This document shows, in pieces, positions 1-64,000 of a stretch of DNA of 64,000 nt; position 1 is the stretch's first letter, and each line of letters opens with the position of its first letter. The translations under genes were made by a program, and so were the position numbers. The stretch is from Aporhodopirellula aestuarii (lineage in GTDB: Bacteria > Planctomycetota > Planctomycetia > Pirellulales > Pirellulaceae). The notes beneath the pieces were generated by a model that saw nothing but the letters and a program-made list of their open reading frames with translations, did no database searches and was not told the DNA's origin. The stretch spans positions 62,001-126,000 of the forward strand of contig NZ_JAMQBK010000021.1 of the NCBI RefSeq assembly GCF_023701485.1, given 5' to 3'.

Positions 1-159
1 ATCGGCGACGATCCCGTCCTGAGCGTGGACGGAATGCACCTCGCGGAAGTCACCGACGGAGTCGGGGGCTTCCTGGGTCGATATAGTTGTCATGCCCACC
101 GGATGAAGACCATCCGAATCATCCCACCCCGATCTTGCTTACCGGTAATGAAACCATGA
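1..159 (+). CDS. C-terminal fragment of an upstream gene, unidentified
   Basis: Frame 1 is open from the first base to a TGA at 157-159, giving about 52 residues of a protein whose start lies outside the window. The stop overlaps the next start as ATGA, which is the usual sign of translational coupling in an operon and is the main reason for believing this frame. The short tail shows no motif I recognise. Given the flavin-dependent oxidoreductase that follows, the operon may belong to secondary or lipid metabolism, but that is only a guess from context. Confidence 0.35.
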   Translation: MGDDPVLSVDGMHLAEVTDGVGGFLGRYSCHAHRMKTIRIIPPRSCLPVMKP

Positions 160-1436
160 GAGCGTCCTATGACTGTGTGGTCGTCGGCGGAGGACCTGCC
201 GGCGGCACCGCGGCCGCCATCGTTGCCTCCGCTGGCCACAGCACCCTACTGATCGAACGCGAGCCGGTCCCCCGATTCCACGTCGGTGAATCATTGATGC
301 CGGAAGTTTACTGGCCGCTCGAACGTCTCGGCCTAATCGACCGGGTGAAACAATCGGGATGGCAGCAGAAAAAAAGCGTCCAATTCGTGACGCATACCGG
401 TAAAGAGTCCCAGCCGTTCTTTTTCCGCGAGCACGATGAACGCGAGTGCAGCACGACGTGGCAAGTCGAACGCAGCGAATTCGATAAAATGCTGTTTGAC
501 CGCGCGGCGGAACTCGGCGCCGATTGCTATGACCGCACCCGACTCATCGATGTCAAATTTGACGCCCCGGATTCACCCGATGACACCCCGCGAGCGACCG
601 GGGTCGTGATCCGTGACGCCGACGGCAACGAGCACTCCATCAACGCCCGCGTGGTCATCGATGCCACCGGGCAACAGAGCTTCATCGCCTGCAAGCTGGG
701 CTTGAGGGAGGTTAATCCGGACCTCAAGAAAGCGGCGATCTGGACCTATTACAAAGACGCGGTGCGTGGGGAGGGAGACAACGAAGGGGCCACGATCATT
801 CTCAACACCGAGGACCAAAATGCGTGGTTCTGGTTCATTCCCCAATCCCGCGGAATTACCAGTATCGGCTGCGTCGCCGATCATGAGTACTTACTCAAAG
901 GCCGCGGCAAACCGGAAGAAATCTTCGCCGAAGAACTCGCCAACTGCCCTGGGCTGATTCCACGACTGAGCAACGCGACGCGAGTCGGTAAGTTCACAAC
1001 GGCAAAAGAATTCTCATACATGACGCGCAAACACGCCGGTAAGGGTTGGGTCCTGATCGGTGACGCGTTCGGGTTTATCGACCCGGTGTATTCGTCCGGT
1101 GTCTACTTCGCCCTCGAGATGGGAGTTCGGGCGGGTGACGCCGTCATCGAAGGTCTCGCCAACGATGACCTGTCGGGGGAGCAACTCGGTAAGTGGGCAG
1201 GCGAATTTAAAGAGGGTGCCGACCGGATTCGCAAACTCGTCCATGCGTTCTACGATAGAGACTTCAGTATCGGGCGGTTCATGCGTGAATTCCCACAATA
1301 CCGAGGCAACGTCACCGACTTATTAATCGGACGGGTTTTCACCGAAGATGCCGGACGCATGTTCCCGGACCTGCAACGCAGCATCGAGAACACTCGCCAA
1401 GAGAAACTCGCATCCATGAAAGAGATGAACGCTTGA
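156..1436 (+). CDS. FAD-dependent oxidoreductase, tryptophan-halogenase/geranylgeranyl-reductase-like
   Basis: This is a 426-residue flavoprotein of the halogenase/geranylgeranyl reductase superfamily. The N-terminus carries the dinucleotide-binding GGGPAGG motif (residues 11-17) after a short beta strand. A second FAD contact, GDAFGFIDP, lies near residue 302 and is followed by SSGV, as in flavin-dependent halogenase-like proteins. An ATG at 156 is chosen over an upstream TTG because it puts the Rossmann motif at the N-terminus and overlaps the preceding stop (ATGA). The downstream HAD gene overlaps its end by 4 bases, so the three frames form one operon. Whether it halogenates or reduces its substrate cannot be told: I did not find a clear WxWxIP halogenase signature, though a related WFWFIPQ segment is present near residue 229. 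Confidence 0.8.
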   Translation: MRASYDCVVVGGGPAGGTAAAIVASAGHSTLLIEREPVPRFHVGESLMPEVYWPLERLGLIDRVKQSGWQQKKSVQFVTHTGKESQPFFFREHDERECSTTWQVERSEFDKMLFDRAAELGADCYDRTRLIDVKFDAPDSPDDTPRATGVVIRDADGNEHSINARVVIDATGQQSFIACKLGLREVNPDLKKAAIWTYYKDAVRGEGDNEGATIILNTEDQNAWFWFIPQSRGITSIGCVADHEYLLKGRGKPEEIFAEELANCPGLIPRLSNATRVGKFTTAKEFSYMTRKHAGKGWVLIGDAFGFIDPVYSSGVYFALEMGVRAGDAVIEGLANDDLSGEQLGKWAGEFKEGADRIRKLVHAFYDRDFSIGRFMREFPQYRGNVTDLLIGRVFTEDAGRMFPDLQRSIENTRQEKLASMKEMNA

Positions 1437-2056
1437 ACGAATTGAAAGAGCTGCGTTGGTGGCAAGACGATCTCTCCGAACGTTTTGACGGCCTGATCTT
1501 TGATTGCGACGGAACCCTGACGAACTCGATGCCGCTGCACTTTCGCGCCTGGCGCGAAGCGATGTCGGTCCGAGGTGTCGAATTCCCCGAACCGCGTTTC
1601 TATTCCATGGGCGGCATGCCGACGGAAAAGATCATCGCGGTGCTATCGCAGGAACAAAACGTTGACGTCGATGTCGACTCCGCGGCGCAAGCCAAGGAAG
1701 ACGCTTTCGCAGCGTTGATGGATGAACTCGAACCACTCCAAATCGTCTGTGATTGCGCCGCAAGGTATCGCGGAATACTGCCCCTGGCGGTCGCCAGCGG
1801 CGGGAACCGGCCGATCATCGAGCGTCAGCTCAAACAAATTGAGCTGTTCGACTGGTTCGATGCGATCGTCACAAGCGAAGACACCGAACTGCACAAGCCC
1901 GAGCCGGATGCGTTCCTGCTAGCCGCTCGTCTGCTCGGTGTGGAACCGACACGGTGTCTTGTTTTTGAAGATTCACCGCTCGGATTCGATGCCGCGTGCC
2001 GAGCGGGCATGCAATATGTCGACGTCCGTCCGAACTTGGTACCGAGCGGCGCCTAA
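1433..2056 (+). CDS. HAD-superfamily hydrolase, beta-phosphoglucomutase-like
   Basis: This is a 207-residue haloacid-dehalogenase-type phosphatase or phosphomutase. Motif I is FDCDGTLTNS (nucleophile Asp near residue 24). The cap contains HFRAWREAM. Motif II is VASGGNRP, and motifs III and IV are KPEPDAFLLAA followed by FEDSPLGFDAA. The start is a TTG that overlaps the preceding stop (TTGA), which keeps motif I at a normal distance from the N-terminus; no in-frame ATG is available upstream. The overlap indicates co-translation with the flavoprotein. In this subfamily the substrate is usually a sugar phosphate; the true substrate is not visible from sequence. Confidence 0.85.
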   Translation: MNELKELRWWQDDLSERFDGLIFDCDGTLTNSMPLHFRAWREAMSVRGVEFPEPRFYSMGGMPTEKIIAVLSQEQNVDVDVDSAAQAKEDAFAALMDELEPLQIVCDCAARYRGILPLAVASGGNRPIIERQLKQIELFDWFDAIVTSEDTELHKPEPDAFLLAARLLGVEPTRCLVFEDSPLGFDAACRAGMQYVDVRPNLVPSGA

Positions 2057-2201
2057 CGCTGCCCAGATTTGGGGCCGGGGCCTACCGACCCAATCGAGGC
2101 CGTCCGGTGGGAAGTGAACCTACGCCGTTTGCAAAATCGCTCTAACGATTCTCTGTCGATACGCCGTCAGGCGACGCCGGCTTGCTCGCCGATCGGACAA
2201 T

Positions 2202-2226
2202 AAAAAAAGCGAGGTGTAACCCTCGC
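2202..2226 (-). terminator. Rho-independent terminator of the coiled-coil protein gene
   Basis: On the minus strand a GCGAGG/CCTCGC hairpin (arms 2209-2214 and 2221-2226) is followed by seven T residues. It lies about 70 bases downstream of the gene ending at 2294. Confidence 0.75.
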
Positions 2227-2293
2227 TCGATTTGTCTTCGGTCTGACGCCGCCTCGCACTTCGAGGCGGGTGTCAATTTCGGTCGCCGTTAGG

Positions 2294-3772
2294 CTACGGC
2301 TCCAGGATCTGATTGGTGGTCTGAATCCCCGTATCATCCTGTTGGAAGATCGACGGAAGATTATTGGGCAACCGCCCGGGGGCGTCGGAAGGTTCTGGAG
2401 CAAAGTCGCTGCCCCGGACAGCCGAACCCAATGGTGTGGTCAACGAATCGTCGATCGTTCGCAGATAAGCCTGCAATTTCCACGCAGGGATGACCGTTAC
2501 ACCGAGTTCTTTCGCCATCGTCTTCGCTTGCCCCAACGCGATCACGTCCTGGGCATCGGCTTCGCCGTCCGCCTCCGGAGCTTCTCCGAGAACGAGGAAG
2601 CGAACACTACTATCGAACTTGCCTTCGGTGCTCAGGTCCGGCTGAATGATGGCAGCGACTTCTGCACCGGCGGCTCGCACCATCGCGGCAACCTGTTCGG
2701 TGTCGGGGCGTTGATCGTCGTCGAGATCAATATTCCATCCCAGTGCGATCTTGACTCGGCGTCCTGGGGACCAGAACGGCGAGTAGATTTTGTCGCCAGG
2801 GATGATCGGATAGCGGAACTCGGGGCGAGCCACAACGCGGGCCTCGGCACGGTGGGCGCCGAGAATCTTCGTGACTTGAATGGTCGCTTTGACCTTTGCA
2901 TCCTGCAATCGGGTTTCATCACCATCGATCACACCAAACGTCACGCCGGGGCGGAGGTCTTCAGAGGAGCCCAAATCGATATTCACAACGTTACCGTCGC
3001 GAACAACATAGCTGATCAAGCCCTGTGTGCTTTCGAAGTTGTCGCTGCGAAGTTTGGTCAGTTCGATCAACTGCGTGTTGATCGTCGAGAGCAATTTGTC
3101 TTCACGTGTTTTGAAATTAGCCAGTTCGGTTTGCAACTTTTTGCTGAGTGCATTGAGTTTTTGCGACGTTTGCAGAAGCGTGTCTTTGTTCTTTTCGCCG
3201 GTCTCCTTCATCTTCTCACGGTCTTCGGCGTATTTTGACATTTCCTCTTCGAGCTTCTTGTTCGCCTTATCCTTATCGGATTCGGCTTGCTCTTGAGCCT
3301 TGCGGGCGAGGTCGACTTCCGATGCGGATTGAACGCGGATCTTGGTTGCCTCATCACGTGCTTGGCCGTATTGCACGTTTCGCGAGCGGATCGCGTTGAC
3401 GAGGACTTCGGGAAGATTCGGGTAGTTGCGGTTTTGCGGATCGACCTCGGGACCGAAATACGACATGTCGCGGGCGAACTGTCGCTCGATCGTTTCCATG
3501 TCTGGATCGCCGCCGGTGCTCGCGGTCAATTGATCGAACTGAGCTTTGGTCAGCCCCCCCACGCCGAGCATCGCCTTCATCATCGTGGCTTGGCTCTGCA
3601 ACGTCTGTAACTCCGACTGAGTCGACGTCAGCCGTTCTTTTGCGGCGGCGGTGGTTAGCGACTCGACGCTGCCCCAGCGATACAGGAAGAAGTTCAAGGC
3701 CAGGGAAAGAACCAAGAAAATCAGGCAAGCGATCAAGCTGCCACGGATGACGGAATCGTCGCGTGCGGCCAT
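2294..3772 (-). CDS. Membrane-anchored coiled-coil protein of unknown function
   Basis: This is a 492-residue protein. A single hydrophobic segment (about residues 13-33, SLIACLIFLVLSLALNFFLY) follows a short cytoplasmic N-terminus, as in a signal anchor. A long region rich in Glu, Lys, Gln and Ala (about residues 45-235) with heptad-like spacing should form a coiled coil. The C-terminal half (VVNIDLGSSEDLRPGVTFGV onward) resembles a compact beta-rich domain and ends in a low-complexity Pro/Asp tail. The ATG at 3772 (MAARDD) is preferred to the longer frame because it places the anchor at the N-terminus. No enzymatic motif is seen. It is probably a planctomycete-specific envelope or scaffold protein. 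Confidence 0.7.
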   Translation of the reverse strand: MAARDDSVIRGSLIACLIFLVLSLALNFFLYRWGSVESLTTAAAKERLTSTQSELQTLQSQATMMKAMLGVGGLTKAQFDQLTASTGGDPDMETIERQFARDMSYFGPEVDPQNRNYPNLPEVLVNAIRSRNVQYGQARDEATKIRVQSASEVDLARKAQEQAESDKDKANKKLEEEMSKYAEDREKMKETGEKNKDTLLQTSQKLNALSKKLQTELANFKTREDKLLSTINTQLIELTKLRSDNFESTQGLISYVVRDGNVVNIDLGSSEDLRPGVTFGVIDGDETRLQDAKVKATIQVTKILGAHRAEARVVARPEFRYPIIPGDKIYSPFWSPGRRVKIALGWNIDLDDDQRPDTEQVAAMVRAAGAEVAAIIQPDLSTEGKFDSSVRFLVLGEAPEADGEADAQDVIALGQAKTMAKELGVTVIPAWKLQAYLRTIDDSLTTPLGSAVRGSDFAPEPSDAPGRLPNNLPSIFQQDDTGIQTTNQILEP

Positions 3773-4069
3773 GATGGACGTTGTGTTTTGGGGAGAGAAA
3801 GATCTTTTGAGAGACGAGAAGAACCGCCAATTGTATTCGCTGTCATTCGAAATCACACGCTTTGAGGCGGATTTTCTTTACGATTGGCGCCCCCCTGCGG
3901 TTCGGACTCTACCGATTCGGCCGGTTTTGGCGTTCAACGCTCGTCATGTTGCTGCACCGCCCCACCCGCCCGCGGTGGCGTCCCCCCCCAAATCCTGCAA
4001 ACGGCGCACAAACGTGCAGGAGGCTGGGACTTGGGGGGACCCGCAAGAAGGCTGACGCCGGATCCCGAA

Positions 4070-5122
4070 TCAATCTTTGAGTTCGCGGCGAAGGTTCCGG
4101 ACGCGATCCTGGATCAGGATCGGCAGTTTGCTGCGGAGCAGATTACGTCCATCGAACCAGTCGTACGGTTCGTGGATCACAAACCGGAGCTGGATGATCG
4201 ATGCCGTTTCTTTGTCGGGCACCGGGGAGATCGCGACATATCCACCCATGCCGGCATAGGGTCGTGGGGGACCGAGCACTTTTTCGCCCACGCTATCTCG
4301 TTCGATCGCCCGCCATTGATTCGAGATGGATTCCGGGTCTGGCGAAGGCGATCCGAATCGCGAATCGAGCAACCAGGTCAATATGATCGGTGCATTCTCG
4401 TCATCGGTCGGCCAAACCGAGCGTCGCGCCCGCGCGACCCCACGCACGATCACCTTGCTCAGCAGCGGCATTTGTAGATACCCGAGGGCTTCGTAGTTGC
4501 CGTCGAGCGTGACACCGTACTGGGCAAGTTCCTGTTTCGTAAGCGAGCGGGTTTTGTTCTTTTCCAACTCATCCGGATTGTCTTGGTCGGTGTACTCGAT
4601 CGTTTTTTCGGGAGCGTCAGGATCCGATTTGAAATCGTCGAGTGCTTCTGACTTGCGGATCTCCGCAATCGATTGATGGACGACAAACGCGACGTCAATG
4701 AAATGCCCGATCCGATCGCCGGCGTCATTCTTGATCGAATCGGTTTGTACCGAGATCGGGGCCACGACCGAATTTCGGGTGAACCCCGCGATGCCATAAC
4801 GCCCGGAAATCTTTTCGAGAGCTTTCAATGCCGTCGCGCGATCAGCCGCTTCACCGTCGATCGAAACAAACGTTGGTTCAGGCAAAGTGAAAGACTTGTC
4901 GTCCGTCAGCTGGATGCCTGCGGTGGTCATCCGCCGCAGCAGATTGTCGTTGGAGGAACGTTCGTCAGCGGCCTCGGTGGTATCCGCGTCTGCGGTATTT
5001 GGTTGTTGCGCGTGTGCAGGGGCGTGCGATTGGGCGGAACACGCGACCGCAGCTAACAGGGTTGCACAGCGAGCGATTCGTGAAGCCAGATCGTGAAGAG
5101 TGCCAAAGCGAATGAGGTCCAT
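4070..5122 (-). CDS. Exported protein of unknown function
   Basis: This is a 350-residue protein. The first 40 residues look like a signal peptide: a basic start, the hydrophobic stretch CATLLAAVAC and an Ala-rich AHAQQ cleavage region. The mature part has mixed alpha/beta character, with a DGEAADRATALKALEKI helix near residue 95 and no recognised catalytic motif. It lies upstream of, and in the same direction as, the coiled-coil protein ending at 2294, but about 300 bases separate the two genes, so a shared transcript is not certain. I do not recognise the family. Confidence 0.65.
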   Translation of the reverse strand: MDLIRFGTLHDLASRIARCATLLAAVACSAQSHAPAHAQQPNTADADTTEAADERSSNDNLLRRMTTAGIQLTDDKSFTLPEPTFVSIDGEAADRATALKALEKISGRYGIAGFTRNSVVAPISVQTDSIKNDAGDRIGHFIDVAFVVHQSIAEIRKSEALDDFKSDPDAPEKTIEYTDQDNPDELEKNKTRSLTKQELAQYGVTLDGNYEALGYLQMPLLSKVIVRGVARARRSVWPTDDENAPIILTWLLDSRFGSPSPDPESISNQWRAIERDSVGEKVLGPPRPYAGMGGYVAISPVPDKETASIIQLRFVIHEPYDWFDGRNLLRSKLPILIQDRVRNLRRELKD

Positions 5123-5517
5123 CGTTGCCTATTTCATTGGGAGTATTCGGATCGCCCGTGTCGACCGATTGCCACCGGGAACTTCAGTGGTGCATACGTT
5201 TGCGCGCCCGTCAAGGGAAATGAGGTTTAAAATAATGCAGATTCTGAGGACGAGATCGTCGATCCGGGGCGACCGAGCGAAGCGTTGTGAGTGATACAGA
5301 CTGCAGGGTCTTGAGCCATTCTGATCCGAATTCGCAAACTCGATAGCGCCTAATCACTCCGTCCGTCCGATACCTAATTGTGCAACGGTATCTTGCTTTC
5401 AATTTACCGAGAACGCAAATCACACCGAGTCGTCGTTGACCCTCCCAATCCGAAACGACAACCATCGTGTGGCGATCGAAACCTTCCTCTCAAAAAAAAT
5501 CTACGGAGACCTGTACG
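5123..5517 (+). other. Divergent intergenic region
   Basis: This 395-base gap separates the minus-strand exported protein (start 5122) from the plus-strand Cys-rich protein (start 5518) and must hold both promoters. A purine-rich ACGGAGAC about ten bases before the ATG at 5518 may serve as its ribosome binding site. I see no gene or repeat in it. Confidence 0.5.
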
Positions 5518-6081
5518 ATGCGTCGTATCCTTGTACCTGCTGTTTTGGCTGTTGCCCTGATCGCTGGAAGCGCTTCGAGCGCCAGCGCTTTCGGCCTGAA
5601 ATCGCTGTTCGGCGGTTGCGGCTCAGCCTGTGACACCGCTTGTTGCGAACCAGTTTGTGAGCCCGTTTGTGGTTGTGAGCCAGTATGTTGCGAACCAGTT
5701 TGCGGTGCAGAGCCTTGCTGTGCACCTAAGATGGGCTTGCTCCAACGCCTCTTCCACAAGAACAGCTGCTGTGACACCGCTTGCTGCGAACCAGTTTGTG
5801 AGCCTGTTTGCGGTTGCGAGCCAATTTGCGAACCAGTTTGCGGTTGCGAGCCAATCTGCGAACCAGTCTGTGGCTGCGAGCCAGTTTGCTGTGACTCGGC
5901 ACCTTGCCGTCCTTTCGGTGGCTTCTTCGCTCGTATGTTCAGCAAGAAGAGCTGCTGCGACGACGCTTGCTGCGCACCAGTTTGCGAGCCAGTTTGCGGT
6001 TGCGAGCCAGTTTGCGGTTGCGAGCCAGTTTGCGGTTGCGAACCAGTTTGCGGTTGCGAAGCTCCTTGCGGATGCCACTGA
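5518..6081 (+). CDS. Cysteine-rich exported repeat protein (CEPVCGCEP repeats)
   Basis: This is a 187-residue protein with a clear signal peptide (MRRILVPAVLAVALIAGSAS, then SASA/F). The mature protein is built from repeated CEPVCGCEPVC and CCEPVCEPVCG units in three blocks. The blocks are separated by short basic linkers such as GLLQRLFHKNSCC and GGFFARMFSKKSCC. The Cys and Pro content suggests an extensively disulfide-linked extracellular or cell-wall protein. The start at 5518 has a nearby purine-rich ribosome binding site and is followed directly by the signal peptide; the longer upstream frame has neither. Frames 2 and 3 of the same DNA are also open because of the repeats, but they lack a signal peptide. 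No enzymatic role is apparent. Confidence 0.8.
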   Translation: MRRILVPAVLAVALIAGSASSASAFGLKSLFGGCGSACDTACCEPVCEPVCGCEPVCCEPVCGAEPCCAPKMGLLQRLFHKNSCCDTACCEPVCEPVCGCEPICEPVCGCEPICEPVCGCEPVCCDSAPCRPFGGFFARMFSKKSCCDDACCAPVCEPVCGCEPVCGCEPVCGCEPVCGCEAPCGCH

Positions 6082-6164
6082 AAAATTCACGATCGCTAGA
6101 AGAATCTCACGAGACGCTGTCTCGCTGAGGCTCCCTTCCCAGCGATTTTGAATCAAAACACCTC

Positions 6165-6206
6165 AACCCCGCGTTCGGATTGAAATCCGGCCGCGGGGTT
6201 TTTTCG
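6165..6206 (+). terminator. Rho-independent terminator after the Cys-rich gene
   Basis: The arms AACCCCGCG and CGCGGGGTT flank an AT-containing loop that itself holds CGGAT/ATCCG, and the hairpin is followed by a T6 run. It lies 84 bases after the stop codon. Confidence 0.85.
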
Positions 6207-6431
6207 TTGAGATGGCGCAGTTGTTTAGCTAATGATCTTTCGCCGACCCCAAACATTTGATTGTGGCCACCATCCTCGCTTGGTAAGCTGGGCATGGCCG
6301 GAGACGCGTTTCGTCGTGTTATTTGGAACGCATCCCCCCTCTTTCAGGTATCGGCTTGCTTTCGAGATTCGACTTCCGAGACCTCCCACCTTCCTTCCCA
6401 CCTAGCCTGTTTGCTTTAGGAAACCTCTCGC

Positions 6432-7844
6432 ATGACCAACCGAACGAATCGTCGTCGATTTTTGGGCCAATCCGCAGCCGTCACTGCGGGTGTCGGATAT
6501 TGGACCGGCACGTCGCTGGCCTCAGACGTTAAACCCGAATCCGCACTTAACGCACTGGCCGCCGGTTGTATCGGCGTAGGCGGCAAAGGCGGAAGTGACA
6601 CCAGCCACATCGGAAACCAAGGCGTACGAGTTGCCGGATTGTGCGACGTTGATGGCGATACCCTCACGAAGAAGGGACGCGAATTCCCGGACGCCGAAAA
6701 ATTCGATGACTTCCGCGAGATGCTCGACAAACTCGGTGACAAAATTGATATCGTCACCTGCAGCACGCCCGACCATACGCATGCCGCCGCCTGTGTCCGA
6801 GCGATGAACATGGGCAAACACGTCTATTGCCAAAAACCGCTGACATGGTCGATCCGCGAAGCCCGAATGATGCGGGAGACGGCTGAGAAAACCGGCGTCG
6901 TCACCCAAATGGGCAACCAAGGCACCAGCGACGATGGGTTGCGAGAAGCCGTCGAAATCATCCGCAGCGGCGCGATCGGTGACGTCGCCGAAGTTCACGT
7001 CTTCTCCAACCGACCGGTTTGGCCTCAGGGCGGCGGACGTCCGGCGAAAGAAGATCCTGTTCCTGACTCGTTGAACTGGGACGCGTGGATCGGCCCTGCA
7101 CCGATGCGTCCGTTCGTGGCGGGGGCGTACCACTCATTCAATTGGCGTGGTTGGGTCGATTTCGGCACGGGAGCCCTGGGCGATATGGCATGCCATACCA
7201 CCAACATGCCCGTGATGGCGTTGAAATTGTGGGATCCGATCGCGGTTACCGCCGTCAAGAACCCTGGAATCGTTGACGGTGAACAATTCCCGGCGAGCAG
7301 TGAACTTGTGTTCGAATTCCCAGAACGTGAAGGGCTGCCCGCCTGCAAGTTCTATTGGTACGACGGAGGAAACCTTCCCTCCGAGGACATCATTTCGAAA
7401 TTGCCCCAATCGTTCCAAAAACGCGTCGCGCAGCAGCGTGAAGGCGGACGTAAAATGTCCGGCGCGGTCGTCGTCGGTAGCAAAGGCGTGTTGTTCTCAC
7501 CCGACGATTATGGTGCCAAGTACTATCTGTTGCCCGAAGACAAGTACGTCGACTACAAGGCTCCCGAACCCACGTTGCCACGGATCCCGTTCAAGGCCAG
7601 CGCCGACGAGCGACAAAAGTGGGAATTTGTCAGCACCATCAAAGGTGAATACGAACCGGGCACGATGTCGAACTTCGGATACGCCGGTCGACTCACCGAA
7701 ACGATCCTGGTCGGGAACCTCGCCATGCGAGCGGGCGAAGGTCAACGTATCCAATGGAACGCCAAAGACCTGACGAGCCCGAACGTCGAATCGGTTAACC
7801 AATTTGTCCAGCGTGAATATCGCTCGGGTTGGGAATTGAGCTAA
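6432..7844 (+). CDS. Gfo/Idh/MocA-family oxidoreductase with twin-arginine leader
   Basis: This is a 470-residue NAD(P)-dependent sugar-type dehydrogenase. A twin-arginine leader (NRRRFLGQSAAVTAG, residues 6-20) indicates export in the folded state. The Rossmann part contains AAGCIGVGGKGGSD and GLCDVD. The nucleotide-pocket motif STPDHTHA is followed near residue 132 by CQKPLTW, which occupies the position of the family EKP motif; a Gln in the first place is common in exported planctomycete members. The C-terminal half contains the beta-sheet domain, with WRGWVDFGTGALGDMACHT carrying the likely catalytic His. A terminator follows directly, so it is probably monocistronic. The substrate is unknown. 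Confidence 0.9.
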   Translation: MTNRTNRRRFLGQSAAVTAGVGYWTGTSLASDVKPESALNALAAGCIGVGGKGGSDTSHIGNQGVRVAGLCDVDGDTLTKKGREFPDAEKFDDFREMLDKLGDKIDIVTCSTPDHTHAAACVRAMNMGKHVYCQKPLTWSIREARMMRETAEKTGVVTQMGNQGTSDDGLREAVEIIRSGAIGDVAEVHVFSNRPVWPQGGGRPAKEDPVPDSLNWDAWIGPAPMRPFVAGAYHSFNWRGWVDFGTGALGDMACHTTNMPVMALKLWDPIAVTAVKNPGIVDGEQFPASSELVFEFPEREGLPACKFYWYDGGNLPSEDIISKLPQSFQKRVAQQREGGRKMSGAVVVGSKGVLFSPDDYGAKYYLLPEDKYVDYKAPEPTLPRIPFKASADERQKWEFVSTIKGEYEPGTMSNFGYAGRLTETILVGNLAMRAGEGQRIQWNAKDLTSPNVESVNQFVQREYRSGWELS

Positions 7845-7888
7845 GAAGGCCGCTCGCATCAACGCGAGCAAGCACCGAAATCGAGACA

Positions 7889-7924
7889 CGGGGTTGGTTT
7901 GTAACGACAGACCAACCCCGTTTT
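7889..7924 (+). terminator. Rho-independent terminator after the oxidoreductase
   Basis: A perfect ten-base stem, CGGGGTTGGT with ACCAACCCCG, has a 12-base loop and is followed by TTTT. It lies 44 bases after the stop codon at 7844. Confidence 0.9.
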
Positions 7925-8042
7925 CGTTTTCCTCCGCAATGCGGCGACACCGAGGAGGAAGACGAGCGGTCACCTCGGCCCCAGGAATCGAAGAGCGTTT
8001 TTTAGGACTTTCATTGGAAAAATCCCATTTTTGGCGCGCCAC

Positions 8043-8073
8043 CGTCTCACTCCATTACCCTAATAGTGAGACG
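8043..8073 (+). promoter_or_regulatory. Inverted repeat immediately before the sigma-factor start
   Basis: CGTCTCACT (8043-8051) and AGTGAGACG (8065-8073) form a perfect nine-base inverted repeat with a 13-base spacer, ending two bases before the ATG at 8076. On DNA it could be an operator; on mRNA it would be a hairpin covering the ribosome binding region. No conventional Shine-Dalgarno is visible. Confidence 0.5.
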
Positions 8074-8075
8074 CC

Positions 8076-10307
8076 ATGAATACCCAAACTCGCCATCCGC
8101 CGATTCCCTCATCACGTTCGTCCGTTCAGCCGCCGCCGGTGGTTAGCGCGCGCGAGTCGATGTTTGCTCAATTGAGCGACCGCGATCTTTTGGATGGCTG
8201 GAGAAAGGACCAGAGCCGGTTGGCGTTTGACGAACTCGTGTGCCGCTATCGCGTGATGGTGTTGAGCGTGTGTCGCCGTCACTGCCAAAACGAACAAGAC
8301 GCCGACGATGCGTTTCAAACCACTTGGGTTTGCTTGGCGCAAACAGCAAACCAAATCCGTCATCCCGAGCGACTCGTCGGTTGGCTGCACCGCGTCGCAA
8401 CCCGGGCCAGCCGGCTGACGGTGCAACAACGTCGGGGAAGCAGCCACGCAAAAACGCGGCGATGCTCAATGGATGCGATCGAACTCCATGAGATTCCCGA
8501 TCAACAAACTGATACCTTCGCCGAGTTAACGCGTCGCCACGAAGCGGCCGTTGTCGACGAAGAGTTAGCGGAACTGCCGGAGCACTACCGGACGGCAATC
8601 GTGATGCATCTGATGGAAGGACACAGTTACCAAACCATCGCTCAGCGGATCGAATCGACGGTGGGTGCCGTCCGCGGACATGTCCAACGGGGCAAGCAAG
8701 TCTTGGCCGGACGTCTGCGACGTCGCGGAGTCGTTCCCGTAATGGCATTCGCCGCCGCGCAAACTCTCCGCGTTTCGGAATCGGTCGCCGCCAACGTCAC
8801 GCAGCAATCGATTCCGGCAGACATTGAATTATCAACCGCTCAACCGGCCATTGATTCGGAAGATGGTAAATTACCGTTTGACCTCACTCCTCTTCTCTCG
8901 TCAGGAAATTCGATGTTGCGTCTCACGTCATGGACCGCCGCCGGTTGTCTTGCATCCGCAGCGGTCGTCAGCATCTGGTTAACGCAGGTCTCGGCGTTTG
9001 GTGAAAACGAAGCCAGGCCGCTCACGGTACGCGTCTCCGAAATCCCCAGCGGCAACGCGGATACGGGGGCACTGGTTGTTGGTCAGATCGCGGCTCCGGC
9101 CTCAACGAAATCACCCACCAAAAACGACTCGTCACCTTCGACGACGCCACTGGCGAAAGAGCCGGTACCCGAGACTGCACCGGAGCATCGCACCGAAGTT
9201 GCCCGAATCGTGGCAGAGAAGATGGATGATCTGGTGAGCATCAATCTCAAAAGTCCGGTTAGCAATCTCGATGAATCGTTATCCGATGCACTCGGGGTCG
9301 CCGTCCTGCTCGATCATCGAGCAGTCGCACTCACCGACATTTTGGATGATGGCACCGTCATCGAAATTTCGACGGAGAAACAACCGCTTCGCACGATCCT
9401 TCGAAAAACATTGGAACCGCATGGCCTGCGAGCGGAGGTGCAAGACGAGGGACTGGTGATCACGGCCGATTTCTCCGAGTTGACCCGACGTGGCATATCA
9501 ACTGATAAATGGATCGGAATCTCCGATGAACTCGTCGAACAGGTCGACAACGTACTCGCGGAGAAAATCGCTGTGGATTTCGTGGAGACCCCTTTGATGG
9601 AAGCAGTCGCGATCATCGCGCGTGAAACGAAGTTTCCGATCCGAATCAATTTGGTCGCGTTGGAGGAAATCGGCCTAACCGAGGACACCCCCGTCGAATT
9701 CTATTCAGGTATCTCCTCAGCTCCCGAATCGACCAGCGTTTTTGGGCCGTCTAATGACCCATTTGGCCCGTCGAGCACTGAGCCATCAAAAACATCGCAG
9801 CCGCAGCCATCCATTCGGAGGCTCAAGGCGATCGAATCCAAACCACCCGTCGACGAAAGCCGAAGCACACCTGTTCGGGTGATCCTCAACTCAATCCTCC
9901 GGCCGCTCGAACTGACGTACACCGTGCGTGATGAGGCCATCATCATCACGACATTGGAAGCTGCACAAGCGGACCTGCGACCGAGAATCTATTTCCTTGA
10001 AGGCACCGGCTTGCCGCGTGGTGACTACAACGTGGCAATCAATCTTATTCAGGCGTCGTTGGCAACCGACCAGTGGGAATCCCTCGGTGGTACGAGCACG
10101 ATCATGCCCATGGGCAGCGGCACGCAAGGCCGCCCAGCGTTGCTGATCAGCACCACGACCGCGGTCCATGACCAAATCGAATCGCTGATGCAATCGATGC
10201 GGGAGACGCACTTCGGGCCCGATCCGGTGTCGACCGAGCCGTCGCTTCCCCGTGTTGTTCCCCGCGCTGGATCGGGCGGTGGTGGATCGGGTGGTGGAAT
10301 GTTCTAA
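8076..10307 (+). CDS. ECF sigma factor fused to a membrane-anchored secretin-like domain
   Basis: This is a 743-residue protein. Residues about 40-118 match sigma-70 region 2 (FDELVCRYRVMVLSVCRRHC and DADDAFQTTWVCLA). Residues about 160-215 match region 4 (ELAELPEHYRTAIVMHLMEG, then SYQTIAQRI). One hydrophobic segment lies at about 284-304 (LTSWTAAGCLASAAVVSIWL). The remaining 430 residues follow this segment and should be outside the cytoplasm. They contain two modules resembling the short N-terminal domain of secretins and TonB receptors, ending VQDEGLVITAD (about 463) and VRDEAIIITT (about 625), and a Gly-rich tail. ECF factors with C-terminal extensions are known in planctomycetes. The layout suggests a one-protein sensor that must be released to act, which is inference. 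Confidence 0.85.
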   Translation: MNTQTRHPPIPSSRSSVQPPPVVSARESMFAQLSDRDLLDGWRKDQSRLAFDELVCRYRVMVLSVCRRHCQNEQDADDAFQTTWVCLAQTANQIRHPERLVGWLHRVATRASRLTVQQRRGSSHAKTRRCSMDAIELHEIPDQQTDTFAELTRRHEAAVVDEELAELPEHYRTAIVMHLMEGHSYQTIAQRIESTVGAVRGHVQRGKQVLAGRLRRRGVVPVMAFAAAQTLRVSESVAANVTQQSIPADIELSTAQPAIDSEDGKLPFDLTPLLSSGNSMLRLTSWTAAGCLASAAVVSIWLTQVSAFGENEARPLTVRVSEIPSGNADTGALVVGQIAAPASTKSPTKNDSSPSTTPLAKEPVPETAPEHRTEVARIVAEKMDDLVSINLKSPVSNLDESLSDALGVAVLLDHRAVALTDILDDGTVIEISTEKQPLRTILRKTLEPHGLRAEVQDEGLVITADFSELTRRGISTDKWIGISDELVEQVDNVLAEKIAVDFVETPLMEAVAIIARETKFPIRINLVALEEIGLTEDTPVEFYSGISSAPESTSVFGPSNDPFGPSSTEPSKTSQPQPSIRRLKAIESKPPVDESRSTPVRVILNSILRPLELTYTVRDEAIIITTLEAAQADLRPRIYFLEGTGLPRGDYNVAINLIQASLATDQWESLGGTSTIMPMGSGTQGRPALLISTTTAVHDQIESLMQSMRETHFGPDPVSTEPSLPRVVPRAGSGGGGSGGGMF

Positions 10308-10584
10308 AACGAACCGGTCATTGAAACGTTAAAGGCCCAAAAAGTTCTCTGCAGCCACCGCTGCCAGACGGTGGACCATCCAGCATACGCGTTTTGAATC
10401 CACCCTCCCGCTTTGCGAGAAAGATGGATGCGGTTGTAATCGGGGATTGGCCTGTCCAGGACGCTGAGATCGGCGTTCCCGGAGGAATAGGTGATACGAA
10501 AATCGCCTCGGCAACATCCGTGACGGCGGTGAGTCAAAGGCAATTTTCGGCACAGCACTTGGCCGTTTGCATGTTGTCGTGCGG

Positions 10585-11949
10585 TTACGCGAGGATGTCC
10601 TTGGCGACGTTACCGTGGACGTCGGTGAGGCGGAAGTCGCGGCCGGCGTAGCGGTAAGTCAGTTGCTCGTGGTCGAGCCCGAGTAGATGGAGGATCGTTG
10701 CGTGCCAGTCGTGGATGTGGCATTTGTTTTCGATCGCTTCGTACCCGTGCTCATCGGTGGCTCCGTAGCTGAAGCCGCCTTTGACGCCGCCTCCGGCCAT
10801 CCAAGTCGTGTAGCCCTTGTTGTTGTGGTTGCGGCCGTCGCCACCTTGGGCGGCGGGGGTGCGTCCGAACTCGCCGCCCCAAATCACCAGCGTGTCTTTG
10901 AGCATGTCACGCTGTTTAAGGTCTTGGAGCAGGCCCGCGATGGGTTGGTCGCACGCTTCGGCACGAGCCTTGTGGTCGACGGAGAGGTTGACGTGTTGGT
11001 CCCAGTTGCCGTGCGTCACTTCGATAAACCGTACACCAGCTTCGGCAAAGCGTCGCGCGAGCAAGCACTGTTTCCCAAAGCTCTCAGTCGCATTGTTGTT
11101 GATGCCGTACAAATTGAGAGTTGCCTCGGTCTCGCCAGAGGTGTCCATCAATTCGGGCATCGCGTCTTGCATGCGGAAGGCGAGTTCATAGGATTCGATC
11201 ATGCCTTCGATACCGGGTTGGTATTTTTCCCGTGCGAGCTTTTCTTCGTTAAGCCGTTGGATCAGATCGAGTTGCGTTCGTTGTTGCTTCTCAGACAGTT
11301 TTGGGTTGCGGATATCGGGAACGCTTTCGCCGCTGTTTCCGCGACCAAAGCGAGACGCTCGGCCGACCTTCGAGCCGCTATAAATCGCCGGCAAAAAGGA
11401 ACTGCCGTAGTTTCGTGAACTACCCGACGGTGGGTTCAATGAAATGAACCCGGGCAAACTTTCGTTCTCGGTTCCGAGACCGTACAGCGTCCACGCACCG
11501 AGTGAGGGGCGGATGAATTGAGCGGTGCCGGTGTGCATCTGGGTCATCGCACCGGGGTGCACCGGTTGGTCACACTGCATCGAACGGATCAGAGTCAGAT
11601 CATCAGCATGTTTGGCGACGTTAGGGAAAATGTCCGAGATCCACAATCCGCCGTCACCGTGTTGACGGAACGCCCAAGGCGATTTCAAGAGCGATCCGCC
11701 GTACTTGCCACGCTTTCCATGGTCCTTGGTGAGCTGCGGTTTGTAGTCGAATGTGTCGACGTGAGACGGACCTCCCTGCATGCAGAGAAAAATCACCCGT
11801 TTCGCGCGAGCGGGAAAATGAGGTGCTTTGGGGGCGAGCGGATTTGTCGAAGATGCGTCCGCAGCAACGCGTTGGCTGTGGAGTCCAGCGAATGCGAGGT
11901 ACCCGAAACCGGCAGACGTGGTTTGCAAGAGTTGACGTCGTGAGATCAT
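10585..11949 (-). CDS. DUF1501 domain protein
   Basis: This is a 454-residue protein of the alkaline-phosphatase-fold DUF1501 family, abundant in planctomycetes. A leader (ISRRQLLQTTSAGFGYLAFAG) with an RR pair suggests Tat export. Typical motifs are FLCMQGGPSHVDTFDYKP (about residues 53-70), FIEVTHGNWDQHVNL, VIWGGEFGRTPAAQGGDGRNHN and the C-terminal HILGL-like ILHLLGLDHEQLTYRYAGRDFRLTDV. Metal-binding Asp and His residues are present in these segments. It begins 12 bases after the DUF1549/DUF1553 gene, the usual pairing in planctomycetes, so the two are cotranscribed. The family function is unresolved; roles in polysaccharide or sulfate-ester breakdown have been proposed from genome context. 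Confidence 0.9.
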   Translation of the reverse strand: MISRRQLLQTTSAGFGYLAFAGLHSQRVAADASSTNPLAPKAPHFPARAKRVIFLCMQGGPSHVDTFDYKPQLTKDHGKRGKYGGSLLKSPWAFRQHGDGGLWISDIFPNVAKHADDLTLIRSMQCDQPVHPGAMTQMHTGTAQFIRPSLGAWTLYGLGTENESLPGFISLNPPSGSSRNYGSSFLPAIYSGSKVGRASRFGRGNSGESVPDIRNPKLSEKQQRTQLDLIQRLNEEKLAREKYQPGIEGMIESYELAFRMQDAMPELMDTSGETEATLNLYGINNNATESFGKQCLLARRFAEAGVRFIEVTHGNWDQHVNLSVDHKARAEACDQPIAGLLQDLKQRDMLKDTLVIWGGEFGRTPAAQGGDGRNHNNKGYTTWMAGGGVKGGFSYGATDEHGYEAIENKCHIHDWHATILHLLGLDHEQLTYRYAGRDFRLTDVHGNVAKDILA

Positions 11950-11961
11950 GGTGGTTTCCAG

Positions 11962-14541
11962 TTAATCGAGATAACGAAATTCGGCGGACGCGAATAAGCT
12001 TTGACAGAGTGCATCAATCGTTTCCTCGCCGCGAGATCGGTAACCGAGCGACGACGAAAACTCTTTGATGAACGATGCGGCGGCGGAACGTTCAGACGGT
12101 GTGGGCGGGCGACCGTAGGCCAAAATGAAGGCGTACTCGAGCCGGTCATTTGGCGAAGTACGTTCCCGGATCACACGATCTGCAAAGGCGGCGCTCTGTT
12201 GAATGACAAACTCATTGTTCATCATGTAGAGCGCTTGGTTGGCGGTATTGGATGATTCTCGCGTGCCGATGATGGCACTTGAGTCGGCAAAGTCGAATAC
12301 CGACAGCGACCGGGGCTCTTCGTCGCGAACGATCGCCAGATAAACGCTGCGGTGTTTCGAGTCTTCTTGATCGAGCTGTCCGGTCACTTGCCGGGCAACC
12401 GTTTCCGCTATCCGGTTCCGCGCCCCGCGTTGCATGCCCCGGAAATTCCGCGTCGCAGATTCAATCGCTTTGCGGGCGATGTCGCGTGGGTTTCCCAGGA
12501 CGCCGGCGGTGACGCGAGTGTATCCCGCCTCAGCGACGGCGGAGCCACGCGGGCGATTGAAATCGATCTCGCCGCTGATATTGAGCATCGCATCTCGGAT
12601 CGCTTCAGCGTCTAAACGACGTGGGTTTGCACGCCACAGCAAGGCATTGTCGGGATCGAACTCGTGTGCGTGTTGGTCGTATGCGGTGTCCATGCGATAG
12701 ATGCGCGAAGTCACAATGTCACGAATCAGCGATTTGGTGGACCAATTCGACTGCATGAAACGCACCGCCAAGTAATCGAGCAACTCCTCGTGACTCGGCG
12801 ATTGACCCGTGATCCCGAAGTCGTCTGTTGAGGTGACGATGCCTTGGCCGATGAGGTGTTGCCAAATGCGGTTGACCATCACTCGTGCGGTCAACGGGTT
12901 CTCCTCGCTACCGATCCATCGGGCGAGTTGGAGTCGTCCGCTCTCACGCGATTTGATCGACGGTTGAGTCGAGCAAAGGACTTGGGGGAATCCCCGTTGG
13001 ATGCTTTGGGCCGGTTGATCGATTTCGCCGCGTACAAGCAACCGTGCGTTGGACGGTTGTTCGCGTTCTTGCACGCCCATGCAGTAGCTCCGCGGCATGC
13101 CGTTTTCATCAACCACGGATAGCTTGTTCGAGATCGTAGACATTTCATTGGAGAGACGGATCCGCATCCTTTGCGCGTTGGCGACGTCGCCATCGTTGGC
13201 GGTGCGCCGCACGGATGAAAGTTCCTCCAGCTTCTCTTTCAGTTCGTCTTCAAGGTCTTTGAGTTCTTGTTTGGTGTACCGTTTGTCGAAGGGATTGGGA
13301 TCTTTCACCGGCAAGAGCAACAGGCTGCTGCTGCGGTTTGTCTGAACGCTATTGAAGCTTCCGTATTCCGATGGCGGGTTACCGAAGTAAGTCGTCATGT
13401 TCCCGAACACGCCAGCCAATGCGTAATAATCGGTCTGCGGAATGGCATCAAATTTATGATCGTGACAGCGTGCGCAGGCAACGGAGGCTCCCAAGAAAAC
13501 GCGAGTGGTTGCATCGATTTGTTCATCCACCAGATCGGCGGCAAACTGAACTCGGTTTTGTTCGTTGACGTTTTTGGGACCGATCGCCAAGAAGGTCGTC
13601 GCGATCAAGTTCTCAGCCCACTGTTGGTCCGTTTTGGCGGGCATCAGGTCGCCGGCGATCTGCTGTTGCACGAAGTGATCAAATGGTTTGTCATTGTTGA
13701 ACGAGTCGATCACAAAGTCTCGGTAACGCCACGCGTGTGGGTACGTCATGTTGACTTCGCGTCCCGTCGATTCGGCGTATCGCACGACGTCGAGCCAGTG
13801 TCTGCCCCACCGTTCACCAAACTGGTCCATGTCCAGCAAGCGATTGACCACGTATTCGACGGCGCGATCAGGGTTCGACTGCCAAAGGTCTGTGAAAGCG
13901 TCAATTTGCTCTGGCGTGGGTGGTAAACCGACCAAGTCAAAGCAGATTCGTCGCAGGACTTTGTAGGGTTCCGCGTCGGCGGCGGGTGTCAGGTCAGCCT
14001 GTTCGAGTTTGGCGAGAACGAAACGATCGATGTCGGATCGCGGCCAGTCTGTGTTGGCCACCTCGGGCGGCGATTGCTTGACCGGTGGTTGGTATGACCA
14101 AAAGCTCTCTCGGGCAGTTTGGATATCCTCGTCGGTGATAGATGATCGGATCTCGACCGTGTTGGTCACGCGTGGATCGGGTGCTCCCATTTCGATCCAC
14201 TGGCGAAAATCGTCGATCACGTTTTGGGGAAGCTTGCGTTTGGGCGGCATCACGAAGTCTTCGTGGATGATCGCGTTGTAGAGCAAACTTTCATCGAGGT
14301 CGCCGGGAACCACCGCGGGGCCGCTGCTGCCGCCAATGTGCGTCAGTTCTTGGGTGTCGAGGCGAAGCCCGCCTCGCACGTTGCCCGATTCGTTGGAGTG
14401 GCAACCGTAGCATTCGCGAATCAATACGGGACGGATCTTCGCTTCAAAGAACTTCAGTTGTTCGGGTGTGATCGTTTCCGCGTACGCGGAAACGGATACA
14501 CACACGAGCATCAGGAACGCCGAGAATCGGGAAGCAGCCAT
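11962..14541 (-). CDS. DUF1549/DUF1553 protein with planctomycete cytochrome-type heme domain
   Basis: This is an 859-residue exported protein with an N-terminal signal peptide (FSAFLMLVCVSVSAYA). The PSCyt1 domain has one c-type heme motif, CYGCH (about residues 43-47), and continues through FVMPPKRKLP. The PSCyt2 (DUF1549) domain starts at SDIDRFVLAKLEQ and includes LVGLPPTPEQIDAF and FGERWGRHWLDVVRYAES. A second CxxCH, CARCHDHKFDAIPQTDYYAL, lies near residue 355. The PSD1 (DUF1553) domain covers RVMVNRIWQHLIGQGIV to SRIYRMD. The domain order matches the standard planctomycete architecture, although the region between PSCyt2 and PSD1 is compact. It is cotranscribed with the DUF1501 gene downstream and probably acts in the periplasm in electron transfer; the substrate is unknown. 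Confidence 0.9.
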   Translation of the reverse strand: MAASRFSAFLMLVCVSVSAYAETITPEQLKFFEAKIRPVLIRECYGCHSNESGNVRGGLRLDTQELTHIGGSSGPAVVPGDLDESLLYNAIIHEDFVMPPKRKLPQNVIDDFRQWIEMGAPDPRVTNTVEIRSSITDEDIQTARESFWSYQPPVKQSPPEVANTDWPRSDIDRFVLAKLEQADLTPAADAEPYKVLRRICFDLVGLPPTPEQIDAFTDLWQSNPDRAVEYVVNRLLDMDQFGERWGRHWLDVVRYAESTGREVNMTYPHAWRYRDFVIDSFNNDKPFDHFVQQQIAGDLMPAKTDQQWAENLIATTFLAIGPKNVNEQNRVQFAADLVDEQIDATTRVFLGASVACARCHDHKFDAIPQTDYYALAGVFGNMTTYFGNPPSEYGSFNSVQTNRSSSLLLLPVKDPNPFDKRYTKQELKDLEDELKEKLEELSSVRRTANDGDVANAQRMRIRLSNEMSTISNKLSVVDENGMPRSYCMGVQEREQPSNARLLVRGEIDQPAQSIQRGFPQVLCSTQPSIKSRESGRLQLARWIGSEENPLTARVMVNRIWQHLIGQGIVTSTDDFGITGQSPSHEELLDYLAVRFMQSNWSTKSLIRDIVTSRIYRMDTAYDQHAHEFDPDNALLWRANPRRLDAEAIRDAMLNISGEIDFNRPRGSAVAEAGYTRVTAGVLGNPRDIARKAIESATRNFRGMQRGARNRIAETVARQVTGQLDQEDSKHRSVYLAIVRDEEPRSLSVFDFADSSAIIGTRESSNTANQALYMMNNEFVIQQSAAFADRVIRERTSPNDRLEYAFILAYGRPPTPSERSAAASFIKEFSSSLGYRSRGEETIDALCQSLFASAEFRYLD

Positions 14542-14598
14542 GATAAGTTTTTGTGAGATGAGAGGTTGCTGTTTACGGTCGCCAATGTTGCCGGATCG

Positions 14599-15033
14599 TT
14601 ATTCCGCTGCAGGTCGTTTGGGAAGGTCGCCACCCGCATCGGCATTGGTGTCGTTACCAAGGCGACGTCTGCGTTCTCCCATTTCGCGAAACTTCTGGCC
14701 GGCTTGTTCGCCGTCACGGGCGAACGGAGGACGGTTGCCTTCGCCTCCCATTTGGCCACGGCGTTCGCGCATCATGGTCAGCAACGCGGTCAGTTCTTTG
14801 GCGTCGAGTTTCTCGTCACCGTCCTTGTCGAATTGTTGAATCAAGCGGCCGACCATCTGTGCGGGATCCATATCGGTCATTCCACCGCGTGCTCGTCGCT
14901 CCGCACCATCCCGGTCTTGCCCCTTGGCATTTCCGTCTCGTTGGGCAAACGGACGGTTGGGCGTTTGGGCCTGAGTTGGGCAGGCGAATAAAAGGGCAAG
15001 CGAAACGGTCATTAGGGTGGCAAACGTCTTCAT
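14599..15033 (-). CDS. Exported EF-hand protein
   Basis: This is a 144-residue protein. The signal peptide is MKTFATLMTVSLALLFACPTQAQ. A canonical calcium-binding EF-hand loop, DKDGDEKLDAKE, lies near residue 85 and is flanked by helices (MVGRLIQQF and LTALLTMMRER). The rest is charged and low in complexity (Arg, Gly, Asp, Gln). The ATG at 15033 has a GGAGAT ribosome binding site five bases upstream; the longer frame lacks one. It precedes the DUF1549/DUF1553 gene by 57 bases on the same strand and may be the first gene of that operon. Confidence 0.8.
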   Translation of the reverse strand: MKTFATLMTVSLALLFACPTQAQTPNRPFAQRDGNAKGQDRDGAERRARGGMTDMDPAQMVGRLIQQFDKDGDEKLDAKELTALLTMMRERRGQMGGEGNRPPFARDGEQAGQKFREMGERRRRLGNDTNADAGGDLPKRPAAE

Positions 15034-15570
15034 GATTATCTCCAACGCGAACGGGAAAGGATTGACTGCACTCTTTTGAAACTCCATGTCGATTGCGATG
15101 TTTCGCAGATCTCATTTGATTTTGTTCCGCCACTAATCGTCTCGAAGTCATTAACGATTTCTCCGTGTTGATAAGGCCTGGTATGCCTCTCAGGTGAATG
15201 GGGCATCGTCTTTCTTATAGAAAAGGCGAGCTCCGTCGGGGACTTTTGTGATCGGTCGCGTCAGCCAACATCCGTCACAGGCCGGTGTCGCGTTCCGCCG
15301 GCAAGACGGGCACTGCTCAATTTGATCGGGCGGAAATCATTGAGACGAAACCAGTTGGGCGGGAGGCGGTTTCGATGCCGATCGCATGTTGCACCAGCGG
15401 TGAGTTTGTCAGTCCGCGGTATGGAGCCGTTTAGGTAGGAGTGGCGACCTCCCAAATCCAGTGCCTCGATAGCGTGAGACGAACCCTGAGGATCAGTACA
15501 CTGGGCGGATCCGTTCGCGAATCGGTTACACTCTGGGCAAGCCAATCGACCACTTTTAGATCTGGATACC
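15034..15570 (+). other. Divergent intergenic region
   Basis: This 537-base gap lies between the EF-hand gene on the minus strand and the PQQ-propeller gene on the plus strand, so both promoters should lie here. Short open frames in it show no start signal or motif. I see no repeat or RNA gene. Confidence 0.4.
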
Positions 15571-16866
15571 ATGACCAAATACGATGCCCGTTTGCGAGAT
15601 CTCCTCGTCTTGTTTTTATTCTGCGTGACACCGCTCGCCAACGACGCGTGGGCGGATTGGCCGAGTTGGCGAGGTATCGATGACCACGGCAGTCGGTCGG
15701 ATGGGAATTATCCCGCCGTGCTCGATGAGTCGACAATGCGTTGGAGTGCGCCGCTGCCAGGCAAAGGATGTTCGACCCCGATCCTATTCGGTCAGAACCT
15801 TTACTTGACCGCGCCTGTGGACGGCAAAGATTCCATTTTGTCGATCGACACGTCGGGGGCTCAGCGCTGGAGCACTTCGTTTGCGACGGAAGTTTCGGGC
15901 AAGCATCGAAACGGCTCCGGTTGCAACGCCTCGCCCGTGACGGATGGCCAGGGGGTGTTCGCTTATTTCAAAAGCGGAACGTTAGCCGCCGTTGAGCTGG
16001 ATGGGACGGAGCGTTGGACGATGAATCTTGTTGAGCGGTTTGGACCGGATCAACGGTTCTGGGACCACGGGACTTCGCCGGTCCTCACCCAAAATCATGT
16101 CGTGATCGCGCGGATGCATGCCGGTGATTCCTGGGTGGCGGCGTTTGACAAAGTGAGCGGCGAATTGGCGTGGAAGGTTGCGCGAAATTACAAGGTGCCA
16201 AAAGAATGTGACCAGTGTTACACGACTCCGCTGGTGATCCGACATTCTGACCGCGAAGCGATTCTCGTTTGGGGAGCCGAACATGTCACGATTCATGACG
16301 TTTCAGACGGCAAAGAGCTTTGGTCGTGTGGCCGCTTTAATCCTGATGCCAACATGCTTTGGCCCGCGATCGCGACGCCGGTGATTGTCGACGACGTCGC
16401 GGTGGTTTGTTTTGGACGAAATGACCGCGGGACGCCGCAGTTACATGGCATACGGCTGGACGGCAGTGGTGACGTCACCGAAACGAATCATGTTTGGTTC
16501 CGCGACGACATCAGTTCCTTTGTGCCCTCGCCCGCGGTGTACGAAGGACGTGTGTATCTTTTGCGTGACAAAGGTGAGGTCGAATGTCTCGATCCGGCGA
16601 CGGGTGAAACGATTTGGAGCGACCGCCTACCCAAAAATCGGGCGGACTATTACGCCTCACCGCTGATCGCGGGCGGTAAACTCTACGCGGCTCGCGAAGA
16701 CGGTGTCGTGTTTGTGGTGGATATCTCGAACGACCGATTGGAAATGCTCTCCGAGAAGGACTTCGGCGAACCTGTGATCGGATCTCCCATCCCCGGTGAC
16801 GATTGCTTGTATATCCGCGGCGAAGACCATCTGTTCTGCTTCGCAACCGCAGGCAAGGCCAACTGA
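15571..16866 (+). CDS. PQQ-binding-like beta-propeller protein
   Basis: This is a 431-residue exported protein. The signal peptide (LRDLLVLFLFCVTPLANDAWA) is followed at once by DWPSWRG, the usual start of planctomycete WD/PQQ-like propellers. Repeated blade motifs follow: GQNLYLTAPVDGKDSILSID, GTLAAVELDGTERW, DSWVAAFDKVSGELAWKV, GEVECLDPATGETIWSD and GKLYAAREDGVVFVVD. These Trp-docking blades build an eight-bladed propeller in the BamB/alcohol-dehydrogenase fold, but the catalytic PQQ residues of true dehydrogenases are not evident. It is probably a periplasmic binding or scaffold protein. Confidence 0.85.
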   Translation: MTKYDARLRDLLVLFLFCVTPLANDAWADWPSWRGIDDHGSRSDGNYPAVLDESTMRWSAPLPGKGCSTPILFGQNLYLTAPVDGKDSILSIDTSGAQRWSTSFATEVSGKHRNGSGCNASPVTDGQGVFAYFKSGTLAAVELDGTERWTMNLVERFGPDQRFWDHGTSPVLTQNHVVIARMHAGDSWVAAFDKVSGELAWKVARNYKVPKECDQCYTTPLVIRHSDREAILVWGAEHVTIHDVSDGKELWSCGRFNPDANMLWPAIATPVIVDDVAVVCFGRNDRGTPQLHGIRLDGSGDVTETNHVWFRDDISSFVPSPAVYEGRVYLLRDKGEVECLDPATGETIWSDRLPKNRADYYASPLIAGGKLYAAREDGVVFVVDISNDRLEMLSEKDFGEPVIGSPIPGDDCLYIRGEDHLFCFATAGKAN

Positions 16867-17012
16867 CTTCGCCGCGGAAGCAAAATTAATTGAACCCGTC
16901 GACCGGTAACGATACCGGCGATCGCACGTTCAGCGTCTTGGCGGCGAGTGTGCTTGCCGCTTCATCAATGAAGGCTGTGCGACGTGTCGTGAGGCAGCGT
17001 CGGGATGCTTGT

Positions 17013-17849
17013 TCAGCAAATCGAATAGCGGTCGATGATATCGGCGAGAAAATCATGCTGGTCTCGTGCCCAGTGCTCATCGGAAAATATCTCGACCTCG
17101 TTCCAGCCGGAGAAGCCGGCGGCTTCCACCATTTTGCGGATGCCTTTGATGTCGATACAGCCATCGCCCATGAGAGCTCTGTCGTTGAGAAAGTCGCGGG
17201 TGGGGACTCGCCAATCGCAGAGGTGGAATCCAAAGATCGCATCGAGTTTACCGAGGAGTTCAATCTCACGTTCGAGATCGGGATCCCACCAAGTATGGTA
17301 GACATCCAACGCGACACCGAGCATTCGATTACGAATCGATTCGCACATCATGCGGGCATCGGCGAGTCGATTGATGCAGCTTTTGTCTGCCGCGTACATT
17401 GGGTGCAGCGGTTCGATAGCGATCTGCACGTTGTGTGACTCGGCGTCTGGCATCAATTGCTCGATGCCGTCTTGCACCCAACCGCGTTGGCGATCGAGCG
17501 GTTCGCCCGGTGTCGCGCCGACGACGAGGACTAACATGTCCGCCGAAATCTCGGCTGCCGTTTCGATCAATTTGCGATTGTGATCGATCCGCCGGGCTCG
17601 TTCGCTGGCTTCGGAATCACAAAAGAACCCGCCGCGAACGAGTGCGGGAACTTTGAGCCCCGCTGCTTGCACAGCTTGGTTGACTTCGGCGTTTGACATG
17701 CCTTCAATCGCTTCGACCCAGATGCTGATCCCGCCGACGCCCGCCGCCGCGTAATTTTCCAACGCGACAGGCAAGGTCCAGGGTTTGGTCGTGATCGTAT
17801 GGATGGCCAAACGATCGAGCGTCGTGGCATCGTTAACGTTAGTGTGCAT
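17013..17849 (-). CDS. Sugar phosphate isomerase/epimerase-like TIM-barrel protein
   Basis: This is a 278-residue protein of the xylose-isomerase-like TIM-barrel superfamily. Key segments are [14 protein letters not shown] near the N-terminus, [13 protein letters not shown] (metal-site Glu), [12 protein letters not shown] (Asp-x-x-His), [10 protein letters not shown] and [14 protein letters not shown] (C-terminal metal-site Glu). The coding region overlaps the end of the upstream Gfo/Idh/MocA gene by 11 bases, indicating translational coupling. With the DHDPS-like and oxidoreductase genes it forms a three-gene catabolic operon, most likely for a sugar acid or modified sugar. The substrate is not determinable. 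Confidence 0.85.
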
Positions 17850-19023
17850 GTGCTACCGCATCTTCCATCGATACCCACGTCTGGTCGCCAGCGGATCGTG
17901 CGCCGGCTTCGGCGAGACGAACACCGCCTGCGGCGGAGGCGAGTGACCATGGGAACTCGGCGTCATCGGCACAGTGCCGTATGAATAATTCCCACTGAAT
18001 CTTGAACGCGTTATCGTATTCGGTGGTGTTGGGCAGTTGTTGCCAATTGTCATAGAAATTGATCGGCTGCGGGACGTCCGGGTTCCACGTCGGTTTGGGC
18101 GTGGAGGCGGCGCTTTGAATCCAGCACTCGCGCAGTCCGGCAACGGCGGAACCTTTTGTCCCGTCGACTTGTATCGTCAGCAGATCGTCGCGTCGGACAC
18201 GCGTCGTCCACGAGCTGTTGAATTGACAGGTCAATCCGTTTTCCAAGACGAAGATCGCGTAGGCGGCGTCATCGGCGGTGCAGCGATACGGTTTCCCCGA
18301 TTCATCAATCCGTTCGGGCACTTCCGTTGCCGCGTGAGCGAGCACACGATCAACCGGTCCGAACAAATCGTTGATCAGGTACTCCCAGTGACAAAACATG
18401 TCGATCATCATGCCGCCGCCGTCTTCGCTACGGTAGTTCCACGATGGTCGTTGTGCCGGTTGGTCCGCGGTGTGTCCGGTAAAGACCCAATAGCCGAACT
18501 CGGCACGCACGCTGAGCAAATCGCCAAAGAAACCTTGGTCCCTCAGCATGCGCAGCTTGCGGATTCCAGGTAGCCACAATTTATCTTGAACGGCACCATT
18601 CTTGACGCCGGTTCGTTCGGCAATTTCCGCTAGCTCCAAAGCCGATTCGAGTTCGGTCGCGATCGGTTTTTCGCAGTACACGGACTTGCCCCGTTCCATT
18701 GCGGTACGCAATAGACCGGGACGCATCTGCGTGCTCGCGGCATCGAAAAAGATTTCAACGCTGTCGTCGGCGAGTACCGATTCGAGGTCGGTCGTCCAAG
18801 CGATCGGGTGTCCGGTTTCCTGAGTCGCAACGGTCTCGGCAAGATGTTTCAACTTGGCGGGGCTGCGTCCTACCAAGATCGGTTCGATCGTTTGGATCTC
18901 ACCCGTGGATAGTCGAACACCGCCTTGTTTCATGATCGCCAAGATGGATCGGATCAGGTGTTGGTTGGTGCCCATTCGCCCGGTCACACCGTGCATGGCG
19001 ATCTTCATGGGTGGTCTGTTCAT
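17839..19023 (-). CDS. Gfo/Idh/MocA-family oxidoreductase
   Basis: This is a 394-residue NAD(P)-dependent dehydrogenase with no leader, so cytoplasmic. The N-terminus has the Rossmann motif [10 protein letters not shown], followed by the nucleotide-binding [10 protein letters not shown]. The family motif CEKP ([13 protein letters not shown]) lies near residue 110. The C-terminal domain contains [26 protein letters not shown] with the catalytic-type His. The ATG at 19023 is chosen because the Rossmann strand begins six residues later; the longer frame runs further into the preceding DHDPS-like gene. Even so the two genes overlap by 125 bases, which is unusually long. Confidence 0.85.
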
Positions 19024-19957
19024 CTTGTAACCTTTCAAGGATTTCTTCGAGGAGGGCGACGTCGGAATCGGGGCGAGTGGGGCTGCCGGGGAACGTGAGC
19101 GATGTTTCAATCCATCCCCGAGCTTTTAAGAATTGGGCGGCGTTGTGTTTGTAAGCGGGAACCGGTGATCGGAAGGTGAGGAACCCGAGATACTGCAGCA
19201 GGTCATTGAGTTGATAGAACCCATTGTCACCGCTCTCCCACATCGCATCACGCTTGGCGAATTCTGCCGGAGCAAACGTGCTCAGGCCGAGCAAATAATC
19301 GCTCCCATACATGACCATGTCGATCGCCAAGTCGTTACCCGTCAACACCATGAATTCAGGTCGCACGGCATCGCGAATGGCCAAACGTTGCCATTCCAAT
19401 TGCCGGTTCAGAGACGAGTGTTTGGCACCGAGGCATTCGGGGATTTGGATCAGCTTTTCGTAGACGTCGAGGTCATAGATCGCGCCGAACGGTGCGAACA
19501 TCTTGCCCAATTCGAACGCGTAGAATCCTCCCGAGTGTGCACCGATTTGCGTGTAAGCTTCGAGCACGCCGTCAGCGGATTGTTCCGTCAGTCCGAAACT
19601 TTGAAAGATAACCGGTTTGCCTTCGTGCGAAAGGATCTCGTCCATTCGTGATTTGTAGGCGTCGAAGTCAAACGCCGAACCGCTTTGGTCGCCGACGAAT
19701 GCACCGGCGATGAACGGGCGTCCCGCGCAGACGTCTTGCGTTTCTTTCAGAACGGCGAGTCGTAGTGATTGGTCAATCAGGTTCCCGTACCCGGTGTCCA
19801 TGTTGACAGCGGGGACGAGCCCGGCGTCGGCAGTTCTCGCGACGTGATCGCGGAATCCGGGCCAGTCAATTTCGGTGGTGGAAAGCATGGGCAGCAGGAT
19901 CGCCGACATGCCGGTGATCTTCCGCTGGTAACGGATGGGAGGTGTGTTTTTCATCAT
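18899..19957 (-). CDS. Dihydrodipicolinate synthase/N-acetylneuraminate lyase family aldolase
   Basis: This is a protein of about 352 residues from ATG 19957 (a second ATG follows at once). The class I aldolase barrel is recognised by [20 protein letters not shown] near the N-terminus, [10 protein letters not shown], and [16 protein letters not shown], whose Lys would form the Schiff base. The canonical active-site Tyr segment is replaced by [10 protein letters not shown], so it is not a standard DapA. After LEEILERL the frame continues 42 residues in a low-hydrophobicity tail that overlaps the next gene; a stop codon may have been lost there. It is the first gene of the catabolic operon and is divergent from the AraC regulator. 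Confidence 0.8.
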
Positions 19958-20089
19958 GTCGCCAAGGATAGGTGCGTTGATTCCGTTTGGCTTGGCGATT
20001 CGAGCACCAACTATTGGCGTTTTGGGCAAGTCGGGTCACAATGGCTTCCTCCCGGCTGCATTCACCCTTTCGAAACGGGCCACCCGCTG
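19958..20089 (+). promoter_or_regulatory. Divergent promoter region, aldolase operon and AraC gene
   Basis: These 132 bases separate the starts of the catabolic operon (minus) and its probable regulator (plus). By the usual logic of AraC-type systems the regulator would bind here. I did not identify a clear direct-repeat operator. Confidence 0.45.
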
Positions 20090-20956
20090 ATGACGAAATC
20101 GCTTTCAACGACAACCGCGATCCCAGTTCGCTCATCGCCGGTTCCACCGAATATGCGGGAAAACGGGCTGTGGGTGTTTGAGAGTCGCCACGCGGAAACG
20201 TTTGCGATGTCGGTCACACAGCATTCGTTTTTAAAACTTTTGTGGATCCGCGAAGGTCGGGCGGCGATCGAGGTCGGCACCGAAACGCATGATTGCGAAA
20301 TGGGCGATTTGGTTGTGGTGCCGCCCCGGACACGCCACCGGATTGTCGATTCTCCCAACTCGCCCGTGTCGCTGTGCGGACTCGGCGTGAACGAGAAACA
20401 GCTCAAATGCGTCGGTCCGGTGATGCCCCTGTTTCGACTCGGAGTTTACGCGGGGCCGAGAATAAGCACGCTGCGGATCGAACATCAGTTCCGCAAGTTG
20501 CTGTACTTGGTCGACCAAGACGATGTCGCCAGTCAGTTGTCGTCCGTTGCGGTGGCGATGGAACTGCTCGCTGATTTGGCTTTGCGATTGACACCGTCGG
20601 TGCGCGGCAAGGCGAACGGGATATCAAACCGTGGGTTGCCCAAAGAAGAGCCTAGCGACCCGATGTTGGAAGCCTATCTGGATTGGTTGCAGCGAAACTT
20701 TTATGAACCGCTGACGCTCGACGGTGCCGCGAAAGCATCGGGAATGTCACGTCGAACCTTTACGAGCCGGTTCAAACAACGTACGGGAATGACGTGGCTT
20801 GAATACGTCAACATGCTACGCGTGCGACGGGCGGAGGAATTGTTGCAAGAGGCTGACCGAAAGGTGACCTCGATTGCTTTTCAATGCGGCTTTGATGACC
20901 TGTCGACGTTCTACCGGGCCTTCAAGCGGATTACCGGTAGGACGCCGAGTCGTTGA
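20090..20956 (+). CDS. AraC-family transcriptional regulator
   Basis: This is a 288-residue protein. The N-terminal cupin-like sensor domain shows AIEVGTETHDCEMGDLVVVP and PRTRHRI. The C-terminal 100 residues hold two helix-turn-helix motifs: LDGAAKASGMSRRTFTSRFK and VTSIAFQCGFDDLSTFYRAF, ending in the AraC signature FKRITGRTPSR. The ATG at 20090 is used because the longer frame extends into the divergent aldolase gene on the opposite strand. It is divergently transcribed from the three-gene sugar-acid-type operon and very likely controls it in response to its substrate, which is inference from context. Confidence 0.9.
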   Translation: MTKSLSTTTAIPVRSSPVPPNMRENGLWVFESRHAETFAMSVTQHSFLKLLWIREGRAAIEVGTETHDCEMGDLVVVPPRTRHRIVDSPNSPVSLCGLGVNEKQLKCVGPVMPLFRLGVYAGPRISTLRIEHQFRKLLYLVDQDDVASQLSSVAVAMELLADLALRLTPSVRGKANGISNRGLPKEEPSDPMLEAYLDWLQRNFYEPLTLDGAAKASGMSRRTFTSRFKQRTGMTWLEYVNMLRVRRAEELLQEADRKVTSIAFQCGFDDLSTFYRAFKRITGRTPSR

Positions 20957-21077
20957 TTTAAGAGTTGGGAGTTGGGAGTTGGTTGGGGTGTGGTCTGGGA
21001 AAATTCGTTGCCGCCAACGGTTTCGGGTGAGGAGTTCTGGTGAAATCCGATGCGTCGTTTCGGTTTGACCCGCAACG

Positions 21078-21113
21078 AAAAAACCGCTCGGCTTTCTAAG
21101 AAAACCGAACGGT
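21078..21113 (-). terminator. Rho-independent terminator of the second Cys-rich gene
   Basis: On the minus strand a 14-base stem with two G-U pairs (arms 21100-21113 and 21083-21096) and a three-base loop is followed by T6. It lies 40 bases after the gene ending at 21153. Confidence 0.9.
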
Positions 21114-21152
21114 TCGTGCCGTGTCGTTACTCGTCAGACCGCTTCGTAGGTA

Positions 21153-21782
21153 CTACCGAGTTGCTTCGATCAATTCGACGTCTGCGGCGAGCGTATCTGC
21201 GGAGTGATTGCTCAGCGAGATCCAGCCATCTGCCTCTGGTTTCGCGTTGTTGATCGCATCAAACACGGCGACCGAGACGTCGGGATAACGTTTGGCAAAC
21301 GCTTCAGCCTCTGCGGTGAAGCCGGGATCGTTCGCTTCATTCAGGTTGGGCACTTTCACTTCGGCACAGCACGATTCCGTGCTAATTTCACACGGGTAGC
21401 CTACCGAGTCGCAGCAACCGCTGTTGCATCCGTTGCCACAGCAGCCACGGAGTTTGCTGCGGCAGGATGGGCAGCAATGGATGGCACTCCAGTCATAGAC
21501 GCAGATGGTCTCTTTGCCTTTTACGCTGCCGAGGGTTTTGACGCATCTTACTTTGCCACATTTTTTGAGTGGTCCGCATTCCCAAGGGAAACGCAGTGGT
21601 GGGATGCAGATCGCTTCGCACTCGCAAACGAATTCTTTCGTTTCGACTTCTTCTCTTTCGACGGTGACTTGGCAACGTCCTTCTTGGCAGAAGCAGCAGC
21701 ATGGGCCGAAGGCGCTGGCGGAGCCCGCCAACGACATGATGGCGGCGGCAGCCAACAGCCCCAATGGAATGATTCGGTTCAT
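21153..21782 (-). CDS. Cysteine-rich exported protein
   Basis: This is a 209-residue protein. The signal peptide (IIPLGLLAAAAIMSLAGSASAF) precedes a Cys cluster, GPCCCFCQEGRC. Further Cys pairs follow: CECEAIC, CGPLKKCGKVRC, CCPSCRSKLRGCCGNGC and CCDSVGYPC. The C-terminal quarter lacks Cys and resembles a helical region (AEAEAFAKRYPDVSVAVFDAINN). The ATG at 21782 has an AAAGGAC ribosome binding site; the longer frame adds a basic, implausible N-terminus. Cys spacing allows metal binding or disulfide crosslinks. With the proteins at 5518 and 42492 it may be an envelope component. The family is not recognised. Confidence 0.75.
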   Translation of the reverse strand: MNRIIPLGLLAAAAIMSLAGSASAFGPCCCFCQEGRCQVTVEREEVETKEFVCECEAICIPPLRFPWECGPLKKCGKVRCVKTLGSVKGKETICVYDWSAIHCCPSCRSKLRGCCGNGCNSGCCDSVGYPCEISTESCCAEVKVPNLNEANDPGFTAEAEAFAKRYPDVSVAVFDAINNAKPEADGWISLSNHSADTLAADVELIEATR

Positions 21783-21932
21783 CGGAAAGTCCTTTTTTGA
21801 TGTATTTCGTGTTTGGTGTCGGCCGCGTCCTTCCCGGTCGCGGCTCGCCTGTTTCATCAGGTCAGGTGTTGAGGCTGACCGAAAATGGCTCGGCGCCGAC
21901 CTCCCGGGGGCGACGCTATTTCAGGCATCGAC

Positions 21933-23492
21933 TTAGAAGTCGACCATGAAACGAGCACCATAGATGTCGTAATCGCCAGATTGAACATCAGGCGTCGCGT
22001 TGATTGCTGTTTGGGTGTTATCACCGTTGTCGGCATCTCGGTCCTTGATCTTGCCGCTGATGTAGTTGAACTGCATCCGGGCGTTCGTGTTCCAGTGCCA
22101 GTTCAAGCCGATCGTAATTGATTCGCCGCGACCACCGAAAATGTCGGCGTCGTTGAAGTCGGCTTGCGAGTAGCGAGCGGCGACTTGCCATGCACCCCAA
22201 CCTGCCGACCGTCCACCGCCCGCGGTGTCAACCAACCAGAAGTTCTCGAATGGGATAACCCGGTCGATCGTTCCTGATTCACGATCCCAAGGCATGTGTT
22301 CGCCGGTCAGGAAATAGCTGGCGTAGATATATCCACCATTGAGATGGACGTTTTCAAAACCGTCGCGTTCGACCCAATTGCTCTGGTACTCGCCAACGAT
22401 CTGAAGTGCTCCAAGGTTAATCACACTTTCGAAGCCGAGCAGATTGTAATAGTCGGCGCCCGGGATCAGCCCGGTATCGAGCCAACGGTCGCTGGAGGTG
22501 CGGCCTTCAGGACGGGTACGAAAACGCGATTCCGATTGACCGTCGCTGCCATCATCGGCCGTGCTCACGTCGGCGTGAGATCCCGAGATCGCCCAGTGGG
22601 CGTATCCACGTCCGTTGCTGGTTTCATCGTACCAAATCGTGTTGGCCATACGTCCGGCAAGTTGCAGTTGCAGGTGGTCGCCGGTGTAGTTTCCGTCATC
22701 TTGGATGTTTCGGCCGTTGAAGACACCGTAGCGCCAGTTCCATGCCATGTCATCCGACACGCCGTAAGCTTGCAAGCCGAGACGACGAGCGTCTTCGTTG
22801 AACGCTTCGATCACGAACGGGCGTTCGATGAAAACGTTGTAGCGCGAGCTGTTCAGGTGATCCAAACCATAGGGGCGTTTTTGGTTTCCGAGCAACACTT
22901 CTTGGAAGAAGGGCAGGTCGATCCAGCCCAGGAACACGTCACGGAATTCGGAATCATTTCCGCCGGCGAATTCCATTTCGATCTTGTAGATCATGTTGTC
23001 TTTGATCTTGCCCGAAACGCCGAATCGAATGCGGCGGAATCCCAGTCGGTTTGCCGGATCGGAGCCGCCATTAAAGTCGTTGATGGCCGGGTCTTCATCG
23101 GTATCGAATCCCCACCCATCGAGGTGAACACGCCCGCTGACCTTCATTGTGGATTTGCTCGATCCGCTAACGACGATGCTCTTGTTCCCGGCGAGTTCTT
23201 CGACTTTCTCGAGCGACTTTCCGATGTCGGCTACATCGTCGCCGATGGTGGCAATTTTCTCGGATAGTTTTGTGATGTCGCCAGCGCCGTCCTCTTCGTC
23301 GCTCGTCCCGCTCGTCTCGAGAGGCTCAGCGAACGCATCTCCCGTCGGTCCGTCCACCGCATAGGAGTAGGTCGAATCAAGGAAGTTGCCAAATTGGTCC
23401 GCGTTTGCCGTGTGGCTGACCAAGGCGATTGCCGACGTGCATAAGAGTTTAAAGAGAGTCCGCTTGCGGACTGTTAAAAAGCCGGAGTCCAT
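21933..23492 (-). CDS. OprO/OprP-type phosphate-selective porin
   Basis: This is a 519-residue outer-membrane beta-barrel protein. A hydrophobic leader (LFKLLCTSAIALVSHTANA) is followed by an acidic linker and a short coiled-coil segment (KLSEKIATIGDDVADIGKSLEKVEEL) of the kind that precedes barrels in planctomycete porins. The barrel has the Porin_O_P features: RRIRFGVSGKIKDNMIYKIEM, FFQEVLLGNQKRPYGLD, SSRYNVFIERPF and the closing strand DYDIYGARFMVDF with a C-terminal Phe. Phosphate specificity is family knowledge, not proved here. No Pho box was recognised upstream. Confidence 0.85.
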   Translation of the reverse strand: MDSGFLTVRKRTLFKLLCTSAIALVSHTANADQFGNFLDSTYSYAVDGPTGDAFAEPLETSGTSDEEDGAGDITKLSEKIATIGDDVADIGKSLEKVEELAGNKSIVVSGSSKSTMKVSGRVHLDGWGFDTDEDPAINDFNGGSDPANRLGFRRIRFGVSGKIKDNMIYKIEMEFAGGNDSEFRDVFLGWIDLPFFQEVLLGNQKRPYGLDHLNSSRYNVFIERPFVIEAFNEDARRLGLQAYGVSDDMAWNWRYGVFNGRNIQDDGNYTGDHLQLQLAGRMANTIWYDETSNGRGYAHWAISGSHADVSTADDGSDGQSESRFRTRPEGRTSSDRWLDTGLIPGADYYNLLGFESVINLGALQIVGEYQSNWVERDGFENVHLNGGYIYASYFLTGEHMPWDRESGTIDRVIPFENFWLVDTAGGGRSAGWGAWQVAARYSQADFNDADIFGGRGESITIGLNWHWNTNARMQFNYISGKIKDRDADNGDNTQTAINATPDVQSGDYDIYGARFMVDF

Positions 23493-23862
23493 ATGAGTGA
23501 CGCCCTTTTTGGATTGTTATGGACTGGTGATGCACACCAGCGGGCCGACTGTATCCGCGTTTTGCGTCGTAGAAAGAGTGCTACGAATTGGCTACGCGGG
23601 ATGATCTCGGAAGCTCACTTTGCGAGAGCTCGGAAGAATCCGTCCTTCCCCTGATACACATTTTCGGGTGAACGTGCGTAAATGCGGCTGAGTAAGCAGC
23701 CAACATTGCCGTTTCTTCACTAAACGCGGCGATCGATTTGGAACAATCGGTACAACCAAACCGCTGCACAGGTGAAGTGACGCAGAATTATTAATTTTGA
23801 ATTTGCTTTCTTCAAAATTACTCGGTCGTCCGCGGGGGAATTCACCCCCAAGCGTCGCCGGT
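23493..23862 (-). other. Intergenic region with AT-rich inverted repeat
   Basis: This 370-base gap lies upstream of the porin gene. AATTTTGAA (23793-23801) and TTCAAAATT (23811-23819) form a perfect nine-base inverted repeat spaced by nine bases, 44 bases beyond the end of the next gene. No T run follows on the minus strand, so it may be an operator or a weak terminator. No gene is seen. Confidence 0.45.
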
Positions 23863-24270
23863 TCAATCAAGAAGCGTTGAAAGATGCTCGTTGAATTGGC
23901 CTCGCGTCAGCACGGTCGGGATGCCATTTTGGCGTGCTAATCGAAGACGGTCGACCTGGACGTGCGGGGCGTACGCGACCACGCGTGCATACGGAAAACG
24001 CTCGTGGCAGGTCTGCATCAGGCCGTCGACGAATTTCGAACGCGTCGAGAGGTCGACTATGACAAATCGGACCGGATGTGCGGATTGTTCCGGCAAGTTC
24101 CCCGCCAATTGGAACTCCAACCCTGCAGCCATGGCGGCCGCCCGGACACGCGACGCAAAAATCAAATCGCCCGACAGGAACAGGACCAGGCCGGGAGGAG
24201 AACCCGCGTTAAAGGCGGCGGGAGGATGGGAATCAGAGTCGTGAGAGTCGGGATCGATCGGCGTGGCCAT
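23863..24270 (-). CDS. Receiver-like domain protein
   Basis: This is a 135-residue protein whose last 100 residues fit a response-regulator receiver fold. It has alternating hydrophobic strands (GLVLFLSGD, VRFVIVDLST, ARVVAYAPHV and GIPTVLTRG) and amphipathic helices. The Asp in VIVDLST occupies the place of the phosphoacceptor, but the usual acidic pair after strand 1 is reduced to a single Asp, and the conserved Lys is absent. This suggests a pseudo-receiver. The start at 24270 (MATPIDPD) is chosen because the longer frame is Arg/His-rich and atypical. Confidence 0.55.
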   Translation of the reverse strand: MATPIDPDSHDSDSHPPAAFNAGSPPGLVLFLSGDLIFASRVRAAAMAAGLEFQLAGNLPEQSAHPVRFVIVDLSTRSKFVDGLMQTCHERFPYARVVAYAPHVQVDRLRLARQNGIPTVLTRGQFNEHLSTLLD

Positions 24271-24637
24271 GCGAAGGCTGCTGGTTGTGAGAGTAGGCTG
24301 ACGTTTGCCGATCGTAGCGAATCTCTGGTCGGCATGCACCGCGGGGTGACGTCTCGCGATCCGTTCGTGAGCTCCAAAAATGTCTCGGTTTACAGATTCT
24401 GGCCGGCAAAAAGTGTTATGGAACGGTGGGTGGAAATGCGTACGGCAAACTGGCAACCGCTAACTGCAACCGTTCTGGTGCAGTCTGCCAATAGGCGGTG
24501 CGACAAACCGCCCAGTGTACTCAGCGGCAGGCGAAGTGGTTAGGATACACCGCAGTTCGGCTGGCAGGCTTTCGCTGAACCGAGCTGGATAAGTTTACTT
24601 GCAACCCATCACCCACCTGAAGCACGGTCGACCCCTG
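24271..24637 (+). other. Divergent intergenic region
   Basis: This 367-base gap lies between the receiver-like gene (minus) and the adenylate-kinase-like gene (plus). Both promoters are expected here. Nothing else is recognised. Confidence 0.4.
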
Positions 24638-26026
24638 ATGTCTCCCGATTTCGATCACATGCCTGAGATGCCAAACCTTCGAAACGAACGGGGAGGTTCT
24701 GGTTCTAACTCCTCCGCGGGATCTTCGGATACCGAAAACTCAATGGGGAACACGACGACGCACGGCGGATTGGTCGCTGATAACTTGTCACTCGAAAACC
24801 AAGCCACGCAGGTCGTTACCGACGCGGTCGTGGCTGCCGCGGGGCACGGGACCGTTGAGGATCTCGAAGTCAAAGATGCCCACGTGATTTTCAACACCGT
24901 GTGGAATGATCTCGAAGAAGAGATCGGGCACGAAAATTTACGCTTTACCAAAGAACTCATCCTGTTGGGCGGTGCCCCGGGTAGCGGTAAAGGAACCAAC
25001 AGCGAATTCATCGCAAAGGTTCGTGGACTCACCTGTCCTCCGATCATCGTTAGCGATCTGCTCAACACGCCTGAAGCCGAACGGATCAAAGAAGCTGGCG
25101 GGATGGTCGGCGATACCGAAGTGGTCGGGATCCTGTTTCGCAAGTTGCTCGAGGAAGAGTATCGCGACGGATGCATCCTCGATGGTTTTCCACGGACGCG
25201 TGTCCAGGTGGAGTGTTTGCACCTGCTCGTTCAGAAAATGAACCAGCTTTATCGTGAGTATCACACGACGCCTTTGGCAATCAATTTCCGCAAACCGACC
25301 GTGCACGCGGTTGTGCTGTTTATCGACGAGAAGACGAGCATTGAACGTCAATTGTTGCGTGGCCGTCAAATTGCCGAACACAACGAGCGGGTGGCGCTCG
25401 AAGGCGACGGCAAGATTATCGAACTGCGACCGACCGACCTCGACCCGATCGCGGCCAAACGACGGTATCGAGTTTTCAAAGAGAAAACGTGGGACGCGTT
25501 GCAATCGCTCAAGCAAATTTATCACTACCACTTCATTGACGCCGATGGTTCCATCGCCGAGGTGGAACGAAAAATCCGCACCGAGCTGGATTATCAGTCA
25601 TCGCTGGAACTCGACCCGGAAACCTACGACGCCGTTCGTGGATTACCGCTGGCGACCGAAATCGGTGTTCATGCTCGCCAAGAACTGGTCCGTCGCCTCG
25701 ACGGTTACGAACTCGAACACCGCGAACTGTTCCATAAAGTCATCGCGGTCATCGAGCAACGATTTGTGCCGATCATCCAACGTCACGCGATCGCGGGCTT
25801 GTCGATCATCAACAGCGAAGATCACTTGTTCGACGACCCGTTGGCACTCGCCATGGTGATCGATGTGTTTGCCGAACGCGGCTTCCGAGCGGTCGCTAAC
25901 ATCAACCTCGCCGAGACGCCCGATCACTTTGATTTGCAAACGGGAAAGATCACTTGCAAAACCAAGAAGATCTTCCGGTTCCAAGTTCGGTTTGAAGGTA
26001 GCGAGATCCGCCGAGGCGGACGATAG
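24638..26026 (+). CDS. Adenylate-kinase-like nucleoside monophosphate kinase with extended C-terminus
   Basis: This is a 462-residue protein. A low-complexity Ser/Asn N-terminus precedes the P-loop GGAPGSGKGT (about residues 109-118). The NMP-binding region has IIVSDLLNTPEAERIKEAG, and the lid-proximal signature is CILDGFPRTRVQVECL, as in adenylate kinase. An Arg-rich segment (ERQLLRGRQIAEHNER) follows. After about residue 330 a region of 130 residues (LPLATEIGVHARQELVRRLDGYELEHRELFHKVIAVIEQRF and so on) is not part of the kinase fold. The ATG at 24638 is preferred to an upstream TTG. The futalosine hydrolase gene follows after five bases, so the two are cotranscribed. The exact nucleotide substrate is unknown. 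Confidence 0.8.
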   Translation: MSPDFDHMPEMPNLRNERGGSGSNSSAGSSDTENSMGNTTTHGGLVADNLSLENQATQVVTDAVVAAAGHGTVEDLEVKDAHVIFNTVWNDLEEEIGHENLRFTKELILLGGAPGSGKGTNSEFIAKVRGLTCPPIIVSDLLNTPEAERIKEAGGMVGDTEVVGILFRKLLEEEYRDGCILDGFPRTRVQVECLHLLVQKMNQLYREYHTTPLAINFRKPTVHAVVLFIDEKTSIERQLLRGRQIAEHNERVALEGDGKIIELRPTDLDPIAAKRRYRVFKEKTWDALQSLKQIYHYHFIDADGSIAEVERKIRTELDYQSSLELDPETYDAVRGLPLATEIGVHARQELVRRLDGYELEHRELFHKVIAVIEQRFVPIIQRHAIAGLSIINSEDHLFDDPLALAMVIDVFAERGFRAVANINLAETPDHFDLQTGKITCKTKKIFRFQVRFEGSEIRRGGR

Positions 26027-26031
26027 CAAAC

Positions 26032-26748
26032 GTGAACACGTTGCTCTTGGTCCCCACCGCGATGGAGCGAGATCGGTTGCTCGCCGCGATCAAAAAATCA
26101 GGCGGGCCGAGCGGGGGACTCCCTGAGACGACGAACGTGGAATTGTGTGGCTTTGGCGTTGCTGCTGCTGCGGCGATGACGATGCGGCATTTGCTCGTTC
26201 ATCAGCCCGATCGAGTTATCCTCGCGGGCATCGCCGGAGCGCTCGCTCCGAATTCGGGGACGCCATCGGTTTGCCAGATCGGTGCGGCGTACTGGTTTAG
26301 CGAAGTCATCTGTGACGGCATCGGGGTCGGCGAAATGACCTCGTTTCGATCCGCCGGTGTTTTGGGTTGGCCTCATGTCCAACCTGAAGACGGTACCGAT
26401 CCGATCGGGGATCACATCCGCTTATGCGTGCCTGGCGTTGGCCGCGACCGGCAGGATGAACTGTGTTTGGTCACCGGATGTGCCGGAGCGGCCGATGATG
26501 CGATGGCAAAGTCACGCCTCGTACGGACGCGGGCAACTCTGCGAACGGAAAACGAGGCCTCGTGTGCCGTGGTGGCCGCCGAAGACATGGAGGGGTTTGC
26601 GGTGGCCCTCGCATGCCGGGTTGCCGGGGTGCCGGTGTCGATTCTACGCGGAATCTCCAATCGGGCGGGTGATCGCGATCATGCCAATTGGCAAATCGCT
26701 CCCGCGATGGATGCGGTCGCCAAAAAACTCGCCGAGCAATGGGTTTGA
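26032..26748 (+). CDS. mqnB: Futalosine hydrolase
   Basis: This is a 238-residue nucleoside phosphorylase-fold enzyme. In the futalosine route to menaquinone it cleaves futalosine to hypoxanthine and dehypoxanthine futalosine. The fold markers are VILAGIAGALAP near residue 63, GAAYWFSEVI, the active-site segment VAAEDMEGFAVALACRV and the characteristic RGISNRAGDRDHANWQI. A GTG start lies five bases after the kinase-like gene. It is a single-domain cytoplasmic enzyme of normal length. Confusion with MTA/SAH nucleosidase is possible, but the NRAGDRDHANW segment favours MqnB. No other menaquinone gene lies in the window. Confidence 0.85.
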   Translation: MNTLLLVPTAMERDRLLAAIKKSGGPSGGLPETTNVELCGFGVAAAAAMTMRHLLVHQPDRVILAGIAGALAPNSGTPSVCQIGAAYWFSEVICDGIGVGEMTSFRSAGVLGWPHVQPEDGTDPIGDHIRLCVPGVGRDRQDELCLVTGCAGAADDAMAKSRLVRTRATLRTENEASCAVVAAEDMEGFAVALACRVAGVPVSILRGISNRAGDRDHANWQIAPAMDAVAKKLAEQWV

Positions 26749-26848
26749 AAGGTGCTGTGGTGTAAAGGGATCAACGGTTAGGCGATCTTTTCGCGTGCCG
26801 TGAAACACGATTGATATGGAGTCTCTGCGGTGAAATCGTGTATCGAAC

Positions 26849-29800
26849 ATGCCGCAGTCTGTCTATCGGACGCGATTCGCCCCCTTTTCGCACGCCCCTC
26901 TTTCAGGCTCGTGGTCAATGATGACCCCATTCATTCGCTGGTCCCGCAATCGCGACGCTTGTCCCAACCGAGGTTTTTCGTGGTTTGGGGTCTCGCGAAT
27001 GTTGAGTTTGATGACGCTGGTTCTGTTCGGTCCCGCGACATGGTGTTCGGCCCAACAGGGGGCCTATTTTTCGTCTACGCCGCACAACGTTTATCCGGAC
27101 CGATCTGCGCCACCACCCGGATATCCCACGCGCAATTATGCCGCAAACTCAAATTCGGCCAATTCCAATTTCTCGATGAACTCGCGTCCGGCCAACGCGC
27201 CCACGCTCGTCACGCCGCCGTCGCTGGTTACGCCGCCTTCGCTCGTGGATCCGCCGGCGTCAAGCACTGAGCCGCGGTACTACAACGATCCGACGTTCGT
27301 TTCGCGGGTGGCATCCAACACGAACGTGCCGTATCAATCGACGGGATTTGAGTCGGCTCAACAAATCGCCGACCGGTTTCGCCGTCTCGGTGAATCCGCC
27401 GACCCGCCGATTTCTGACGTCGCCAACAATAACGCGGAGTATGTCGAGCAATGGATCGAGTTGGCGGAATTGCACGCGGATCTTTCCGGCCGGGTGAGTG
27501 ATGCGAATGCAAAGCTCAGCCGGACGACGAGCGACCTGAACGACATCACGGCCAAGTTGAATCATTATGGCTTGACCCCGACGATCGGGATGCTGCTCCG
27601 AAGCCGCCGCGAACAGCTTGACCAGTGGCAGGTGGATGGATCGTCGAATTTGTTTGCCAGTCAAGAACTGTCGCGTTCGCGGGCGAAGCAGCTTGAGATC
27701 GAGATGTTGCGTCATGACGGTTCGGATCCGGTTGCCCAAGCGAGAGAGCTGCTCGATGCCGCCGGGATCAATGAAGACGTTACGCAGTATTCTGCCATCA
27801 ACTCGCAGCTCCAATCGCTCCTTCGCGAGCGACACCAATGGCTCGCTTCGCTGCGGCAAGGTTACCAGGACTACCAACAAAAGCTCGGCGAACTGGATTC
27901 GACGACCACCGCTGCCGCTGCCCTCGTCCAGAGATATCGGTCGCTAATTGACCGCCACATCACATGGATTCGCAGTGGTAATCCGCTTGGCGTGAGCGAC
28001 CTGCGGCGACTGGGGCAAGGGATGTCGACGTTGTTCGATTCGTCCCGCAGTGCCGCGTTCGGGTACTCGATCGAACGCAAATGGGCGTCGAGTCCGGTCG
28101 AAGCGATCGGCTTAATCGCGTCGATCGTGCTAATCTCATTGCTGCGATGGCGTGCCAAGGCCGCGATCACTGGCGTCGGCGAACGCAAGCTGATGAAGGA
28201 TGCGACGCCCGACATGCGAAAGGTTGTCGCGAGTCTGTTGACGGTGTTGGTCGCCGTCGCATTCCCCGGAATCTTATTCCTTATCGGCCGCTGGCTTCGC
28301 AGCGGATACGTCTCCGAATCGACGCTGAATGCATCGAGCGGATTCTATGCCGCGGCGTTGGTTGCGTTGATGGTGGAATTGCCGCGTCAGTTGCTACGCG
28401 GCTCAGGCTTTGTCGACAAACACATCAACGTCGATTTACCTCGACGTGAGCGTGCCTCGACGTATCTCAAAGTGATCGGTCTGGGATTGGTCTTAGCGGC
28501 CTACGTGGTCACGCTGATCGGTCAGATGGATCACGGTGCGTGGCAGGATTCGACGGCCAGATTTGGATTCATTTTGGCGCTGGCGTTGGTGACGTGGACC
28601 ATGCATCTTTCGTTGCTGCCGGTGGGCGGGTTTCTCGAGCCGCTGATCGCGAAGTTTGGCGGCAGTGTGATCCATCGCATCCGCTTCGTAATCTACTTCG
28701 CCGGGATCGGTTTCCCATTGGCGATGATCGTGTTGTCATCGCTCGGCTATTCGTTTACCTCGCATGAGTTGATCCAAAAAGCGATCTTCACGATTTCCAG
28801 TTTGCTGATTGCAGCAACCCTTTGGCCGGCGGCAAAGATTTTGTCTTCGCGAGCGTGGGGAATGCTGACGGGAGCCGCCCCCGCCGAGCCCAAGCGTGAC
28901 GCGTACGGTGAAGTGCCTGGTTCGGCCGAATCATCCGTCAGTGGTGTATTGGGGGAACATTTCCTGGAACTCAAACATCATCTCGCGTTCCTCTGCCAGT
29001 GTGCGTTGGTGTTCGGCGTGATCGTGGGCATCGGATGGATGTGGATCGATGTTTTTCCCACCGTGCGGATGGGGAACCCGGTCGTATGGAACGTGCAGGA
29101 CACCGTGATGGTCTCCAGCGTCGATGCCAGCGGCCAAACGATCACGAGCAGCGTGGTGGAAACCAAACCGGTTACCGTCGTCCACCTGTTGCTCGCCGCG
29201 GTGACGTTGTTTGTCGCTTTTCAGTTAGCCAAATTGTTGCCCGCGTTGTTCGATGCGTTGGTATTGCAGCGGGTTTCGTTTGACGAAGCGATGGAGCACT
29301 TCTCGTTGGTGTTGGGACGTTTCCTGCTGTTCGGCGTCGGCTGCTTTATCGCCTGCAAGTGGATCGGCATCCGCTGGGCGACGATTCAGTGGTTGGCCGT
29401 GGGGCTGACCATCGGTTTGGGCTTTGGGCTGCAAGACATGGTGCGAAATCTATTCGGCGGCTTGATCGTGCTATTCGAAAAACCAGCGAGATTGGGCGAT
29501 TTCATTTCTGTCGGTAACGTTCGCGGCCGTGTGGCGGCGCAGCGGCTCCGCACAACCGTGTTGTCCGATGATGACGGACGCGAAGTGATCATTCCGAACC
29601 AGAACTTTGTCGGTTCCGAGGTCGTCAATTGGCGAGGTGCGGGGCGATTGAGCGTGATCCCGCTCGAGGTCGCGGTAAGTCGCGATGTCCGACCCGCCGA
29701 TCTGTGTCGAACATTGACCGAACTGGTGATCGAGCAAGACGACGTGCTGCTCACGCCGACGCCTCAGGCCACGTTGGTGTGTGTCGGTAAACGATCGCAA

Positions 29801-30004
29801 CGGATCGAAGTGCGAGCGTGGATTGAGGAAGGTCAGAACGCGGAGTCCTATCGCGATTCGCTGCTGCGAGTTGTCCGCCGATATCTTTCCGAGCAAAACC
29901 TGCTCGCGAAGACGCAGCCAACCCAACCGCCGATGCTCGATCAATTTGATGCCCTGACCGCGGAGCCCGGACGCGGACGCAGTCGACGCAATCGTGTGGC
30001 TTGA
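26849..30004 (+). CDS. Large MscS-family mechanosensitive channel
   Basis: This is a 1051-residue membrane protein of MscK/MscM-like architecture. A hydrophobic leader (MLSLMTLVLFGPATWCSA) precedes a periplasmic coiled-coil region (about residues 190-370). Then come several membrane segments, for example AIGLIASIVLISLL, VVASLLTVLVAVAFPGILFL and YLKVIGLGLVLAAYVVTLIG. The MscS core sits in the last quarter: WATIQWLAVGLTIGLGFGLQ, then DMVRNLFGGLIVLFEKPARLGD, with the beta domain REVIIPNQNFVGSEVVNW. It would release solutes on hypo-osmotic shock. The start at 26849 has no strong ribosome binding site; a start nearer MLSLM is possible. Cardiolipin synthase follows after 69 bases. Confidence 0.9.
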   Translation: MPQSVYRTRFAPFSHAPLSGSWSMMTPFIRWSRNRDACPNRGFSWFGVSRMLSLMTLVLFGPATWCSAQQGAYFSSTPHNVYPDRSAPPPGYPTRNYAANSNSANSNFSMNSRPANAPTLVTPPSLVTPPSLVDPPASSTEPRYYNDPTFVSRVASNTNVPYQSTGFESAQQIADRFRRLGESADPPISDVANNNAEYVEQWIELAELHADLSGRVSDANAKLSRTTSDLNDITAKLNHYGLTPTIGMLLRSRREQLDQWQVDGSSNLFASQELSRSRAKQLEIEMLRHDGSDPVAQARELLDAAGINEDVTQYSAINSQLQSLLRERHQWLASLRQGYQDYQQKLGELDSTTTAAAALVQRYRSLIDRHITWIRSGNPLGVSDLRRLGQGMSTLFDSSRSAAFGYSIERKWASSPVEAIGLIASIVLISLLRWRAKAAITGVGERKLMKDATPDMRKVVASLLTVLVAVAFPGILFLIGRWLRSGYVSESTLNASSGFYAAALVALMVELPRQLLRGSGFVDKHINVDLPRRERASTYLKVIGLGLVLAAYVVTLIGQMDHGAWQDSTARFGFILALALVTWTMHLSLLPVGGFLEPLIAKFGGSVIHRIRFVIYFAGIGFPLAMIVLSSLGYSFTSHELIQKAIFTISSLLIAATLWPAAKILSSRAWGMLTGAAPAEPKRDAYGEVPGSAESSVSGVLGEHFLELKHHLAFLCQCALVFGVIVGIGWMWIDVFPTVRMGNPVVWNVQDTVMVSSVDASGQTITSSVVETKPVTVVHLLLAAVTLFVAFQLAKLLPALFDALVLQRVSFDEAMEHFSLVLGRFLLFGVGCFIACKWIGIRWATIQWLAVGLTIGLGFGLQDMVRNLFGGLIVLFEKPARLGDFISVGNVRGRVAAQRLRTTVLSDDDGREVIIPNQNFVGSEVVNWRGAGRLSVIPLEVAVSRDVRPADLCRTLTELVIEQDDVLLTPTPQATLVCVGKRSQRIEVRAWIEEGQNAESYRDSLLRVVRRYLSEQNLLAKTQPTQPPMLDQFDALTAEPGRGRSRRNRVA

Positions 30005-30073
30005 GATTGAAACATAGGTTCGTGGATTGGGGGTAAACTGGTGTGACTTGAAACGGTTCGCTGGCCCGATCGC

Positions 30074-31543
30074 ATGACGAAATACCTGTTGCTGCATCCC
30101 TCGACGATCGTCCTGATCATCCATTGGTTGATCGTGTTGCTGCTCGGAGTGCGGGTGATCATGAATCGGCCTGCGACCGGTGTCGCGCTGGCATGGCTGT
30201 TGATGATCGCCGCGTTCCCGTTTGGCGGGGCAGTAGCCTATTTGCTAGTTGGTGAGCGGCGGATCGGTCGCAGTCGCGCGGCGGGCATGCAAACGCTCAA
30301 CCAAGATTTCCAAAAGCTCGCCCAAGCAACGATGCGGGAAGGCTTGACTGAGATCGACTGGTCGCGACATGCTCCGGCGGCCGAGGGCATGAACCGTTTA
30401 GGCATCGCGATGGCGGGAAGTCATGCGGTGCGCGGCAGTCGGTTTGAAATGTTTTCGGACACGCTCGCGATTCTTAATGCGATCGCCCGAGATGTGGACT
30501 CCGCCGAGAAGAGCGTGTTGATGGAGTTTTACATCTGGAATGAAGGCGGGTTGGCCGACGAAGTGTTGGAGGCGGTCATTCGTGCCTCCCAACGCGGTGT
30601 TCACTGTTGTTTGCTGATCGATGCGTTGGGAGCCCGGCCGTGGTGGAAAAGCAGCCAACCACGCCTGCTACGCGAGGCCGGTGTTGAGCTAAAATCAGCG
30701 CTGCCTGTCGGTCTTTTTCGAACGTTGATCGGACGCACGGATTTACGGTTGCACCGCAAAATTGTCGTGATCGACGGAGATATCGCGTGGACCGGTAGTA
30801 TGAATTTGGTCGACCCGCGGTTCTTCAAACAGGATTCCGGCGTGGGCCAGTGGGTCGACGCGATGGTCCGCTTGCAGGGCGCGGTGGTCGTACCGCTCGC
30901 CGTCACGATGATCGGCGATTGGATGCTTGAGTCGCAAACGCCCATCGCGGAAATGGTCAAGCGAGCCGAACTCCAAATGGTATCGCCCGACGGGCCCGCC
31001 GATATTCAAGTCATCCCTTCGGGGCCGGGACAGTCCGGTGACGGCCTGCTGCAGATGATCCTGTCGCTAATCAACGCGTCGCACCAGGAGTTGGTGATGA
31101 CGACCCCTTACCTCGTTCCGGACGACTCGTTGTTGCGTGCGATTCGCGGCGCCGCGGGGCGCGGGGTGACAGTGCGGTTGATCGTTCCCGAGAAAGTTGA
31201 TTCGATGCTCACTCGGTTCGCCAGTCGCTCATATTACGATGACTTGTTAGACGTCGGCGTCGAGATTTATCTCTTTCGCGGCGGTCTCTTGCACACCAAG
31301 TCGATCCTGGTTGACGGGACGATGTCGATGTTTGGGACCGTTAACTTGGACATGCGCAGTTTGTGGCTCAACGACGAAGTGGCGTTATTCGTTTACGAGC
31401 CCGAGTTTGCCACACAGCTTCGGCAACTACAGCAATGCTACCTTGACGATTCTGATCGACTGGATCCAGATGAATGGAATCGCCGTTCTTTCAGCCATCG
31501 GTTTTTGGAGAATGCGCTGCGCCTCGTCAGTCCGCTACTATGA
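30074..31543 (+). CDS. cls: Cardiolipin synthase, phospholipase D family
   Basis: This is a 489-residue integral membrane enzyme. Two N-terminal hydrophobic segments (about residues 10-28, IVLIIHWLIVLLLGVRVIM, and 33-58, ATGVALAWLLMIAAFPFGGAV) anchor it. Two HKD motifs carry the catalytic residues: HRKIVVIDGD near residue 233 and HTKSILVDG near residue 408. The family reaction joins two phosphatidylglycerols, or PG with another phospholipid, to make cardiolipin. Length and layout match bacterial ClsA. It follows the MscS gene on the same strand and converges with the FecR-type gene 36 bases downstream. Confidence 0.9.
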   Translation: MTKYLLLHPSTIVLIIHWLIVLLLGVRVIMNRPATGVALAWLLMIAAFPFGGAVAYLLVGERRIGRSRAAGMQTLNQDFQKLAQATMREGLTEIDWSRHAPAAEGMNRLGIAMAGSHAVRGSRFEMFSDTLAILNAIARDVDSAEKSVLMEFYIWNEGGLADEVLEAVIRASQRGVHCCLLIDALGARPWWKSSQPRLLREAGVELKSALPVGLFRTLIGRTDLRLHRKIVVIDGDIAWTGSMNLVDPRFFKQDSGVGQWVDAMVRLQGAVVVPLAVTMIGDWMLESQTPIAEMVKRAELQMVSPDGPADIQVIPSGPGQSGDGLLQMILSLINASHQELVMTTPYLVPDDSLLRAIRGAAGRGVTVRLIVPEKVDSMLTRFASRSYYDDLLDVGVEIYLFRGGLLHTKSILVDGTMSMFGTVNLDMRSLWLNDEVALFVYEPEFATQLRQLQQCYLDDSDRLDPDEWNRRSFSHRFLENALRLVSPLL

Positions 31544-31579
31544 GCGAAACGGAGATGCCGTTGGTTAGCGCGGAGGTGC

Positions 31580-33244
31580 TCAGTGCCGGATGGGGACAAC
31601 CGAATTCCAGGACGTTCCAATACGGATTTCGTCGAACGCCGCGATCGCGGTCGCATCGGACCACAGTCGTATTTGATCCAGTTGCCCGTCTTGATGAAAC
31701 GGCTTGCCCACCACCTCCCAGACCTCCGGTTCACACGCGGCGGGAGGTGCTGAGGTGGGGTACGCGACGACCGAGAGCCGATCTGGTTCTTCGCTGCGGA
31801 GTTCCAATTTGACGACCAGGAAATAGGTTGTGTCCGTGTCTAAGGTGGTGCCGCCGACATGTTCGGTGCCGGTAAACACGGTCAGGTGTTCTCGCATATC
31901 GATTGACACACCAAATCGTTTGGCGTCGAAGCCAGACTGCAGGGCGATTCCGGCTCCGCAGCGTTCATCCCGCGGAGAAGTGATCACGCGTTTTCGCATC
32001 AGTAAGCTGATGAAAATGTCTTGATCGACGGAGAGATCGATCGGTTCGGCGAAGGTTCTCGCGGACACCGAGGCGAGCGAGACGACGGTGTATTTGGGCG
32101 AACTTGGTATCAACCATGCGGGGTCAATCAGATAGCCGCCCTCGCGGATCACGCCGCTGGGCGGGAGTTCCGGTCCGCTGTGTTTGAACCAGGGAGCCTT
32201 CCATCCTTTCCCACCCTCATCCTTGCGCATCACTCCGATTGGGTATTCAAACGATTCGTGCATCAACGGCTGCTCTTCATTTTCGCGGCTATTGATGCGT
32301 GCTGCGAATTCTCGTAGCTTTTTCAGGTGATTGTCTTGTCCGACCAAGGGGACACCTACGTTGTCTGCGGAGGACCGAAAACGAACCGACTTGCCTGCCG
32401 CGAGCATCGAACGGCCATGGTTCGCAGCGCGTTCGATGGGCAACCACGTTACCGCCCCGTCAAGCACCGACACTTCGCTCTGTCCATCCGTGTCCACCGA
32501 AACGGCAAACTCGGTTCCGATATCAACCACGTTGGTCGTCGGGGTCCGTAATGCAAATCCGAGTGCCTGATCATACGCCTTGGCGAAGACCGTTCCTTGG
32601 TGAACCGTCAGCGACCGATCTGGTTCGATTTCAACGCACACGGGATGCTCTCTCGCGTCCAAAATCAAGACGGCGCCGTAGACGGTATTCAGACGAGCGA
32701 CGCCTTTTCGCAGGCAAAGTTGGCCGACATCGATTTGGTCACCAATGTTGATCGGATCGTCCCATACCGTGTCGTCCTCGTAGGTCACCGTCATCACGTT
32801 TTCGAAGGTCCGAAAGGAATCAGCGCTACTCAGCCGCAGAACCGGCTTGGTGCTATTGTTGGCTAGCTGCACGGATGCCTGGTTGTTGTTGTAGAGCAGC
32901 GTGGAATACACGATGGCAATTCCGACAAGACTCGCCGCGAACATGAGCATCCAGGGGCCGAAGAAGGATGTGCTTTTTGATATCGAAGCACGCGGTTGAG
33001 GGTCGTTGTTCGAGGGGTGTGGTTTGTGTTGCGATGAGTGGTCAAAACGGAGTGCGGTTTCGCGGAGTTGGAACTCTTCCTGCAACATCGAGTCCAACTG
33101 CATTGATCGAATCGCTAGGAATCGCAGGTCCTCATCGTTTCGCAATAGATCGTTGAGTTCGTCTAGCTGTTCGTCCGTCGCATCGCCCCCTTGGGAAAGC
33201 TGGAGCAGTTCCTCAACGCGTTGGTGCTGTGCAGAAGGTTTCAT
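31580..33244 (-). CDS. FecR-domain membrane protein, probable anti-sigma factor
   Basis: This is a 554-residue protein. The cytoplasmic N-terminus (about residues 1-85) is helical and acidic (RVEELLQLSQGGDATDEQLDEL). A membrane segment lies at about 97-120 (PWMLMFAASLVGIAIVYSTL). A FecR domain follows (GAVLILDAREHPVCVEIEPD, VVDIGTEFAVSVD, SEVSVLDGAVTWLP). The C-terminal 200 residues resemble a LamG/concanavalin-type lectin domain (IDLSVDQDIFISLLM and DQIRLWSDATAIAAFDEIRIG). This layout is common in planctomycetes next to ECF sigma factors. It lies 51 bases downstream of the ECF gene and is probably its membrane-bound partner. The ATG at 33244 is preferred to one four codons upstream. Confidence 0.85.
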   Translation of the reverse strand: MKPSAQHQRVEELLQLSQGGDATDEQLDELNDLLRNDEDLRFLAIRSMQLDSMLQEEFQLRETALRFDHSSQHKPHPSNNDPQPRASISKSTSFFGPWMLMFAASLVGIAIVYSTLLYNNNQASVQLANNSTKPVLRLSSADSFRTFENVMTVTYEDDTVWDDPINIGDQIDVGQLCLRKGVARLNTVYGAVLILDAREHPVCVEIEPDRSLTVHQGTVFAKAYDQALGFALRTPTTNVVDIGTEFAVSVDTDGQSEVSVLDGAVTWLPIERAANHGRSMLAAGKSVRFRSSADNVGVPLVGQDNHLKKLREFAARINSRENEEQPLMHESFEYPIGVMRKDEGGKGWKAPWFKHSGPELPPSGVIREGGYLIDPAWLIPSSPKYTVVSLASVSARTFAEPIDLSVDQDIFISLLMRKRVITSPRDERCGAGIALQSGFDAKRFGVSIDMREHLTVFTGTEHVGGTTLDTDTTYFLVVKLELRSEEPDRLSVVAYPTSAPPAACEPEVWEVVGKPFHQDGQLDQIRLWSDATAIAAFDEIRIGTSWNSVVPIRH

Positions 33245-33295
33245 CGAAAACCTCAATAGAGGGTTGGGCGGATTGCTGTTGCCACGATTGTGGCG

Positions 33296-33832
33296 TCACG
33301 CCGATTCAGTCGCGGCGAGTCGAAGGTCGATACATTTACGAAGTGATTTGCGGCTTCTCATCATGAGGCTTTTGATCGCATCGATCGTTTTGTTTGTCTT
33401 GTCCGCAATTTGCTGGAGGGATTGATTGTCGGCGTATCTCAGCGCGAACACGAATCTGGTTTCATCGTCGAGCGATTCCAAACATCGATGAAGCGCCTGT
33501 TGCCGGTCCGGCCACAATTCCATGTCCGTGTGGGCGATTTCACATAACATGTCAACGACATCGGTGTGAAAGACGACTCGGTCGCGTTCACGATTTCGAT
33601 CTCTGAGAAACCCGAGTACTTCGAAACGTGCGACCCCCAACGCCCACGGAAGAAACGGGGCGTCGTCTTGGTACTGGCTCGCCTTCTTCCAAAGTGTGAG
33701 ATTGGTTTTTTGCAACACATCTTGCGCGTCGTCGCGATTGCCTAATGCGGAGTATACAAATCCTTTGAGCTGGCTTTGATGCATGGTGAGAAGGCTTACA
33801 AACTTGTCACTCGTCTCGGTGGGTTCCGGCAT
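33296..33832 (-). CDS. ECF-type RNA polymerase sigma factor
   Basis: This is a 178-residue sigma factor. Region 2 covers HQSQLKGFVYSALGNRDDAQ and DVLQKTNLTLWKKA (about residues 18-53). Region 4 covers LESLDDETRFVFALRYADNQ, SLQQIADKTNKTI and DAIKSLMMRSRKSLRKCI (about 118-165). Length and lack of regions 1 and 3 are typical of ECF factors. The FecR-type gene follows 51 bases downstream, giving a sigma/anti-sigma pair. Two copies of GTCTATAGG (plus strand) lie 50-73 bases upstream of the start and a third lies in the DUF1559 promoter region, which may mark a shared regulatory signal. Confidence 0.9.
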   Translation of the reverse strand: MPEPTETSDKFVSLLTMHQSQLKGFVYSALGNRDDAQDVLQKTNLTLWKKASQYQDDAPFLPWALGVARFEVLGFLRDRNRERDRVVFHTDVVDMLCEIAHTDMELWPDRQQALHRCLESLDDETRFVFALRYADNQSLQQIADKTNKTIDAIKSLMMRSRKSLRKCIDLRLAATESA

Positions 33833-34228
33833 CTCGCCCTCAAACAGATCGCGTACAAAAAGGGATCGTCGCCGCCATGAAGTCTATAGGTGTCAGGTCT
33901 ATAGGGCGACGAGCTCTTTGCTAGCGACACTAGGTATTGCCACTAACAAATGAAAGGTGTCAATCAATCTACGAAAAATAACAGATGGATTGCTGGGGTG
34001 GCATCTTTTTGAAACTTTTGCGTTTTTTCTTGCCACATGTGGATGGTATCTGGAGACAAACGTTACAGGCTCGCAATGGTAGCAAGATTGAACTTAACGA
34101 TCCGTTGATCTGGTTCAGCCTCAGGTCTTTTTCATTGAGATCGAGGAGAAGCCGTGGCAATGTCTATAGGCGTTGCCGTTCGATCCAATTTGCTTTTCAC
34201 ACTTCACTTTTCTTAAAGGATTTAATTT
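33833..34228 (+). promoter_or_regulatory. Divergent region with three GTCTATAGG copies
   Basis: This 396-base gap lies between the ECF sigma gene (minus) and the DUF1559 gene (plus). GTCTATAGG occurs at 33882-33890, 33897-33905 and 34162-34170. The last copy sits in the loop of a GGCAA/TTGCC hairpin (34156-34177). A ribosome binding site (AAAGGA) precedes the ATG at 34229. No gene is seen. Confidence 0.45.
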
Positions 34229-35413
34229 ATGCGAAAGACCTACTCACCCCGGTCGGGGTTCACCTTGGTCGAGTTGCTGGTGGTGATTGCCATCATCGGT
34301 GTTCTCGTTGGCTTGTTGTTGCCAGCCGTTCAAGCGGCACGTGAAGCGGCTCGTCGAATGAGCTGCAGCAACAACTTCAAACAGATCGGATTAGGCATTC
34401 ACAACTATCACAGTGCCTACAACAATTTGCCTGGCCACGGCATCGGAACGATGGACCCTTCCATCAATTCATGGTGGGCCGGGTCCAATAAATCCAACGC
34501 GATGCGTTTGAGCTTCTTGGTTGGTATCACCCCATTCATCGAGCAACAATCGGTTTGGGAAATCATTGCTAACCCCAACGACTGGAACAACGACAACGTT
34601 GTCGATTTCCCACCGATGGGGCCGATCCCGTCCAATATCGATTACGTTCCTTGGGTGACCGAGGTTGGAACGTTCCGCTGCCCGAGCGACCCAGGTACTG
34701 GTTTGCCGGCCCTCGGTCGTACTAACTACGCCGCTTGCATGGGCGATGTTGGCCGTTGGATTCAGACTGGACCTTGGGATGACTCCAAGACGCTCCCGAA
34801 TAACGATCGTGCGACCCAAGTCCGCGCATGTCACCGCGGTGTCTTCAAATTCCGTTCGCCTCCAACTCGATTCCGTGACGTGCTTGATGGTTTGTCAAAC
34901 ACCATCATGGCCGGTGAAATCACGACCGACTTGGGTGACCATGACACCCGCACCGTTGGGGTCGACCGGGCGACCTATGTGAACATGCAAAGCCAATCTC
35001 CAAACTCGTGCGACACGATGGTTGACCCCACGCGTCCGCAGTTCTGGGATTCGTCGTTGGCGTTTGACGAGCCAATCAACGTGCGTGGTTATCGCTGGGC
35101 CGATGCGTTGGCAGTGTTCTCCGGTTTCATTACCGCGAGCCCACCAAATAAGCCCCTTTGCACGTCGGACAAGGGCAGCGGCGAAGGCTACTTCACCGCG
35201 TCGAGCCGTCACCAAGGTGGATGTCACGTGTTGATGGGTGACGGAGCGGTCAAGTTCATCACCGACTCGATCGAATCGGGCAACCAAAGCGATAAACCTG
35301 TTGTCGAGTGGGCAACCAGTGGTCCTCGTGCTCCTGGTTCCCAAAGCCCATACGGCCTCTGGGGAGCGCTCGGTACCCGAGCCAACAAAGAAGTGATCGG
35401 CACAGAGTTTTAG
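34229..35413 (+). CDS. DUF1559 protein with type IV prepilin-like N-terminus
   Basis: This is a 394-residue protein of the planctomycete DUF1559 family. It starts with a prepilin peptidase site, RSGFTLVELLVVIAIIGVLV, where cleavage after Gly leaves Phe with Glu at +5. The conserved LLPAVQAAREAARRMSCSNN follows directly. The body contains SCSNNFKQIGLGIHNYH, GTFRCPSDPG and, near the C-terminus, SSRHQGGCHVLMGDGAVKFI, a family hallmark. It should be assembled as a pseudopilin or exported through a type II/IV system; planctomycetes hold many paralogs. A small lipoprotein gene follows after 180 bases. Confidence 0.92.
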   Translation: MRKTYSPRSGFTLVELLVVIAIIGVLVGLLLPAVQAAREAARRMSCSNNFKQIGLGIHNYHSAYNNLPGHGIGTMDPSINSWWAGSNKSNAMRLSFLVGITPFIEQQSVWEIIANPNDWNNDNVVDFPPMGPIPSNIDYVPWVTEVGTFRCPSDPGTGLPALGRTNYAACMGDVGRWIQTGPWDDSKTLPNNDRATQVRACHRGVFKFRSPPTRFRDVLDGLSNTIMAGEITTDLGDHDTRTVGVDRATYVNMQSQSPNSCDTMVDPTRPQFWDSSLAFDEPINVRGYRWADALAVFSGFITASPPNKPLCTSDKGSGEGYFTASSRHQGGCHVLMGDGAVKFITDSIESGNQSDKPVVEWATSGPRAPGSQSPYGLWGALGTRANKEVIGTEF

Positions 35414-35593
35414 AGACTTCGCAGCTTGCTCATCGGAACATGCGTGCTGTTGGGCTTCTACGATCGAACGCAACCTTCTTTTCACGGCGAGTGATTTTGT
35501 TCGCTACCGAGAACAGAAGGTTGTTTTGCAAATCGCCGCAATCGGCGGTGCCCGTTCCTACCCATACCCCCGCAGAATTTTAGGAAACTCGTC

Positions 35594-35794
35594 ATGATGA
35601 AAATGCTCACCCTTTTCGCGCTGCTGTTCGTCGGCTTTGTCGCCGTCGGTTGCGACTCGGCTTCGAATAGCAATGTCGCTGAGAGTGCTTCCGAAGATGC
35701 CAAAGAAGAATACCGCCGTCTCCTGAAGGAGTCCGAGCAGGGAATGGCAGACTTGGATGAAGAAGCGAAAGCCGCCGGCAACAAGCCCGACTGA
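35594..35794 (+). CDS. Small lipoprotein
   Basis: This is a 66-residue protein with a signal peptide (MKMLTLFALLFVGFVAVGC) ending in a lipobox with Cys20. The mature peptide is short and acidic (EDAKEEYRRLLKESEQ), probably one helix. It lies downstream of a DUF1559 gene, where such short lipoproteins are commonly found in planctomycetes. The function is unknown. A terminator follows. Confidence 0.7.
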   Translation: MMKMLTLFALLFVGFVAVGCDSASNSNVAESASEDAKEEYRRLLKESEQGMADLDEEAKAAGNKPD

Positions 35795-35825
35795 GCTCGC
35801 GATCTCTCAACCTGACCACCGAATC

Positions 35826-35856
35826 ACCCGCGTTGTTTTACCGACGCGGGTATTTT
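35826..35856 (+). terminator. Rho-independent terminator after the lipoprotein gene
   Basis: ACCCGCGT (35826-35833) pairs with ACGCGGGT (35844-35851) across a ten-base loop, followed by a short T-rich tract. Confidence 0.75.
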
Positions 35857-35895
35857 CATTGCGGGCAGTCGGATCGATGGTTGCTCGATGTCATT

Positions 35896-37219
35896 GACGC
35901 AGAGCCGCGAGACTCGCGAGAGTCGGGGAGATGCAGAGCTCCAGACTGAATTCAGCGCAGCGTTTTCTTTCTCTCATTCTCTGTGTCCTTGCGTCTCCCC
36001 GTCTCTGCGTCGACTTCTCAGAAGCCATCACTCTTGTCCAGTTCTCAAGCTAACACGCAGGTGTTGACGCAGAGCCGCAAGAGACGGGGAGACGCAGAGT
36101 TTCAGGTTCGGCTTAGCGCAGAGTTTTTCTTTTCTCATCCTCTGCGTCCTTGCGTCTCTCCGTCTCTGCGTCCGATTTTACAAACCATCCCCCGTCCAAT
36201 TCTCAAACCACCGCGTTCGGTGAGACTCAATGGATGCATTCAGGTTTTGACGCAGAGTCGCGAGAGTCGGGGAGACGCAGAGGTTCAGGCTGAATTCAGC
36301 GCAGAGTTTTCTTTCTCTTATTCTTTGCGTCCCCGCCTCTCACCGTCGCTGCGTCGACTTTTCACAATCCATTGACAACACGGTGAAACCCATCCTTGAC
36401 CATGCGTTCGCCAAAGTTCACGACAAGACCCAGTTTGAGATTCATCAATCGCAGATAGGTCAGGCACTGAACGGCGAAGATGTCGTTGTACTTCGAGGTC
36501 GCTTTGCATTCGACGACCACCAAGTCGTTAACGATCAAATCGAGTTTGAGTGGAGTTGCGAGTGTGCTGCCTTTGTAGCGAATGGGCACCAACTGTTGTC
36601 GTTTAACGCGTAGCCCTGCCTGATCCAATTCCCAGGCCAGTGCCTCTTCATAAACGCTTTCCAGCAATCCAGGTCCACCCAGCGTTCGATGCACTTCAAT
36701 GCAAGCGTTCAAGACAATGTTGCTGATGTCATTCTCGTGCATGTTTGGGTCCTTCAACGTTCTTAGGCAGAGTTGCGAGAAACGGCGAGACGCGGAGAAA
36801 CCGTCTCAATTCATCGCAGAGTTTAACGCGTGTGCCCCTCATCACAAATTATTGACAACACGGTGCACCATCCAATTCCCAAGCCAACTCGTTCGGTGAG
36901 ACTCAATGGATGCGCTATGACCTTGACGCAGAGCCGCGAGAGTCGGGGAGACGCAGAGATTCAGACCGGATTCAGCGCAGAGTATTGCTTCCCTCGTTCT
37001 CTGCGTCCTTGCGTCTCCCCGTCGCCGCGTCGACTTTTCACAAAACATCGCCCCATCCGATTCCTAGATCACCTCGTTCGGTGAGACTCAATGGATGCGT
37101 TATGATTTCGACGCAGAGTCGCGAGAGGCGGGGAGACGCAGAGATTCAGACCGGATTCAGCGCAGAGCATTGCTTTCTTCGTTCTCTGCGTCCTAGCGTC
37201 TCCCCGTCTCTGCGTCAAC
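35896..37219. repeat. Array of long imperfect palindromes around a GxxExxY gene
   Basis: There are five full copies of a ~110-base imperfect palindrome, at 35896-36013, 36066-36173, 36249-36358, 36925-37033 and 37110-37219. A degenerate left half lies at 36764-36830. Each copy opens with GACGCAGAG, contains GGGGAGACGCAGAG and an inner CAGCGCAGAG, and closes with CTCTGCGTCC, GTCTCCCCGTC and TGCGTCGAC. Spacers also recur: TTCGGTGAGACTCAATGGAT precedes three copies. The period is about 180 bases. This family of GACGCAGAG palindromes is known beside GxxExxY genes in several phyla. Confidence 0.85.
36362..36742 (-). CDS. GxxExxY-family protein
   Basis: This is a 126-residue protein of the GxxExxY family, named for the motif seen here as GLLESVYEEAL (about residues 26-36). 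A nuclease-like core follows: LDLIVNDLVVVECKA (about 66-80) has the Asp and Glu-x-Lys arrangement of PD-(D/E)xK folds. The gene sits inside the palindrome array, and its last codons (VVNGL then stop) fall in sequence that recurs at 36847-36868. The start at 36742 (MHEND) fits the family length better than the frame start 15 bases upstream. Function is not established; association with the repeats suggests a part in their spread or a cellular defence role, which is inference. Confidence 0.85.
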   Translation of the reverse strand: MHENDISNIVLNACIEVHRTLGGPGLLESVYEEALAWELDQAGLRVKRQQLVPIRYKGSTLATPLKLDLIVNDLVVVECKATSKYNDIFAVQCLTYLRLMNLKLGLVVNFGERMVKDGFHRVVNGL

Positions 37220-37500
37220 TTTTTGCAAAACAATCGCCACGGTCCGGTACGGTGGGTTGGAAGCAAACAGGTGATCACAAACAGTCACGCTGTGCGCCGG
37301 GAGTGGGATCGTTCGCGGGAAGTCATCCGTTGCAACGGATGCACCGGGTGTAGATTCTTGACGGCCGAGGCCGATGGAGAAATGTCGGGCCAAACACCGA
37401 AACTTGAAAAACGGCCGAGACACAGCGTTGATCGGCCGTCCCGAGGAGACTCTCACGGTGCGAACTGGCCGGGAGGGCCAATTCCGCAGATCGTGAAGAG

Positions 37501-37574
37501 TACACCCGGCGGGATTCGAACCCACAACCTTCGGCTTCGGAGGCCGACGCGCTATCCAATTGTGCCACGGGTGC
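37501..37574 (-). tRNA. tRNA-Arg(CCG)
   Basis: The 74 bases fold as a cloverleaf on the minus strand. The acceptor arms are GCACCCG and CGGGTGT with discriminator A. The anticodon stem TCGGC/GCCGA encloses CTCCGAA, giving anticodon CCG, which reads CGG. The T arm has GTGGGTTCGAATCCCGC. CCA is not encoded. Confidence 0.92.
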
Positions 37575-37791
37575 GGCTGGACGAATCGCTAACGTCGATT
37601 CGTTTTGAAATTGCTGGGTCTTGCGGCGGTGGGGCAGCCCCACTTTGGCTCTCAGCGAGGGGCAGTTTGACCGAAAATCTCTCTCTCCGCCAGATGCGTT
37701 CTGCGTCGGCTTGCGTCCATCGACGACGAAATCCACAATCTGTGCCGCACGATTGATTCTGCCCCCTCCTTTTTCAACGATCCGATCCGCT

Positions 37792-39372
37792 GTGGCTGAC
37801 TCTCCTTCCCAAAACTCCGCATCCGAAACCCTCAGTTTGACCGATCCGCACGCGGCCCGTCGGCACAAACTCGCCGAACTGGTCCGACGTGGCATCGATC
37901 CGTGGGGGCAGCGGTTCGACAATCGCAACCTCAACGGCGAATGTCGGGATCGGATCGGCGAAATCCAATTCGTCACCAAGGACGGCAAAAGTCTCGAGTT
38001 GCCCGACGTCGAGAGTCCCGACGTCGATTACCGCCAGTGGAAGACGGACAACGGTCCCGGGGAAGAAGTCGGCCCGACCGTCCGCGTCGCTGGCCGGATC
38101 ATGCTGAACCGGACGGCTGGCAAGTTGATCTTTCTCAATCTGCGAGATTGGACCGGCGATATCCAGATCTTTATCGGCAAAAAACAAGTCGGTGAAGAAA
38201 ACTTTGAACTCGCCAAGCTGTTTGACCTTGGTGACCTCGTCGGCGTCGAAGGCCGGCTGGGGCGAACCAACACCGGTGAGCTGACCGTTTTCGCCGAGCA
38301 GTTATTTTTGTTGACCAAAATGCTCGAGGTGCCGCCCGAGAAGCACGCCGGGATGACCAACGTCGAACTGCGGCAGCGGATGCGGTACGCCGACCTCGCG
38401 TTCAACGATGGCGTGATGCAGACGTTCCTCGACCGGACAAAAATCATCAAAAGCGTCCGCTCGACGCTCGATGATCGCGGCTTCTGCGAAGTCGAAGGGC
38501 CGACGTTGCACACCATCCCTGGTGGTGCCGCGGCACGTCCTTTCGAAACACATCACAACGCGCTGGACATGAAGTTGACGATGCGGATCGCCTTGGAACT
38601 GCACCTCAAGCGATTGATGGTCGGTGGCATGGAACGCGTCTACGAGCTTGGACGGGTTTACCGCAACGAAGGATTGTCACCGCGACACAATCCTGAGTTC
38701 ACCATGATCGAAATTTATCAGGCATACGGTGACTATGAGTCGATGATGGAGCTGACCGAGCGAATCATTTGTGACGCGCTCGATAAGATCGGTGGCGGCT
38801 ACAAGCGTGAATACAACGGACAGGAAATCGATTTCACGCCACCGTTCCAACGTGCCACTTATGCCGAGTTGTTTGAGAAAGCGACCGGCGTGAACCCGGC
38901 GGATGATGACGCCGTCCTCAAGCTCGCTGGCGAACTGCGTATCGAGACCAAGGACAAGCATCCCGATGTGGTCCGCAACGAAATCTTCGAAGAGAAAGTG
39001 GAAGACTCCTTGCAAGGGCCGATCTTCGTGATCGATTATCCCGCGAGCATCTGTCCGCTGACCAAACGCAAGCGAGACAATCCTGAAATCGCCGAACGAT
39101 TCGAGTTGTTCATCTGCGGCATGGAGCTTGCCAACGCGTACACCGAACTCAACGATCCCGACCTGCAAGAAGAGTTGTTCAAGACGCAGCTCGCGGGGCT
39201 CGAAGAAGAAGATTCGATGGCGAAGATGGACCACGACTTCGTGCGGGCGTTACGTTACGGAATGCCGCCCGCGGGTGGCCTCGGAATCGGAATCGACCGT
39301 CTCGTGATGGTGCTCACCAACAGCAAGTCGATTCGAGACGTGATCCTGTTCCCCGTGCTACGCCCCGAGTGA
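37792..39372 (+). CDS. lysS: Lysyl-tRNA synthetase, class II
   Basis: This is a 526-residue enzyme that charges tRNA-Lys in the cytoplasm. The N-terminal OB-fold binds the anticodon (VRVAGRIMLNRTAGKLIFLN, then LRDWTGDIQIFI). The class II catalytic core has motif 1 (DRGFCEVEGPTLHTIPGGAAARPF split over about 230-255), motif 2 (VYELGRVYRNEGLSPRHNPEF, with the conserved Arg and Glu) and motif 3 near the C-terminus (GGLGIGIDRLVMVL). I chose a GTG at 37792, since residues upstream are Ser/Pro-rich and overlap the tRNA promoter region; no in-frame ATG lies close. The start is therefore uncertain by up to some tens of codons. Confidence 0.9.
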   Translation: MADSPSQNSASETLSLTDPHAARRHKLAELVRRGIDPWGQRFDNRNLNGECRDRIGEIQFVTKDGKSLELPDVESPDVDYRQWKTDNGPGEEVGPTVRVAGRIMLNRTAGKLIFLNLRDWTGDIQIFIGKKQVGEENFELAKLFDLGDLVGVEGRLGRTNTGELTVFAEQLFLLTKMLEVPPEKHAGMTNVELRQRMRYADLAFNDGVMQTFLDRTKIIKSVRSTLDDRGFCEVEGPTLHTIPGGAAARPFETHHNALDMKLTMRIALELHLKRLMVGGMERVYELGRVYRNEGLSPRHNPEFTMIEIYQAYGDYESMMELTERIICDALDKIGGGYKREYNGQEIDFTPPFQRATYAELFEKATGVNPADDDAVLKLAGELRIETKDKHPDVVRNEIFEEKVEDSLQGPIFVIDYPASICPLTKRKRDNPEIAERFELFICGMELANAYTELNDPDLQEELFKTQLAGLEEEDSMAKMDHDFVRALRYGMPPAGGLGIGIDRLVMVLTNSKSIRDVILFPVLRPE

Positions 39373-39485
39373 ACAGTCCTACCGTAGCGAAACGGTCGAG
39401 GGTTTCGCCGACGCAACCCGATCGCCGAAAGCACCCACCACCAGGGTGCTCGAGCAAGACGCACTTCAGTCCCTCGTCTTCGGCC

Positions 39486-40229
39486 TTACCGAATCGCAAT
39501 TGCGGTTTGCAACGGACGCAGGACCGATTCGATCAGGTATTCGTCGACGAGATCTCGGCAGAGGCCGGCGAGGCGTTTGAATTCGCTCGCATAACTTTCG
39601 TCGGCGGCGAGCGAGTCGTAGCGTCGTACCATCAGGTACACGCTTAACGGTTCTTCGCTGAACTCACCCGAGCGAACTTGGAACGCGGTCGTGCGGGTTT
39701 CGAAACTGATCCGGCACTGCGTTCGGCATTCATCATCGAGTGAGAACTGGATTGCCGGTTCGTTCGAAAGGATCTTGCCGTAAGGCAAGTTGGTGAACTT
39801 ATCGAGGCCCGGTGCGATGCCGATTGCTTCGTGCAGGATCTCGTTGTGGTTGCCTTTGCATGCGAAATCAAAACCCAACATCACGCTCAACGATTCGCAG
39901 TCCAGCGGACTGACCGAGAGTTCGTAGGGCACCATTTCGAGAATCGCATGGTGTTGCTCGCACGCATCGGAATAGTTCTCCGGATTCACCATCCCGCTGT
40001 TGATGCGCTTGGGTTCGGTGGAGACCCAGCGATAAGTGCCGCCGTCCTTTTCCTCTTCGAGCACAAACTCGTCTTTCTCCCGGCAGTAGAAGTTCGACAT
40101 GGTCGGATATCGTTTCCGAACTTGTTCGAAGTAGTGCAACACTGATTCGCGTCCTTGCGGCAGTTCCATTTCGGTGGACAAATTCATGTTGACATAATAT
40201 TCGTCACCGAAGATGCCGTAATCGCTCAT
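39486..40229 (-). CDS. Conserved-type protein of unknown function
   Basis: This is a 247-residue acidic protein with no signal peptide or membrane segment. The sequence is evenly mixed alpha/beta, for example RESVLHYFEQVRKRYPTMSN, HHAILEMVPYELSVSPLDCE and LSVYLMVRRYDSLAADES. Codon use looks normal for the genome. It is transcribed toward lysS and sits 152 bases downstream of the sensor kinase gene on the same strand. I do not recognise the family; it is likely planctomycete-restricted. Confidence 0.7.
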   Translation of the reverse strand: MSDYGIFGDEYYVNMNLSTEMELPQGRESVLHYFEQVRKRYPTMSNFYCREKDEFVLEEEKDGGTYRWVSTEPKRINSGMVNPENYSDACEQHHAILEMVPYELSVSPLDCESLSVMLGFDFACKGNHNEILHEAIGIAPGLDKFTNLPYGKILSNEPAIQFSLDDECRTQCRISFETRTTAFQVRSGEFSEEPLSVYLMVRRYDSLAADESYASEFKRLAGLCRDLVDEYLIESVLRPLQTAIAIR

Positions 40230-40381
40230 GCAGTTGATTTTCCGGTAAGGGGGGAGAAGGAAAAGGAGAGTTACACTTTTACGCCAGGGCTACCCCGCTG
40301 GCAATCACACAGACGTGGGGGAGGGAATCCAGGGCAGAGTGTTTGGTGCGGAAATGTTTCGAGAGCTTGTCGGAGGAACGC

Positions 40382-42193
40382 TCAGTTCATTGCGGCGATC
40401 GAGTTGGTCGGCGTCAGTTGTCCGGCGATCGGCGAGTCGTCGTAGTCTTGCTCGCCGAGCCTATAGGGCAGCGTAACCCAAAACGTGCTGCCGCGTCCCA
40501 ATTCGCTTTGGAAGTCGATTTCCCCGCCCAGCAAAATCGCGAGTTCCTTGACGATCGAGAGCCCCAGCCCTGTGCCGGCGAATTCACGAGTGAGGCCGTC
40601 TCCGTCGAGCACTTTTTTGCTCTGGCGGAATTTTTGGAAAATGATGGGCTGGTCTTCTTCGGCGATCCCGACTCCGGTGTCGGTGACCGACATGCGGAAA
40701 TACCCGTCTTCCCAGTCGACAACTTTGACCGTGATCATGCCGCCTTCGGGGGTGAACTTGATCGCGTTGCTGAGCAGGTTGTTGATGATTTGGCCGAACT
40801 TGTTCGGGTCTTGATATGCCACAGGCAAGTCTTCGGGCACGTCGACCGACAGCGAGATGTTTTTATCTTCGGACAGCGACTGGATCATGTCGCACTGCGC
40901 GCTGATCAGCCGCGAGAGTTTGAATTCGCTGCGGCGGACTTCCATCTTGCCCGCTTCGACTTTCGCCAAGTCGAGAATGTCGTTGATCATCTCGAGCAGC
41001 AACCGGCCGCTCTTTTGAATGTTGGTGGCGTAGCGGCGTTGTTTGTCTTCGAGCGAATCGATGCCTTGCAGCACTTCCGAAAAACCGATGATGCTATTGA
41101 GCGGCGTGCGAAGCTCGTGGCTCATGTTTGCCAAAAAGTCTGTTTTCAAACGGTTGGCTTCGTAGAGTTGCAGGTTCAATTGAGCGAACTGATCGACCCG
41201 GGCGTCGAGTTCCCGGTTCACGCTCTGCAACTGCGTTTGCGTTTCGGTGAGGTGACGCAGCATCCGGTTAAACGCGTCGGCGAGTTCGCGGAACTCATCC
41301 TCGGTATCGATCACGGCGCGTTGGTTGGTGTCACCGTGAGTGATCGCATCGCTGACGTCACGAAGGTGCAACAGCGGCTGCAGCACGAGATAGCGGACGA
41401 TCGCGTGCAGCACGAACAGCGTCACGGCCACGATCAGCATCGCCATCGCGACCACGGTGGCCCGGATTTGCGTGGTATCGTTGAGGATTTTTTCGTCCGG
41501 CATGCTGACGCGTTTGACACGAAACGGCAATTGTGCTGCCCGAGTCTCGGGGTCAACATCGGGCGAAAGCGTGATCGACGCCCCCGTGGGTGTGTGGCAG
41601 GCGATGCAATCTTGGGTGATGAAAACCGGTTCGTAATAAACGTACCGTCCTTGGACCGGGCCGATCGATTTGAACAGCGGCCGATTGCCGGGGCCGATTC
41701 GGCTCATCGCGGCGTCATCGGCCAGATTCACCGCTTGGGCGAGTCCCGCCTGATCTCCGGCGAGGCGGCTGGCCATGCGGGCGCGGAAGAGCGGTTCGAG
41801 TTCTTCAAGCAATTGTCGCTCGGCTTCCGACGCCGGGGGCTTGGGCGGCACCAAGTTGTCGAACGGGTGTGGATCTTCGAGGCCGAGGATGTCGAACTCG
41901 ATGTCTTCGCTGAGCAGCTGCGACCGAAGGGCCTCGACTTGTTGGCGACGCAGGTCTTGATCTTCCGAGGAGACGTTCTCGTTATAGATCGCGTTGGTGT
42001 GCAGCAGCATCATCTCGGTTGCGGCGACGTCACGGGCTTGCTGCTGCGTCGTCATGCTCACGAAACGATCGGCGAGCAGGAGCACGACACAAAACGAGCC
42101 ACACATCAGCACGACGAGAGCTGAGCCGAAGAACAGCAAGCACTTGCGTTCCAGACTCATCGACGAAAACAGGCCTTGGAGGAACCTCAGCAT
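40382..42193 (-). CDS. Sensor histidine kinase with periplasmic c-type heme motif
   Basis: This is a 603-residue membrane kinase. The first membrane segment is at about residues 17-40 (CLLFFGSALVVLMCGSFCVV). A periplasmic domain follows, holding one c-type heme motif CIACH (196-200) within the DUF3365/Tll0287-like context FITQDCIACHTPTG. The second membrane segment is at about 245-268. Next come HAMP, a short coiled coil, the dimerisation domain SHELRTPLNSIIGFSEVL with phosphoacceptor His359, and the ATPase domain (NNLLSNAIKFTPEGG, DTGVGIAEEDQP, GTGLGLSIVKEL). It probably senses redox state or a gas through heme. No response regulator gene is adjacent. The start at 42193 puts the first anchor near the N-terminus. 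Confidence 0.9.
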   Translation of the reverse strand: MLRFLQGLFSSMSLERKCLLFFGSALVVLMCGSFCVVLLLADRFVSMTTQQQARDVAATEMMLLHTNAIYNENVSSEDQDLRRQQVEALRSQLLSEDIEFDILGLEDPHPFDNLVPPKPPASEAERQLLEELEPLFRARMASRLAGDQAGLAQAVNLADDAAMSRIGPGNRPLFKSIGPVQGRYVYYEPVFITQDCIACHTPTGASITLSPDVDPETRAAQLPFRVKRVSMPDEKILNDTTQIRATVVAMAMLIVAVTLFVLHAIVRYLVLQPLLHLRDVSDAITHGDTNQRAVIDTEDEFRELADAFNRMLRHLTETQTQLQSVNRELDARVDQFAQLNLQLYEANRLKTDFLANMSHELRTPLNSIIGFSEVLQGIDSLEDKQRRYATNIQKSGRLLLEMINDILDLAKVEAGKMEVRRSEFKLSRLISAQCDMIQSLSEDKNISLSVDVPEDLPVAYQDPNKFGQIINNLLSNAIKFTPEGGMITVKVVDWEDGYFRMSVTDTGVGIAEEDQPIIFQKFRQSKKVLDGDGLTREFAGTGLGLSIVKELAILLGGEIDFQSELGRGSTFWVTLPYRLGEQDYDDSPIAGQLTPTNSIAAMN

Positions 42194-42491
42194 CGGCAAA
42201 TTCGGTGGAGGGGGGGCGGATTGGCCAGGAACCTCATATACGCAGGCCAGCTCTAGTTTGACTGAAAGCGGCCCTGGTGACGAGACGAATCCTCCCAATC
42301 AACGCTTTTCATATCACCTGAATATCTGTTCCAGTTCCTTTATTTTCCCTGGATCATGTCCGTACGGCCCGTATTTGATGCTTGTTTGCTCGCACTTGGA
42401 TAATTAGGATGCTTGAGTATTGTCACGGAAGACAGAGAGTACACATGCCGAATTTGCCCTGTTTTTGACCTTTGCAACTCCTCCCGAGACA

Positions 42492-44099
42492 ATGATGAAG
42501 CGTTCAATTCGCCGAGCCATGCGCTGGACCCTTGTGGTCACGTTGGCCACTTTCCTTAGCGCTGGACCCGTTTCGGCTGGCTGGCTGCTCAAACGCATGC
42601 GAGGCTGCGATCCCGCGCCCGAATGCTGCCCCGAGCCCTGCTGCCCGGCACCGACATGCTGCCCCGAACCGGTTTGCTGCCCTGCACCCGTGGTCTGTGC
42701 TCCTGAGCCCGTGTGCTGCCCTGAGCCGGTCTGCTGCCCTGAACCGGAAGTGATCGAGTCGCTTCCGATGACCGGAGCCGGCTGCTGCGGTGATTCCGTG
42801 TCGTCGGTACCAGAAACGTTTGTTCCGATCGAGTCGGTCCCGTATCACGAAGACGCTCAGGTCTTCGAATCGCCATCGCTCGATTCCGAGGCTGGCAAAA
42901 CTTCGGCTGCGAAGCCTCCAGCCGACGAGCCCAGCCCTTTCGACGCACCGCCTGCTCCAGCACCTGAACCGACTCCAGACCCCGTCGTCGACGTGGCACC
43001 GATGGAGCCGGCCGCTGAGCCTGCACCAGAGGCACCACCTGCTCCTGTCGCCGAGCCAGAACCAGCTCCCGAGCCGACTCCTGAACCCGAACCAGCCCCT
43101 GAGCCGGAACCGGCTCCAGAGCCGGAACCGGCTCCAGAGCCTGAGCCAGCACCCGAACCCGCTCCTGAGCCAGAGCCCGCGCCCGAGCCAGAACCAGCTC
43201 CCGAGCCCGCACCAGTGGAAGAGCCTTCTGTCGACGACCTGTTCGGTGGCAGCGACGAGCCTGAAATGTCACAGCCTGCGTTTGATTTGCCGGCCGAACC
43301 CGAAATGCCCGCCCTCCCAGAAGAACCTGCGACGGAATCGGTCGACGATCTGTTTGGCGGTGGAGACGCGATGCCCGAATCGGATCCGGCTCCAGCCGAT
43401 GCCGGCGGAATCGATGATCTCTTCGGTGGCGATATGCCAGCCGAGCCTGAAATGCCAGCCGAGCCTGAAATGCCCGCCGAAGACGCTGGCGGAATTGACG
43501 ACTTGTTCGGCCCACCCGCCGAGAGCGAGCCGGCACCGGCTGACGAACCTGACAATTCGATTGATGACCTGTTCGGACCGTCCTCCGACGAGGAAATGAC
43601 TCCGGACGCGGACGCCCCTAGCGCAATCGACGATCTGTTTGGCGATCCCGTGGCGCCCGAAGCTACCGAGCCGTCGATGCCAGAAAATCCGTCCGAAGGA
43701 ATCGATGACCTGTTCGGTGATCCGCCAGCAGACGATTCCACGGACAGCGCCATCGATGACTTGTTCGGTCAAGCTCCGAACCAGATCGAATCGATCCCAA
43801 CGCCGCCTTCGATTTCGGTGAAGCCCGCCTCGACCGAGAAGGTGGTTTCGAAGCCACAATCGTCGCGTACTTTGACCGCCTTTGATCAAACCGAAACGCG
43901 AACCTGGGTCGACAACACCGGCACGTTCCGCACCGAAGGTCGCCTGATCAAGATCGGTGATGATCATGTCAAGTTGCTCAAGACCAATGGCAAGACCTGC
44001 ACGGTCCCCATGAGTCGATTGAGTGATGAGGACAGCAACTACGTTCGCAAGGTTGCCGATCGTATGGACCTCTTCGTGATCGCGATGGCATCAAAATAG
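42492..44099 (+). CDS. Pro/Glu-rich exported protein with DDLFG repeats and C-terminal SHD1 domain
   Basis: This is a 535-residue protein. After a signal peptide ([18 protein letters not shown]) comes a Cys-rich block ([19 protein letters not shown], about 35-75). Residues about 155-245 are a near-perfect PEPAPEPEP repeat. Eight copies of DDLFG with Pro/Glu/Asp spacers lie at about 247-425. The last 60 residues match the SLA1 homology domain 1 ([20 protein letters not shown], then [18 protein letters not shown]), frequent in planctomycete secreted proteins. The ATG at 42492 (MMKRS) begins the signal peptide. It is likely a cell-envelope or extracellular matrix protein; the DDLFG motifs could be short binding sites. 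A strong terminator follows. Confidence 0.8.
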
Positions 44100-44145
44100 G
44101 CCTCGTTGAAATCACCATCGCTCTGATCGAACCTTAGCAATACGA

Positions 44146-44186
44146 AACGCGTCAGTGAGGACACTCTTCTCACTGACGCGTTTTTT
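44146..44186 (+). terminator. Strong Rho-independent terminator
   Basis: AACGCGTCAGTGAG and CTCACTGACGCGTT form a 14-base perfect stem with a nine-base loop, followed by T6 within the run after 44180. It lies 46 bases after the SHD1 protein stop. Confidence 0.92.
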
Positions 44187-44226
44187 CGTTTCCGAGCAGC
44201 CTGCCGAAGCAAGCATCGTCACGTAG

Positions 44227-44641
44227 CTCGCTCTCGCCGAGAGCGAGTGCGGCAAGCGTTACCCGCTCTCAAAGCCTCTGGAATAGTGATGACTACCGAA
44301 GTGCTGGTCTACGCCAGAGGCGTTTCAGGAATTAGCCGGCAGTCGAGCGGAGCGAACACTGCCGGATCGATGTAACGACGACAGGATCGACCCCGAAGGT
44401 GGTCGCAGCGATATCGCCGCTGGTTTCTGCGACCCCATTCGGGGTCGAGGAGATGTGGTTTGGCCACGTTATCCGTAGGTGCGCTACGCGACCTACGGCT
44501 ATTGTCTTTGATCCCTTGGGACGTCGATTGTTTTAGTGTTCTTTTTAGCGGAACGGCGCGAGCCGTCCGGTCCCGCGTTACCGGACGGCTCGCGCCGTTC
44601 CGCTATTTTTGAAATCCTTCAGTAATAAAATCGACGTCCCT
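44227..44641. repeat. Cluster of intergenic palindromes
   Basis: No gene lies between 44100 and 44745. The stretch holds five nested or consecutive palindromes: CTCGCTCTC/GAGAGCGAG (44227-44247), TCGACCCCGAA/TTCGGGGTCGA (44388-44448, with further pairing inside), CCGTAGGT/ACCTACGG (44473-44498), a 26-base-arm palindrome (44546-44605), and an outer GGGACGTCGATT/AATCGACGTCCC pair enclosing the latter. Such elements resemble the repetitive extragenic palindromes of Rhodopirellula-type genomes. Confidence 0.75.
44546..44605. repeat. Perfect 26-base-arm palindrome
   Basis: The left arm (44546-44571, containing GCGGAACGGCGCGAGCCGTC) and the right arm (44580-44605) are exact reverse complements around the eight-base loop CCCGCGTT. 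T-rich tracts flank both sides (CTTTTT before, ATTTTTG after). It could act as a bidirectional terminator or be a REP-type element. Confidence 0.85.
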
Positions 44642-44745
44642 TCGGGATACTTGCGTGAGTTAACGGTAAGCGATCGCTTTGAAGAAGCTCAGCGACGTGA
44701 GAGGCAAGAACTCCAAAGCATCTGCCAGAAAATGGTGTCAGCCCG

Positions 44746-45930
44746 TCAGCTCTCGGGCTGCAGCTCAATCCGCTGGCGAAGTCCTTGGTCGCCCCGCGCC
44801 GAGTTTCCACGCTCCGGATTCCCATGACTCTGATGCGTGGCACCCTTTGAGTCTGCTGGCGACGATCGTTCACCGCAGAGATGATCGGCAATCTTCGCGG
44901 GATGATCGTGGCAATTCTCGAGGAAGATTTGGTACTTGCTGCTCTGCGTACCTCCCACCGCCGTCCCCGCGACATAAATGCCTTCGCGGGGCGTTTGCAT
45001 CGTCTCCGGATCGTACAGCGGGGCGCCCGATGGCAATTCCGAAACGATTTCGAGTTGTCGGAACAGCGACGAATCCTGCTGATACCCGATCAACGCGAGC
45101 ACGTCATCGAACGGAAGCGAATGGGTTTGAGGTTTCTGGTCAGGGCCGCCCGTTTCGAGAGTCACGGTTTGTTCGGTGATCTCCGTCACTCGTGATTGAA
45201 AGAACGATTGCACCGATCCGCTGCGAATCAGCCCCTCGATCTCTGGACGCAGCCAGTATTTGATCCCGTCCTCGGGCAGCTGCTCGCGGTGATAGCACAA
45301 CGAGACCTTCGCTCCTCCGCGGTGTAGCCGGATGGCGGCTTCGACGGCGCTGTTGCGTCCACCAATGATCAGAACGCGACGGCCATGGTATCGATGCACC
45401 TCGCGGAGATAACCGTCCACATGCGGCAGGTCTTCGCCAGGGACGCCGAGACGGTTGGGGAAGTCGGTGCCGCCGATCGCAAGCACGACGGCGTTAGCGT
45501 CGAGAAAGTAGTCGGGTGTTTGTTTGGCAGCGTTTTGGCCGCGGCTGCGAGAGAATCCCAATCGCCAACGCCGCAGCGATTCCGATGCAGCAGCGTGACC
45601 ATTTTGGTTGGACTCGATCGGGGTGATCGATACGACGCGGTGGAATGTCGAGATCGGGACTTGGAATTGGTCCACCACGGTGCGCAGATAGTTTAGGTAT
45701 TCTTCGCGACTCGCTTTGGCTTGATCGATCGTGTGCAGCGGCACGCCCGCGATCGCGATTCGATCGTTGCTGCTGAACCAGCGTGTCTGAGGGGCCCACC
45801 ACGAAATCGTGTGTCCCACCGGACCGGCGTCGAAGACACGGGTTTCGATACCGCGATGTTGAAATTCGATCGCCGTCTCGATACCGATTGGACCGGCACC
45901 GATGACAACCGTTTCGACAAACTCGTTCAC
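44746..45930 (-). CDS. YpdA-like FAD/NAD(P)-dependent disulfide reductase
   Basis: This is a 394-residue flavoprotein of the YpdA family, related to thioredoxin reductase and proposed to reduce bacillithiol disulfide. FAD binding is by VIGAGPIGIETAIEFQHRG near the N-terminus. The NAD(P)-binding motif is VLIIGGRNSAVEAAIRLHRG (about residues 170-190), preceded by the hinge segment LAIGGTDFPNRLGVPGEDLP. The C-terminal FAD motif is REGIYVAGTAVGGTQSSKYQ. The CxxC of classical thioredoxin reductases is absent, as expected for YpdA. Planctomycetes are not known for bacillithiol as a rule, so the partner thiol here is uncertain. The C-terminal 30 residues are a polar extension. Confidence 0.82.
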   Translation of the reverse strand: MNEFVETVVIGAGPIGIETAIEFQHRGIETRVFDAGPVGHTISWWAPQTRWFSSNDRIAIAGVPLHTIDQAKASREEYLNYLRTVVDQFQVPISTFHRVVSITPIESNQNGHAAASESLRRWRLGFSRSRGQNAAKQTPDYFLDANAVVLAIGGTDFPNRLGVPGEDLPHVDGYLREVHRYHGRRVLIIGGRNSAVEAAIRLHRGGAKVSLCYHREQLPEDGIKYWLRPEIEGLIRSGSVQSFFQSRVTEITEQTVTLETGGPDQKPQTHSLPFDDVLALIGYQQDSSLFRQLEIVSELPSGAPLYDPETMQTPREGIYVAGTAVGGTQSSKYQIFLENCHDHPAKIADHLCGERSSPADSKGATHQSHGNPERGNSARGDQGLRQRIELQPES

Positions 45931-45988
45931 TGAGAGTGTTTCTGCAAATGGCGTAGGTTTTGATGGTAGCTACGTTCGCCAGAACGTG

Positions 45989-46012
45989 AGCCACCGTCAA
46001 GCGACGGTGGCT
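45989..46012. repeat. Intergenic hairpin
   Basis: AGCCACCGTC and GACGGTGGCT form a perfect ten-base stem with the loop AAGC. A neighbouring CGTTCGCCAGAACG forms a second small hairpin. No T run follows, so it is probably a dispersed extragenic repeat rather than a terminator. Confidence 0.6.
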
Positions 46013-46032
46013 GAGGCGAATAGGGAAACGCT

Positions 46033-46401
46033 CTAGTAGCCGATGTAGCCAACAGGAGCGACGCCGAAGTTGACGCTCACGCCATAGCCACGGTATCCGG
46101 AGCTGTAGCTGCCGTATCCGGCGCTGTAGCTTGGGTAGCTGCGATATCGTGCGGCGTAAGGGGAAACGACAACGGGCGCGACAGGGGCCACGACCACCGG
46201 GCGATAGGCACGGCGGACGGGTGCGACGAAGCGGGGAGCGACGTAGGAGGGGCGGTAAACCGCGACCGGTACGACGGCGGGGCGATACGCGTATCCGTAT
46301 CGATATCCCCAGGCCGCGTCAGCGGAAGAGGACGCGAAGGCGGCGGCGGTAAACGCGACGGCACCGGCCAGCAACAACGAACGCCATTTGAGACCAAGCA
46401 T
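46033..46401 (-). CDS. Small Tyr/Pro/Val-rich exported protein
   Basis: This is a 122-residue protein. The signal peptide is LKWRSLLLAGAVAFTAAAFA, ending SSADAAWG. The mature part is rich in Tyr, Arg, Ser, Val and Pro, with repeated RPAVVPVAVYRPSY and APVRRAYRPVVVAPVAPVVV segments and a Gly/Tyr/Ser C-terminus (GYGSYSSGYRGYG). Composition suggests an extracellular, possibly crosslinked or amyloid-like structural protein. The ATG at 46401 begins the signal peptide. No family was recognised. Confidence 0.65.
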   Translation of the reverse strand: MLGLKWRSLLLAGAVAFTAAAFASSSADAAWGYRYGYAYRPAVVPVAVYRPSYVAPRFVAPVRRAYRPVVVAPVAPVVVSPYAARYRSYPSYSAGYGSYSSGYRGYGVSVNFGVAPVGYIGY

Positions 46402-46597
46402 GGGTTTTCTCCCCCAGAAGGGAATTGTGTAAACGAATTGAGACTGCACGGCAATTGTAACAGCCGGCAAACCAGATCAACCGTCTAATGCCGGTTTTGT
46501 GGCATCAGCGGACAGAATGGCCCCATCGTTTTACAAAAAAATCCCAAATCGTTTGAAATCAAGCTGATTTCGGGCGTTGCGTCGTTCTGACGCGGTT

Positions 46598-47128
46598 TTA
46601 TTTCGGAGCGATCATGCAGATCATGCGGCGACCATGCTGCTGTGGCTTGGTTTCGACTTTGCCGTGTTCGCTGAGGATCTCGATGACCTGTTCCATGACC
46701 TTGCGACCCTCTTCGATGTGGGCCATTTCGCGGCCACGGAAGAGAACGCTGACCTGGACTTTGTCTTTGTGCTCGAGGAATTTCTCTGCTTGGCGAACCT
46801 TGGTGCGAATGTCTTCGTCACCCGTTTTGGGACGCAGTCGAATTTCTTTCGTCTTGGTGTGAGACGAACCGCTGTTCTTCTTTTTGTTCTTATCGTATTT
46901 GAACTTGCCGTAATCCATGATTCGGCAGACCGGTGGCCGTTCTCCGGGAGCGACCTCAACCAGATCGAGTCCCGCGTCGCGGGCCCTTTCGAGGGCTTGT
47001 TCGGTCGGAATGATCCCGAGCTGCTCGCCCGTTTCACTCACTACTCGAATAGGAGAAATGCGAATTTGTTGGTTGATTCGCGTCGCATCGCGAGTTTCCG
47101 GTTGGGCGTTTCGTCGTGCCAATGCCAC
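46598..47128 (-). CDS. infC: Translation initiation factor IF-3
   Basis: This protein binds the 30S subunit and checks start-codon selection. The N-terminal domain has [20 protein letters not shown] and [20 protein letters not shown]; the linker is Lys-rich ([11 protein letters not shown]); the C-terminal domain has [14 protein letters not shown] and [23 protein letters not shown] at 47128 gives 176 residues, a normal length, and has GGAG 12 bases upstream. An upstream GTG (47164) and an ATT (47137) are also in frame; IF-3 genes in other bacteria use AUU for autoregulation, so that codon deserves notice. The rpmI and rplT genes that often follow infC are absent; an unrelated gene lies downstream. 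Confidence 0.92.
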
Positions 47129-47164
47129 TAAAGCAATCTTCTCCGGCCGGGGGCGTTCCGGCAC

Positions 47165-47551
47165 AAAAGGTAAGAAATGAAAGAAGGTACCCCGACAATG
47201 GCGTCGGAATTCCCCTTTTCGAGGATAGTACGTAAACAGGTGTCACGCTGCGAGAGAGCGTCATCGGCGAGCCATTTTGGGGAAAACCCTGAAAGAGCAC
47301 CGCGAATCCGCTGCCTGAGGCCAACGTCAACCCCAATTTACCCAAAGTATCCGGTCGAGCGAGGGTGGACGTCAACAGCGATTCGACAGATTTTAACGGT
47401 TTTGTGAGTGTTTCGGGGCCTCTTGACGAGCCCGCACTTCCAACGCAAACTACGCACCCGTCAAACAAATGGCTTCGTTGGACCGGCCCCTCGCCGCCGT
47501 CCGAAGACCATGTTTACCCGACGATCAATCGGGTCCTACCCGCGAAAAATC
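47165..47551. other. Intergenic region between infC and tRNA-Val
   Basis: This 387-base gap must contain the infC promoter (minus) and the tRNA-Val promoter (plus). I see no gene or repeat in it. Confidence 0.4.
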
Positions 47552-47625
47552 GGGCGATTAGCTCAGTTGGTTAGAGCGCCACGTTGACATCGTGGAGGTC
47601 ACAGATTCGAGTTCTGTATCGCCCA
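47552..47625 (+). tRNA. tRNA-Val(GAC), probable integration site
   Basis: The 74 bases form a cloverleaf. Acceptor arms are GGGCGAT and ATCGCCC with discriminator A. The D arm is GCTCAGTTGGTTAGAGC. The anticodon stem CCACG/CGTGG encloses TTGACAT, anticodon GAC. The T arm is CACAGATTCGAGTTCTGT. An integrase gene begins 145 bases downstream in the same direction, so the 3' part of this tRNA is the likely attachment core. Confidence 0.93.
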
Positions 47626-47715
47626 TTTTCAGTTATACTGAAATCTCACCTGTTTTACCGGTCGAAACGCTCCTGAGCGTTACCGCCATCGTGGCGTGCG
47701 ACCCGTCAAAATTCC

Positions 47716-47744
47716 GAGTTTCTGATATTTGATATCAGAAACTC
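47716..47744. promoter_or_regulatory. 13-base inverted repeat before the integrase gene
   Basis: GAGTTTCTGATAT (47716-47728) and ATATCAGAAACTC (47732-47744) are a perfect inverted repeat with a three-base centre, ending 25 bases before the integrase ATG. It may be an operator for integrase control or an arm-type recombination site. Confidence 0.6.
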
Positions 47745-47769
47745 CCAATTTGATGGAGTTCGCAACGAA

Positions 47770-49011
47770 ATGTCACGTCCAAAGAAGGTTGCCCCGGATT
47801 ATCGCTACCACGTGAGTGGCCAAGCGGTCGTCACTTTCAACGGCACCAATTTCTATCTCGGTCCGCACAATTCGCCGGAATCAAAGGCGAAGTATCGCCG
47901 CCTCGTCGCGGAGTATGTCGCGTCGGATTTCCAAACGCCCGATGCGGGCCCCCGCCAGGCCGAAGTGCCGATCTTGGTTGCCGATGTCACCGCGGAAGCC
48001 CGTGATTGGATCAATTCCAAATACGCCAACTGCCAATCGCATCGAGCCCGGTTTCTAAACCTTTGCAATACATTGGATGATGAATACGGGGACACAACCG
48101 CTAACGAATTCGGTCCGCGAAAACTCTCAGAAATTCGAGACTTGTTTGTCGCGTCTGGGAACAGTCGGCGGTACGTCAACTCGCAAATCCGCAGCATCGT
48201 ACGAATCTTCCGCTACGCGCTCAGCCGCGAGCTGATTGACGCCAATGTGATTGTGCGTCTGGATTCGCTGGAGTCGCTTCGCTACGGACAAACTTCTGCA
48301 AAAGAACCAAAACCGGTCACACCCGTCAATCTTGCTGACGTTCGTGCGACAGCAGAACACCTTTCGCCGGTCCTCAAAGTAATGATTCGCGTGCAGGTCG
48401 CTACCGGCATGCGTCCTGGTGAAATGTGCCGCATCCGACCTGCGGATATAGAGGTTCGCCCCGGCGATGTGTGGGTCTACTGTCCGGCGAATCACAAGAC
48501 TGCTCGGCTGGGCAAAAAGAAAGCGGTGCCGATCGTGGGCGACGCAAGGGAAGCCCTCGAACCTTTCATGAACCGTGATCCGGACAAGTACTGTTTTTCA
48601 CCCAAAGAGTCCACTGCGTGGTACCGCCAACAACGAACGCTTAAACGCAAGACACCTGCGAACTGCGGAGACCGAGTCGGGCACAAACGTGGGAAGACAC
48701 TCAAGGGGGCTTCTGCCAAGCGAACTCCGGGCGACTTTTACGACAAAGACAGCTACCGCCACGCGATCCAGCGGGCCGCAGAGAAGGCAGGTGTCCCGCA
48801 TTGGTTTCCGTATCAATTGCGGCACACGGCAGGTACGGCAGTCCGCGAAGCCCTTGGTGTGGAGGCAGCTCAGGCGTTACTCGGACACTCACGCGCTGCC
48901 ATGACCGAGCACTACGCAAAAGTCTCGGAGTCGAAGGCGATTGAAGCCGCCAAATCGATCTCTGGCCTCGGCTTGTGCGAATCTACGACCTCCAAGCGAT
49001 CAGCAGGGTAG
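47770..49011 (+). CDS. Tyrosine recombinase (integrase)
   Basis: This is a 413-residue site-specific recombinase. The N-terminal SAM-like DNA-binding domain spans about residues 70-160. Catalytic residues are visible: Arg215 (ATGMRPGEMCRI), a Lys region (NHKTARLGKKK), Arg351 in FPYQLRHTAGTAV, His373 (LLGHSRAAM) and the nucleophile Tyr382 (TEHYAKVSE). The box II His is replaced by Tyr348, a change I associate with integrases of planctomycete elements. It lies next to tRNA-Val, which is the probable target. Length and layout are complete, so it may be active. Confidence 0.93.
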   Translation: MSRPKKVAPDYRYHVSGQAVVTFNGTNFYLGPHNSPESKAKYRRLVAEYVASDFQTPDAGPRQAEVPILVADVTAEARDWINSKYANCQSHRARFLNLCNTLDDEYGDTTANEFGPRKLSEIRDLFVASGNSRRYVNSQIRSIVRIFRYALSRELIDANVIVRLDSLESLRYGQTSAKEPKPVTPVNLADVRATAEHLSPVLKVMIRVQVATGMRPGEMCRIRPADIEVRPGDVWVYCPANHKTARLGKKKAVPIVGDAREALEPFMNRDPDKYCFSPKESTAWYRQQRTLKRKTPANCGDRVGHKRGKTLKGASAKRTPGDFYDKDSYRHAIQRAAEKAGVPHWFPYQLRHTAGTAVREALGVEAAQALLGHSRAAMTEHYAKVSESKAIEAAKSISGLGLCESTTSKRSAG

Positions 49012-49040
49012 TTGCCTGCTGTTACCGGACTGATGTGTCG

Positions 49041-49071
49041 CGACCAGCTGTCGCTATAGGGTAGCTGGTCG
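49041..49071 (+). terminator. Hairpin after the integrase gene
   Basis: CGACCAGCT and AGCTGGTCG form a nine-base stem with a 13-base loop, 29 bases after the stop. There is no T run, so its role as a terminator is uncertain. Confidence 0.4.
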
Positions 49072-49294
49072 TCGGGACGCGTTTCACAGACTGGAAAACC
49101 CTCGTGTTTCCGGTCAGTGGTCGAGTATCGGTTGCTCCACTTTCACGGAAGCTGTTGTGCAGATTTCGTGAGAGATTCACATGTCACAACAAAGTCTGCG
49201 AAAATTCCCAGAAAGCGGCAAACACGTTTTGGAGTAATGAGGATTTTTTGTTCTGTTGCGAAGCGAACATCTCACTCTTATCGAGGAAATCTAA

Positions 49295-49546
49295 ATGGAT
49301 CGCTCGAACAAAAACGATCACGTAAAACTAGAGCCGAGCAACCCGATGCATCTGCTCACCGAAGATTTACTTGGGATGACCCAAGTACCGCCAGTTTTGC
49401 AGGAACGGGTAAATGTCTCGACGGTTTGGCGATGGGCAAATCGCGGAATCAAGGGAATCAAGCTGGAGACGATCAAGCTCGGAGGTAAAACGCTCACAAG
49501 CCAACAGGCCCTAACTCGTTTCATCGAAAAGACTTCGTCGAAATAG
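49295..49546 (+). CDS. DUF1580 protein, excisionase-like
   Basis: This is an 83-residue protein matching the DUF1580 family, a short family typical of Rhodopirellula-type genomes. The C-terminal two thirds form a MerR/excisionase-like helix-turn-helix with a wing: VSTVWRWANRGIKGIKLETI followed by GGKTLTSQQALTRFIE. A directional factor beside the integrase is the natural role, so it may serve as the element's excisionase (inference). No purine-rich ribosome binding site stands out at the start. Confidence 0.8.
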   Translation: MDRSNKNDHVKLEPSNPMHLLTEDLLGMTQVPPVLQERVNVSTVWRWANRGIKGIKLETIKLGGKTLTSQQALTRFIEKTSSK

Positions 49547-50962
49547 TGGTGGCGTGGTAGCAATAAACGTTCGTTCGCCGCGTGTTTGGTATTTTCGTGG
49601 GTGAGTTTGATACGCTGAGTTCGACCGTAACTCTTCTGTGTACGATTTCGTCGATGGCTTTGGCCGTCGTCATCGTAGACTTGAGGATACGACTTCACGT
49701 CAAGAACTTCGGCTAGTCGGTGATGCGGGATTAACCATTTTCAATGCCACTGCTGCCGACATGCTTTTTATGCGAGAAGCCTCCCCCTACGACGCGATGA
49801 TAGGTCAGCGAACTGTAAGTGCTTGTCTGGTTCGCTGACCCAGGAATAGATGCGAATATTTGCGGTCAGAACTGCAGGGAAGTGTGGCGATCAATCGAAC
49901 ATAGGTTGTCGAAAGATGTCTCGCCGTCCCGGGGGATCCGGGCGACGCAGTGTATCGAAGAGTTCCCTTGGCCGAGTTCACCTCCAATTTAGCGAGCTTG
50001 AGCTGCCCCAAACGTTCACAATCGTAACAACGACCGGCTCTCACCCAGACACGCGATCTTTGAAATGAATCCGTTGTTGCCAGCATCAGACATGTAGCGA
50101 GCAAGCAATCCGCGGACATCCCTCAGGTCGATGCTGAATGCGATCGCGAGGTGACGCTCAAAATCGGCTGGATTCCTCGTGCAAGCAAATCAAACCCATC
50201 TGCTATTCGATCTTTTCCACCGAAAAGACAAGTGGACTCTCCGATGAGAAGCCGATCGCACCCCTGTGATCAGCATCGAGACCGTCATGAATCCGAAAAA
50301 CGAGGATCGATCCTCGCGCAACTCCGTTACGGACTCGTAAATGGATTGCGTCCAGTTCGTGAATGTCTCCATTTGGCACAAAGATGCAGCAGGCTGTGCT
50401 GATATCGTTGTACTTGCGAAACGTGGATTCGATAATCCTTCAATGTAGTGACCAGGGCTAAGAATATAGACAACACGTTACCCGAACCGATGCCCGCAGC
50501 ACGGAGGACTCGCATCGCGGAAGCGATACAAACGCAAGATGAAGATGACATCTCTTTAAGTCCTCTTGGTGCCCACCTCGGCAAGTGACTCCCTCAATTC
50601 GTGGCTACCGCCGTCGTTCGAATTGCGTCGTTCCAAATCGCTTGCCACGGCATCCGCTCACCTAGCAGGCTGCTTGCTCGGATCCCGTCTTCGCATCAAA
50701 AACTTCTATTTGGCGAACGTCGTGACTGTGTCACGCTTTCCGAGAGTTCACGCCCACGATCACTAGGCATTGTTGCGAAGCGAACGAAGTAGGCAACCTC
50801 CCCTGCCCCAATTGCCCTGTTCCAGGACATCGATCTGGGAACGGCATCATACGGCATGGTTAAGGCTTCTCGACAGTGCCCGGGGCCAACACTGGCCCTT
50901 CACGTCCGATCGTGGGACGAGCTATTTGGCGAATCAGTAACGATCCTGTCCTGGAGACCCTA
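49547..50962. other. Non-coding gap of the element
   Basis: This 1.4-kb stretch has only short open frames, none with a credible start or motif; the longest on the plus strand is 66 codons at 49638. It contains the first 16-base palindrome (50301-50316). The 14-base AGCAAGCAATCCGC near 50099 recurs near 53541. It may be eroded coding sequence. Confidence 0.4.
50301..50316. repeat. Palindrome CGAGGATCGATCCTCG, copy 1
   Basis: A perfect 16-base palindrome preceded by AAAAA and followed by CGCAACTC. It lies in the gap upstream of the first ParB-like gene. Confidence 0.85.
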
Positions 50963-51843
50963 ATGTCCGACGCTGTCAACAACAACGCTCCCAAATCCAC
51001 CATCCCATCCCTTGACGCGTGCCTCGCGGAGTTGAAGGCTCTAATCACGGGCGCCCACGAAGCATGTTTGTCGGTTCCCGAAATGGGGGCCGAGGATTTC
51101 GGCAACCTAATCGAGTCGATTAAGGAGTACGGTCTACTGATCCCGATACTCGTCGATCGCGAGCGAAGGTTGCTTGACGGTCGGCGTCGCATCCTTGCCT
51201 GTCACGCTGCTGGCGTTCGTCTCGAAGAGGCGATGATTGACGAGACCGATGAAACTCCCGAAGCCATCGCTGAGACCAACTTTGCTCGGCGGCATCTGAC
51301 CCAAGACCAGCGAGCCATGAACGCCACCGAGCTACTTCCGTCATTTCGAGATGCCGCCAAAAAGCGGAAGATGGCAGGTGGAGAAAAAGGGGCGTAGATC
51401 CAAATACGAACCCCACAGCGAAGGCATCGACATCCGACACTCCAGAGAAACAGTCACGCCGCCCCCGTGCGATTGAAGAAGCAGCCAAGCATGCCGATGT
51501 TCCACGCCGATTACTCGAGAACGCAGACAAACTCAAAAAGGCGAGTCCTCCAATCGCGGAGTTGGTCATAGGGGCGGACGTATCACTCGAAGAGGGGCTC
51601 ACCTACCTCGGTGGTCCAGTCGATTGCGAGCATTGGCTGCGACACCTGAGTTTCCTGGGGCAAGAGCATGACCTGAACACGCCGGAAGGACGAGAGCGTG
51701 AGGCTCTTGAGTTGCAGGTGCTGAGTCGGCGGCTACACAGTAACGGGACCGCGATGTCTCCGGAGAAGCTGCTCAGGTGCCTGCCGGATATGCGGGTATA
51801 TCCAGTTCACCTCCTGTTTCAGAGCTTCTATCGCAGCAGCTAG
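50963..51843 (+). pseudogene. Frameshifted ParB-like gene fused to the end of an HTH-protein gene
   Basis: From the ATG at 50963 (GGAG seven bases upstream) the frame encodes a ParB-like N-terminal domain (NLIESIKEYGLLIPILVD, then LLDGRRRILACHAAG) that resembles the intact protein at 59182. It stops at 51397 after GGEKGA, at an A5G4 run. The next frame continues the homology (PRAIEEAAKHADVPRRLLEN matches PRALEKVAKEEKVPRADLAL). It then runs directly into GGPVDCEHWLRHLSFLGQEH, homologous to the C-terminal part of the protein at 60284. So a frameshift and an in-frame deletion have joined two genes. It is probably non-functional, although a programmed shift at the A5G4 run cannot be excluded. Confidence 0.75.
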
Positions 51844-51976
51844 GGCAAACTCTCGGTTCGCCTGTAGGGCCCCGGTAGGCTCGCGAGCAAGCCGCCACGG
51901 ACTGTCCATCCGTGCCCGAATCACTGGCTTCGTTCGCGACTTCTCGCAATTCGTCAAAATGTTGCACAATGCCAAC

Positions 51977-52765
51977 ATGATTATCGAGCAGCGACTACAT
52001 CAATATTTTGTCTATCGGGCTGAGCGGGTTGGCAAATCGATTCGCAAGACCTACGTCGGGCCAATGTCCGATCCGTTGATCGAGATGCTTTTCCGGAAGG
52101 AACGCCTCGATAACGCCAGCGAGGCGGCAACACAACTTCGCCTCGATAAAGAGATCATCGCGTCAGAGAAGATTGACGATACGATCACTCACCTTCTTGA
52201 TCACGCCTCCAACTGGCGTGTTATTGCCGCTCTCCTGGCCCGAACCACAAATCACGAAACCGATCAAGAGAAGCTTGTGCGAAAAGCGAGACTACCCGGA
52301 ATCAGGGAATTTCGGCAGACCTGCCGTCTCTCCGATAAAGGCGATGTTGAAGCGATGGAGCAGTTGGAGGCGTGGAGGAATACCTGCCCCGAGCAACTGA
52401 AAGCCGTGACCAACCTCGTCGAGCTCGGTCTCGCACAATTACTCGACGCTCTGGGCGACACCGATCCTGCGGTTCGCGTGTTAGTGAAAAATCAGTATGA
52501 GGAGAACGCGTCCAATCTACGGACGAGCCTCGTTGGACTCGAAGATCACCCAATCGCAGAGCTTTCAGCCGATCTGGTCGCCCTCGCCCATCTCAACGCA
52601 ATGCGCTGCGGACTGGCCGCGAACCGGGTAATCGAGCTAACCCAGACGGATAAGTATTGGCAAAAGGCATTTGACAGAGCGTCGAAGTGTTTCGACAATG
52701 CAAAGAGCCGATTTCGAGAACTCGAACGTGACTTGGTAAAAGCCAAGGCGGATACTTCCTCATAG
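51977..52765 (+). CDS. YVG protein, first copy (unknown function)
   Basis: This is a 262-residue protein, paralogous to the one at 61183. Shared features are the N-terminal YFVYRAERVGKSIRKTYVG followed by SDPLIEMLFRKERL, a central FRQTCRLSDKGDVEAMEQLEAW, and the C-terminal helix LAHLNAMRCGLAANRVIELT followed by YWQKAFDRASKCFD. It is predominantly helical and charged, with no catalytic motif. Proteins with this basic 'YYxRxxRxxGKxxKxYVG' opening recur in planctomycete elements. The ATG at 51977 aligns with the start of the paralog. It follows the decayed ParB-like/HTH gene but is itself intact. Confidence 0.7.
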   Translation: MIIEQRLHQYFVYRAERVGKSIRKTYVGPMSDPLIEMLFRKERLDNASEAATQLRLDKEIIASEKIDDTITHLLDHASNWRVIAALLARTTNHETDQEKLVRKARLPGIREFRQTCRLSDKGDVEAMEQLEAWRNTCPEQLKAVTNLVELGLAQLLDALGDTDPAVRVLVKNQYEENASNLRTSLVGLEDHPIAELSADLVALAHLNAMRCGLAANRVIELTQTDKYWQKAFDRASKCFDNAKSRFRELERDLVKAKADTSS

Positions 52766-52941
52766 TCAATCCATATGGCTAGCGTTGCCTCACGCCACGT
52801 CGAACTGACGACCCTGACTGTCATGGTCTTAGCTGCCCCAGGAGTCGTATCCGTGTTAGGTTGGTCAGTGTCAGCAACAGGTACGCGACACACGTTTGCA
52901 CAGTCCGACGCCCCGTAGACGCAAGGGGCCAGATTAGGCAC

Positions 52942-52963
52942 TTGGTCACCATTTTGGTGACAA
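52942..52963. repeat. TTGGTCACC inverted repeat, copy 1
   Basis: GTCACC (52945-52950) and GGTGAC (52956-52961) flank ATTTT. The left side extends as TTG and the right as AAGCAAGC, matching copy 2 apart from small changes. Confidence 0.65.
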
Positions 52964-53039
52964 GCAAGCGGTCGAGATTGCCTGCTGGGGAAGCACCTTC
53001 GAGTTTCCAGCGGCACTCCACGACGTAAGAGAATGCAAA

Positions 53040-53055
53040 CGAGGATCGATCCTCG
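53040..53055. repeat. Palindrome CGAGGATCGATCCTCG, copy 2
   Basis: A perfect 16-base palindrome, preceded by GCAAA and followed by CGCGACTC, nearly the same right flank as copy 1. Confidence 0.85.
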
Positions 53056-53518
53056 CGCGACTCAGGGTTGATTTTGCGTCGAAGAAGACTCTTGTCTGGT
53101 GACATCAGCGAAACCGAATTCAATCGTCGCCGCTGTGTAGACCCGCCAGAAGCTGCACACGCAACCTAGCCACGCCCAATGTCGTCGGCAAAGCCGAAGA
53201 CCACAATGCCCTGTTAGCAACACGCCGTGACCATCGTTTAGGTCTCGGGTTAACCGTTAAGATTAGTGTCTCTGTCACCCGCAGGAGTCACTCATCCGCA
53301 CGCCCTCTGCACCAAAACGCGAGAGACAAATGTCGAGATACTTGAATGTTGCAACCGCAATGACGTTCAATAATGCTGAGTGTACCTCTCGCGATACCAA
53401 TCTCACCAACAGTGAGGGTGGGGAATAGGTACTCTCGTCTCCTTTTGATGCAGTCTGGGCTCTATTCGATGCTCTTTCGTTTCGGCAATCGAAGGGTCAT
53501 GACGCTGGCTGACCAAAC

Positions 53519-53541
53519 TTGGTCACCAAAGTGGTGACCAA
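53519..53541. repeat. TTGGTCACC inverted repeat, copy 2
   Basis: TTGGTCACC (53519-53527) and GGTGACCAA (53533-53541) form a perfect inverted repeat around AAAGT. A further GACCAA half-site lies at 53511-53516, and the right flank GCAAGC is shared with copy 1. Confidence 0.75.
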
Positions 53542-53925
53542 GCAAGCAATCCGCCATACTAGTATGTTGAGGCCTCTTGGGATAGCGGATTCGACGACCT
53601 CACTATTGGTAAGATGCATGCACGGCAGCGAGGTGACTCGTCCGGTTCTCGCATTGGTAATCACACTTTCGTTTTTCTGAACTTCACATCGACATCAGAT
53701 CCAAGTTCAAGGCTTCGATCAGGACGGAAAATTCTGGAACCTCTGGTCTGTTTTTCCGAACATCGAGGACTCTTGGGAAAGTGAAAAGAAAATGCGCACA
53801 GGTCTTTTGGTCGAAAGTGCCGTGATTTGCGGGGCGAAGTGGCTGTTTGGAGGGGGGGAAACGCGTCCTAACCACTGACGGGTATAAGGTACGTGGAAAC
53901 GTTTTGTGAACTCGATTCAGAACGG

Positions 53926-54408
53926 CTATTCCGTGAACGAGGATCGATCCTCGGTCAGGCGTCCGATTCTCCAGAGGTCAACTCGGCAGATTGCTTTGAA
54001 CGAATGTCGAAGTCGTTCCCGGTTGAATGAATCGGGCAGGTCGGGAAGTGGGTGTCCGTGCATCCCGAGTCGTTGGTGAAGTTGAGAATGCGGGTAGCCA
54101 GCTTCTTCGACCTGGGGCCAGATGTGTCCGAGCCTTCCTTCTATGCGACCTTCGTCTCTCTTGTCCTTCCAGTTCTTGCGTCGGGGTTTGAACCGGGGTG
54201 CCTCACCTTCCGTGCCGCGTCCGAGGCGTGGCAGCCCGGTGGGCGGCCTACAGCTGTTGTCGGTGTTTGGTGAGTTGCTTCTTGGAGCTGTGCCGGGCTT
54301 TAACGACCTGGATGTGCATGTGAGCGCTAGGCGGAACCACTTGCTGTTGGTCGGCGACGCGTGGATCACGCCGGCGGTAGAGCGAACAACGCGAACCCGC
54401 TTAGACAT
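53926..54408 (-). CDS. Possible small helical protein, doubtful
   Basis: A 160-codon minus-strand frame. Its centre, RDEGRIEGRLGHIWPQVEEA followed by GYPHSQLHQRLGMHGHPLPD, resembles the short helical 'repeat-to-HTH' proteins of plasmids and integrative elements. The N-terminal third is low in complexity and has no clear start signal, and the C-terminus runs into palindrome copy 3. It may be a decayed gene. Confidence 0.25.
   Translation of the reverse strand: MSKRVRVVRSTAGVIHASPTNSKWFRLALTCTSRSLKPGTAPRSNSPNTDNSCRPPTGLPRLGRGTEGEAPRFKPRRKNWKDKRDEGRIEGRLGHIWPQVEEAGYPHSQLHQRLGMHGHPLPDLPDSFNRERLRHSFKAICRVDLWRIGRLTEDRSSFTE
53938..53953. repeat. Palindrome CGAGGATCGATCCTCG, copy 3
   Basis: A perfect 16-base palindrome preceded by GTGAA and followed by GTCAGG. 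It lies 704 bases before the Rep-like gene. Confidence 0.85.
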
Positions 54409-54656
54409 TCGGTGATTTTTAGGCTGACTCGCGAACGCAACGAACTCGTTCTCTCGAACCTGCGTTTGCGAGCTCTTCTACATTCTTCGATGTCCTGGGA
54501 TCAGTCTCACTCTCCGTCGTTCGCGGAATATTCCGTTTTTGGAAAAACCTCTGTTGGTCGTCGAAGCAGCATCGTTCAGGATCCCGGCGTGTTAAGTGCG
54601 TTCCGCTGACACTTAACCGCCAAGACTTATCTACTCGATGCGAGGGGAGCCCACTC

Positions 54657-55775
54657 ATGCCAAAAATGACCCGCCGACGGTCTTCCGAAACGATCTACTC
54701 GGACAGAATCGAGGTAGGCGAAAAACTATGCAGTCCGGAAAGACACGCCGAATACCTAGAAACTCAACTCGATTGTGCCCGCAAGGCATATCAGTCCGGC
54801 AATTACGAACTATCCTACTGTGCGAAAGTGGCGACTTGCGGAAGGATCATTAGCACGCCATCGAGGGGCGCCCCCTACCAACGTGTTCATTACTGCCGAT
54901 GCAATTCCCTTTGCCACTGTTGCCATGCCTGCCGCGAAATAGATCGTGGAGAGAAGGTCGCTACTCAAATCAAGTTCGATGGCAGTTGTTGGCTTCTTCA
55001 GGGCGTGCTGCGACTACCTACGCCAAACTCATACGACGAATCCGTGAAGATGTTCCTGCTGGGCTCGAAAGGCATGAACGCCGTCAGGAACGCAATCAGC
55101 ATGTGGAACCGGCAGCGTCAATCACCAACCGAACGCGTCAGAGCATACACACTCGGGTGCCATCTTAAGCCGACATTGGGTTGCGACCTGCTGTGGAGCC
55201 ACCTTCACCTCTCGCTAGTCGTCGGAAAGTCCCTGAAGCAAAACCCCCTTGAACGCGGCGGAATCTTCTACTATCTCGGTCAAGCATTCGAACACGCCGT
55301 CGACATAGCGGATGCTGGCACCGTTAGATTCGAATCCAAAGCTCTAAGACTGCACGCTAGCCAATTGGACGAGGAGACCCGGAAGGCTCAGCGTCGTGGC
55401 AGGACGATCACCTACAATGACCTGTGCCGTATCTTCGCCTACACGTCCCGGATGTCCGAGGATGATGACACCACCGATACGATATTGCTTCGCGATCGAA
55501 TGATCCGGGAATGTGGAAAACCCCAGTGCACGACGCATAGCCGCGACCGCAACCCGAACCGAACGGATAAACCAGCTGCCGTCACCCAACCACACAGTTT
55601 CGATCCTGGGGCACTGGGACACCTCGACGCAAGAGTCTTCGAATTCGGCAAGTACTACCCAACGAGATTCGATCCAAGCGAATTCCACGAGGTCCAACAG
55701 CAACTCATCGAAAATGCCAAAGAGTTACTCAAATCATACGCCCCTTCGTCAAGCCGAGATCCCGCCCATGCCTAG
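54657..55775 (+). CDS. Rep-like protein, probable HUH endonuclease fold
   Basis: This is a 372-residue protein. A Cys cluster (Cys80, 82, 86, 88, 89, 92) lies at HYCRCNSLCHCCHACRE, suggesting a zinc site. Then comes the order seen in rolling-circle Rep proteins: a strand (CWLLQGVLRLP), a helix ending AISMWNRQRQ, the strand YTLGCHLKP, and SHLHLSLVV, whose His182-Leu-His184 fits the HUH metal motif. VDIADAGTVRFESKALRLH follows at the place of the catalytic Tyr motif, but Tyr is not obvious there. The start has a GAGGGGAG ribosome binding site. The next gene overlaps by eight bases. It is probably the element's replication initiator; the missing Tyr leaves doubt. Confidence 0.5.
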   Translation: MPKMTRRRSSETIYSDRIEVGEKLCSPERHAEYLETQLDCARKAYQSGNYELSYCAKVATCGRIISTPSRGAPYQRVHYCRCNSLCHCCHACREIDRGEKVATQIKFDGSCWLLQGVLRLPTPNSYDESVKMFLLGSKGMNAVRNAISMWNRQRQSPTERVRAYTLGCHLKPTLGCDLLWSHLHLSLVVGKSLKQNPLERGGIFYYLGQAFEHAVDIADAGTVRFESKALRLHASQLDEETRKAQRRGRTITYNDLCRIFAYTSRMSEDDDTTDTILLRDRMIRECGKPQCTTHSRDRNPNRTDKPAAVTQPHSFDPGALGHLDARVFEFGKYYPTRFDPSEFHEVQQQLIENAKELLKSYAPSSSRDPAHA

Positions 55776-56601
55776 ACCAGCAAGTCATCCGCTAGCCCGA
55801 TGGGCCGTTGTGACTAGAAGAGAACGCAACCACATCCGCCCTGCCGCATCTACTGTTGCGGACGCTCTCAAGTCTCCGAACCCCGAAGTGCAGTGTGAGG
55901 CACTGCTTAAGACGTTCGAATTGACGGAAGTGGTCGTCCTTGCTTGCTCAGAAGCTCTACAGCGATCCGTTGGTGCAGCTATCGTCGATTACCTGAGCTA
56001 CGAACGGGCACTGGAGGATGGTCTGTCCGAACTCGCGGTTCCGCAATACAAAACCGTGGCGAAAAACGCCTTTGTGGTGGGGTATCAATTGCTGTTCCTT
56101 CCGCACTACAACGGCGGCCTTCTTCCGGACTTCCGGTTTGGAGAGGCTTCGCAACTCAGCATGCGGCACGTGCTTGCTATTGCTAGCGTCGTCGCGATGA
56201 GCGAATTTCAGTTTCCCTTCCCACTCCGGGCAGAACGACGTGAGGAGTTAGAGACCAAAACCAGCGGCATGAATGTGAACCGGGATCTGGCAGCAGATGA
56301 ATGGACCTGTTCCGCCGAACTGTTTTACCAGCGGCTCACATACTCCAACCAAGAAACAACCCGCCTCCTCAAAAACACCCTCGAGGAGAACTGGAGTCCG
56401 AGAAAAATCAAACGTGCCAAATCTAGACTATTTGATTTTGTTGCCCCTGTAGATGTGCATGAGTCGTATCGAAGACATTGGGAACTGACGGCAAAAATCC
56501 TGGGGGGGACCCCTGAAAACCTGGTGTTTGGCCTTGCTTGCCGGCACGCTTACGCTCCTGACGTGGAGACATGGGATCGATATGAGGCAACCGCAATGTG
56601 A
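55768..56601 (+). CDS. Unknown protein coupled to the Rep-like gene
   Basis: This is a 277-residue protein whose ATG lies inside the end of the Rep-like gene (eight-base overlap), so the two are co-translated. It is mostly helical: ADALKSPNPEVQCEALLKTF, VVLACSEALQRSVGAAIVDY and NQETTRLLKNTLEENWSPRK. No membrane segment or catalytic motif is seen. The position suggests a part in replication or its control. I do not recognise the family. Confidence 0.65.
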   Translation: MPRPASHPLARWAVVTRRERNHIRPAASTVADALKSPNPEVQCEALLKTFELTEVVVLACSEALQRSVGAAIVDYLSYERALEDGLSELAVPQYKTVAKNAFVVGYQLLFLPHYNGGLLPDFRFGEASQLSMRHVLAIASVVAMSEFQFPFPLRAERREELETKTSGMNVNRDLAADEWTCSAELFYQRLTYSNQETTRLLKNTLEENWSPRKIKRAKSRLFDFVAPVDVHESYRRHWELTAKILGGTPENLVFGLACRHAYAPDVETWDRYEATAM

Positions 56602-57240
56602 GAATTCTTGTCGACATATCGTCGTCATGCAGCTCGCTTTCCACCTTTAAGCAGGCACCATGAGCCATCTGAGTTCGAAAGCCCCAAGACATGCAGAAAA
56701 CGGAGCGGCAAGGCATAGTGCAACCACGATCCGAACATGACTCCCTTCTGCTGTCTAATGTCGTGTGACCCACGATCTCGCGATCGCTATTTCGGATGAC
56801 TGAGCATACACCGGCCTATCTTAGTGGCGTGAGGAGCACACGCGAGAGTCCAACGCGTCGCTGAACGAGCCGAGCGAGTCTGCTTTCCGAGCAACGCACG
56901 GAAATTGAAGGTTAACATCGGTCTCGGGTTGGCCTGTGAACTCAGTCCGCAGTGCATCTGACAATTCGGTGGAAAACGAGGATCGATCCTCGCGCCAGAT
57001 GTACTGGAATGTGATCGTGCTTTGCCACCGAGTTTGCATTCGCTACTTCCATGCGATCAGGCAGCTCATCCGGCGATGAGTTGCTCCCGCGATGTGCGTT
57101 GCGGTCTCAACTCAGGCTGAAGTGAGCACAACGACCAGCGAGATTTCTCGGAACTGACCTAAACACGCTTTGGTTGAATACAGGACTTGTTCTAGATTCA
57201 CGGTCATGTTGCTAAATCAATTACTTTTGGAAGGACGACA
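56602..57240. other. Intergenic gap with palindrome copy 4
   Basis: This 639-base gap between the Rep operon and the primase gene holds palindrome copy 4 and, just before 57241, the GGAAGGA ribosome binding site of the primase gene. No gene is recognised. Confidence 0.4.
56977..56992. repeat. Palindrome CGAGGATCGATCCTCG, copy 4
   Basis: A perfect 16-base palindrome preceded by GGAAAA and followed by CGCCAG. It lies 248 bases before the primase gene. Confidence 0.85.
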
Positions 57241-58299
57241 ATGACTTACAGTGAAGAAACACCTCTGCCCTCTTTACCTTCGGTTGCTAGTTTGCTGTCA
57301 GCTACCCATGGCAAATGGCGTGATGCGCTTATTGATGGCGGCATTCCTGCACCGAAGCTCGATGGGGAGCGGCATTCCTGTCCACGCTGCGGGGGGTGGA
57401 ATCGCTTCTATGCCTTGCCAGACGTCGACCAGCATGGTCGCGTTCACTGCGATCGTTGCTTCAATGCGGCGACAGTCGTTGGAGTTGACGGCATCACATC
57501 TCTCCAATGGGTGATGGGGGCCGACTTTGGGAGTGCGTGCATATCTTTGTCGAATCGGTATGACCTCCCCGGCTTCCCAGCGAATCTTCGCGTACCAATC
57601 GCGATCACTAAGACGCTGCAGGAATATGCTGCGGCTCTTCGCGCGGAGGATCCGCCATCAACCGATATTGCTCAGATCTCGCTGGACTTCCAAGCGGCTG
57701 CCACAGAGGAAAAACTGCGTGAGTGCTCTCGATGTCTGAACTTGCAGGAACCATCGCTACAGCGACTGGAAGTCGGATGGTCGCAAAGTCATGAGGCTTT
57801 CACATTCCCGATGGAAGACGGATGGGGAAGGGTGTCCGGACTACGTCTTCTCTCATTGAAACGTGGCGAGACTTGGTCGCTGGGTGGAGCGGCTACCGAA
57901 GGCCTGTTCGTGCCCATCGGATTAGTGGCACCTACGTCTCGTCTGTATATTGCCGAGGGACCCGTCGCGGCGGCAGCGTGCCTTTCTTTGGGATTGCCCT
58001 GCATTGGGAGTTCCGGACGGCTTCAATGCGAGACGCTGCTTCAGTACAAACTGATGACACTTTGTCCAATGGAATGCGTTTTCATGACCGATCAAACGGG
58101 AATGGGCATCGGGGGTGGCCGTGAACTAGCTGATTCAATAGCAAACTGCAGTCGCTCGATTCGACTAGTCGTTCCCCCTAAACCCTACAGCACTATCAGT
58201 GAATGGCTGACGTCCAGTAGCACTCGGGCTGACGTTGAGGAGCAGGTTGAGGCATGCACCGTCTACTCCCGGCGAGAATCTGGCAGCAGTGCTAGTTGA
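57241..58299 (+). CDS. Zinc-ribbon/Toprim primase-like protein
   Basis: This is a 352-residue protein. A zinc ribbon of the phage P4 primase type lies at residues 47-73 (CPRCGGWNRFYALPD, then GRVHCDRC), with Cys47, 50, 70 and 73. The C-terminal part is Toprim-like: RLYIAEGPVAAAACLSLGLP has the conserved Glu-Gly, and CVFMTDQTGMGIGGGRELAD fits the following Asp motif, although the second Asp is replaced. A middle linker (about 95-225) is helical. The start has GGAAGGA five bases upstream. No helicase domain is attached, so it would work with host or element helicase. It is likely a replication primase of the mobile element. Confidence 0.8.
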   Translation: MTYSEETPLPSLPSVASLLSATHGKWRDALIDGGIPAPKLDGERHSCPRCGGWNRFYALPDVDQHGRVHCDRCFNAATVVGVDGITSLQWVMGADFGSACISLSNRYDLPGFPANLRVPIAITKTLQEYAAALRAEDPPSTDIAQISLDFQAAATEEKLRECSRCLNLQEPSLQRLEVGWSQSHEAFTFPMEDGWGRVSGLRLLSLKRGETWSLGGAATEGLFVPIGLVAPTSRLYIAEGPVAAAACLSLGLPCIGSSGRLQCETLLQYKLMTLCPMECVFMTDQTGMGIGGGRELADSIANCSRSIRLVVPPKPYSTISEWLTSSSTRADVEEQVEACTVYSRRESGSSAS

Positions 58300-59099
58300 T
58301 CGATGTCGTCGGTGACTAGGAGACCGTACGGAGCAGAAAAATCGAATTCGCGATGCGGACCTGTGCCTCAAAAATGGCGACACGTCGGCTGGTCAAATTC
58401 GACAGGCGATATTCCAAGGGATCACTAAACGTACCCTCAACGCAAGGTACGTCCCGGAGTAGTCCGCGTTCGCTCTCAAAGGTAGCTGCCCGCTTAATCG
58501 CTGGAACTGTTTCGCAACCGTCGGTGACGAGTTCTCGCGGATTGGATGTGGGCACTTGCCTTGCTGATCAAGACAGCCCGCCTTGAGATCGGGTAGCTAC
58601 CACCAAGCTCTCGACGGGGTGGGCAGGCAAGCGTTGGGGCCGCTCACCGACGAAATCAAGAGCGGCTGCCGCTGAGCCTCGATCCTCGGTGTTTAAGCAC
58701 AGTGCAACAGCCGAGAATCGCATCTCGGTTGAGCCCCGTTTTCACGCTCTCTGGCGTAGCCGAATCGTTGGCGGGCACCTGGACTTCGCCACCTTTAACT
58801 CAGCCCCCGATGTTTTCACGGAGTAGTCCACCTCAGACCACGGAAAGTTACGCCGAGACCTCGTCTACTCGGCGATAGGCCGATGCAAAGGTAGACATGA
58901 TCCCACCCACGGTACTGGACGAGACGGGGATGTTCTCGTCCTCCGCGACGGCTTGGCCTTGTAAGTGGACTGGCGGTCCATCATCCCAACACCCGCCTTG
59001 CTGAGTAGCGTAGTCCAGCCGTGGCACACGTTTTTGGTGCTTCAGCGTCATGCGTGCATGATACCGCTGTCACCACGATCGCTACCAACCAATCCTATG
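58300..59099. other. Non-coding gap before the structured element
   Basis: This 800-base stretch has no supported gene; a 67-codon minus-strand frame at 58848 lacks a motif. A degenerate version of the 16-base palindrome, with the right half GATCCTCG intact, lies at about 58673-58688. Confidence 0.35.
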
Positions 59100-59168
59100 G
59101 GGGCGGCGGCTAAGTTCTCCCGAGTGCTTCGGAGATCGCGGTGACACGTGCCGCCGCCCCTTTTTTTT
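59100..59168 (+). ncRNA. Structured leader element, copy 1
   Basis: GGGGCGGCGGC (59100-59110) pairs with GCCGCCGCCCC (59150-59160) and T8 follows. Inside the stem are CTAAGTTCT, a hairpin CTCCCGAG/CTTCGGAG with one bulge, and CGGTGACACGTGCCGCC. The same arrangement recurs at 63322. The ParB-like gene starts 13 bases after the T run, so the element sits in its leader. It could be an attenuator, a cis-regulatory RNA or a DNA site. Confidence 0.55.
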
Positions 59169-59181
59169 CCAGAACGTCAAC

Positions 59182-60120
59182 ATGAACGAGAACAAGTATT
59201 CGCCTCGCTACCAGCGCCCAAAACTCGCTGCGGCCTTGCAGCATGCTGCATCGCTCGTCGGAAAGGTACACCCGATGTGCAACGCGCTCCCGGTAATCTC
59301 AGCCCGTGACTTCGACAATCTGGTCGACTCGATCAAGGAGAACGGTCTGCTAGAGCCTGTCTACGTCAATCGTGACAAACAGCTACTCGACGGTCGCTCT
59401 CGGCTCATGGCGTGCCTCGTGGCCGGCGTAACCGTCACCGCTGATCACGTGGAGGTTACGGATCACAGCCCCGAGGCGATCTCGCAATCCAACGTGGCCC
59501 GGCGTCACCTCACTGAAAATCAAAAACTGATGAGGGCTGCTGATCGCCTTGCATCGCAGCGGAAACATGCGGCAGATCGCCAGGCCGCCGGTGCAGAGAA
59601 AGGTCGCGAGCGCCAAAAGCAGCCGGCCGGCGCAAAGCTTGCGACAAACCAAAAAAGCAAGAAGCGTAGTCCCCGTGCCCTCGAAAAAGTAGCCAAAGAG
59701 GAGAAGGTGCCGCGAGCTGATTTGGCATTGGCCGAGAAAGTTGTGCAAGCTGTTCCTAAACTGAAGGCCCGGATTGAATCCGGAGAGTTATCGCTCGACG
59801 ATGCGGCTGACCTTGCTGGTGTGCCCCGCAAGCAACCCAAGGCCTCACGCCCTAAGAAACAGAAGTCTTCGCGACTGCACCAAGACCTCGACGTTGTCAC
59901 CGACCATGGCGGCGGCATCCGCGAGCTAACAGCACCCGGTGTGTCAGTGTTTGCTCATCCCGAGCTAGATGTCTCGATCATGGTGTACGGACCCGGCAGC
60001 GATAAGTACATAGGAGCCACCAACGACGAAGAGCACGTGGCGGTCAATCCGGACACTCCTCTTGTAGAGCAAGCGATCGACCTTCTGAAACGGAAACTCA
60101 CCCAGATCCCCCAGGCGTAG
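59182..60120 (+). CDS. ParB-like protein, intact copy
   Basis: This is a 312-residue protein. The ParB/sulfiredoxin-type N-terminal domain covers about residues 25-115: FDNLVDSIKENGLLEPVYVN, then LLDGRSRLMACLVAG. The usual GERR CTP-binding motif is replaced by DGRSR, as in plasmid and phage ParB-like proteins. A helical region (SQSNVARRHLTENQKLMRAA) and a Lys/Arg/Gln-rich linker follow. The second HTH-like region is RALEKVAKEEKVPRADLALA. The C-terminus (about 230-312) has small beta-rich sequence of unknown role. No ParA gene is in the window. It could bind the element's palindromes and aid maintenance; that is inference. The structured element precedes it. Confidence 0.8.
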   Translation: MNENKYSPRYQRPKLAAALQHAASLVGKVHPMCNALPVISARDFDNLVDSIKENGLLEPVYVNRDKQLLDGRSRLMACLVAGVTVTADHVEVTDHSPEAISQSNVARRHLTENQKLMRAADRLASQRKHAADRQAAGAEKGRERQKQPAGAKLATNQKSKKRSPRALEKVAKEEKVPRADLALAEKVVQAVPKLKARIESGELSLDDAADLAGVPRKQPKASRPKKQKSSRLHQDLDVVTDHGGGIRELTAPGVSVFAHPELDVSIMVYGPGSDKYIGATNDEEHVAVNPDTPLVEQAIDLLKRKLTQIPQA

Positions 60121-60173
60121 GCGACTCGGACGCCCAAGGTAACCGTCAGGACAATTAAGCTGGCCTCACATCT

Positions 60174-60193
60174 GTCTGGGGGAGGCCCCAGAC
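60174..60193 (+). terminator. Hairpin between the ParB-like and HTH genes
   Basis: GTCTGGGG and CCCCAGAC form a perfect eight-base stem with a four-base loop, 53 bases after the ParB-like stop. There is no T run; it may attenuate read-through. Confidence 0.4.
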
Positions 60194-60283
60194 GCTTCAT
60201 ATGCAGGTGCTCTGCAGCATGCGACCGAGTTAGCCAACGCTGCTGACATTACTTCGAAGCGGCTCTAAAGAAACACGAGAATC

Positions 60284-61105
60284 ATGCTGAACGAAAGCGA
60301 CTTTGATGGGGCCCCAAAAGAAATTTCACATGAGTTTCTCCGCAGCGTGGGCTTGCACGTACATGGGCCGAATTGGCGATACCAGAAGGCAATGAGTATT
60401 GTCAGCTCCGATAAAGCTCGCCACGCCATCGAGCTGGGGCCTATCATCTGGCTCATTGTCGATCATTTTCGACCAGTACGAGAATCTTACAGGGCTCGAC
60501 TCGTGCGTGACCGCATGGCCAACGTCGCCGGAGCGGTGGCGTTGCACCGGGACGCACTGATGCGGTTGAAGGTGGAGGCTCGACTCCTAGCTGGGCTCTC
60601 GTGCAAAGAAGTCGCAGCCAGGTCGCACCTCGAAACTGAACTAGTTCAAGACTACCACGACATCTTCTTCGATGTGAAAGATCGCCTCGGCTGTATCAGC
60701 TGGATCATGCAGCACATCGCAGCCAGTGAAAGTCAGCCTCGTGATCATCTTCGTCGCACCCTTTACCGCCACGCCTTCCAAGGTGGGCCTGCCGTCTGCG
60801 AATACTGGATAGATCACCTCGATCGTTTCGGTGACGAACACGATCTGAGCACCGCCCAGGGAAGGGCTGCTGAGGGGCTGGAACTGTGCGTATTAGGTGA
60901 GCAGCTTTGGGACGATCCATCGTCCCTGCGTGCGTTGGTGCACTTGCTCGATCTGGCGCGGCCCGCAGTTCCTTTGCCGAACACCATCGAGGGCATGGTC
61001 AGTCGCAGAGTAGGGCAAGTGTTCCTGTCTCGCTTGGCAGGGGAGGCCGATGCAGCTTCCCCTGTAAAGGCGGCACCCAGCGGCAAGGATCGCGTGGTCG
61101 CGTGA
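60284..61105 (+). CDS. HTH protein of the ParB-like cassette
   Basis: This is a 273-residue protein. A sigma region-4-like helix-turn-helix lies at about residues 92-120 (RLLAGLSCKEVAARSHLETE, then LVQDYHDIFFDVKDRL), similar to cassette proteins of planctomycete elements. The C-terminal part has GGPAVCEYWIDHLDRFGDEH followed by DLSTAQGRAAEGLELCVLGE, which recurs at the end of the pseudogene at 51843. No catalytic motif is seen. It probably binds DNA and forms a unit with the ParB-like and YVG proteins. Confidence 0.7.
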   Translation: MLNESDFDGAPKEISHEFLRSVGLHVHGPNWRYQKAMSIVSSDKARHAIELGPIIWLIVDHFRPVRESYRARLVRDRMANVAGAVALHRDALMRLKVEARLLAGLSCKEVAARSHLETELVQDYHDIFFDVKDRLGCISWIMQHIAASESQPRDHLRRTLYRHAFQGGPAVCEYWIDHLDRFGDEHDLSTAQGRAAEGLELCVLGEQLWDDPSSLRALVHLLDLARPAVPLPNTIEGMVSRRVGQVFLSRLAGEADAASPVKAAPSGKDRVVA

Positions 61106-61182
61106 TGTTTTTGCAAAAATGCCAAGTCTGTTACACAAAGAATTCACGTGTGTTGGATTTCGATCTCAAGGGAATAAAGCGG

Positions 61183-61965
61183 ATGACGATCGAGGGACGA
61201 CGGGGAACTCCCAAACAGTACTACACCAAGGTCAAGCGGATCGATGGAAAGCTGAAAAAGGAATATGTCGGTCGCCTTTCAGATCCGTGCGTCGGCATAC
61301 TCGTACGCGAAGAGCGGCTGCGGAAGGCGACAGCCGCCGCCCGTGTCGTGGAGATCAACGCTGAAGTGGAGAAGGCAAAACAGACCGAAGCCCACTTCAT
61401 AAAGATCGTCCAAACCTCACGCTGCTGGAAAGTACTCCTCCGGATAATCAACCTTCAACCAGCTACAGCCGAAACACTTCCGATGTCAACGCCATTATCC
61501 TCCGAACTACCCAAGCTTCACCTGCTTTCAGAGACCTGCCGACTCGCCAATCAAGGCGACGAGGCAGCGGCAGCAAAGCTCAACCAGTGGATCAATGCCG
61601 CACCGGAACTCTTCAGCAAGGCAACCGATGCCCTCGAACTCGCTCGCGAGACACTGGTTCGCGACCTTGCTGGCGAATCCGCAGAGACGGAAGCGCTGCT
61701 ACGGAGCAAACTCCAGCGGGATGCTGATGAATTGATTAACTCGATGGAGGATGACCCGTTGATCAGGCACTACGCGGAAACGGTCATATTGGCCAAGATG
61801 GACCTGGTTCGCTGCGAGTTTGCAGGGCTCCGTTCGAATCTTAGTATCTCGGTTAGGAGGTACTGGGAGGGCGCACTCACACGGGCGCAGTTGCGATGGA
61901 TCAAACTGAACAAGGCGTTTCGGCAAGCCGTCGCGGAGCGGGCCAGAGCGACCCGCGAGAAGTAA
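61183..61965 (+). CDS. YVG protein, second copy (unknown function)
   Basis: This is a 260-residue paralog of the protein at 51977. It opens QYYTKVKRIDGKLKKEYVG then SDPCVGILVREERL, contains LSETCRLANQGDEAAAAKLN at the centre and ends LAKMDLVRCEFAGLRSNLSI then YWEGALTRAQLRW. An upstream in-frame ATG at 61105 overlaps the HTH gene stop (TGATG) and is an alternative start, which would imply translational coupling. The ATG at 61183 is preferred because it aligns with the first copy and has AAGGGA upstream. It is helical and charged, with no known domain. Confidence 0.7.
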   Translation: MTIEGRRGTPKQYYTKVKRIDGKLKKEYVGRLSDPCVGILVREERLRKATAAARVVEINAEVEKAKQTEAHFIKIVQTSRCWKVLLRIINLQPATAETLPMSTPLSSELPKLHLLSETCRLANQGDEAAAAKLNQWINAAPELFSKATDALELARETLVRDLAGESAETEALLRSKLQRDADELINSMEDDPLIRHYAETVILAKMDLVRCEFAGLRSNLSISVRRYWEGALTRAQLRWIKLNKAFRQAVAERARATREK

Positions 61966-62072
61966 CACGACCGACAGTCGAATGGCAATCAGACGCCGTC
62001 AATGCACGAATATGGTGACACGAAAACCGACGACGACCACGATGCGTGGCTGATGGACCCAATCGCTTTCCG

Positions 62073-62549
62073 CTAGCATTCTAGCCTGCCATGCTGCTCG
62101 ACAAGCACCTCATGCGCATCACTGGCAGCCCGCAAGAGGTTCATTATTAGGGGCGATAAAATATTGGATTCTTCTGGTAATCCCGCAATGTAAGCCAAGA
62201 AAATGGTGATGGCGCGCGAACGAGTGATTTCGTTCTCAATAGAACATTCATCACTTTCCGATTCCTCGTGCAATTCGAATCGACACATAAGGTCATCCAA
62301 CACTCGGTCAGCCTCTTCTTCCGAGAAGAGCCACTCAGCATGTTCGAAATGCTCGAAAAACCATCGGTCGAACTCATGAATCTGCCGGACTAAATGCGTC
62401 TCGGCCTTGGCGTTGCTGTAAAGACCGTCACATTCTGACAATAGTCCATGGATTGGCTTTTCCTCTAGTGCTAACTGGGTCACCTTGATCAATGTACGTG
62501 GTTGGGGTAGCGAACGCATTGTTGTCCTCAGAAAGTAGATAAGTTTCAC
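62073..62549 (-). CDS. Hypothetical protein, perhaps the second half of a broken gene
   Basis: This is a 158-residue acidic, helical protein (HEFDRWFFEHFEHAEWLFSE, then EEADRVLDDLMCRFEL). No domain is recognised. The upstream frame (62428-62787) overlaps it by 122 bases on the same strand with similar composition, so the two may be one gene split by a frameshift. Other starts, such as the Met at residue 11, are possible. Confidence 0.4.
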   Translation of the reverse strand: MKLIYFLRTTMRSLPQPRTLIKVTQLALEEKPIHGLLSECDGLYSNAKAETHLVRQIHEFDRWFFEHFEHAEWLFSEEEADRVLDDLMCRFELHEESESDECSIENEITRSRAITIFLAYIAGLPEESNILSPLIMNLLRAASDAHEVLVEQHGRLEC

Positions 62550-62787
62550 AGCCTGCCACGACGGCTCCGTGTTGAAAGTAGGGTTGATCTTGAATTTCAG
62601 CTTTCGCCCTGAACTCAGGAAGAGCGAGAGAGGCGAGCGTTGACGTGATCTTCTCGACCAGTCTCAATACCTTGCCCGAGGATCGACATGCGTCCAATAG
62701 GTGTTTTTGAATTTTTTTGCAGGTGCCAGGACCGCGGTGAGCTGATTCATCTATCGATGTGTCATCGCCCGCGTCACGAACATCCAT
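62428..62787 (-). CDS. Hypothetical protein, perhaps the first half of a broken gene
   Basis: This is a 119-residue frame with a helical segment (CKKIQKHLLDACRSSGKVLR, then LVEKITSTLASLALPEFRAK). It is followed in the next frame by the protein ending at 62073. The residues after CETYLLSEDNN look less natural, which fits a frameshift near 62520. No family is recognised. Confidence 0.3.
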   Translation of the reverse strand: MDVRDAGDDTSIDESAHRGPGTCKKIQKHLLDACRSSGKVLRLVEKITSTLASLALPEFRAKAEIQDQPYFQHGAVVAGCETYLLSEDNNAFATPTTYIDQGDPVSTRGKANPWTIVRM

Positions 62788-63321
62788 TGCGACGCCCGAC
62801 TTGATCTCATGTCGATCACCAGACCTCTTGGCGGATGACCGGCATCAAAATTAATCAGTGCGTGATAGCTCGCCGCGACGCCTTATGCATGGGAGTCGTC
62901 CTGCGAAGCTCTGGGAGCTAATAGGAGTCGCCGATGTGGGATAATCGTGGCTTCGAATGGGATGCAGCCGGCAACGGATTTGCGATGTGGCAGCAGTCCT
63001 CCGAGCTTCTCAACCAATTCACTGGCTTGGCGGAGTTAGTAACTGGGGTGACTCGACTCCGAATGGCTCATTGATCTCATTGAGCAGGAGGAACGTTCGC
63101 TTTGCACGCGATCTTGTGGGACGGTTGGAGTTGGGCATCGGTGATGTTCGCATTCTCGATCGCGAGGCATTCCGTTGCCATGGGGTCGCAGGACGTTTGG
63201 CGTATCTGTCACTGGGCTCCATGCCTGCCGACCATTGCCTTTCCGTCGGCATCGACACCTTTTTGGCATTTCTTTTTTTTCGGCAAGATGAGTGAGTCAT
63301 CGTGGTTAATCCACACAGAGG
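62788..63321. other. Gap before the second structured element
   Basis: This 534-base stretch has overlapping short frames on both strands (for example 62957-63295, plus) without ribosome binding sites or motifs. I see nothing I can support as a gene. Confidence 0.3.
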
Positions 63322-63381
63322 GACGGCGGCTAAATTCTGCTCGACGGCTTCGAGCGAATTACGGTGACACGTGCCGCCGTC
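63322..63381 (+). ncRNA. Structured leader element, copy 2
   Basis: GACGGCGGC (63322-63330) pairs with GCCGCCGTC (63373-63381). Inside are CTAAATTCT, a perfect hairpin GCTCGA/TCGAGC with AATTC/GAATT extension, and CGGTGACACGTGCCGCC. Compared with copy 1 the outer stem differs in sequence but keeps pairing, which favours a conserved structure. It lies 29 bases before a small gene. Confidence 0.55.
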
Positions 63382-63410
63382 GCCACACGTTTACGAACAA
63401 CTCAAAGAAA

Positions 63411-63611
63411 TTGACTACGAACTTGACCGCATTTCAGTGGGAACTGATCTTGTTTACCCTGCGCGGAGGCGACTCACCCGCTGACACCGGTGGACAACAC
63501 CTAAAGCTCGACAAAGACGATATCGAGTACCTGTCGGACGGGCTGCGCGACTGTAACTTGCTTCACGCCGTTCAGATCGCCACAGAGGTAGGTCGTGGGA
63601 AGATGAGATGA
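63411..63611 (+). CDS. Small protein of tandem pair, first copy
   Basis: This is a protein of about 66 residues. From TTG 63411 it reads LTTNLTAFQWELILFTLRGG, then SPADTGGQHLKLDKDDIEYL, and its homology with the next gene begins at once. The start is uncertain: no ATG lies close and the frame is open further upstream through the structured element. Its stop overlaps the next ATG (ATGA), so the pair is co-translated. Function is unknown. Confidence 0.5.
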   Translation: MTTNLTAFQWELILFTLRGGDSPADTGGQHLKLDKDDIEYLSDGLRDCNLLHAVQIATEVGRGKMR

Positions 63612-63856
63612 AAACGACTACCAGGTTGACCACGTATCAGTGGGAGCAGCTTTTGTTTACCCTATGCGGAGAAGACGCGTCCGTAGACACCGGTGGTCAA
63701 CCGCTTGAACTCGATAGTAAAGACATCGAGAACCTCGTGGAGGAGTTGCACGCGTGTAACTTGCTTCACCGTGTTGGTCGCCACACTAGGCAGAGGGAAG
63801 CATGCCAGTGGATCAGGCAAGCTGCCACAGAAACACCTCCTCATGGACCTAATTGA
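63608..63856 (+). CDS. Small protein of tandem pair, second copy
   Basis: This is an 82-residue protein (LTTYQWEQLLFTLCGEDASV, then DTGGQPLELDSKDIENLVEE and ACNLLH) homologous along about 55 residues to the gene before it. The C-terminal 25 residues are unique. The ATG overlaps the preceding stop. Tandem duplication is evident. No known domain or catalytic motif is seen. Confidence 0.6.
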   Translation: MKTTTRLTTYQWEQLLFTLCGEDASVDTGGQPLELDSKDIENLVEELHACNLLHRVGRHTRQREACQWIRQAATETPPHGPN

Positions 63857-64000
63857 TCTTGCGTCTCTGTCGAATCACGAATACTTTGTGCCGAGGAACG
63901 TCCCTCGGCAACTTTCGTCGCTGCTGCCCGAGACGAATCGTCGATTAGATTGAGGTTGTACGAAGTATTGGGAGCGATGTCCCAGTTGCGATTTCCTCGG
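63857..64000. other. Terminal stretch with hairpin
   Basis: TGCCGAGG (63889-63896) and CCTCGGCA (63903-63910) form an eight-base stem with a six-base loop. No T run follows. No gene is visible before the window ends. Confidence 0.35.

Follow-up and report, generated by a model that had tools for sequence, protein, structure and literature searches.

A candidate pseudoknot-like 5' leader before ParB-like genes of mobile elements in Aporhodopirellula aestuarii and related planctomycetes

The two leader copies and their genes

The window analysed here is a 64,000-nucleotide stretch of DNA from Aporhodopirellula aestuarii. The original prediction described two copies of a stem-closed structured element in it, one before a ParB-like gene and the other before tandem small proteins. 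Both copies are real (59100-59160 and 63320-63381): their sequences and coordinates hold, the genes that follow are as described (Table 1), and the blocks common to the two were recovered as repeat families D13 and D14. The gene at 59182 is called ParB-like only, since its product does not reach the scores of the curated ParB/RepB/Spo0J models: it matches TIGR00180 at E 1.1e-5 and 25.3 bits, under the 58.45-bit cut-off, and Pfam ParB_N with 13.4 bits (cut-off 26.3; the relative in genome G158 reaches 19.4). The protein also matches PHROG ParB-like families, and a profile built from 8 homologs matched PDB ParB chains at E 8e-4 to 0.03. Downstream of copy 2, the first small ORF is given by the ORF list as a single long frame from 63102, the TTG start in Table 1 being our choice. 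The sole match of the second small ORF beyond itself, among 241 genomes of the family, is the first one. The same element encodes a tyrosine integrase and holds another site-like palindrome in five copies.

Relatives of the ParB-like protein were detected in 18 of the 241 family genomes and 9 of 396 genomes of the order by a single-protein search, and its profile gave matches in 28 of the 241. In viral contigs the single-protein query found no relative and the profile found three remote ones. Remote relatives also occur in seven records of a plasmid collection, in which no leader was found, and in one record of a phage collection.

The element had been taken as a unit of about 60 nt. This proved too short, as the hairpins form only the 3' half of a leader of about 90-120 nt that begins with an upstream arm, A. 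The hairpins themselves stood; arm A, its crossing pairing and the promoter-like block 5' of it had been overlooked. Arm A and its partner A' are complementary at 12 of 13 positions in copy 1. Because A' lies inside the hairpin and arm A upstream of it, the A:A' and P1 helices cross, as in an H-type pseudoknot. The inner hairpin P2 varies in form among sequence types.

Table 1. Features of the two leader copies and of the genes downstream in the window
Feature	Position	Strand	Remarks
Promoter-like block, copy 1	59034..59062	+	Putative; TTGGTG 59034-59039, 17 nt, CATGAT 59057-59062
Arm A, copy 1	59068..59080	+	TGTCACCACGATC; leader RNA predicted to begin here
P1 5' arm, copy 1	59100..59110	+	GGGGCGGCGGC
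P2 inner hairpin, copy 1	59116..59135	+	Sequence reading; present in the MFE fold
A', copy 1	59134..59146	+	GATCGCGGTGACA; partner of arm A across P1
P1 3' arm, copy 1	59150..59160	+	GCCGCCGCCCC; then T8 at 59161-59168
ParB-like gene	59182..60120	+	312 aa; TIGR00180, PHROG and PDB matches
Promoter-like block, copy 2	63263..63289	+	Weak; TTGGCA 63263-63268, 15 nt, CAAGAT 63284-63289
Arm A, copy 2	63295..63307	+	AGTCATCGTGGTT; 12/13 pair with A', wobbles counted
P1 5' arm, copy 2	63320..63330	+	GGGACGGCGGC
P2 inner hairpin, copy 2	63339..63355	+	GCTCGA / TCGAGC
A', copy 2	63357..63369	+	AATTACGGTGACA
P1 3' arm, copy 2	63373..63381	+	GCCGCCGTC; no T run after it
First tandem small ORF	63411..63611	+	TTG start; 3' of copy 2
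Second tandem small ORF	63608-63856	+	3' of the first

Further copies, covariation and the recurring layout

Across the 9.07-Mb genome, CGGTGACACGTGCCGCC occurs at three perfect places and, with two mismatches, at four more. The perfect places are the two window copies and one on contig C99, which precedes a ParB-like gene 71% identical to that of the window. A covariance-model search seeded from the copies, as the original prediction had proposed, returned eight leader copies in 4 of the 241 family genomes, a set that leaves out a weak ninth match, G056 (36.9 bits), which by eye resembles a terminator. Seven of the eight stand before a ParB-like gene of the same orientation, the exception being copy 2; the seven include G146:C39, counted on the first bases of the gene alone as the contig ends there, and G146:C16, whose ParB-like gene is short. 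Among 392 genomes of the phylum, the model gave weak matches in six besides its own (27-34 bits, E 2.6e-4 to 0.0075). Exact leader patterns had no match in viral contigs; in genome contigs the first pattern had none and the second matched Rhodopirellula europaea 6C twice and R. rubra once, a single Streptomyces match being taken as chance. Two leader types stand side by side in the A. aestuarii genome, and leader and protein relationships disagree: the copy 1 leader is 79% alike to that of G152b, with proteins 37% alike, and 64-66% alike to those of G158 and C99, with proteins 70% alike. Between G152a and G152b the loop has a 1-nt indel.

TTGG lies 32-35 nt 5' of arm A in nine of ten leaders compared, namely all eight class copies (copy 2 and the distances measured by hand) and G146:C36, a locus with the same layout in unrelated sequence; it is absent at G155. 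The promoter-like block of copy 1 shows 7/12 consensus matches, the best among the leaders 8/12, and the copy 1 block is not among the predictions of a strict sigma-70 scan. The spacer in copy 2 (15 nt) is shorter than in the other copies. The end of P1 lies 18-29 nt before the start codon in the eight copies (15-29 nt with G146:C36 and G155:C44), and 18-23 nt before a ParB-like start in the same orientation in seven of them. A position 18-29 nt 5' of the start codon is just beyond the usual ribosome footprint.

Two copies are too few for covariation, which the six further copies made assessable. Selection on structure, suggested from the first pair, is supported: P1 and the crossing helix have both changed on both sides of their pairs, and the layout recurs with unrelated sequence. 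In the 8-copy alignment 94.9% of 197 cells are paired, with six double-change pairs (three in A:A', three in P1); sliding the partners by 1-3 columns drops the paired cells to 27.9-58.9%. Helix A:A' alone has 94.2% of 104 cells paired and three double-change pairs, one position being A.C in three copies. For both helices together, paired cells and covariation score were equalled in none of 500 shuffles. The double-change count was reached by 25/500 and the pair types by 298/500, in shuffles that ignore relatedness among eight copies amounting to about three sequence groups and some five or six double changes. The corresponding figures are 123/500 and 491/500 for A:A' alone, and 104/500 and 198/500 for the first 5-copy alignment. 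Of 12,720 block pairs (11 columns per block) in the 8-copy alignment, the P1 and A:A' registers alone show at least 90% paired cells with at least two double changes, and the best block pair was matched in 0/200 column shuffles of the upstream region. The top P1 pair is U.U, A-U, G-U, C-G or G-C across copies, and the sense-strand cells hold 12 G.U in six columns versus four A.C or C.A in two. The alignment thus has two crossing helices with both-side changes, as an H-type pseudoknot calls for, from few independent events.

Fold energy beats all 200 shuffles, with z of -3.7 for copy 1, -4.5 for copy 2 and -8.9 for C99. The opposite strand folds as well (-4.9 and -4.6 for copies 1 and 2), so that the strand is not told by folding energy. 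In nested folding, which compares nested alternatives only and not P1 jointly with A:A', a P1 fold has the lowest energy in every one of the eight copies, the best A:A' fold lying 0.1 to 16.6 kcal/mol higher. With A:A' of 8-13 bp, P1 of 9-14 bp and a gap of 0-5 nt between A' and P1', loop L1 (9-22 nt) would need to span both helices, which predicts steric strain. The crossing layout of copy 2 is weaker, 3/600 shuffles being as good.

The crossing layout, to which a first, cruder scan had pointed, also precedes, in unrelated sequence, 2 of 22 other homologs tested: G146:C36, 23 nt from the start, and G155:C44, 15 nt from it, with 0/600 shuffles as good at each. Of 13 close ParB-like loci, 7 have it. 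It was seen at none of the remote loci, which were covered in part by a scan of 18 regions, five of them repeating loci already scanned, run without shuffles and with the start assumed for some minus-strand loci. Three candidates were rejected: L092, the best of that scan (-40.5), lies 210 nt away from the protein match; the match at G146:C13 (-37.3, 0/40 shuffles) reads as conserved ParB-like coding sequence; and before G159 the stem is, by eye, enclosed and not crossed by a strong A-like pair. Searches of 40 and 39 genomes for the G146:C36 and G155 leaders, respectively, returned no DNA relatives other than the leaders themselves.

Possible functions of the leader

We favour, with a probability of roughly 55%, a 5' leader, pseudoknotted or switching between two states, that governs how ParB-like genes of an integrative element are expressed, most likely at translation. 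The action as RNA, the promoter, the presence of both helices together, the step controlled and the identity of the regulator are what we infer. The two hairpins would be the core of a 5' leader on mobile-element transcripts, starting at or near arm A directly after the promoter-like block. In the emerging RNA, A could pair with A' within the hairpin and P1 would then close over this helix, so that an H-type pseudoknot forms with the P2 hairpin inserted; alternatively, the RNA may switch between A:A' and P1. Either outcome could control how translation of the ParB-like gene is initiated (and how stable its mRNA is), initiation being the most likely role because P1 ends just outside the ribosome footprint. 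Copy 2 would subject a second transcript to the same regulation, and the acting regulator may be the ParB-like product, an antisense RNA or a host factor.

Unlikely, yet the strongest of the competing explanations, is a DNA operator or centromere-like site whose binding protein would be a repressor or the ParB-like product, with A and A' as inverted half-sites and the crossing pairing as a by-product. The A/A' inverted repeat adjoins the promoter-like block and the ParB-like gene, co-changing half-sites would be expected there too, and the element holds the other site-like palindrome. However, one shared operator has no need of a P1-crossing layout that recurs with unrelated sequence at two loci, the sense strand has more G.U than A.C, the half-sites of copy 1 are separated by 53 nt with a GC-rich stem in between, and the end of P1 is 15-29 nt from the start. 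As to transcription attenuation, in which P1 and a T run would stop transcription early and A:A' would be the competing structure, the T8 after copy 1 had raised this idea, 59138-59157 scores as a terminator-like site, and G158 has T5 after P1. The idea proved weak and we consider it quite improbable: at least five T follow P1 in these two of the eight copies only, so the leader is not simply a terminator, and the structure is retained in the remaining copies; the region scanned has 5 terminator-like sites, no more than shuffling gives (mean 4.1, sd 2.3).

A single-stranded DNA site of the element (an integron-like attC, an origin or a nick site), read as a folded strand, would account for the conserved extra-helical bases of the imperfect, GC-rich hairpin, the tyrosine integrase and the equal folding of the opposite strand. 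It is very unlikely in view of the orientation and 18-23 nt spacing of seven copies to a ParB-like start and of three perfect genome places with no array; nor were the attC core boxes (RYYYAAC / GTTRRRY) seen by eye in the copies. Slightly more doubtful still is a translated leader peptide, an upstream ORF through the hairpin regulating by attenuation or re-initiation. Several copies do have an open frame that starts at an ATG within the CATGAT block or 3' of it and crosses the hairpin; for C99 and copy 2 it continues into the downstream gene, and for the others it was read by eye. Against this, the hairpin frame, judged by eye, differs among sequence types, G152b lacks that ATG and has the loop indel, and the ATG overlaps the predicted -10 box and so would not be transcribed.

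The earlier failure to match a known riboswitch or ribozyme class agrees with the Rfam 15 scan, which gave no class at gathering score and yielded only two tRNAs in the whole window. At permissive thresholds (four loci in one run) no family was found at the leaders, the best sub-threshold matches at or near them falling far short, with bit scores such as 12.3 against a cut-off of 65.3 and 22 against 78. There is no hint of a small-molecule riboswitch, the genes that follow being those of a mobile element. The A-arm motif GTCAYCRYGRT, allowing at most one mismatch, occurs more often in the window than in shuffles (44 versus a mean of 21.1 and a largest shuffle of 33); its sites are spread through the window, and it was rejected as a wider operator.

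Comparison with known leaders and significance

In ColIb-P9 repZ and in IncB and IncL/M repA, a crossing helix 5' of the start codon controls translation; the pairing there is a short loop pairing, compared with 8-13 bp here. Pseudoknot-dependent replication-initiator leaders of the I-complex and IncL/M plasmids (cited in PMC10724649 and PMC10286972) are likewise mobile-replicon leaders with a crossing helix 5' of the start of a DNA-maintenance gene. They differ in hosts, in sequences and in the gene, which is ParB-like here and not Rep, and they work with an antisense RNA and a coupled leader peptide; in the planctomycete leader, reading by eye showed no frame common to all copies. Autoregulatory leaders of ribosomal proteins (e.g., the S15 pseudoknot), often bound by their own product, also place differing sequences with similar folds before one gene family; here, in contrast, the gene belongs to a mobile element, and RNA binding by the ParB-like product is putative. 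The preQ1-II and SAM-II riboswitches share an H-type pseudoknot near the start codon, but the present leader has no Rfam match, non-metabolic downstream genes, and the P2 hairpin between the P1 5' strand and A'. With intrinsic terminators and attenuators it shares the GC-rich stem and an occasional T run, and it departs from them in its conserved interior and upstream arm.

To our knowledge, little cis-regulatory RNA has been described in planctomycetes, and a literature search found nothing resembling this leader. Since the layout is kept while the sequence is replaced, sequence-similarity searches would miss such a leader. It is a speculative and rather unlikely proposition that this is a new leader pseudoknot class kept by layout and not by sequence, which would control ParB-like proteins of planctomycete integrative elements and whose arms diversify between elements in one genome as a compatibility code. 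If true, each element or gene would answer only to its own leader, with either an antisense RNA or the ParB-like product reading the code. With three sequence classes and one layout, precise mutants can be defined. Control of expression or copy number at the RNA level is best known from enterobacterial plasmids; if the leader acts as RNA, partition-like genes of integrative elements would be tied to such control as well.

A predicted crossing pair of helices

The original prediction had located two copies of a structured element in the window; both positions were confirmed on the sequence, and the blocks said to be common to the two are present in each. Each copy folds better than all of 200 shuffles, and the opposite strand of each likewise outfolds its shuffles (200 each). 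The hairpins described at that stage are the 3' half of a longer leader whose upstream half had been missed. When the upstream DNA of eight copies is aligned, conserved blocks begin some 35 nt upstream of an arm, A (TGTCAYCRYGRTY, first base variable). Its complement A' (RATYRCGGTGACA; AACC on C99, another contig of the same genome, where the others have RATY) is located within the hairpin, a few bases 5' of the 3' arm of the closing stem P1. P1 encloses A' but not A, so the helices A:A' and P1 cross.

In the eight-copy alignment, 94.9% of 197 cells of both helices are paired vs. 27.9-58.9% with partners slid 1-3 columns, and six pairs have changes on both sides. In shuffle controls, which ignore the tree (a hand count gives about five or six double-change events overall), paired cells and covariation score were matched by 0/500 shuffles, the double-change pair count by 25/500 and pair types by 298/500. 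A:A' alone has 94.2% of 104 cells paired and three double-change pairs; the corresponding counts were 0, 123 and 491 of 500. When 12,720 pairs of 11-column blocks were ranked blind, using columns that hold a letter in seven or more of the eight rows, six block pairs were at least 90% paired with at least two double changes. Each of the six is a register of P1 or A:A', and the best of the ranking was matched in 0/200 trials with shuffled upstream columns. The both-side changes in P1 and A:A' mean that selection on structure, as originally proposed, is well supported for this small family.

Copies and similar layouts

The 9.07-Mb genome contains three perfect CGGTGACACGTGCCGCC places, the third being on C99, upstream of a ParB-like gene 71% identical to the window's. 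Within the C99 leader 24 nt, a length divisible by three, are additionally duplicated, and the duplication lengthens the inner hairpin P2 to a long stem. A search of 241 family genomes with a covariance model made from five copies gave nine matches, in five genomes. The G056 match (36.9 bits), terminator-like by eye, was removed, and eight copies in four genomes were retained: three in the organism's own genome, two in G152 (taken as Rhodopirellula europaea 6C), one in G158 (taken as R. rubra, listed as Aporhodopirellula rubra) and two in G146, a different genus. Across 392 genomes of the phylum there were matches in six further genomes, all of them weak. A ParB-like gene follows seven of the eight copies, counting G146:C39, whose contig ends after the gene's first bases, and G146:C16, whose gene is short. 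Copy 2 precedes two tandem small ORFs, of which the second has no match in the 241 family genomes apart from itself and the first.

An Rfam scan, proposed originally as a check, was run and yielded nothing matching the leaders, and no title among the open-licence papers searched describes such a leader. The nearest known working analogue is the regulation of plasmid replication genes by pseudoknots (ColIb-P9, IncB, IncL/M), the wider comparison with these plasmids being general background.

A scanner for the layout A-L1-P1-middle-A'-P1' (L1, loop; P1', 3' arm) was applied to copy 2 and to 28 regions upstream of ParB-like homologs, 29 in all. The seven regions of the leader class reach -39.7 to -53.9 kcal/mol stacking, with 0/40 shuffles as good. 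Among the other 22, G146:C36 (-50.3) and G155:C44 (-44.5) stand out; their proteins are 35% and 23% like the window's ParB-like protein, their P1 stems end 23 and 15 nt upstream of the start codon, and by eye both have a hairpin in the place of P2. In a larger run of 600 shuffles each, none was as good for these two or copy 1, and three were for copy 2. G146:C13 outscored its 40 shuffles, but its match looks like coding sequence. The other 19 regions were unremarkable (best, 50876 and G073, 1/40 shuffles each), and eighteen later regions (five of them already covered), scanned without shuffles and with some starts assumed, contained no layout adjoining a start. Of the 13 nearest ParB-like loci (E ≤ 1e-40), seven show the layout and six lack it. 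Ten of 824 real 340-nt tiles from five sources score -44 or better. These leaders account for five of the ten, one repeat family of the window, built on GACGCAGAG and GGGGAGACGCA, for four, and a proline-rich coding repeat for one. That family, whose shifted inverted copies likewise yield crossing complementarity, is taken as unrelated to the leaders.

Genetic setting

Because a tyrosine integrase gene adjoins tRNA-Val, the most likely identity of the DNA to their right is an integrative element that has its left end here; a search of the contig part C80:62001-131813 gave no second tRNA-Val end. The ParB-like gene scores under curated ParB cut-offs, matches PHROG ParB-like families and, as a profile of 8 homologs, weakly matches ParB structures. 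Relatives of the two genes after it occur in other elements, and Pfam, NCBIfam and PHROGs gave these two genes no family match at E < 0.1. The palindrome CGAGGATCGATCCTCG, at up to one mismatch, occurs at five places genome-wide, none of them outside this stretch of contig C80, and is a candidate ParB-like or repressor site.

Coordinates of the features discussed (window positions unless a locus, L, is named)
Feature	Position	Remark
Repeats of GACGCAGAG and GGGGAGACGCA	35701-37400	
tRNA-Val	47552-47625	
Tyrosine integrase gene	47770-49011	Pfam Phage_integrase E 3.2e-20; PHROG integrase
Perfect 16-bp palindrome	50301, 53040, 53938, 56977; L008:8647	
Second, divergent ParB-like/follower module	50876-52765	TAG within match; no leader
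Zinc-finger protein	57241-58299	upstream of copy 1; weak PHROG primase match (E 0.004)
Copy 1	59100-59160	
ParB-like gene	59182	
Two following genes	60284, 61183	
Copy 2	63320-63381	
C99 leader	L009:15515-15606	
161-bp stretch, inverted, 91% identical between two contigs	L008 about 6085-6244; L009 2090-2250	

Possible mode of action

One shared operator, a DNA site, would explain A and A'; the recurrence of the crossing layout with unrelated sequence argues against it. Sense-strand cells include 12 G.U, in six columns, vs. 4 A.C or C.A in two. TTGG lies 32-35 nt upstream of A in nine of ten leaders (G155 is without it) and ATGAT ends 5-6 nt upstream of A in 6/8 copies; as a promoter-like block, a weak consensus match absent from the strict scan list, they would put the RNA 5' end at A. 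P1 ends 15-29 nt upstream of the start in all ten leaders. The G.U excess, the position of TTGG and ATGAT and this spacing favour a leader acting as RNA rather than DNA.

In such an RNA, A and A' could pair while the 3' arm of P1 is still to be transcribed, after which P1 would either close across A:A', forming a pseudoknot, or displace it. In nested folding the P1 fold is lowest in 8/8 copies, the best A:A' fold being 0.1 to 16.6 kcal/mol higher; a knot with both helices would have lower energy, loops permitting. Since L1 (9-22 nt) must bridge both helices in the knot, a two-state switch would be as likely as the full knot. Termination cannot be the function common to all copies, because copy 1 and G158 are the only ones with a run of at least five T after P1. 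The location just upstream of the start suggests that the leader may control translation. We give a crossing, probably pseudoknotted, mRNA leader, the best reading, a probability of roughly 55% as a whole statement.

Among the pairs compared, the copy 1 leader is closest to those of G152b (one of two G152 copies) and G146:C39 (78-79%), and its protein is closest to those of G158 and C99 (70%) and 37% like that of G152b. The copy 2 leader is 92% like the C99 leader. Leader and protein relationships disagree; either exchange of leaders or their divergence independent of the gene seems to be at work.
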